32,812 nt of DNA, taken from NCBI GenBank assembly GCA_913060575.1, contig CAJXRR010000007.1, positions 1 through 32,812 of the forward strand, written 5' to 3'. This document shows positions 1 through 32,812 of the stretch, one piece after another. How positions within the stretch are numbered: position 1 is the stretch's first letter; every line of letters starts with the position of its first letter. Source of the stretch: an uncultured Flavobacterium sp. Its GTDB lineage: Bacteria > Bacteroidota > Bacteroidia > Flavobacteriales > Flavobacteriaceae. Below the pieces are notes generated by a model. That model was not told the origin of the DNA. It was given only the letters and a program-made list of their open reading frames with translations, and did no database searches. A program made the translations under genes and the position numbers.

Positions 1-44
1 ATCTAGTACGGTCTCGTGGGCTCGGAGATGTGTATAAGAGACAG
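1..44 (+). other. Untrimmed Illumina Nextera i7-side adapter (P7 tail AT + index CTAGTACG + GTCTCGTGGGCTCGG + mosaic end AGATGTGTATAAGAGACAG)
   Basis: Exact match of bases 11-44 to GTCTCGTGGGCTCGGAGATGTGTATAAGAGACAG; preceding 8 bases CTAGTACG match the N702 index as written in the adapter. Confidence 0.98.
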
Positions 45-214
45 GTACATGATTAGAAAACAAACAAATACTAAGCTAATTACTTTCTAGGCCTTAATAT
101 GGCTTAAACTTCTCTTCGAGTATCTTCGAAAACAACAAACTTCAAATTAAATTATTAAATCATGTGCATTTGCATCTATTTAATTATTGTTTAACTAAAA
201 AAGTAATGCTTATT

Positions 215-718
215 ATGAATACTACCTTAACAAAAGAAAATATAAAAAAACCATTTAAAAAATTAGGATTTACCTACTTAGATACAGCAGAAATTGTTGT
301 CAACTTAAAACAATTATTGGCCGATTATCAAGTGCATTATCACAAGCTAAGAAACTTTCATTGGAACGTAGAAGGAGCCGATTTCTTTGAATTACATCAA
401 GAATTTGAAAATGAATACGAGATTGTAAAAAAGAGAATCGATATCACGGCAGAAAGAATACGAGCATTTGGACAAAATCCTGCGATGACCTTAGATGAAA
501 TTTCTAAAATTTCAAAAATTAGAGAACGAAAAGATTTTGAAACTTCTAGAGAAATGGTCGCTGATGTATTAAAAGATTATGGAAAAATACACGAAACCAT
601 TTTAGAAGCTTTGGATGCAGCATTGTCAATAGGAGATGTTGCTACGGAGCAAATGTTGACAGATTTCATTAGAGATCTAGAGAAAAGAAATTGGATGTTT
701 ACTTCTTGGATGAAGTAG
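215..718 (+). CDS. dps: Dps family / ferritin-like DNA-binding protein
   Basis: Protein MNTTLTKENIKK...YHKLRNFHWNVEGADFFELHQEFENEYE...AERI, Dps ferroxidase-type signature; internal ATG at 215 preferred over ORF start at 164. Confidence 0.88.
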   Translation: MNTTLTKENIKKPFKKLGFTYLDTAEIVVNLKQLLADYQVHYHKLRNFHWNVEGADFFELHQEFENEYEIVKKRIDITAERIRAFGQNPAMTLDEISKISKIRERKDFETSREMVADVLKDYGKIHETILEALDAALSIGDVATEQMLTDFIRDLEKRNWMFTSWMK

Positions 719-786
719 AATATTGCAATTGATTAGTTACAGTAGCTTTAAAAGCAATTATTATGAACCCAAAAAACAGAAAAAAA

Positions 787-1284
787 ATGAAAACATTTAA
801 AAATATATCATTATTAATATTATTATTAGCAACAATGTCTGTATTTGCACAAGAACAACAAAATATCGACATTATTAAAACCACGAAGCTAGAGAAAGTA
901 AAATTCAAAATTGATGGAGTACTAGTAGCTAAAAAAATACGAATAAACGAAACGAGAACCCAGGTAGTAGATACCAAACCAAGTCAAAGCGATTTATTAA
1001 ATCAAGAACGTTTAAAAACACCGATTAAAGTAACTAAGACGATTATTATTGACGATGATAATGATACTGGATTTGATAGAGCTGCCATCATCTCATATAG
1101 CATTAAAGACAATGAGATTTACAATTTAAAGATAAATATCAGAAATAGTTCAGAAGATATTAAAATGGATGAAATTCTCCTAGATGGAGAAAGAAAAGAA
1201 GCCTATTTACTAGGAAACGAAGATTTAGCAATCTTTGGATATATCAATGAAGAAGAAAGTAGTTTTGATTTAGAATACTTCTAG
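787..1284 (+). CDS. Hypothetical secreted protein
   Basis: ORF with signal peptide MKTFKNISLLILLLATMSVFAQ starting at ATG 787; no family recognised. Confidence 0.65.
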   Translation: MKTFKNISLLILLLATMSVFAQEQQNIDIIKTTKLEKVKFKIDGVLVAKKIRINETRTQVVDTKPSQSDLLNQERLKTPIKVTKTIIIDDDNDTGFDRAAIISYSIKDNEIYNLKINIRNSSEDIKMDEILLDGERKEAYLLGNEDLAIFGYINEEESSFDLEYF

Positions 1285-1311
1285 AATCTAATTTTAGAAT
1301 GGTATCAAAAC

Positions 1312-1343
1312 AAAAAAAGCGATACATCTGTATCGCTTTTTTT
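1312..1343. terminator. Bidirectional Rho-independent terminator between convergent genes
   Basis: Perfect inverted repeat AAAAAAAGCGATACA-TC-TGTATCGCTTTTTTT (15-bp arms) between + gene ending 1284 and - gene ending 1362. Confidence 0.88.
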
Positions 1344-1361
1344 AATTTATTTAAGAACTAG

Positions 1362-2759
1362 TTATGGATTCATTGTTGCCAATGTGTTTACTAAATTAGC
1401 TTTAGAAGTTAAAAACTCATTCACTACTTTAATGGCTTTTAACTTAGAATCAATTAGTTTAGATTCTCTCGAATTTACCAAGAAAATAGAACTTTCACCT
1501 AAGAAAAATTTACGTTCTTCTGCTGTTAATAGGGTTTGATAGTCATTTACCATATTATTTGCATACCCTTGTTGCCTTTCTAATGAGTTAATTTCTCTAA
1601 AAATTGACTCAATTTTATTGGTTAAGGTAACTTTTGTACTCGCAATTTCATACTCAACATCTTTCAGTTTTAACTTGGCAAGTTTTAAATCTCCACGTTC
1701 TTTTCTTAGAAATAATGGGAATTTTACTTTTACACCGCCTTTGTACTGATTTTGATCCAAAGAGTTTATAAATTCAGGAGTTTGCGTCACAAAATTATAT
1801 TCTAAATCAACTTGAGGTAGTAAATTGTTTGCTTTGAGTCGTTTTTGAATATTTAGTCCTCTAAATTTATTGTCTAATGAAATTAACTTAGGATGCTCAT
1901 TAATATTTAGACTATCTAATTGAAATGAGTTGATGTTTAATACAAGGTCAATCTTTTCAAAGGTAGTACTATCAGGTTTAATATCATCCTGCAACTCAAT
2001 CGGAATGTTATTTTCTAACCAAAGAAAATTAGATAACTCTAAAGTAGATTTAATGTACTTAATGTTCGCTCTTTCTAAATTTAACTTCCTGTTATTTACT
2101 GTAATACCAGCTTCTAAAGTATCTATAGAAGCTCTTTCTCCTTCATAAAAACTTCTTTTTACGCCATTAAAACGCAACTCAGCATTTTGTAAAAAAGAGT
2201 TGTAAACTTCCTTTTCATTATAAGATTGCAACCATTTAAAATAGGTTTTAGAAGCATCAAACAATACTTTATTTACAAGTAATTGTCTATCAGCTTTAGC
2301 TTGATCTTTAAAGAACTTTGCTTGTTTAAGCATGCTCATTCTTTCATTCATTAACAATCCTTTTGCTAATGAAACAGAAACTCCCACTGAGTATAACCCA
2401 TCAACAGGAACATTAGCTTCGGGATTTAAAAAGAAACCACTGTTTTCTTCAAAGTTAGCTTTCAATTCAATTCCGTACCAAGTAGGTACTTTAAAAGTTG
2501 CATTTAACTTATTGTAGTATTCAGTTCCTTTGAATTGTTTTTTATCATAATCAACTTCTAACTTTGGATCAAAAGCACCACGTGATTTCAATAATTTAGC
2601 TTCACTTTCTGCAATCACTAAATCTACTTGTTTTACAATAGGGTGAAATTGCTTCACATATCCTAAATACTCTTCAAGACTCATGATTTTTGAATTGAGA
2701 TCTTGAGAATACATTGAAATTATTGAAAAGAAATACACTAAAAATAAATATTTCTTCAT
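1362..2759 (-). CDS. TolC-like outer membrane efflux protein
   Basis: Signal peptide MKKYLFLVYFFSIISMYSQ; coiled-coil OEP-type sequence; operon with HlyD and ABC genes; start at 2759 avoids overlap with HlyD. Confidence 0.82.
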   Translation of the reverse strand: MKKYLFLVYFFSIISMYSQDLNSKIMSLEEYLGYVKQFHPIVKQVDLVIAESEAKLLKSRGAFDPKLEVDYDKKQFKGTEYYNKLNATFKVPTWYGIELKANFEENSGFFLNPEANVPVDGLYSVGVSVSLAKGLLMNERMSMLKQAKFFKDQAKADRQLLVNKVLFDASKTYFKWLQSYNEKEVYNSFLQNAELRFNGVKRSFYEGERASIDTLEAGITVNNRKLNLERANIKYIKSTLELSNFLWLENNIPIELQDDIKPDSTTFEKIDLVLNINSFQLDSLNINEHPKLISLDNKFRGLNIQKRLKANNLLPQVDLEYNFVTQTPEFINSLDQNQYKGGVKVKFPLFLRKERGDLKLAKLKLKDVEYEIASTKVTLTNKIESIFREINSLERQQGYANNMVNDYQTLLTAEERKFFLGESSIFLVNSRESKLIDSKLKAIKVVNEFLTSKANLVNTLATMNP

Positions 2760-2763
2760 GGAT

Positions 2764-4119
2764 TTATTTTTTAGAATCTCCACTAGTTTTTCCATTTGTC
2801 GGTTGATAATAGTTAGGAGGGAAGCCATTTAACTTTCGCCATAATTCAAACCAAATAGGCACATCTTCTAACAATGCCATTGTTCTAGCACCTGAACCTG
2901 CTCTTAAAGCATCTGGCCATTTAGGTGTATCTGGATCTGGAGAAATTAATACTCTATATTTTCCATTAGAACTAATAAAATTCTCTATAGCAACTACTTT
3001 TCCAGTAAACGTTCCATAAGATGCATTAGGCCAACCACTAAATACAATTGCAGGCCAACCATCAAACTGAATTTGAACACTTTCTCCTTTGTGAATTAAG
3101 GGTAGATCTATCGGCTCTATGAAAGCTTCTACGGCAATATCTATTTTTGATGGCATAATTCCAACCAAAGGCTCTCCTTCTTTAAAAGTTTGACCAATTC
3201 CACCTCGTAAAGCTCTATTGATATATCCTTCTTGAGTAGCTCTGATATAATACATGTCATTCCTAAGAGAATAATTAGTAAAAGAATTCTCTAATTTAGT
3301 TACTTGTGCTTCCGTATCAAACTGGCTAGATTGTGCAGTAAACATATCACTTTCTGCTTTTGATATTTTATCGTTGTAGGATGCTGCAATTCTATTCAAT
3401 TCTATTCTAGCATTCAAAACTTCATTTTTACTCGCCAATAAGTCATTTTCTGCACCAATAATTTCAGCTTGTGTTTTTTGTAGTTTTAATTTCTTTTCTT
3501 CTACATCTTTTACAGCTTTTAATCCTTCTTTTTCTAAAGTTTCGGTACGTTTATACTGTCTTTCTGCAATTGATAGATTTGTTTTTGAAGCTTCAAATTT
3601 GATGCTATCATTCGTTACTTTTAACTTTGCTTGTAATAGTTTATTTTTAGTTTGTTCCGTTTTTAACACCAATTCTTTACGTAAAGAGGTCACCTGATTT
3701 TCTAAAGACTTTACTTTGTTTTCATAAGAATTAACAGATTTCCCTTTTGCATCTATTTGCTTTTGGGTTCTTTGCATTAAGTTTGGATCAAAATAATCAC
3801 TTTTCACTTCTGAGATAAATAAAATAGTATCTCCCTTTTTAACAAAGTCACCTTCATTAACATACCACTTTTCAATTCTTCCTGGAATAGGAGATTGAAT
3901 GGTTTGTGGTCTTTGATCTGGTCTTAATGTTGTTACATTACCAATACTTGTAACGTTTTGTGTCCAAGGCAAGAAAAGTACAATCAATAATATGATACTA
4001 AAGGCTTTTAAAAAGCGATTGAAATGTTTGTAATCTCTATCGTGAAACACCTTCTTAAATGAAACATAGTTGTCTATGTTCACTTTTTGATTCAATTTGT
4101 TATTTGAAATGTTTAGCAT
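2764..4119 (-). CDS. HlyD family secretion / membrane fusion protein
   Basis: N-terminal TM helix, IQSPIPGRIEKWYVNEGDFVKKGDTILFI biotinyl-lipoyl-like motif, long coiled coil, second beta-barrel half. Confidence 0.88.
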   Translation of the reverse strand: MLNISNNKLNQKVNIDNYVSFKKVFHDRDYKHFNRFLKAFSIILLIVLFLPWTQNVTSIGNVTTLRPDQRPQTIQSPIPGRIEKWYVNEGDFVKKGDTILFISEVKSDYFDPNLMQRTQKQIDAKGKSVNSYENKVKSLENQVTSLRKELVLKTEQTKNKLLQAKLKVTNDSIKFEASKTNLSIAERQYKRTETLEKEGLKAVKDVEEKKLKLQKTQAEIIGAENDLLASKNEVLNARIELNRIAASYNDKISKAESDMFTAQSSQFDTEAQVTKLENSFTNYSLRNDMYYIRATQEGYINRALRGGIGQTFKEGEPLVGIMPSKIDIAVEAFIEPIDLPLIHKGESVQIQFDGWPAIVFSGWPNASYGTFTGKVVAIENFISSNGKYRVLISPDPDTPKWPDALRAGSGARTMALLEDVPIWFELWRKLNGFPPNYYQPTNGKTSGDSKK

Positions 4120-4122
4120 TTT

Positions 4123-5778
4123 CTATCCTTTTAATTCTCCATTAACCAATGTGTATACTTTTGAGCAGTTTTTTACCCAATTTTTATTTTGACTTACCAC
4201 AAGTAAGGTCCAAGGTCTATCTTTATCCGATAAAAATTTCATTATTTTTTCCGCTTTATCGGCTTCAAAATGCTCTAAAGGTTCTTTCAGAATCAATAAT
4301 TTTGGTTTGTTTACAATACTTCTTGCTAAAACAATCTTCTTAGCAATTGAAAACGAAATTTGCTTTCCTTCAGGATAGAGCATGGTCTTTAAACCATTGG
4401 GTTGCTCTTTGATAAAATCTTCTAATTCTGTATTTTGAATCGCCCATTTTACGTCTTCTTCACTAATATTTTTATCACCAAATGTGATGTTTTCTAAAAT
4501 AGTTCCTTCAAATGGAGTGTCTTCAGCTAATGTTTGCCCTACAAAACCTCTGTAATGATTTAGTTTTATAGTTTTTAACTTGGCATTATTAATATAAATA
4601 TTTCCAAAAGTTGGTTCTATTACACCAGCGATTAATTTTAGTAAGGATGTTTTTCCAGAACCACTTTTACCATTAATAATAACAGTTTCCTTATGTTTTA
4701 TTGTTAGATTAATATCCTTTAAAATAGGTTTGTCTTTATCTTCTACGATATAAGAGATGTCTTTTAATTCGATATTAATTTCATCAAAAGCAGGCTTGTC
4801 TCCATCTTGAGCTTCTAGATCTTTGTCTACTACTTGACCTAATTTCTCAAGTGAAGTAAGTACATCGTAAAAAGATTCTAATCCAAGAATTAATTTTTCT
4901 ACAGAACTAATTACCGTTAAGATGATAATTTCTGCAGCGACAAACTGCCCAATATTCATTTGCTGGTTGATTACTAATATTCCACCTATTAACAACAGTC
5001 CTCCGGTTACAAGAACTTTAAAACCAATCATTTGTATAAATTGTAAGATTAAAATCTTAAAATGACTTTCTCTATAATTTAAATATTCGTCAACTAATAA
5101 ATCATTTTTATCGAGTGCTAAACTCGTTTTTCCTGATAATTTAAAACTTACGATTGCTCTAGCAATTTCTTGGATCCAGTGCGCTACTTTGTATTTATAT
5201 TTTGACTCACTTAAACTAGTTTCTAATCCTTTTTGAGCTGTAAATTTAAAGACTACATAGATTAATAATAATAGTAATACACCATAGATAATAAAGAAAG
5301 GATGATAGAATGATAGTAAAATCAATCCAAATAATATCTGAAGTAAGGCAGCAGGAAAATCAATTAAAATTTTTGATAATCCCTTCTGAATTGTTAGTGT
5401 GTCAAAAAAACGATTTGCCAATTCTGGAGGATATTGATTTCTAAATTCACTCATTTTTATTTTTGGAAATCTATAGGCAAATTCAAACGATGAGCGAGTA
5501 AATATTTTTTGCTGAATGTTTTCTATAATTCGCATTTGTGTCACTTGTAGTATCCCTACAAATGCAACTCCAGAGGTTACTAAAATTACTAAAACCATCC
5601 AAGAAGTGCTTATTTGTGCACCTTGAATTAAATTAATAATAGCTTGTATCCCTAAAGGCAATGAAAGACTTACCAGTCCTGCAAAGATTGCGTAATAGAA
5701 CACTTGTAATACATCTTTTTTATCAAGCTGTAATAAACCCATAAAACGTTGCCACGCTGTTAAAAAATTATCTGACAT
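4123..5778 (-). CDS. ABC transporter, fused TM/NBD (type I secretion-like), degenerate ATPase motifs
   Basis: ABC_membrane-like TM region plus NBD with Walker A GKSGSGKTS; signature is ISFSI, Walker B LLILKEP, H-loop VVSQN. Confidence 0.85.
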   Translation of the reverse strand: MSDNFLTAWQRFMGLLQLDKKDVLQVFYYAIFAGLVSLSLPLGIQAIINLIQGAQISTSWMVLVILVTSGVAFVGILQVTQMRIIENIQQKIFTRSSFEFAYRFPKIKMSEFRNQYPPELANRFFDTLTIQKGLSKILIDFPAALLQILFGLILLSFYHPFFIIYGVLLLLLIYVVFKFTAQKGLETSLSESKYKYKVAHWIQEIARAIVSFKLSGKTSLALDKNDLLVDEYLNYRESHFKILILQFIQMIGFKVLVTGGLLLIGGILVINQQMNIGQFVAAEIIILTVISSVEKLILGLESFYDVLTSLEKLGQVVDKDLEAQDGDKPAFDEINIELKDISYIVEDKDKPILKDINLTIKHKETVIINGKSGSGKTSLLKLIAGVIEPTFGNIYINNAKLKTIKLNHYRGFVGQTLAEDTPFEGTILENITFGDKNISEEDVKWAIQNTELEDFIKEQPNGLKTMLYPEGKQISFSIAKKIVLARSIVNKPKLLILKEPLEHFEADKAEKIMKFLSDKDRPWTLLVVSQNKNWVKNCSKVYTLVNGELKG

Positions 5779-6457
5779 TTTTGCTATTCTTTAAAGTTGT
5801 GTTTACTAAATGTATTAAAAACTCTTTTATTTTATGTGATGAATCACAATCTGTGATAGAGGTGAAATGATCTTTTAAAAAGCTTTGATATAAGGCTCCT
5901 TCAATAACCGTACTAGCCAGACTTAAAGGGTATGGATATGAATTATCTATTTCTAAAATAATTTCTTCTAACCTTTTAACCAATCTTTTAAAAACAGAAA
6001 AGTAACCTTCCTTATTTTCAGAATCTACTTCTTTGGTTAAATATGATTTGGAAAACTCATTAATAATAATTTGATTTAACAAAACTTCATTAATATGACC
6101 ATAGTTAGAATCTTGGCTAATCGTCTGAGTTAATATCTCTATAGATTTTTCTATTTTTTCAGTTGGACTATTTACATTAAAAGTACTAAATACTAATTGA
6201 TATTCAATCCAACTCCAATACCAAGAGGTTAAGTAGAGTAGTAATTTATGTTTGTTTTCGAAATATCTATAGATAGAACTTTCGTTTGATTGTATTTCTT
6301 TTCCTAATTTCTTAAAAGTAAATGCTTCTACACCAATCTCATGAATAAGTTTGATGCTATTCTCTATAATTTTTTTCCCTAGTTCTGAAGTCTCAGGGTC
6401 TTTATTATAAAGGTTTTCGTTTACTTGAATCTTTATGGTTGATAGTAATCTATCCAT
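5768..6457 (-). CDS. TetR/AcrR family transcriptional regulator
   Basis: N-terminal HTH: GKKIIENSIKLIHEIGVEAFTFKKLGKEIQSNESSIYRYFENKHKLL; overlaps ABC start by 11 nt. Confidence 0.85.
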   Translation of the reverse strand: MDRLLSTIKIQVNENLYNKDPETSELGKKIIENSIKLIHEIGVEAFTFKKLGKEIQSNESSIYRYFENKHKLLLYLTSWYWSWIEYQLVFSTFNVNSPTEKIEKSIEILTQTISQDSNYGHINEVLLNQIIINEFSKSYLTKEVDSENKEGYFSVFKRLVKRLEEIILEIDNSYPYPLSLASTVIEGALYQSFLKDHFTSITDCDSSHKIKEFLIHLVNTTLKNSKNVR

Positions 6458-6482
6458 ATTAAAATCATTTAGAGTGCAAATA

Positions 6483-6499
6483 TAATAGTATTACTATTA
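6483..6499. promoter_or_regulatory. Candidate TetR operator, perfect palindrome TAATAGTA-T-TACTATTA
   Basis: 17-bp perfect palindrome about 26 bp upstream of the tetR start, overlapping a minus-strand TATATTTG element. Confidence 0.62.
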
Positions 6500-6614
6500 A
6501 AAAAGAGCGCAATAATTTTATTTAATGAAAAATTAACATATGAATTATTAAAATAATTGAGTAAAAATAAATTAATATCTTGTCAAGATAGTCATGTTAT
6601 ATAGTCTGTAGAAG

Positions 6615-8801
6615 CTATTTTACAATCTTTTTCTGAAATAAAATGGTGTTATTTTCAGAATATGCTTTTAAGATATAAATACCACTTGCTAGATTGTTAA
6701 TCTGTAAATCAATTAACCCATTATGATTTGATTTTATCTCAGAAGTAATCAATTTACCAGTTAAAGAAATCAATTGAAGTTGAATATCTTCAAGATATGG
6801 AGTCTTGATATGTAACAAATTATCAACAGGAATAGGATATACAATTGTATTGTCATTTAACTCTTCATCATTGACACTTAAATTACCTGAAAAATATTGT
6901 TCTGCCAGTTCAAAGGAATCTTTTCCAATTTTTTCTCCGATGATTCTACCTCTAATATCATCGATAGGAGGATGAATTCCGCCCCAAATTCTAGATAAGC
7001 TTGTTTGATCAGAAGCATCTTGATAGGTAGCCCATTGTAGAACAAAACTCTCTGAGGGCCCTTCTTCAAATACTAAAAAATCATTTTGAATCACATCAAA
7101 AGTTCCCATTCCACCTGGAAAAAATTTACTACCTGTAATTAATGTCAAAGTTTCTGAAGCAGCTCTTGAAAATGTAGAGTGACCTGAAAGATATCCTGCA
7201 AACGGAGGCGTTACAAAAGTTGGACGTTGATATGGCCACCAATGAGTTCCTAAAATCCAATCAACGCCTGCAATATCAGTATCAGGATCTGCTATAAAAT
7301 CGGGTCCTTTCCAAGACATTACTTTAATTTTACCAACATTTTCTCCATTTGCACCAGCTAATGGATCTCCAGTTTCAATCAATTCTATCAACCCAGCAAT
7401 TAAGGGCAGTCCATGAGGATCAAAACTTGCTAAACCAGGATCGGTACTTTGTCCTTTTGAAGCCATATAACGAATTGCAGAGATAGGACGTAAATAATCA
7501 TAATATCCTTTAATTCCCCAAGTATCAACAGCAGAATCATGCATGGCACCACCTAAAGCTAAATAACTTTTAATATCCCATTCTAAATCACTTAAAATTG
7601 GCCCTTCACCTCCAAATTGTTTTACGGTTTGAGGATGATCACTAACGTAATTCATTAAGGTAAACCAATGTCCTGGAGGAGTTTCAGAGTCGGGTCCATC
7701 TGCCCAAAACTCTGCTAAAACTCTAGCGTAGTCAGCTCTTTTTACCATTTGAGGAGTATATGGCATATTGGTTACGGGGTTCAGTGTATGACCCGCTCCA
7801 ATATCTCCACCATTGGTGAAGTCATAAAAAGTTTTATATTCTTCAAATGTGGTTGGAAAATCTGAAAAATCTACATTTCCAATAGAAGAAGGAGAAATAT
7901 CGATCATGGTATTATTAGCTGGATCTAGATGAGCAGACCAAGAAATTACCAAGGCAAAATGCCACTTGTAAGGATCATCAATTCCATCTGCTGTAGAATT
8001 TTGAATATAAGCTGGTGCTCCGGGATCATTATAAACATACGAATCAAATCCGTTATTTAAAATTTGTAAATCAGATGCTTTTAAAGAGAACGGAGTTACT
8101 TGTCCCCATTCTGGGCCTAAAAAATCTGGAGTATCAGCAGGAAAAACATTACCGCTTTGATCAATAAAAATATCAAAGGCAAGAGGTTGCCATCTGTTTG
8201 GGTCTGTTAAATCATTATCTTCATATAATTCAAGAATCAAAGGATCATTAGTAGGAGAATAAAATTCACTCTCATAGTCATTTGTTTCATTAGAGCCATC
8301 TTGCAATCCAAAAGCAATCATTTCTTGTGCTAAATAATTTCCTAAAGCAGCATATGAATTTGTGCTATAATCAACAGAAATAAAATTAACATCGTATCCA
8401 TACGATTCAAATAAAGTAGTAAAATTAGCTAATGAGTTTGTGGCTCCTGGAGAATTTGCAAATCGATGATTTAATAAACGATACATGGCATAACTTATAA
8501 TCTCATGAATCGCATCATTGGTATTTGAAGGAGCAGCGATACCATTAAAGTTAGTGGTATAACCTCCAAAGGTTTTTCCTAAAAAAACGGTTTCGGCATT
8601 AGTATCAAAAATTGCCCAAGCATCATACATTAAAACTGATGAATGAAATAAGTTCCTGGAATGAATAGTTGGTCTTGCAAAATCGTTTCTAATCGCTTCT
8701 AATAACTCATCATTCCAATCCCTTGCAACAGAGTTTTGTGAATATACATGTGAAGTTTGAGCTATTATAATTAATAATAGGATTTTTAATAATAATTTCA
8801 T
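6615..8801 (-). CDS. Vanadium-dependent haloperoxidase-like PAP2-fold protein with T9SS type A sorting domain
   Basis: K-x6-RP (KGYYDYLRP), SGHS (PPFAGYLSGHSTFSR), SRIWGGIHPPIDD motifs; signal peptide; C-terminal VYPIPVDNLLHI...LASGIYILKAYSENNTILFQKKIVK. Confidence 0.88.
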   Translation of the reverse strand: MKLLLKILLLIIIAQTSHVYSQNSVARDWNDELLEAIRNDFARPTIHSRNLFHSSVLMYDAWAIFDTNAETVFLGKTFGGYTTNFNGIAAPSNTNDAIHEIISYAMYRLLNHRFANSPGATNSLANFTTLFESYGYDVNFISVDYSTNSYAALGNYLAQEMIAFGLQDGSNETNDYESEFYSPTNDPLILELYEDNDLTDPNRWQPLAFDIFIDQSGNVFPADTPDFLGPEWGQVTPFSLKASDLQILNNGFDSYVYNDPGAPAYIQNSTADGIDDPYKWHFALVISWSAHLDPANNTMIDISPSSIGNVDFSDFPTTFEEYKTFYDFTNGGDIGAGHTLNPVTNMPYTPQMVKRADYARVLAEFWADGPDSETPPGHWFTLMNYVSDHPQTVKQFGGEGPILSDLEWDIKSYLALGGAMHDSAVDTWGIKGYYDYLRPISAIRYMASKGQSTDPGLASFDPHGLPLIAGLIELIETGDPLAGANGENVGKIKVMSWKGPDFIADPDTDIAGVDWILGTHWWPYQRPTFVTPPFAGYLSGHSTFSRAASETLTLITGSKFFPGGMGTFDVIQNDFLVFEEGPSESFVLQWATYQDASDQTSLSRIWGGIHPPIDDIRGRIIGEKIGKDSFELAEQYFSGNLSVNDEELNDNTIVYPIPVDNLLHIKTPYLEDIQLQLISLTGKLITSEIKSNHNGLIDLQINNLASGIYILKAYSENNTILFQKKIVK

Positions 8802-8865
8802 GAAATGTTAATTTACACAAACATAAAAAATATTTGATACTTAACTACATATTTTACAACTGCAT

Positions 8866-8908
8866 ATAACAAAAAAGCCTCGATATATTTATCAAGGCTT
8901 TTTTGTTA
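8866..8908. terminator. Rho-independent-type terminator
   Basis: ATAACAAAAAAGCCTCGATATATTTATCAAGGCTTTTTTGTTAT, near-perfect hairpin flanked by A/T runs, between two same-strand genes. Confidence 0.72.
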
Positions 8909-11900
8909 TTTTTTTACTCCAGGTAAACCTGTTGGTTTCCCTTGTTGATTCCACCAGAACCCTTTTGCTTTCTTTTTCCTTGGATAGACTTCATCTAATG
9001 TATTTCCATCATACAAACGACCATTTTTCATTACTTGAAGTATTGTATTTGTATTTCGGATATTCTCTAATGGGTTTTTATCTAAGATAATAAAGTCAGC
9101 TAATTTTCCAACTTCTATAGATCCAATATCTCCATCTAATCCAAGAGATTTAGCTCCTAAAATTGTTGCAACTTTTAGTGCATTCATATTTGAAGTTCCA
9201 GAAGCTGTTGCCCAAAGTTCCCAATGATATCCTAAGCCTTGTAATTGTCCATGACTTCCAACTCCTGCTAAACCACCAGCATTTACTAAATCTTCTACAA
9301 ACTCTGCATGTTTTGTAAATACATGTTCTTCATCCATAAACCAACCTGGCCTTCTTCTAGATTTACTTGCTAAATCAGTATACGGAGTAAAATATTGTAG
9401 TTTTTTATCATGATATGGGTTTTCTCTAGAATAGAAATAATTTTCAGCCCAAGGACCACCATAAGAAACTAATAAGGTTGGCGTATAAGCAATTTGTGAT
9501 TGCGCAGCAGATTGAATAATATCTTTGTACAACGGAGTAATAGGATAAGAGTGTTCATGTCCTGGATATCCATCTAAGATTTCTGTAATGTTCTTTTTAA
9601 AGTCCAATGCACCTTCTGTAGTAGGCATAAGCTTTTGCTCTTTAGCTCCTTGAATCACCCATTGTCTATGCTGTCTATTACCTACCATATACATTTTAAT
9701 GGTATTGGTGTTATAATACTCGCTATACTTTTTCAAAGCTTCTTTAGTGTCATCTAAGCTTTTTAAGTTGTATGCCCAATATCCTAATCCTGGTCCAGTA
9801 GAATATGCTCTAGGTCCTAACATCTCTCCAGTTTTTACCAAATCAAAATAGGTTAATACATCGGTAGTTCCTGTTTGTGGATCTCTAGAAGCTGTTACTC
9901 CATAGGCTAAATTAGCTGCATACGACCAAACTTGTTTTTTATGAATTCCTGCATAGGTTCTTAAATGTGAATGAGTATCTACCATTCCTGGTATAATAGT
10001 TTTTCCTTTTGCATCAATAATTGTTGCTTTTCTAGGAACCTCTATACTTCCAGATTTTCCAATGGCTTTAATTCTATTATCAACCACCAAAATGTCTCCG
10101 TTCTCAATCACTTGATCACCATTCATGGTAATAATTCTTGCACCTTGAATTAAGGCTGTTCCATTAGGAATATCTCTAGTAATCTCAACCTTTACTTTTA
10201 ATTCTGTAGGTTGATATCCTTTATCATCTTTCGCTTTCTCTTTGTCTTTCTTTTCTTCTTCTTTGCGCTTTTCTTTATCAAGTTTGTCTAATTCTTCCTT
10301 TCGTGTTTTTGCTTCTTGCTTTTTCTTTTCTTGTAAAGCTTTTGCTTCCTCTAGATTATACATAAAATAAGCACTTCCTAACGACCAATGAACACTTTTT
10401 CCGTCACTTGTCCATGCAGGAAACTCGCCTCCGTAAGTAGTTAGTTTCCAAGAAGGGAATTGAGAAGAATTTGGATTTGATACTGAAATATTTGGTGTCT
10501 GACCAAATTTAGGAACGGTTACCACATATACGTCTGTATTAATTAACGCCAAGGCTTTGTCTCCTTTTGGTGCCATATAAATTTCAACTGGTCTTGAACC
10601 ATTATTTCTTTCTTCAGGATAATCTACATCATCATCTAAATGAGAATAATTAGCTGTATCATGTTTACTATTTAAGCTTCCAAATGTCACAATTCCTGTA
10701 ACACTTAAATGATTTTTTGAATCTGTTCCATCCCAACGCATTGAACTCAATCCACTACCATTACTCATGTAAATTCGATTATCTCCCTCTATAAAATGTG
10801 GATTTCTTCGACCATTTGTTTTTGTGATGAACGTGTGTTCTCCTCCATTTGAAGGAATCCAGGCAAAATCTTCAGATCCATTAAAAGCACCACGTAAATA
10901 AGCATACCTAAAACTTTGTGCGCTTCCTTTTGTGAATAAGATTCGGTTAGTTTTAGCATCCCAAACAGGTGTTCCGTATAAAGCAGATTCTTTGGTTAGT
11001 TTTACTGGTTTTGACCTTCTAGCTAAAGCAATTTTGTATAAATGTCCACCATCTAGTTCTGACCAAGTTGTATAAACGACTTCTTTTCCATCAGGAGACC
11101 AACTAGGCTGTGTTTCAATAATGTTAGTATTTGTTAATCTTTTTGGTGTTCCGTTAGGAAGATCCATCACATACAATTTGTTCAATGCATTAAACACAAC
11201 TTTCTTTCCATCAGGAGAAGGTTTTGCATTTCTAATCTGATTGGCAAACAATTTTGTGTCATCAGAAATTGGATACTTGAATTCTAATTTTGGACCAATA
11301 GCCAATTCTACATCAACTGAAAATGGAATTTCAACTGCATTTCCTCCAGAAACAGGAATTCTATAAATTTTTCCACCGTAAGAAGCCAATACTTGTGTAT
11401 TGTCTGGTGTAAATGCCATGGCGGGTAAAACTCCTAATGGAGCAACAGACTCTTGCTCATCACGTTGAACCGGATAGGCTAACCATCGTTCATCTCCAGA
11501 ATTTAAATTTCTTATAACTAATCCTGTTTTTTCTTCATACCGAGAACCATATACCATCCATTTTCCATCCGATGAAAGTGTAGTGCTAAAAGCAGATCCG
11601 TATCGTCTAGTGACTCTTGCAGAGTTTCCAGTCTCTAAATCATATCTTGAAATTTGATATTGAGGCAATTGTGCATTGTAGTTCCAACCACCTGTTCGAA
11701 AAGAATAGTAAATATATTTACTATCAGGGCTATACACAGGTTCAACTGTCTTAAGATTTGAAGGTTCTTTAATAAGTTGAGTTCCGCCACCGCCATCTTT
11801 ATGATACAAGTGTAATTTTAAATTTCTTTTCCCTTTGGCAGCAACAATATAGTTTCCATCTGGAGACCAATCTGCAGATTGTACAGATCCTTTTTTATCT

Positions 11901-12322
11901 TTAGTAATTTGGGTTGTTTCTTTGGTTTCTAGGTCTAAAACCCAAACATTATCATTTCCGCTTCTGTCTGAAGTAAATACAATGCTTTTTCCATCTGGAC
12001 TATAACGTGGATTTGTGTCCAAGGCCAATCCATCTGTAATACGGGTAGCTGTTCCTCCAGAAAAAGGAATTGTATACAAATCACCCAGCATATCAAATAT
12101 AATTGTTTTTCCATCTGGACTAATATCTAAAGAAAGCCAAGTTCCTTCGGTGGTATTGAACTTAATCATTCGACCACTTTCTAGGGGTAAATCTTTAAAC
12201 TTTTCTTGTCCTGATAAAGAATCTTTTTTTTGTGAAAAAGTACTTTGAGAGAGCATCCCTATAAAAATGAACATAAGAATTCCATAATTCTTAAGGGAAA
12301 GTTTCGTTTTACTTATTTGCAT
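8906..12322 (-). CDS. Secreted amidohydrolase with N-terminal TolB/PD40 beta-propeller
   Basis: Repeated SPDGK...I.F propeller blades; C-terminal amidohydrolase IIPGMVDTHSHLR...HGQLQGLGYHWELW...GSIEVGKLADFIILDKNPLENI. Confidence 0.88.
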   Translation of the reverse strand: MQISKTKLSLKNYGILMFIFIGMLSQSTFSQKKDSLSGQEKFKDLPLESGRMIKFNTTEGTWLSLDISPDGKTIIFDMLGDLYTIPFSGGTATRITDGLALDTNPRYSPDGKSIVFTSDRSGNDNVWVLDLETKETTQITKDKKGSVQSADWSPDGNYIVAAKGKRNLKLHLYHKDGGGGTQLIKEPSNLKTVEPVYSPDSKYIYYSFRTGGWNYNAQLPQYQISRYDLETGNSARVTRRYGSAFSTTLSSDGKWMVYGSRYEEKTGLVIRNLNSGDERWLAYPVQRDEQESVAPLGVLPAMAFTPDNTQVLASYGGKIYRIPVSGGNAVEIPFSVDVELAIGPKLEFKYPISDDTKLFANQIRNAKPSPDGKKVVFNALNKLYVMDLPNGTPKRLTNTNIIETQPSWSPDGKEVVYTTWSELDGGHLYKIALARRSKPVKLTKESALYGTPVWDAKTNRILFTKGSAQSFRYAYLRGAFNGSEDFAWIPSNGGEHTFITKTNGRRNPHFIEGDNRIYMSNGSGLSSMRWDGTDSKNHLSVTGIVTFGSLNSKHDTANYSHLDDDVDYPEERNNGSRPVEIYMAPKGDKALALINTDVYVVTVPKFGQTPNISVSNPNSSQFPSWKLTTYGGEFPAWTSDGKSVHWSLGSAYFMYNLEEAKALQEKKKQEAKTRKEELDKLDKEKRKEEEKKDKEKAKDDKGYQPTELKVKVEITRDIPNGTALIQGARIITMNGDQVIENGDILVVDNRIKAIGKSGSIEVPRKATIIDAKGKTIIPGMVDTHSHLRTYAGIHKKQVWSYAANLAYGVTASRDPQTGTTDVLTYFDLVKTGEMLGPRAYSTGPGLGYWAYNLKSLDDTKEALKKYSEYYNTNTIKMYMVGNRQHRQWVIQGAKEQKLMPTTEGALDFKKNITEILDGYPGHEHSYPITPLYKDIIQSAAQSQIAYTPTLLVSYGGPWAENYFYSRENPYHDKKLQYFTPYTDLASKSRRRPGWFMDEEHVFTKHAEFVEDLVNAGGLAGVGSHGQLQGLGYHWELWATASGTSNMNALKVATILGAKSLGLDGDIGSIEVGKLADFIILDKNPLENIRNTNTILQVMKNGRLYDGNTLDEVYPRKKKAKGFWWNQQGKPTGLPGVKK

Positions 12323-12411
12323 AATTTTATAAATTAGTTATTTTAATTTTTATAAATATACCTAATATTTAAGAATAAACTAATAAGTAGCATAAGCTAT
12401 GAAACTGTGAT

Positions 12412-12419
12412 TATCTTTG
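12412..12419 (+). promoter_or_regulatory. Candidate Bacteroidota -7 element TATCTTTG
   Basis: Matches TAnnTTTG, 17 nt upstream of helicase ATG 12436; no convincing -33 element seen. Confidence 0.4.
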
Positions 12420-12435
12420 CCAAAAATTTATTTTT

Positions 12436-13788
12436 ATGCCACTACAGTTTTCTGATTTAGGAATTCATAAAGAATTGCAAAAACGTTTAATCGATTTAGA
12501 GATTTCTGTACCTACAGAAGTTCAACATAAAGTGATTCCATTTATTCTTGAAAAAAAGAAAGATTTGGTTGCTTTAGCGAAGACAGGAACTGGGAAAACA
12601 GCAGCTTTTGGCTTGCCTTTATTGCAACTAATTAATCCTGAAGAGAATAGTGTTCAAGCTGTTATCATGGCACCTACAAGAGAGTTAGGTCAGCAAATCT
12701 ATAATAACATGGTATTGTATGCTTCTTACAATCCTGAAATTGCTGTTGTAGGAGTTTTCGGAGGAGCAACCATTAAATCTCAAGTAGATATTTTAAAAAG
12801 AACTACGCATATTGTTGTAGCGACTCCGGGTCGTTTGATTGATTTGATTGAGCGTAAGGCGATAGATATAACAAATATCAAATATTTTGTATTAGACGAA
12901 GCTGATGAGATGATTAGTGCTTTGAGTACTGAAGTAGAAACCATCTTTAAAGAAATTCCAAAACTTACAAGAACCTTATTATTTACGGCAACCATGCCTG
13001 GAGCCATCAAGCAATTGGTTCAGAATTATCTTTCTAAGAATGCTATAACTATTGAAGCCGACATGGCTACTGTTGGGCATCAAGGAATACAACATCAATA
13101 CACAGTTGTTGAACCCATAGAAAAATTAGAAGTTTTACTTCATTTTTTATATGCTCGCGAAGGACAACAAGGAATCATTTTTTGTAAAACAAAAGCAGCA
13201 GTTAATAAACTAGGAAAAAACTTAGCTAAAAACAAATTCTCATCAGGAACTTTACACGGAAGTTTAACACAAGGAATTCGTGATCGAGTAATGGATCAGT
13301 TTAGAGAAGGTCATATTAATGTATTAGTAGCAACAGATTTAGCTGCTAGAGGAATTGATGTAAAAGAAATCTCTTATGTCATTAATTATCACTTGCCTGA
13401 CACTTATGAAGCTTATGTTCATAGAAGTGGTAGAACTGCTAGAGCTGGAGCAGAGGGTCTTTCATTAACAATTCTACAAAAAGAAGAAGTTGTAGATATT
13501 GCAGATTTTGAAAAGGAATTAGGTATTAAATTCCAAGAAGTTAAAAAAGCAGATGCTGGTAGTATAGAAGAAAACAATGCATTATTATGGGCAAGAAAAA
13601 TATTTAAAACAAAACCTAATCGTACAGTTTCTAATGACTTTAAGTCGAAAGTGAAAACGATTTTCCATCATTTAACGAAAGAAGAGTTAATCGAAAAGGT
13701 TTTGGCAAATCATTTGAATCATTTAGCACAAACAAACAGTGGTAAGTCGATTACTGAAGCATCAACAAAGCAAGATAAAAAGAAGTAA
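12436..13788 (+). CDS. DEAD/DEAH box RNA helicase
   Basis: AKTGTGKT, PTRELG, TPGR, DEAD, TAT, ATDLAARGID, HRSGRTARAG motifs. Confidence 0.95.
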   Translation: MPLQFSDLGIHKELQKRLIDLEISVPTEVQHKVIPFILEKKKDLVALAKTGTGKTAAFGLPLLQLINPEENSVQAVIMAPTRELGQQIYNNMVLYASYNPEIAVVGVFGGATIKSQVDILKRTTHIVVATPGRLIDLIERKAIDITNIKYFVLDEADEMISALSTEVETIFKEIPKLTRTLLFTATMPGAIKQLVQNYLSKNAITIEADMATVGHQGIQHQYTVVEPIEKLEVLLHFLYAREGQQGIIFCKTKAAVNKLGKNLAKNKFSSGTLHGSLTQGIRDRVMDQFREGHINVLVATDLAARGIDVKEISYVINYHLPDTYEAYVHRSGRTARAGAEGLSLTILQKEEVVDIADFEKELGIKFQEVKKADAGSIEENNALLWARKIFKTKPNRTVSNDFKSKVKTIFHHLTKEELIEKVLANHLNHLAQTNSGKSITEASTKQDKKK

Positions 13789-13793
13789 TTCTT

Positions 13794-15104
13794 ATGGCAA
13801 ATATTATCAAAGATCAACAAGATATTTTAGCAAAATTAAATATTTATGAGTTGAATCCAATGCAAGAAGAAGCAATAGCAACCATAGATGCTAATACCAA
13901 TACAGTTTTATTATCTCCAACAGGAACAGGAAAAACCTTGGCTTTTGCTTTGCCTTTATTAAATACTTTAGATCCAGAATTAGAAGAAGTTCAGGCCTTA
14001 ATTTTAGTTCCGTCAAGAGAACTTGCGATACAAATAGAACAAGTGATTAGGTCCATGGGTTCAGGCTATAAAGTAAATGCAGTTTATGGAGGTAGACCCA
14101 TGTCTAAAGATAAAATTGAATTGAAACATGTTCCTGCAATTTTAATTGGAACGCCTGGTAGAATTTCTGATCATTTTAGTAATGATCGTTTTTCAAAAGA
14201 CTTCATTAAAACATTGGTTTTAGATGAGTTTGATAAATCGCTAGAGGTTGGTTTTGAATATGAAATGAGAGGAATTATTAACACATTAACAAGTGTAAAT
14301 AAACGCATCTTAACTTCTGCAACACAAGGAGTTGAAATTCCCGATTTTGTAAGGTTAGACAAACCTAAAACAGTCAATTATCTAGGAACTTCCATGTCAA
14401 AGTTGACCATTAAAACGGTGATTTCTCCAGCAAAAAACAAATTAAATACGTTATTGCATTTATTAAATCATATTGGTAATCAACAAGGAATTATCTTTTG
14501 CAATTTAAAAGATAGTATCCAACGTGTAAGTACTTTTTTAGAAAGTAAAAATATCAGTCATGGTTGCTTTAATGGTGGTATGGAACAAAAAGATAGAGAA
14601 CGTTCTTTAATTAAATTCAGAAATGGAACTAATCAACTATTAGTTGCAACTGATTTAGCGGCAAGAGGAATCGATATTCCTGAAATGAAATACATCATCC
14701 ATTATGAATTACCACAATCAAAAGAGGAATTTACTCATAGAAATGGAAGAACAGCTAGAGTTTCTGCTAAAGGAACTGCTTATGTTTTAAAATGGAAAGA
14801 TGAACGATTACCAGATTTTATTGGTAAAACTCCTATCGAAGATATTAGCAAGCAAGCAGTTAGAAAACCTGTCTTTTGGGAAACTTTATTTATCTCTGGA
14901 GGACGAAAAGATAAAATTTCAAAGGGAGATATCGCTGGAATGTTTTTTAAACTAGGTGGTTTAACACAAGATCAACTAGGAATTATAGAATTAAAACAAG
15001 ATTGTGCATTTGTAGCGGTACCTGCTTCCATAGCGAATCAATTAGTTGAGACATTAAATAATACCCGCTTAAAGAAGAAAAAAGTTAGAATAACTAGTAT
15101 CTAG
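13794..15104 (+). CDS. DEAD/DEAH box RNA helicase with DbpA-like RNA-binding C-terminus (motif II DEFD)
   Basis: SPTGTGKT, PSRELA, TPGR, DEFD, SAT, ATDLAARGID, HRNGRTAR; C-term LFISGGRKDKISKGDIAGMFF...CAFVAVPASIANQLVETLNNTRLKKKKVRI. Confidence 0.92.
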   Translation: MANIIKDQQDILAKLNIYELNPMQEEAIATIDANTNTVLLSPTGTGKTLAFALPLLNTLDPELEEVQALILVPSRELAIQIEQVIRSMGSGYKVNAVYGGRPMSKDKIELKHVPAILIGTPGRISDHFSNDRFSKDFIKTLVLDEFDKSLEVGFEYEMRGIINTLTSVNKRILTSATQGVEIPDFVRLDKPKTVNYLGTSMSKLTIKTVISPAKNKLNTLLHLLNHIGNQQGIIFCNLKDSIQRVSTFLESKNISHGCFNGGMEQKDRERSLIKFRNGTNQLLVATDLAARGIDIPEMKYIIHYELPQSKEEFTHRNGRTARVSAKGTAYVLKWKDERLPDFIGKTPIEDISKQAVRKPVFWETLFISGGRKDKISKGDIAGMFFKLGGLTQDQLGIIELKQDCAFVAVPASIANQLVETLNNTRLKKKKVRITSI

Positions 15105-15166
15105 TCTTTAAATTATTGATTGTAAGTGAATTGATTTATTTTTATAAATATCACTTTTAATTAGTC

Positions 15167-15174
15167 TATATTTG
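15167..15174 (+). promoter_or_regulatory. Candidate -7 element TATATTTG for desaturase gene
   Basis: Matches TAnnTTTG; implies a roughly 100-nt 5' leader. Confidence 0.35.
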
Positions 15175-15283
15175 CACTGTAAGTTAATTGAACCGCTAGT
15201 TATAACACTTCTATAGTAATCAGCTTGTTAGTTTTCCTACCGTATTATCAAATTACTGTAAAACTATCTGATTAAATAACTAA

Positions 15284-16375
15284 ATAAGGTTCCCTATCGA
15301 AAATCCAAAATTTTCTAGAGAAATCAACCCAGATTTCTCAAAGACATTAAGAAAACGAGTAAATCAACATTTCAAAACAAGAAATACAAGTAGAAATGCA
15401 AATGTGACCATGGTTACAAAAACAATCTTTATGATTGCTTTGTTTTTTGTGCCACTTTTAATTCTTTCATCCGGAATAGTATCTTCAACACCGATACTTT
15501 TTGCCTTATACATATTAAGTGGTTTTGGAATGGCTGGAGTTGGAATGGGAGTGATGCATGACGCAATACATGGTTCGTACTCAAAAAACAAAAAAATCAA
15601 TAAATTTTTAGGGTATTCTTTTAATTTAATAGGAGGGAATGCGACAGTTTGGAAAATACAGCACAATGTATTACATCACACCTACACTAATATTGAAGAA
15701 GCTGATGATGATTTAAATGCACCTTTTTTCTTGCGTTTTTCACCACATGCAAAACATTATTGGGTACACCAATTTCAACATATTTATATTTGGTTTTTCT
15801 ATTGTATCTCAACAATATCTTGGATCACTACAAAAGATTTTGTTCGTTTAAAGCGTTATAGAGATATGGGTTTTTTAGACAAAAAAAATGAATATAATAA
15901 AGCTTTGGCTGGAATGTCAGCATGGAAAATAGCATATTATATATATGCCTTAATTTTACCAATGATCATGTTGCCTTTTTCTTGGGGAATCATCTTATTA
16001 GCATTTTTATGCATGCATTTTGTAACAGGCTTTTTAGTAAGTATTGTTTTTCAAATTGCACATATTATGCCTAATACAAACTTTCCACTTCCAAATAATA
16101 ATGGCGAAATGGATGATTCTTGGTATGGACATCAATTGGCAACAACAACAAATTTTTCTCCTAAAAGCAAGCTTTTGTATTGGTTAATAGGAGGATTAAA
16201 TTATCAAGTAGAACATCATGTATTACCAGATGTTTGTCATGTACATTATAAAGGATTATCAAAAATTGTTGCAGATACAGCAAAAGAATTTGGAATGACT
16301 TATCATGTAAAATCATCTCTTTTTTCTGCAATTGGAGATCATACAAGAATGCTTAAATCTTTAGGTAAAAAGTAA
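15284..16375 (+). CDS. Fatty acid / acyl-CoA desaturase (N-terminus extended upstream of the ORF-track start at 15404)
   Basis: Histidine boxes HDAIH, HNVLHH, QVEHH; frame open from TAA at 15281 and encodes conserved-looking N-terminus KFSREINPDFSKTLRKRVNQHFK; exact start uncertain, 15284 is the outer limit. Confidence 0.82.
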   Translation: MRFPIENPKFSREINPDFSKTLRKRVNQHFKTRNTSRNANVTMVTKTIFMIALFFVPLLILSSGIVSSTPILFALYILSGFGMAGVGMGVMHDAIHGSYSKNKKINKFLGYSFNLIGGNATVWKIQHNVLHHTYTNIEEADDDLNAPFFLRFSPHAKHYWVHQFQHIYIWFFYCISTISWITTKDFVRLKRYRDMGFLDKKNEYNKALAGMSAWKIAYYIYALILPMIMLPFSWGIILLAFLCMHFVTGFLVSIVFQIAHIMPNTNFPLPNNNGEMDDSWYGHQLATTTNFSPKSKLLYWLIGGLNYQVEHHVLPDVCHVHYKGLSKIVADTAKEFGMTYHVKSSLFSAIGDHTRMLKSLGKK

Positions 16376-16456
16376 ATCACAAACTAAGAAAGTTTCAAAT
16401 AAGCCTTTAAAACAAAGAATCTAAATAATATTTTCTTTAATTTAAAAGTAAATAGA

Positions 16457-16464
16457 TACCTTTG
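16457..16464 (+). promoter_or_regulatory. Candidate -7 element TACCTTTG
   Basis: Matches TAnnTTTG upstream of ATG 16496. Confidence 0.35.
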
Positions 16465-16495
16465 AAAAATAATTATAATACATTTTAGATAACGA

Positions 16496-16951
16496 ATGGC
16501 AAAATCGCAACAGACATTTAATAAGAGTGAAAAAGAGAAAAAACGTTTAAAGAAACGTGAAGATAAGCGTAAAAAGATGGAGGCTCGTAAAGCTGATGTA
16601 AGAGAAAATGGGAGCAAAGGAATTGAGTTTGCTTATGTAGACCATAATGGTAATTTAACAGACACTCCGCCAGATCCAACCCAAAAGATTAAAATTAAAG
16701 CTAAGAATATAGAAATTAGTGTTCCTAAAATGACAGATGCCGATAAGGTAGATCCTGTTAGAAATGGAAAAGTTTCTTTCTTTGATTCTTCTAAAGGTTT
16801 TGGTTTTATTATTGATTTAGAAAACCAAGAAAAATATTTTACACACGTAAGTGGTATTATAGATGAAATTGCAGAAAATGATAAAGTTACTTTCGAACTT
16901 GAAAAAGGAATGAAAGGAATGAATGCAGTAAAAGTAACCTTAAAGAAGTAA
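16496..16951 (+). CDS. Cold-shock-domain protein with basic N-terminal extension
   Basis: C-terminal GKVSFFDSSKGFGFIIDLENQEKYFTHVSGIIDEIAENDKVTFELEKGMKGMNAVKV; N-terminal KSEKEKKRLKKREDKRKKMEARK. Confidence 0.9.
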   Translation: MAKSQQTFNKSEKEKKRLKKREDKRKKMEARKADVRENGSKGIEFAYVDHNGNLTDTPPDPTQKIKIKAKNIEISVPKMTDADKVDPVRNGKVSFFDSSKGFGFIIDLENQEKYFTHVSGIIDEIAENDKVTFELEKGMKGMNAVKVTLKK

Positions 16952-16967
16952 TTTTTTAAAATAGTAT

Positions 16968-17012
16968 AAAACAGGAGTCTTGTTTAATTTTTAAACGAGA
17001 CTCCTGTTTTTT
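16968..17012 (+). terminator. Rho-independent terminator
   Basis: AAAACAGGAGTCTTGTTTAATTTTTAAACGAGACTCCTGTTTTTT, long stem and T-run after the CSD gene. Confidence 0.88.
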
Positions 17013-17064
17013 GTACCAACATAGAAATACAATCGTACCTTACTTATCTATTAAAAACTTTTTT

Positions 17065-17634
17065 ATGATTTTTAAATTTAGAATACTTGCAGTTGGTTTA
17101 TTGATCACTTTTTCTATTCAATCACAAGTAGAAAGTCCGGCTAAACAATTTTGGAATACGCTACAATCACATTGTAATAAAGCGTATGAAGGTACTTTAG
17201 AATTACCAAAAGATGATAAAGACTTTGGTGGAAAAAAATTAGTAATGCATGTTCGTTCATGTAAAAAGAATGAAATTAAGATTCCTTTTTTTGTTGGAGA
17301 AGATAAATCTAGAACATGGATACTTAGTTATAAGAAGGATCGTATTTCTTTAAAACATGATCATAGACATAAAGATGGAAGTGAAGATGAGATTAATTTC
17401 TATGGTGGAATTACAACCAATGCTGGTCAGTCTAATATTCAAATATTCTCCGCGGATCAACGAACACAAAAGATGATTCCTGCTGCATCAACTAATGTTT
17501 GGTGGATTACATTAGATGATAAAAAGTTTACATACAACTTAAGACGTCTAGGAACCGAAAGAGCATTTAAAGTTGTCATGGATATTACTTCACCCATTGC
17601 AATTCCTGATGCTCCTTGGGGTTGGAAAGATTAA
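17065..17634 (+). CDS. Hypothetical secreted protein
   Basis: Signal peptide MIFKFRILAVGLLITFSIQSQ; ATG 17065 preferred to ORF start at 17011, which overlaps the terminator. Confidence 0.7.
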   Translation: MIFKFRILAVGLLITFSIQSQVESPAKQFWNTLQSHCNKAYEGTLELPKDDKDFGGKKLVMHVRSCKKNEIKIPFFVGEDKSRTWILSYKKDRISLKHDHRHKDGSEDEINFYGGITTNAGQSNIQIFSADQRTQKMIPAASTNVWWITLDDKKFTYNLRRLGTERAFKVVMDITSPIAIPDAPWGWKD

Positions 17635-17754
17635 TATTCACTAGTTGTTTACCAAATGATGATATTATAATTATTTGTTAATTAATAGATTATCTGTAAC
17701 ACTGTTATAAAAGTACAGTCTTCTTTATATAACAATCACTTAAAAATATTTGAA

Positions 17755-17874
17755 ATGACAACAGATAACAACACCATCAGAAAATTAAAAACTTCAACTT
17801 TACAAAGCAGAAGTTTGACTTGGAATTCAAGAAGAAATTATAGTAGTAGATGTAGAATTTCTTTCTATAACTAG
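17755..17874 (+). CDS. Candidate 39-aa basic Ser/Arg/Asn-rich small protein
   Basis: ATG-to-TAG ORF MTTDNNTIRKLKTSTLQSRSLTWNSRRNYSSRCRISFYN in intergenic space; below ORF-track length. Confidence 0.3.
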   Translation: MTTDNNTIRKLKTSTLQSRSLTWNSRRNYSSRCRISFYN

Positions 17875-18012
17875 GCGTGTATTATATGAAACTATGAATA
17901 GCTATTTTATAACTTTCGCCCTTCATAATTATTAATTCAACCATTTACTCAATTCTAGAGAACTGTATCATTATCTTCGTAAAAATTTTTTTCGAAAAGA
18001 ACACTACAGTTA

Positions 18013-19575
18013 ATGCCAGAAGACCATAAAGCACCCAACAATACAAAAATCATTTCATTAGAAGAAATAGATCAATGTATTTCTATTCTAGAACAATTAA
18101 CGCTAGATACCAATCAATTATTTGAGCTTTCAGAGGAGAAAAGAACTGCTTTATTAAAAGTATCAGGCTTGTTGTCTCGTCCTAATAGAGACGAATTTCA
18201 ACGCAGAAGAAAAGACGCAAAAAAGGCAGCAAAGCGTAAAATGATTGCCAAAGATACGCATGCAAGGAAAACTACAGGAATACGTTCTGCGCGTGAATCA
18301 GCCTTGTTTATAGCTCCAAAATTATTAGCATCAGCTTCTATTCCAGATAAAACTTTAGAATTAGAATCTCCAAGAAACTGTTACGTTTGTAAAACAGTAT
18401 TCACAAAACTGCATCATTTTTATGATACGATGTGTACATCTTGTGGCGATTTAAATTATGCAAAACGTTTTCAAACCACCGATTTGAAAGATCAAGTAGC
18501 TGTAATTACTGGATCTCGTTTAAAAATCGGCTATCACATTACTTTAATGTTACTTCGTTCTGGAGCAACTGTTGTCGCAACCACAAGATTCCCTGCAGAT
18601 TCTGCAATCCGGTTTTCTAAAGAAGAAGATTATAAAGACTGGAATGATCGTTTACATATACACGGACTAGATTTACGACATATTCCTAGTGTTGAAATTT
18701 TTTGTAATTATATCGAACAAAAATACGATCGATTAGATATTTTAATTAATAACGCGGCACAAACAGTAAGAAGACCTTCAGGTTTTTATTTTCATCTCAT
18801 GGAAAACGAAAAAAAACCAATTGAAGAGCTTCCCAAATTAGCACAAACATTTTTAAAAGATCATATAAACTGTTTACAAGAATTATCTGATTTAAGTATG
18901 GAAACTTCTAAAACCAATAAAAACAATGTATTGCCAGTTACTTGGCACGGACCTGAGCCAGGTATTGGGTTGCGAAATTCAGCTGAGCTCTCTCAAATTC
19001 CGTATAGTTTTGACAATTCGTTGCAAACCTCAGAAGTTTTCCCTGAAGGAGAACTAGATGCCGATTTACAACAAGTAGATTTAAGAAAAACTAATAGTTG
19101 GCGTTTAAAATTAGGTGAAATTGAAACCACCGAAATGGTAGAAGTACAATTGGTAAATGCTGTAGCACCTTTTGTTTTATGCAATCGTTTGTCTAATTTA
19201 ATGATGAAAGAAAATACAGGTAAGAAACATATCATCAATGTTTCTGCGATGGAAGGGAAGTTTCATCGATTTAAAAAGGTTGACAGACATCCGCATACAA
19301 ATATGGCGAAAGCCGCTTTAAATATGCTCACTCATACATCTTCTGCAACTTTTGCAAAGTCAGGTATTTATATGAATGCAGTTGATACAGGCTGGGTTAC
19401 GGATGAAGATCCGGCAGAATTGGCTAAGAAAAAAGAAACCATTCATGATTTTCAACCACCTTTAGATATTGTAGATGGAGCAGCAAGAGTAATGGATCCA
19501 TTAATTGATGGTATCAATACAGGGAAACATTGGTCTGGGAAGTTTTTAAAAGACTATTTCCCTATTGATTGGTAA
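18013..19575 (+). CDS. SDR-family oxidoreductase with N-terminal Cys4 zinc-ribbon-like motif
   Basis: [24 protein letters not shown]; Rossmann [34 protein letters not shown]. Confidence 0.85.
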
Positions 19576-19614
19576 TCAATATTACATGCTTTGATCAAAT
19601 TAATAAGAGTAATT

Positions 19615-20337
19615 TTATTTCAACTGAATACAACCCAAAGCATCTAATATTCTTATAATCAAATAAGTCACATCAATTTCATACCATTTTACACCAAAAT
19701 TAGCGCTACTTGCATTTTTATGATGGTTATTGTGATATCCTTCGCCCATCATTAAGAAATCAAAACGGAAAAGATTCTTACTTGTATTTTTCATGGTATA
19801 ATTTACATAACCATAGATATGACCAAACCAGTTAATGATGACGCCATGTATAGGAGCCATTAAAAATGTAACAGGTAACAAGAACCATTGCCACCAAGCA
19901 GTTACAAAAAAGGTGAAGAATAAAATATAAATAGTAATCCAAAGGATACGAGAAAATCGAGAACTTGCAAAAAGATCAAAATTTTTCCATTGAGGAACAT
20001 TTTTAGTAAAACGTTGATCTACATCAATACGTTCTTTATTAATATCTTGATAGATTGTTTTTGTTTTCCACATCATAGCAAATAAATTTGCATCATAGGA
20101 AGGGGAATGTGGATCTTTTTTTGTGTCAGTATAAGCATGATGCATTCGATGCATAATTCCATAACCATAAGCACTTAAATAGCTAGAACCTTGAAAAACC
20201 CAAGTTAGAATAAACGTAATGCGTTCCATTGTTTTAGACATTGTAAATACCTGATGTGCAGCATATCGATGCAAAAAGAAAGATTGAAAAAATAACCCAC
20301 CATACCAGAGCACTAAAACAAAAATAATAATTGTCAT
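19615..20337 (-). CDS. Acyl-CoA (stearoyl-type) fatty acid desaturase
   Basis: Histidine boxes HRYAAH, HRMHH, HNNHH; multiple TM segments. Confidence 0.9.
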   Translation of the reverse strand: MTIIIFVLVLWYGGLFFQSFFLHRYAAHQVFTMSKTMERITFILTWVFQGSSYLSAYGYGIMHRMHHAYTDTKKDPHSPSYDANLFAMMWKTKTIYQDINKERIDVDQRFTKNVPQWKNFDLFASSRFSRILWITIYILFFTFFVTAWWQWFLLPVTFLMAPIHGVIINWFGHIYGYVNYTMKNTSKNLFRFDFLMMGEGYHNNHHKNASSANFGVKWYEIDVTYLIIRILDALGCIQLK

Positions 20338-20349
20338 GTTTTTTTATTG

Positions 20350-20380
20350 CAAAGATAGTTTGATGGTTAAAGCCAAACAA
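20350..20380 (-). promoter_or_regulatory. Candidate promoter TTG-N20-TATCTTTG for desaturase
   Basis: Minus strand TTGTTTGGCTTTAACCATCAAACTATCTTTG, fits Bacteroidota -33/-7 architecture; 12 nt between the -7 element and the ATG at 20337. Confidence 0.55.
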
Positions 20381-20406
20381 TGAACCTAAATCAATAAAAC
20401 ACAGTT

Positions 20407-20976
20407 TTACAAACGTTTTCTAATTCTACTCAACGCTTGTGCAGTAACACCTATATAAGAACTGATGTATTTTAAAGGAATCACTTGTAAAAGCTCTGGA
20501 CGTTCTTTAAATAGTTTTAGATACCGTTCTTCAGCTGATAGGTTTAGTAAGTTTTGTTCGCGTTTCGATTTTATTAAAAAAAGACGTTCGGCAGTTAATC
20601 TTCCTATAAGATTTCCTATTTGGGTAGTTTTGTAAACAGATTGTAAATCATCGTAAGTAATGCTTAAAATAGTTGTTTCTGTTAACGCTTGTAATTGATA
20701 TGCAGAAGCGGTTTGAGTAAGGAAAGAATCATAAGCACTTATAAATTGGTCTTTAAAACTAAAACCAAAAGTGATTTCCTTTTCTGGGTTTTCTTTAGGT
20801 ATGTATAATCGAACGACACCTGATTCTATGAAAGAAATATGATTTTCTATTTCATTTATTCTTAAGAAAATTGATTTCTTTGGAATCACACGACGCTGTA
20901 ATTTTGATGTGAAAAAATCCCAATCTATGTTAGAAATGGTTGCTATTTGATCTAAGTAAGCTTTTATCTGTTCCAA
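20407..20976 (-). CDS. Crp/Fnr family transcriptional regulator
   Basis: cNMP-binding-like fold, C-terminal HTH RYLKLFKERPELLQVIPLKYISSYIGVTAQALSRIRKRL. Confidence 0.88.
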   Translation of the reverse strand: MEQIKAYLDQIATISNIDWDFFTSKLQRRVIPKKSIFLRINEIENHISFIESGVVRLYIPKENPEKEITFGFSFKDQFISAYDSFLTQTASAYQLQALTETTILSITYDDLQSVYKTTQIGNLIGRLTAERLFLIKSKREQNLLNLSAEERYLKLFKERPELLQVIPLKYISSYIGVTAQALSRIRKRL

Positions 20977-21160
20977 TTTTTTGAATCAAAAAAATTAATT
21001 TTAGGCAAAGATAAGGATTCATTTAACAGGAAGAATGCATAAGTATATGATGCTCTCATAGTGATAAAAAAACAAACAAATAAAATAATAAGTCCTTAAT
21101 TCTATTGTATGTCAAAAAAATGGGGTCACTTTTGCAAATCAATAATTAAATTATATTATA

Positions 21161-21352
21161 ATGAGTAAAGGAACAGTAAAATTTTTCAATGAGTCTAAAG
21201 GATTTGGATTTATCACTGAAGAAGGAGTTGACAAAGATCACTTTGTACACATTTCAGGATTAATCGACGAAGTACGCGAAGGCGACCAAGTTGAATTTGA
21301 TCTACAAGAAGGAAACAAAGGATTAAATGCAGTAAACGTAAAAGTTATCTAA
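21161..21352 (+). CDS. Cold shock protein (CspA family)
   Basis: MSKGTVKFFNESKGFGFITEEGVDKDHFVHISGLIDEVREGDQVEFDLQEGNKGLNAVNVKVI. Confidence 0.96.
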   Translation: MSKGTVKFFNESKGFGFITEEGVDKDHFVHISGLIDEVREGDQVEFDLQEGNKGLNAVNVKVI

Positions 21353-21374
21353 ACATATATACTTCAAGTTTTCT

Positions 21375-21407
21375 AAAAGCCCATCACTAATGTGATGGGC
21401 TTTTTTT
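21375..21407 (+). terminator. Rho-independent terminator after csp gene
   Basis: AAAAGCCCATCAC-TAAT-GTGATGGGCTTTTTTT. Confidence 0.93.
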
Positions 21408-21494
21408 ATTCTTAATTAATAGATTTCTATTGTCAAGAATTTTAATTCGTGTTAAATAAAGTTATATTTGAGGAAATCAACTAACCTATTCGTC

Positions 21495-24230
21495 ATGAAA
21501 ACTTACTTTAATCACCGTCATTTTACATTATTATTTGTCTTACTTATTTGTAGTCAATTAAGTTTTGCACAAGATAAAAAGCCTCTAAGTCTAGAAGATT
21601 ATGCCCAATGGAATAGTATCAGAAACACTGCTATTTCACCTAATGGAAATTATATGACTTATGCATACACTCCCAATGATGGTGATGCAACACTTCATAT
21701 TCGTAAAATAGATGCTGATACTTTGCGCACAGCTGTTAATGCTAAACAAGTAGCTTTTTCTACAAATAGCAAATGGTTGGCTTACTTAGTTGATCCAACA
21801 AAAAAAGCAGCAGAAAAGCTTAAGAAAGCTAAAAAACCAGTGTTGAGTGATCTTCAAATATTAAATATTGAATCGAATTCCCTTACAGAAGTGAACAACG
21901 TAAAAGGATTTAGTTTTTCTAAAACTTCTCGGTTTATTGCCATTCATAAAAATAGTAAGGATAAAAAAGCAGACCACAAAGGAAGTGATTTATTGCTAAA
22001 AGATTTAGAAAACGACAAGACACTAAACATTGGTAATGTGTCTAGTTATGCTTTTAATAAAGAAGGAACACTCTTTTCTTATCTAGTTGATGCAGATGGT
22101 GATAACGGAAATGGTATTTACGTAATTGATTTGAGTAACTTAAGATCATGGCCTTTAAACACTGGTGCTTTTACCTATGCTCAAATGACTTGGAATAAAA
22201 AAGGAACTCAAATTGCAGTTTTATTTGGTGCAAAAGAGGAAGGTAAAATGGAACGTAACAATTCATTATACTGGACCTCAAATCTTGTCGCTGGAATGAC
22301 ATCAATTGGATTACAATCAACCTATGTTGCAGAAACTGATTCAAATTTCCCTAAAAACAAAGTACTTAGTGAATATAGCAGTTTAACTTGGAATGATGCC
22401 GGAACACAATTATTCTTAGGAGTAAAAGATCAACAAACTGAAATAAAAAAAGAAGATTTATTAAAAGCCAATGTAGATGTTTGGCATTGGAAAGATGAAC
22501 GTGTTCAATCGCTTCAAATTGTACGAGCGAAAAGAGATCAAAAATCGACGTTTACATCCGTATTAAATCTTGAGAACAAGAAATTTATTCAGTTAGCCAA
22601 TGAAGATATGACTTCTGTAAATATCAGTAAGAAGAGTCAGTGGGCTGTTGGAAGTTTAGATACTTTGTATCGTAAAAATGTAAACATCCCAGGCGGTTAT
22701 GCAGATTTGTACAGTATCAATACAACAACAGGAGCAAAGAACTTAATCGCAGCCAATGTTTATAGAGATATGGGGGTGTCACCTAACGGTCAATGGGCAT
22801 TATATTCTAAAGATGCTGTGGTGATGGGGTATAATTTTGATAAGGGAACCACCACCAATCTCACAAAAAGAACTAGCATTAGTTTTAGAAACGAAGAATT
22901 TGACAGACCTGTTGAAAAACCTACCTATGGGATTGCTGGATGGTCTAAAGATGGAACAACCTTATTTTTAAATCACAAATACGATCTCTGGTCAATTGGC
23001 CTAACTTCTAATGCATCCGAAAATATTACCAAAAGAATAGGTGAAGAAGGTAAGATTCGTTTTAGAATGGTACAACTAGATCCAGAAGCGAAGACTTTTG
23101 ATCTAACGAAACCATTATTACTAGCAGCTTATGGTGAAAAGACAAAACAATCGGGTTATTACGAACTAAAAATTGGTAAAAAGCCGAAAGCGTTGCGTTA
23201 TGATGACAAAATGATTCGTGGAGTCGTGAAAGCAAAGAGTGCAGATAAAGTCATTTTTACTGAACAAACCTTTGTAGAATTTCCAGATTACTGGATTTCA
23301 GACGTATCGTTTAAAAGACCTAAGAAAGTTACAAATGCAAATCCACAACAAGTAAACTATAAATGGGGAAAAAGAGTCTTAGTTGATTATACAGACAAAC
23401 GCGGACATCAATTACAAGCAACTTTAGCATTGCCCGCAGATTATGATGCGTCAAAGAAATATCCAATGATTGTGTATTTCTATGAGAAAATGTCGCAACG
23501 TCATCACCAATATTCAATGCCTAGATATGATGACAGACCACATATGTCTACTTATGCAAGTAACGGATATTTGGTTTTAATGCCAGATATTATGTATGAT
23601 GAAGGCTATCCAGGAACATCTGCTTTAGATGATGTTACTAGTGCTGCTAAAGAAGTTATTAAACTTGGCTATGCAGATCCTGCAAGAATTGGATTGCAAG
23701 GGCATAGTTGGGGAGGTTATGAATCTTCTTTTATAGTTACTCAGACGGATATGTTTGCTACTGTTGTTACCGGTGCACCATTAACGAACTTAATTAGTAT
23801 GTACACCATTGCTTATAAAAGATCAGGAAACTTAAACGGACCGATTCTAGAATGGTCACAAGGTAGAATGGGAGTGAGCCCTTGGGAAAATATGGAATTG
23901 TACAGAAGTCAATCTCCTTTGCATCATGCAAAAAATATTAAAACGCCTTTTCTAATTCTTCATGGAACTAGTGATGGAGCAGTAGACTGGAATCAAGGGT
24001 TAGAATTTTATTCAGCTGCAAGAAGGTTAGAAAAAGAAGTAATTCTATTATCATATCCAGGAGAACCACATCACTTACGTAAACAAGAAAATCAAAAAGA
24101 TTTTCAGATTCGTATGAAGCAATATTTTGATCACTACCTTAAAGATACACCAGCGCCACTTTGGTTAAAAGAAGGAATACCTCATTTGAGTAAAAAACGT
24201 TTAGGACCAGAAGTTTTAGAAAAAGAATAA
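21495..24230 (+). CDS. S9 family prolyl oligopeptidase-type peptidase
   Basis: Signal peptide; GHSWGGYESS nucleophile elbow, TSDGAVDW, GEPHHL catalytic regions. Confidence 0.92.
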   Translation: MKTYFNHRHFTLLFVLLICSQLSFAQDKKPLSLEDYAQWNSIRNTAISPNGNYMTYAYTPNDGDATLHIRKIDADTLRTAVNAKQVAFSTNSKWLAYLVDPTKKAAEKLKKAKKPVLSDLQILNIESNSLTEVNNVKGFSFSKTSRFIAIHKNSKDKKADHKGSDLLLKDLENDKTLNIGNVSSYAFNKEGTLFSYLVDADGDNGNGIYVIDLSNLRSWPLNTGAFTYAQMTWNKKGTQIAVLFGAKEEGKMERNNSLYWTSNLVAGMTSIGLQSTYVAETDSNFPKNKVLSEYSSLTWNDAGTQLFLGVKDQQTEIKKEDLLKANVDVWHWKDERVQSLQIVRAKRDQKSTFTSVLNLENKKFIQLANEDMTSVNISKKSQWAVGSLDTLYRKNVNIPGGYADLYSINTTTGAKNLIAANVYRDMGVSPNGQWALYSKDAVVMGYNFDKGTTTNLTKRTSISFRNEEFDRPVEKPTYGIAGWSKDGTTLFLNHKYDLWSIGLTSNASENITKRIGEEGKIRFRMVQLDPEAKTFDLTKPLLLAAYGEKTKQSGYYELKIGKKPKALRYDDKMIRGVVKAKSADKVIFTEQTFVEFPDYWISDVSFKRPKKVTNANPQQVNYKWGKRVLVDYTDKRGHQLQATLALPADYDASKKYPMIVYFYEKMSQRHHQYSMPRYDDRPHMSTYASNGYLVLMPDIMYDEGYPGTSALDDVTSAAKEVIKLGYADPARIGLQGHSWGGYESSFIVTQTDMFATVVTGAPLTNLISMYTIAYKRSGNLNGPILEWSQGRMGVSPWENMELYRSQSPLHHAKNIKTPFLILHGTSDGAVDWNQGLEFYSAARRLEKEVILLSYPGEPHHLRKQENQKDFQIRMKQYFDHYLKDTPAPLWLKEGIPHLSKKRLGPEVLEKE

Positions 24231-24330
24231 ATATTATTTTTTATTAATAATAAGCTGTGAACTTCCAAAAAAAGCACTGGTACTTCCATATTATTAGTGT
24301 AAGAAATTTTTAAAATTTATTTTAGCCGAT

Positions 24331-24372
24331 ATGAGTAACCTCGAAAAATGGGCCAGTTCAACTAAGATTTAA
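24331..24372 (+). other. Candidate 13-codon leader ORF (MSNLEKWASSTKI) or gene remnant
   Basis: ATG...TAA ending 4 nt before ATG 24377. Confidence 0.22.
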
Positions 24373-24376
24373 AATT

Positions 24377-25303
24377 ATGAACCATAAAATTGCGCTCTTA
24401 GCGTTACTTTTTATAAGCACTTTTGGCGTTGCACAAACAAGCATAACAAAGAATGTTGTTACTTTAATTAGTTTTGAACCCGACACAGGACTAGTCCCAA
24501 CAAATACTGATGATTTAATAATTCAAGCTGGTAAAGCTGTTAATTTTGATACTTCAGGTACTGTTACTCAAGCTTTAACTATTGACCCTAGTGCTAGTTT
24601 AAATATAGCAGCTTCAATGGCTATTCCTACAATAATCCTTACAGCAGATAATAATGCTGGTACCGTAAAGAGTACAGAAATTAAATATATGAGTGTCGCC
24701 ACTTTAGGTTTAGACCCTGGGTATGATGCCGGTCAGTTTGGTGGTTCAGGTGCTGGTGCTTTTAATCTTTATACACATTTGGTACAAGACAATAATGGTA
24801 TCAAATTTGCTTTACAAGTAGTACCAGACACAAACTATGAGACTACTGTTATCCCTATAGGAATTGATGCAAACTCAGGAACACAAATAACTTTTAAAGC
24901 TACTGCTACAGATTTACCAACAGGCAAAAAAGTGTTTTTAGAAGATATATTATTAAACACAGTTACAGAGATTAACAATACAGATAAATCGTATACAGTA
25001 ACTTTACCTAGCACTTTGTCGGGTTCTGGGCGCTTTTTTCTTCACACCCTTAACGCAGCAGCCACTTTAACATTTCAACCCGCTAGTGGAAGCTGGTTTT
25101 TAGCTTCTAATTGGTCTCCAGCACAAATCCCAACAAGTATTGATGATGTAATAATTCCAACTGGTAAGACAATTACAATTGGTAGTTCTGGCGCTGTTGC
25201 TAAGAGTATAGCAATTAATGCTGGTACTTTAAATATAGTAGCTACAGGATCCTTAACGGTATCAAATGCTATAACTTATCTTAATCTAGTTTATGTTCAA
25301 TGA
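24377..25303 (+). CDS. Secreted repeat protein, probably 3'-truncated
   Basis: Signal peptide; two similar blocks (NTDDLIIQAGKAVNFDTSGTVTQALTIDPSASLNIAAS / SIDDVIIPTGKTITIGSSGAVAKSIAINAGTLNIVATGS); no C-terminal sorting domain; end overlaps the opposite gene. Confidence 0.6.
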   Translation: MNHKIALLALLFISTFGVAQTSITKNVVTLISFEPDTGLVPTNTDDLIIQAGKAVNFDTSGTVTQALTIDPSASLNIAASMAIPTIILTADNNAGTVKSTEIKYMSVATLGLDPGYDAGQFGGSGAGAFNLYTHLVQDNNGIKFALQVVPDTNYETTVIPIGIDANSGTQITFKATATDLPTGKKVFLEDILLNTVTEINNTDKSYTVTLPSTLSGSGRFFLHTLNAAATLTFQPASGSWFLASNWSPAQIPTSIDDVIIPTGKTITIGSSGAVAKSIAINAGTLNIVATGSLTVSNAITYLNLVYVQ

Positions 25304-25616
25304 CATACTTTCCCCAATCTACCATAGATTGGATCAAAGGGATTAAAGTTTGTCCGAACTCGGTTAAGGAGTATTCTACTTTTAGAGGAGGCTTAGAAGC
25401 ATAAACTTTCCGCTTTATAATACCATCATTTTCCAATGTTTTTAACTGTAAACTCAAAGTACGTTCAGTAGCTGTAGGCATCGATTTTCTAAGTTCATTA
25501 TAGCGGAGTGTATCATATTTTAAGTTGTTTATAATTACTGCCTTCCATTTTCCTCCGATAACTCCCATCACTAAACTGGTGCAGCAAGGATATTCTTTTC
25601 TGTTAAAGGTATACAT
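25281..25616 (-). CDS. HxlR family transcriptional regulator
   Basis: CCTSLVMGVIGGKWKAVIINNLKYDTLRYNELRKSMPTATERTLSLQLKTLENDGIIKR. Confidence 0.92.
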   Translation of the reverse strand: MYTFNRKEYPCCTSLVMGVIGGKWKAVIINNLKYDTLRYNELRKSMPTATERTLSLQLKTLENDGIIKRKVYASKPPLKVEYSLTEFGQTLIPLIQSMVDWGKYVIEHKLD

Positions 25617-25660
25617 ATTTCAAATTTATTTATACTATCATTTTAGACCGTTATTGCTAA

Positions 25661-25704
25661 TATAGAAAACTATACTTAATATTGTAACTATAATAAATAT
25701 AGTT
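25661..25704. promoter_or_regulatory. Candidate HxlR operator region with two inverted repeats
   Basis: TATAG-N4-CTATA (25661-25674) and AACTATA-N5-TATAGTT (25686-25704) in the divergent intergenic region. Confidence 0.5.
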
Positions 25705-25741
25705 AAATGAAAGTACTAACAATTTTTTTAAAAAATAAACT

Positions 25742-25978
25742 ATGAACGCTATAATAATTGATAGTATAGGGTATGGTGCTTTGGTTATCAATTTATATTC
25801 AATGTCTACCAAAGGAGAATATAAATTAAGATTAATATCATTAATTGCTAATGCATTTTATATTTTATACGGCGCATTAATCAGTGCTACACCAATAATT
25901 GTAGGATGCACTATTGCTGTATTTTTACACGGGTATCATTTAAGAAGATTAAGAATTAATAAAAGTGAGAATGGTTAA
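25742..25978 (+). CDS. Small integral membrane protein (possibly YgjV-like)
   Basis: 78 aa, hydrophobic helices, divergent from hxlR. Confidence 0.65.
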   Translation: MNAIIIDSIGYGALVINLYSMSTKGEYKLRLISLIANAFYILYGALISATPIIVGCTIAVFLHGYHLRRLRINKSENG

Positions 25979-26486
25979 AATAAAGTTAGCGACAGAAGCA
26001 GATACAGAAGTATTAGCACTTTTAGGAAGAATAACCTGGGATGAATCTCACGGACATTATATAGAAGATAAAAACAATCTAATAAAATATCTGAATGAAA
26101 ATTTTTCAATTGCAAAAACAAAAGAAAACATTAACAACCAAAAGAACTTCTTTTATGTTATGTATGTTGATAAACTACCAGTTGGTTATGCAAAATTAAT
26201 TGTAAATGCAGAACAAGAAAGAATTGATTCTAAAAATAATTGTAGACTTGAAAGAATCTTTATTCTTGATGATTTTATCCCGTTAAAAATTGGACATCAA
26301 CTATTAACTTATGTAGAAGAGAGAGCAAGAGAACTAAAATTAGATACTATGTGGTTAACGGTTTACATAAAAAATATTAGAGCTATTAAATTCTATGAAA
26401 GAAATCAATATATACATATTGGTGAATTAAATTTTTCAGTCAGTGGAAAAGAATATGAAAATATAATTTTATCAAAAAAAATATAG
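25971..26486 (+). CDS. GNAT family N-acetyltransferase
   Basis: LERIFILDDFIPLKIGHQLLTYVEERARELKLDTMWLTVYIKNIRAIKFYERNQY. Confidence 0.9.
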   Translation: MVKIKLATEADTEVLALLGRITWDESHGHYIEDKNNLIKYLNENFSIAKTKENINNQKNFFYVMYVDKLPVGYAKLIVNAEQERIDSKNNCRLERIFILDDFIPLKIGHQLLTYVEERARELKLDTMWLTVYIKNIRAIKFYERNQYIHIGELNFSVSGKEYENIILSKKI

Positions 26487-26800
26487 GTAAGTATGACTAT
26501 TTCAAATTCAAGAAATTTAGCGAGATTAAAGTGAATAAAAACTTTCTTAAAAAATATAATACGCTTTTTACGAAAAGACGATAGGAGAAATGTCTATGGA
26601 ATGGATTTAAAATAAGTATCATCTTGTATACTAATAAAAAAGGCAAATTCCTTTAGATACATAATGTTTTAAAAAATTCTGCGAAGCAAACCGCTTAATA
26701 GTTTAATGACCCAAGTTCAAATTATTCTTATGAAAACGAATGCTTCTGGGATATTTTACATAATACTACATTATAGCTATCAAATAGAAACGGGAACTTC

Positions 26801-26893
26801 ATAGCCGTAATTTCTTTTAACATAATATCTATCGATATAAGTCTAAAGACATTATATCTGATATTATGTGTAAATAGCCTGAAAAACGGCTAT
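26801..26893. other. Structured intergenic element (nested inverted repeats)
   Basis: ATAGCCGT (26801-26808)/ACGGCTAT (26886-26893) enclosing ACATAATATC (26820-26829)/GATATTATGT (26860-26869) and ATATAAGTCT/AGAC-A-TTATAT. Confidence 0.45.
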
Positions 26894-26981
26894 ACAGGAA
26901 TTACTATATATTTGTACTATAATTTATATTATGTTAAGTAAGAAATTTCACCATCAAAAGTATATAGCATAAACTTCCCTT

Positions 26982-27521
26982 CTAAGAGTCTCCTAGTGGT
27001 TTTACTTTTCCAAGATAAAATATAGATGATCTATTGGTGCTCGATACAAACAAACGTGTGCTGCCATCTCCTTGTATGGTTAATCTTATTCGAAAAGATT
27101 CTCTGTTTCTTTTAAAACGCATATCGTAACGATATTCATTCTTTTCTTTGTCAAAAGATGATTTGAGTCTTTGTGGTACTCCAGTATAAACAATAAATGA
27201 CTCGTGATTGGTTGCAGAATGTCCATAATTAAGAATTCGGCGTTCTCCAAAAAAAGGTAAATATACAGAAATACTATCATTCTTTATTTTAAAATGACTG
27301 TCGTTTCTATCTAAACTTAAGTTGGTTGCATTGTCTCTAGGTGCTATAATATCTGAGACCATCATCATACTATTACCCGCAACAGGCGTTGCTACTTCGT
27401 TTTTTATTTCAAAGACTCCTCCATCAACTAAGCTGTTTATTTTTTCATTTCTTTCGGCTACATTAATTGTTGAAGCACAACTCATTAAACTTAGTAAAAA
27501 TAATACTCGATAAATTTTCAT
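26982..27521 (-). CDS. DUF4251-like lipoprotein
   Basis: Lipobox LSLMSC; pattern SISVYLPFFGERR...SFIVYTGVPQRLKSSFDKEKNEYRYDMRF resembles DUF4251. Confidence 0.7.
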   Translation of the reverse strand: MKIYRVLFLLSLMSCASTINVAERNEKINSLVDGGVFEIKNEVATPVAGNSMMMVSDIIAPRDNATNLSLDRNDSHFKIKNDSISVYLPFFGERRILNYGHSATNHESFIVYTGVPQRLKSSFDKEKNEYRYDMRFKRNRESFRIRLTIQGDGSTRLFVSSTNRSSIFYLGKVKPLGDS

Positions 27522-27613
27522 AGGATATTTTATTTAAACAATAGGATATCAAATTTCATTCCAATTTACAAAAAAAGAGTGAACTCTTCTCCTAAATTCA
27601 TTGGCAAATACGC

Positions 27614-27621
27614 TACTTTTG
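27614..27621 (+). promoter_or_regulatory. Candidate -7 element TACTTTTG immediately before MFS gene
   Basis: Matches TAnnTTTG with only 4 nt to ATG 27626. Confidence 0.35.
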
Positions 27622-27625
27622 CACG

Positions 27626-28846
27626 ATGAAATCAGAAAAGCAAGTAACTTCAAACGCTAAGAACAGCATTTCTCAATTTGAGTTCATTACGTTAATGGCT
27701 TGTTTGATGTCGATTGTAGCCTTATCTATAGATGCAATTCTACCGGCTCTACAACCTATTGGGTTGTCTTTAGGTATTGTAAACCCTAATGATAATCAGC
27801 TCTTAATTACTATGATTTTTTTAGGATTGGGATTTGGACAGCTAATTTTTGGTCCTATTTCAGACAGTTTTGGAAGAAAACCCACCATTTACATCGGATT
27901 TTTAATTTTTGTTTTAGCTAGCTTTGTTTGTATTTATGCTACTAATATAGAAACCATGATTGTAGGTAGAATCTTACAAGGAATCGGACTCTCTGCTCCT
28001 AGAACGCTCAGTATTGCTATGATTAGAGATACTTTTGAAGGTGATTATATGGCGAAAATTATGTCGTTTGTAGTGGCTATTTTTATCTTAGTTCCTATCA
28101 TTGCTCCCTCTCTGGGGAAGTTAATGTTAGACAATTATGGCTGGGAATCTATTTTCTTTAGTCAGTTGTTATTCGGAATTCTAGTCATGATTTGGTTATG
28201 GAAACGACAACCTGAAACCTTAAAGCCTGAGTATAAGAAAAAATTTAAAGCTTCTTTATTTATTAGTGGAACTAAAGAATTTGTAAAATATAGATCGGCG
28301 GTTGTTTTTACTTTAATTTCTGGCTTAATTACAGGTTCTTTCATGGTATTCTTAAGTACTTCTCAGCATATTTTTCAGGTTCAATATGGTTTAATAGAAG
28401 AATTTCCATACATCTTTGGAGCCCTTGCTTTTTCAGTAGGATTGGCAACATTTACCAATGGTACTCTAGTACTTCGATTCGGAATGAGAAAACTAGTCAA
28501 TATTTTCACTATCGTATTTGCCTTGGTTTCTTTAATATATGTCGCAATTTTCTTTGGGGAAGCAAATCCTAGTTTACCTGTTTTAGTTTCGTTTTTTGCA
28601 GTGCAATTTTTTGCTATTGGATTTTTATTTGGAAATGTTCGTTCTTTAGCTATGCAACCTTTGGGACATATTGCTGGAATCGGAGCTGCCATCAACGGAT
28701 TTGTATCTACTGTAATGGCAGTACCTATAGCGACTTATATTGGTGGTTTTGTTGATACCACTGCCCTACCTTTATTTATTGGTTTTAGTATTTGCGGACT
28801 ATTATCAGTTATTTTATTGGCTTATATGAGAAAAGCAAGTTCATGA
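27626..28846 (+). CDS. MFS multidrug transporter, Bcr/CflA type
   Basis: Multiple TM segments; FGQLIFGPISDSFGRKPTIYIG and GRILQGIGLSAPRTLSIAMIRDTFEG motifs. Confidence 0.9.
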   Translation: MKSEKQVTSNAKNSISQFEFITLMACLMSIVALSIDAILPALQPIGLSLGIVNPNDNQLLITMIFLGLGFGQLIFGPISDSFGRKPTIYIGFLIFVLASFVCIYATNIETMIVGRILQGIGLSAPRTLSIAMIRDTFEGDYMAKIMSFVVAIFILVPIIAPSLGKLMLDNYGWESIFFSQLLFGILVMIWLWKRQPETLKPEYKKKFKASLFISGTKEFVKYRSAVVFTLISGLITGSFMVFLSTSQHIFQVQYGLIEEFPYIFGALAFSVGLATFTNGTLVLRFGMRKLVNIFTIVFALVSLIYVAIFFGEANPSLPVLVSFFAVQFFAIGFLFGNVRSLAMQPLGHIAGIGAAINGFVSTVMAVPIATYIGGFVDTTALPLFIGFSICGLLSVILLAYMRKASS

Positions 28847-29547
28847 AATTAGAGATTATTTATCAAGATGAGTTTTGTTTATTAGCAAACAAACCCAATA
28901 ATGTTTTAGTGCATCATGCACGTCATTCTAGAAATAAAATAGAGGAAGACTCATTGCTGCAATTACTAGAAGCGCAATTAGGAGCGAAATACTACCCTAT
29001 TCATCGCTTAGATCGTAAAACCTCGGGAATTATTCTGCTTGCTACCAAGACTGAATATGTTTCTAAATTTCAAGCCTTATTTACCAACAATGAAATTCAG
29101 AAAATCTATTATGGCATCGTTCGTGGTTTTGCTCCTGAAGAAAGAATCATAGATTCTCCTGTCAAAGGAAGAGATGCAGATGTTTATAAAGAAGCTGAAA
29201 CACATTTAAAATTGCTAGAAACCGTCGTTTTAGATATTCCTGTAAAGCCTTACGACACCTCTCGATATAGTTTGGTTGAATTAAAACCTAAAACAGGTAG
29301 AATGCATCAATTACGCATTCATATGAATAAGATTTCTACGCCACTAATTAATGATCCAAAGTATGGTGATAAGAATCACAACCTGATGTTTGAAGCTGAA
29401 TTTGGATGCATTAATATGTTCTTACACGCAGGAACTTTAGAATTTACTCATCCTTTCACACAAGAAGAATTAAAATTAAACGCCTCTTTTTCTGAAGATT
29501 GGAAATCGATATTTGAAAGATTCAAGTGGAAAAATCCACACAAATAA
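28843..29547 (+). CDS. RluA/TruC-like pseudouridine synthase
   Basis: HRLDRKTSGIILLA catalytic motif, KPKTGRMHQLRIHM; ATG 28843 overlaps MFS stop (ATGA). Confidence 0.9.
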   Translation: MKLEIIYQDEFCLLANKPNNVLVHHARHSRNKIEEDSLLQLLEAQLGAKYYPIHRLDRKTSGIILLATKTEYVSKFQALFTNNEIQKIYYGIVRGFAPEERIIDSPVKGRDADVYKEAETHLKLLETVVLDIPVKPYDTSRYSLVELKPKTGRMHQLRIHMNKISTPLINDPKYGDKNHNLMFEAEFGCINMFLHAGTLEFTHPFTQEELKLNASFSEDWKSIFERFKWKNPHK

Positions 29548-29548
29548 A

Positions 29549-29728
29549 TTATTGTTCTATAGACTGACTGTCAAAACTAATCAACTCATTACTCTCAAAT
29601 ACTGGTGCGACTTCAATCGGATTGCAACATACTTCACAATCTTCGATATACGTTTGACTTCTAATACTAGCGTCTAGTATCATCGATATCTCTTCCCAAC
29701 AATAAGGACATTGAAAAAAATGCTCCAC
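29549..29728 (-). CDS. CPXCG-motif cysteine-rich small protein (not in ORF track)
   Basis: Manual translation from GTG 29728: VEHFFQCPYCWEEISMILDASIRSQTYIEDCEVCCNPIEVAPVFESNELISFDSQSIEQ*. Confidence 0.85.
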   Translation of the reverse strand: MEHFFQCPYCWEEISMILDASIRSQTYIEDCEVCCNPIEVAPVFESNELISFDSQSIEQ

Positions 29729-29732
29729 TTAG

Positions 29733-30737
29733 CTACTCTTCTAGTACTTTTAACACCAATTTACCTTTTTTCTCTCCACTAAACAATCTAGCATAGGTGT
29801 CTTGAAAGTTTTCAATTCCGGTAAAAATATCCTCCTTAGATTTTAATTTACCCTGAGCTATCCACATCCCCATTTCTTGGGCTGCTTTTCCATAATCTTT
29901 GGCGTAATCCATCACTACCATTCCTTGCATGGTTGCTCTATTTACCAATAAACTCAAATAATTACTAGGACCTTTTACACGGACTTTATTATTGTATTGT
30001 GAAATGGCTCCACAAATAACAATTCTTGCATGCATTCTTAATTTAGACAAGGCTGCGTCTAAGATTTCTCCACCTACATTATCAAAAAAGACATCTATTC
30101 CTTTTGGGCACTTTTCTTTTAAGGCTTTATGAATATCTTCTGATTTATAATCGATAGCCGCATCAAAACCTAGTTCATTGACTAAATAATCACATTTATC
30201 TTTTCCTCCTGCGATCCCAATTACTGTACAACCTTTAATTTTTGAGATTTGTCCAACCACACTTCCTACGGCACCAGCTGCACCAGAAACCAAAACGATG
30301 TCTCCTTCTTTTATTTTACCTACTTCTTGAATTCCAAAATAAGCGGTCATTCCTGGCATTCCAAGTGTACTTATAAACAAAGGCATTGGAGCAATAGAAG
30401 TATCTACTTTAAACCATCCTGTTCCGTCTGTAGCTACATATTGTTGCACACCACCCCAGCCTGTTAAAGAATCACCTACTTTAAATGTTGGATGATTGTT
30501 TGCTTTGATAACCTTACCAATAGAACCCGCACGCATTACTTCATCAATTCCAACAGGAGGAATATAAGACTTGCCTTCATTCATCCATCCACGCATAGCA
30601 GGATCTAGAGAAATATAATGTTGTTGTACTAACACTTCTCCCTCTTTTAATTCAGGAATTGGATTCGATTCTAAATTCCATGTTGTTTCATCTGGAAAAC
30701 CTATCGGTCTTTTTTTGAAGATAATTTGCTTGTTCAT
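29733..30737 (-). CDS. NADP-dependent MDR-family oxidoreductase (prostaglandin/curcumin reductase-like)
   Basis: HYISLDPAMRGWMNEGKSY, VSGAAGAVGSVVGQISKIKGCTVIGIAGG, VFFDNVGGEILDAAL. Confidence 0.9.
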   Translation of the reverse strand: MNKQIIFKKRPIGFPDETTWNLESNPIPELKEGEVLVQQHYISLDPAMRGWMNEGKSYIPPVGIDEVMRAGSIGKVIKANNHPTFKVGDSLTGWGGVQQYVATDGTGWFKVDTSIAPMPLFISTLGMPGMTAYFGIQEVGKIKEGDIVLVSGAAGAVGSVVGQISKIKGCTVIGIAGGKDKCDYLVNELGFDAAIDYKSEDIHKALKEKCPKGIDVFFDNVGGEILDAALSKLRMHARIVICGAISQYNNKVRVKGPSNYLSLLVNRATMQGMVVMDYAKDYGKAAQEMGMWIAQGKLKSKEDIFTGIENFQDTYARLFSGEKKGKLVLKVLEE

Positions 30738-30771
30738 AATTGATGTTTTTTATTTTAAAAGATGATATTTT

Positions 30772-30940
30772 TCTTGTTGTATAATTTAAGCTCTGCTTAT
30801 TGGTGACTAAGGCTCTCGAAGTCACTATTGTATCTTGTTGCATCATTTAAGCTCTGCTTATTGGTGACTGAGGCTCTCGAATTGGTGACTGAGGCTCTCG
30901 AAGTCACCATAAAATAAGTCATCTCGAGAACCCAATGACC
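30772..30940. repeat. REP-like palindromic repeat cluster with 21-bp tandem duplication
   Basis: Two ~60-bp copies TCTTGTTG(T/C)AT(A/C)ATTTAAGCTCTGCTTATTGGTGACT(A/G)AGGCTCTCGAA; tandem ATTGGTGACTGAGGCTCTCGA x2 (30860-30901); further hairpin GTCATCTCGAGAACCCAATGAC. Confidence 0.82.
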
Positions 30941-30952
30941 CTTTATTACCTT

Positions 30953-32764
30953 TTAATAATTTATTAATAATTTCAATTCAGATTCGAATCGATTCTTTGG
31001 TAAATATTGTTTTTCTAATTCCCCTTGAAAAGGAATTGGAGTTTCTATGCTAGCCACACGCTTCACAGGCGCATCTAAATCCTCAAAACAGTTTTCTGTA
31101 ATTAAGGCAGCAACATCACTGGCGATACCTCCAAACTGAGAATCTTCTTGCAAAAATATAGCTTTTCCTGTTTTACGAACCGATGTATAAATGGTTTCAA
31201 TATCTAAAGGTTGTAAAGTTCTTAAGTCTATCATGTCTGCATGGATCTCTGGATTGTTTTCTAAAACTTCTAAAGCCCAATGAACTCCTGCTCCGTAAGA
31301 AATAACTGTCACATCATTTCCTTCTTTTAAAAGATTTGCTTTTCCTATCTCTATGGTGAAATAATCATCAGAAACTTCTTGATAAACTGAACGATACAAC
31401 GCTTTGTGTTCAAAGAATAATACCGGATTGGGATCATTAATCGCGGCACATAGCAAACCTTTTGCGTCTTGTGGAAACGCTGGATAAATTACTTTTAAAC
31501 CAGGTGTTTTTGTAAACCAAGCTTCATTGGTCTGACTATGAAAAGGACCAGCTCCTACTCCTGCACCACAAGGCATTCTAACCACTACATCTGCATTTTG
31601 ATTCCAACGATAATTAGATTTTGCTAACAAGTTTACAATTGGGTTAAAACCAGAACTCACAAAATCTGCAAATTGCATTTCCATCACCGCTTTCATTCCG
31701 TTTACTGATAAACCATATGCGGCAGCTACAATTGCCGATTCACAAATAGGTGTATTTCTTACACGATCATTTCCAAACTGTTCTGTAAAGCCTTCTGTGA
31801 TCTTAAAAACACCGCCATACTCAGCGATATCTTGTCCCATAATTACCAAATCATCATATTTCTCCATCGATTCTCTCAAACCTTTGGAAATTGCATCAAT
31901 CAATCGAATATTTGATTTTTGATTTGTTGGAGCTATAATTTCTTGTTGATGTGCCAGATAGACATCATTAAGTTCTGTTTGCAAATCCGGAACTATCGTT
32001 TCTTCATTAAAAGCCAATTGAAGATGTTCATCAATTTCTACTTTTATTTCTTTGGTAGTTTGCTCTATAAAATTTTTTGTGAGTATTTTTTCTGATAACA
32101 AGAAGTTTTCATAATTGATTAAAGGGTCTTTTACGGACCATTCTTCCATTAATTCATCCGGAACATACTTTGTGCCACTCGCCTCTTCATGACCTCGCAT
32201 CCTAAACGTTTTAAACTCTAATAATACAGGTCTTGGTTTTTTTCTAATAGCTTCGGCTAGCTTAGAAACTTTAGCATATACTTCTAGGATGTTATTTCCG
32301 TCAATAATATGACTTTCCATTCCATATCCGATACCTCTATCGGCCAAGTTTTCACATTTATATTGTTCGCTAGTTGGTGTCGATAAACCGTAACCATTGT
32401 TTTCTACACAGAATAAGACGGGCAAATTCCAAACAGAAGCAACGTTTAATGCTTCATGAAAATCTCCTTCACTTGTTCCACCTTCACCTGTAAAAACGGC
32501 ACAAACTTGATTGTTTTGTTTTAACTTATTGGCTAAGGCAATTCCGTCCGCAACACCTAATTGTGGTCCTAAATGCGATATCATTCCCACGATATTAAAT
32601 TCTTGTGTTCCAAAATGAAAACTACGATCTCTTCCTTTGGTAAAACCATTCATTTTACCTTGCCATTGAGAAAATAAACGATGTAAAGGAATTTCTCTAC
32701 TTGTAAAAACCCCTAAATTTCGATGCATTGGAAGGATGTACTCTTCTTTTAATAAAGATGATGT
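30953..32764 (-). CDS. Fused alpha/beta E1 component of 2-oxo acid dehydrogenase, 5' end missing at contig boundary
   Basis: TPP motif GEGGTSEGDFHEALN...ENNGYG; beta subunit GQDIAEYGGVFKITEGF...CGAGVGAGPFHSQTNEAWF; reading frame runs into adapter. Confidence 0.93.
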   Translation of the reverse strand, partial: TSSLLKEEYILPMHRNLGVFTSREIPLHRLFSQWQGKMNGFTKGRDRSFHFGTQEFNIVGMISHLGPQLGVADGIALANKLKQNNQVCAVFTGEGGTSEGDFHEALNVASVWNLPVLFCVENNGYGLSTPTSEQYKCENLADRGIGYGMESHIIDGNNILEVYAKVSKLAEAIRKKPRPVLLEFKTFRMRGHEEASGTKYVPDELMEEWSVKDPLINYENFLLSEKILTKNFIEQTTKEIKVEIDEHLQLAFNEETIVPDLQTELNDVYLAHQQEIIAPTNQKSNIRLIDAISKGLRESMEKYDDLVIMGQDIAEYGGVFKITEGFTEQFGNDRVRNTPICESAIVAAAYGLSVNGMKAVMEMQFADFVSSGFNPIVNLLAKSNYRWNQNADVVVRMPCGAGVGAGPFHSQTNEAWFTKTPGLKVIYPAFPQDAKGLLCAAINDPNPVLFFEHKALYRSVYQEVSDDYFTIEIGKANLLKEGNDVTVISYGAGVHWALEVLENNPEIHADMIDLRTLQPLDIETIYTSVRKTGKAIFLQEDSQFGGIASDVAALITENCFEDLDAPVKRVASIETPIPFQGELEKQYLPKNRFESELKLLINY

Positions 32765-32812
32765 CTGTCTCTTATACACATCTGACGCTGCCGACGATCT
32801 ACTCTGTGTAGA
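32765..32812 (-). other. Untrimmed Illumina Nextera i5-side adapter (mosaic end + GACGCTGCCGACGA + index TCTACTCT + GTGTAGA of P5)
   Basis: CTGTCTCTTATACACATCTGACGCTGCCGACGA exact; following TCTACTCT is the reverse complement of AGAGTAGA (S504/N504). Confidence 0.98.

Follow-up and report, generated by a model that had tools for sequence, protein, structure and literature searches.

The gene at 18013..19575 of the window (the whole stretch of DNA that was analysed, 32,812 nucleotides) encodes a short-chain dehydrogenase/reductase (SDR) that carries a four-cysteine (Cys4) module, has no tyrosine at the classical active-site position and lies among genes for RNA helicases and cold-shock proteins, while divergent relatives are found among RNA-repair genes. 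These repeated neighbours suggest that the Cys4-SDR looks after RNA. In the best explanation, to which we give about an even chance, it would belong to an old, uncharacterised family of RNA-associated, NADP(H)-binding SDRs with a Tyr-less site, acting in cold-shock RNA remodelling and in RNA repair; we infer the association with RNA from gene context.

SDRs are among the largest enzyme superfamilies, and in this subfamily the odd active-site residues are invariant across phyla, yet the annotation of its members, where seen, is generic only. If it acts on RNA, RNA repair and the cold-shock remodelling of RNA in bacteria would gain a component that binds NADP(H). The protein would then also be a concrete candidate for genetic tests, in marine Flavobacteriaceae that are in culture as well as in genomes with the RNA-repair-linked form.

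The SDR core and its active site

The features of the gene and its product are as follows.

18013..19575, + strand: Cys4-SDR gene, ORF of 520 aa with an ATG start (110 sequences aligned)
18058..18276, + strand: N-terminal helical region, residues 16-88 (helices predicted by AlphaFold2 at 16-31, 41-55 and 59-88)
18190..18288, + strand: basic segment, residues 60-92 (13 K/R, 4 D/E)
18379..18444, + strand: Cys4 module C123-x2-C126-x14-C141-x2-C144 (Cys invariant in 110/110 and in 12 diverse members)
18508..18531, + strand: dinucleotide-binding loop TGSRLKIG, in which K171 replaces the central Gly (T166, G167, R169, K171 and G173 invariant)
18586..18594, + strand: RFP (R192-P194) after the second strand, invariant
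18745..18765, + strand: INNAAQT (245-251), equivalent of the SDR NNAG motif, invariant
18784..19077, + strand: insertion between the two SDR halves, about residues 258-355, of variable length across the family
19156..19158, + strand: N382, the Asn of the catalytic tetrad, kept (110/110; aligns with the Asn of the paralogues)
19246..19248, + strand: A412 at the position of the catalytic Ser (alignments of homologues and genome paralogues)
19288..19311, + strand: H426-P-H-T429-N-M-A-K433, with Thr at the position of the catalytic Tyr and the Lys kept (alignments)
19555..19557, + strand: Y515 in the C-terminal LKDY, an invariant Tyr

By its Rossmann fold and its adh_short-type profile, the protein is a member of the SDR superfamily. 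Pfam recognised adh_short/adh_short_C2 in two pieces, at residues 161-254 and 369-476 (E 1.2e-18), and in a Foldseek search against the PDB the AlphaFold2 model fell among classical SDRs (TMt, the TM-score normalised to the target, 0.65-0.79 among the 50 matches listed). The model was built with 33 related sequences and has a mean pLDDT of 72; ten-residue blocks reach about 76-94 over residues 151-280, and the last seven residues are of low confidence.

With classical SDRs of the FabG type (PF00106/PF13561) the family shares the Rossmann core, an NNAG-like motif (NNAA at 246-249), the Asn and Lys of the tetrad (N382 and K433) and the overall fold. It differs from them in having Thr in place of Tyr (T429), Ala in place of Ser (A412) and, family-wide, Lys at the central Gly position of TGxxxGxG (K171), and it adds an insertion of about 100 residues, the Cys4 module and a basic helical N-terminus. 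When the SDRs of the same genome were compared (9 rows aligned, 8 of them distinct, two further SDRs left out), all of those aligned were seen to keep the central Gly, Ser, Tyr and Lys where the family has K171, A412, T429 and K433. The four Cys, N382, T429 and K433 did not vary in any of the 110 aligned sequences, and therefore the active-site replacements are not the product of decay. Position 412 is Ala in 105 of the 110 and Ser in five members of a divergent clade.

Furthermore, about 70 positions are invariant across 12 diverse members, taken from Bacteroidota, Actinomycetota, Deinococcota, a cyanobacterium-like contig (near an integrase gene) and a Bacillota-like prophage contig. They include positions of TGxRxKxG, TRFP, INNAAQT, NVxxEGxF, HxHTNMxK, VDxGW, PLD and LKxY, as well as the four Cys. 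Many of them lie in motifs of the SDR cofactor and substrate sites. Such a pattern would suit an unusual enzyme no less than a scaffold, so that the non-catalytic character proposed in the original prediction is one of two readings. The RFP motif suggests, as far as sequence can tell, NADP(H) rather than NAD(H) as the cofactor. In addition, a Tyr may be supplied from elsewhere in the protein, as Y515 and Y124 (the latter within the first Cys knuckle) are Tyr residues invariant in the 12 members.

The original prediction gave a 520-aa SDR at 18013-19575, and on re-reading this and all its other coordinates were correct. It had placed T429-N-M-A-K433 (codons 19297-19311) at the YxxxK position, and the invariance of T429 and K433 agrees with this; it is also true that no Tyr lies between S411 and K433, that NNAA is intact and that a long insertion follows it, the last being reflected in the two-piece Pfam match. 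The description as a non-classical SDR is upheld by the T429 and K171 replacements, present in every homologue examined, and by the change of Ser to Ala in 105/110, and the search for homologues with a canonical YxxxK and no Cys4 found none. Two points needed correction: TGSRLKIG had been called intact, when its central Gly is K171 and all 9 aligned genome SDR rows have Gly there, and S411, proposed as the catalytic Ser, is one residue early, since the Ser aligns with A412.

The Cys4 module, the N-terminus and the spread of the family

The N-terminal part was also read properly at the outset as regards CYVC-x14-CTSC (codons 18379-18444), where the spacer between the two pairs is exactly 14 residues long, and the basic segment before the Rossmann fold. 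The conservation of the Cys4, which had been named as a check, was confirmed by the four invariant Cys in the 110 sequences and in the 12 diverse members. The highest net charge in any stretch of 33 residues, +12, was matched in 5 of 2000 shuffles. The basic character of the segment is preserved in most members and is absent from the 368-aa form on L111, which lacks the N-terminal helical region and is made up of the Cys4 module and the SDR alone. This short form (L111:4956-6062) lies between a ParB/methylase-like gene and a terminase-like gene on a prophage-like contig.

In the AlphaFold2 models the Cys4 module forms a beta-hairpin followed by a helix that starts at the second CxxC. This layout is that of a treble clef, and because of it metal binding by the module is likely; a treble-clef zinc site is probable. 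Of the term zinc-ribbon-like in the original prediction, the conserved Cys4 stands (110/110), and as to the fold the models fit a treble clef better. The structure search that had been proposed for the N-terminal fold (Foldseek, residues 1-160) gave no significant PDB match, only weak ones to zinc fingers and ribosomal proteins with E above 0.7. A similar CxxC...CxxC pattern is found in DUF2039 (PF10217), with weak, non-significant matches for two members (best E 0.0062), and in zinc modules of the ribosomal uS14 type, also with weak matches (E above 0.7); at this level of sequence similarity, which is not significant, we made no assignment to either family. No RNA-binding domain of a known type was recognised in the protein.

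Judged by their sequences, the Cys4-SDR proteins are a distinct family whose members come from three or more named bacterial phyla; its distribution is patchy and its conservation strong. In the genome collection, the best 80 of 568 confirmed stretches were 79-90% identical. A match at E <= 1e-40 was present in 24 of 396 genomes of the phylum, and at E <= 1e-100 in 27 of 201 genomes of the family Flavobacteriaceae. Plasmid records add members in Deinococcus, Tsukamurella and Streptomyces, and viral contigs add two, L110 (near an integrase gene) and L111 (prophage-like); the labels cyanobacterium-like (L110) and Bacillota-like (L111) come from the genes that these viral-collection contigs carry. 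The search of the phage collection matched no member of the family. Between genera the SDR is 70-90% identical, versus 64-74% for close orthologues of the neighbouring DEAD-box protein.

Several genomes carry two copies of the SDR (G439, G448, G805, G829, G834 and G861). On L075 two copies lie near each other on one strand, at 5965-7518 and 10664-12211. The divergence of the paired copies suggests separate roles.

The fold is a known one, whereas the subfamily seems not to have been described: the literature searched, which did not include the RNA-repair paper of Burroughs and Aravind 2016 (10.1093/nar/gkw722), contained no earlier description of it, no occurrence of its motif strings and nothing relevant on an SDR in cold-shock or RNA-repair operons.

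Gene neighbourhoods

In the window, the SDR gene is accompanied by the following genes for helicases and cold-shock proteins.

12436..13788, + strand: DEAD-box RNA helicase, a recurrent neighbour of the SDR
13794..15104, + strand: DEAD-box helicase with a DbpA RNA-binding domain, a recurrent neighbour
16496..16951, + strand: cold-shock-domain protein with a basic N-terminus, a context gene
21164..21343, + strand: small CspA-like cold-shock protein, a context gene

This context was evaluated in 27 Flavobacteriaceae genomes of 26 genera, with 29 SDR copies, and the expected values were taken from gene density. A DEAD-box helicase was found within 5 kb of 16 of the 29 copies (0.6 expected), and a cold-shock-domain (CSD) gene likewise within 5 kb of 16 of the 29 (0.3 expected); it should be noted that the genomes share ancestry, so that the chance figures for this linkage, and for the RNA-repair linkage below, do not come from independent samples and are guides. 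The near DEAD-box and CSD genes were co-directional with the SDR in 32 of 32 cases, often at a spacing of 3-40 bp. In 38 fetched loci the immediate same-strand upstream gene is a DEAD-box gene, with a gap below 50 bp in about 25. The orders seen were D1-D2-SDR, D1-SDR-D2, CSD-SDR and D1-CSD-SDR, and on the SDR tree the state of having a DEAD-box gene immediately upstream changes at least 12 times. Since the order varies and the state changes so often, the linkage must have been re-formed or kept under rearrangement, and there is no single frozen arrangement.

Two fatty-acid desaturases are also close to the SDR in the window (15404-16375, + strand, and 19615-20337, - strand), the second together with a Crp-like regulator (20407-20976, - strand). 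Roughly a dozen other loci also have a desaturase with a regulator close to the SDR, and these surroundings suggest a cold-adaptation region. Other families that recur around the locus are DMT transporters, a nitroreductase and ABC genes. About 35 bases 5' of the SDR start, at 17972-17979, TATCTTCG was noticed by eye as similar to a Bacteroidota -7 promoter box, and short upstream regions with TATCTTTG-like boxes were seen in the same way at several SDR loci. When the upstream regions were compared by eye, there was no obvious common long 5' leader of the cold-shock type. Rfam had no match anywhere in the window, and PADLOC gave no match to a known anti-phage defence system.

Divergent members of the family (35-38% identity) are placed among RNA-repair genes, a linkage present in their clade, whereas the window's own clade is linked to DEAD-box and CSD genes instead. 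Their neighbours are HAD_PNKP, T4 Rnl1, TROVE/Ro60 and DUF434/DUF5616 in L130; T4 Rnl2, two RlaP and DUF434 in L127, with a sister genome in L128; and RtcB, TROVE, an RLIG1-like ligase and an RNase T-type exonuclease in L132. In a whole-genome search, RlaP, TROVE or RtcB lay at most 13 kb from the SDR in four of five genomes (0.12 expected), and the chance of such linkage is still 5e-5 with a sister genome dropped; in the fifth genome the RlaP/RtcB cluster is on a different contig from the SDR. In the passages of PMC7824862 that deal with RNA repair, RNA ligases, polynucleotide kinases, RlaP and TROVE are counted among its components. Those passages do not name the SDR, and the divergent clades of our family are found inside such gene sets.

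In 20 further regions from a neighbouring family, the nearer copies are mostly arranged as DUF434-c38-SDR-(LRR)-TatD, and the more distant ones lie near Rnl2, RNaseT and metallophosphoesterase genes. The run DUF434/DUF5616, c38, SDR, LRR-like gene and TatD is kept in L127-L130, L132 and L147-L166. The c38 protein has about 220 aa and no Pfam match. Like DUF434/DUF5616 it is uncharacterised, and both may have a part in RNA repair. The leucine-rich-repeat (LRR)-like gene (Receptor L domain) recurs in the divergent clade, and an LRR gene also comes after the SDR in L110 (region L110:1-2460). In Deinococcus (region L106:5839-7565), the SDR is followed by a stretch that resembles the N-terminal part of this LRR gene. 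A plasmid search with the LRR gene of L110 found nothing. No RNA-gene neighbours of these kinds were seen in the g2 genomes, which we take to be Flavobacterium, in f24 (another family of the phylum) or in Tsukamurella, Deinococcus and Streptomyces.

Possible functions of the Cys4-SDR

According to the best explanation, in the window's clade the SDR would belong to a cold-shock RNA-remodelling set together with DEAD-box and DbpA-type helicases and CSD proteins, and in other clades to RNA-repair and RNA-quality-control sets. The basic N-terminal helix and the treble-clef-like Cys4 module would contact structured or damaged RNA, and the Rossmann core would bind NADP(H) via RFP, DLR and NNAA. The invariant pocket formed by HxHTNMxK and K171 could, without a Tyr, catalyse a reaction on a group derived from RNA or, alternatively, could sense NADP(H), in which case the SDR would be a scaffold for helicases, ligases and nucleases. 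Helicases would be its partners in cold shock, and in repair it would work with ligases and nucleases. The suggestion of the original prediction that the protein possibly acts on nucleic acid gains indirect support from the context, with DEAD-box and cold-shock genes in one clade and RNA-repair genes in another. Against a role in RNA, the desaturases of the cold-shock neighbourhood could mean that the link is to cold rather than to RNA, the basic segment is absent in L111, and several clades have no RNA neighbours.

Chief among the alternatives is an oxidoreductase that would act on small molecules with NADP(H) in stress or cold metabolism and would have RNA genes as neighbours through shared stress regulation; we consider it possible, though with odds well short of even. 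SDRs similar to 2,4-dienoyl-CoA reductase work without the classical YxxxK Tyr. The aligned 3imf reads HSAAAK, with His at K-5 and Ser, not Tyr, at K-4, and in our family H428 and T429 stand five and four residues before K433 in the same spacing; the peroxisomal dienoyl-CoA reductase 4fc6 was among both the fold and the sequence matches. The desaturases and the Crp-like gene nearby, as well as the many invariant positions in SDR motifs of the presumed active site, are also consistent with such an enzyme. However, the family lacks an acyl-CoA context and has different motifs and a Cys4 module, and any family relation to SDRs such as 4fc6 is putative. Moreover, this explanation does not predict that two different RNA gene sets are linked in different clades, and in the neighbourhoods examined no metabolic pathway gene recurs beside the SDR at a comparable frequency.

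One branch of the best explanation, taken alone, is a pseudoenzyme that would bind NADP(H) without catalysis and, as a scaffold or redox sensor, would tune RNA helicases or repair enzymes; for it our confidence is similarly tentative. The loss of the Tyr, of the central Gly and, in most members, of the Ser would fit this reading, and there is a precedent in SDR5C1 (HSD17B10/MRPP2), which retains all of the classical tetrad and lacks a Cys4 module. According to PMC10602865, human mitochondrial RNase P needs SDR5C1 as a subunit but does not need its enzymatic activity; the likeness of SDR5C1 to the proposed role, an SDR needed in an RNA-processing complex, is an analogy only. The former active site of a pseudoenzyme is usually less constrained; in this family, however, HxHTNMxK, VDxGW and PLD do not vary from phylum to phylum, and both K433 and N382 are retained.

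A more specific proposal, which we regard as unlikely, is an NADP(H)-dependent enzyme of RNA repair or modification, in which the HxHTNMxK centre of the Tyr-less SDR would catalyse the reduction or oxidation of an RNA nucleotide or end, either damaged or processed, that helicases deliver, with ligation to follow; to our knowledge, no redox step in RNA repair has been described. It is also improbable that the DEAD-box and cold-shock linkage is a by-product, with no functional meaning, of a rearranging stress-gene region in Flavobacteriaceae, an idea consistent with the many other families that recur at the locus but at odds with the full co-directionality of the near DEAD-box and CSD genes, the gaps of often a few bases and the independent placement of a separate clade beside RNA-repair genes.

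Elsewhere in the window, the reverse strand encodes at 6615-8801 a protein of 728 aa that contains DUF6851, a stretch resembling vanadium chloroperoxidase and a Por secretion tail.
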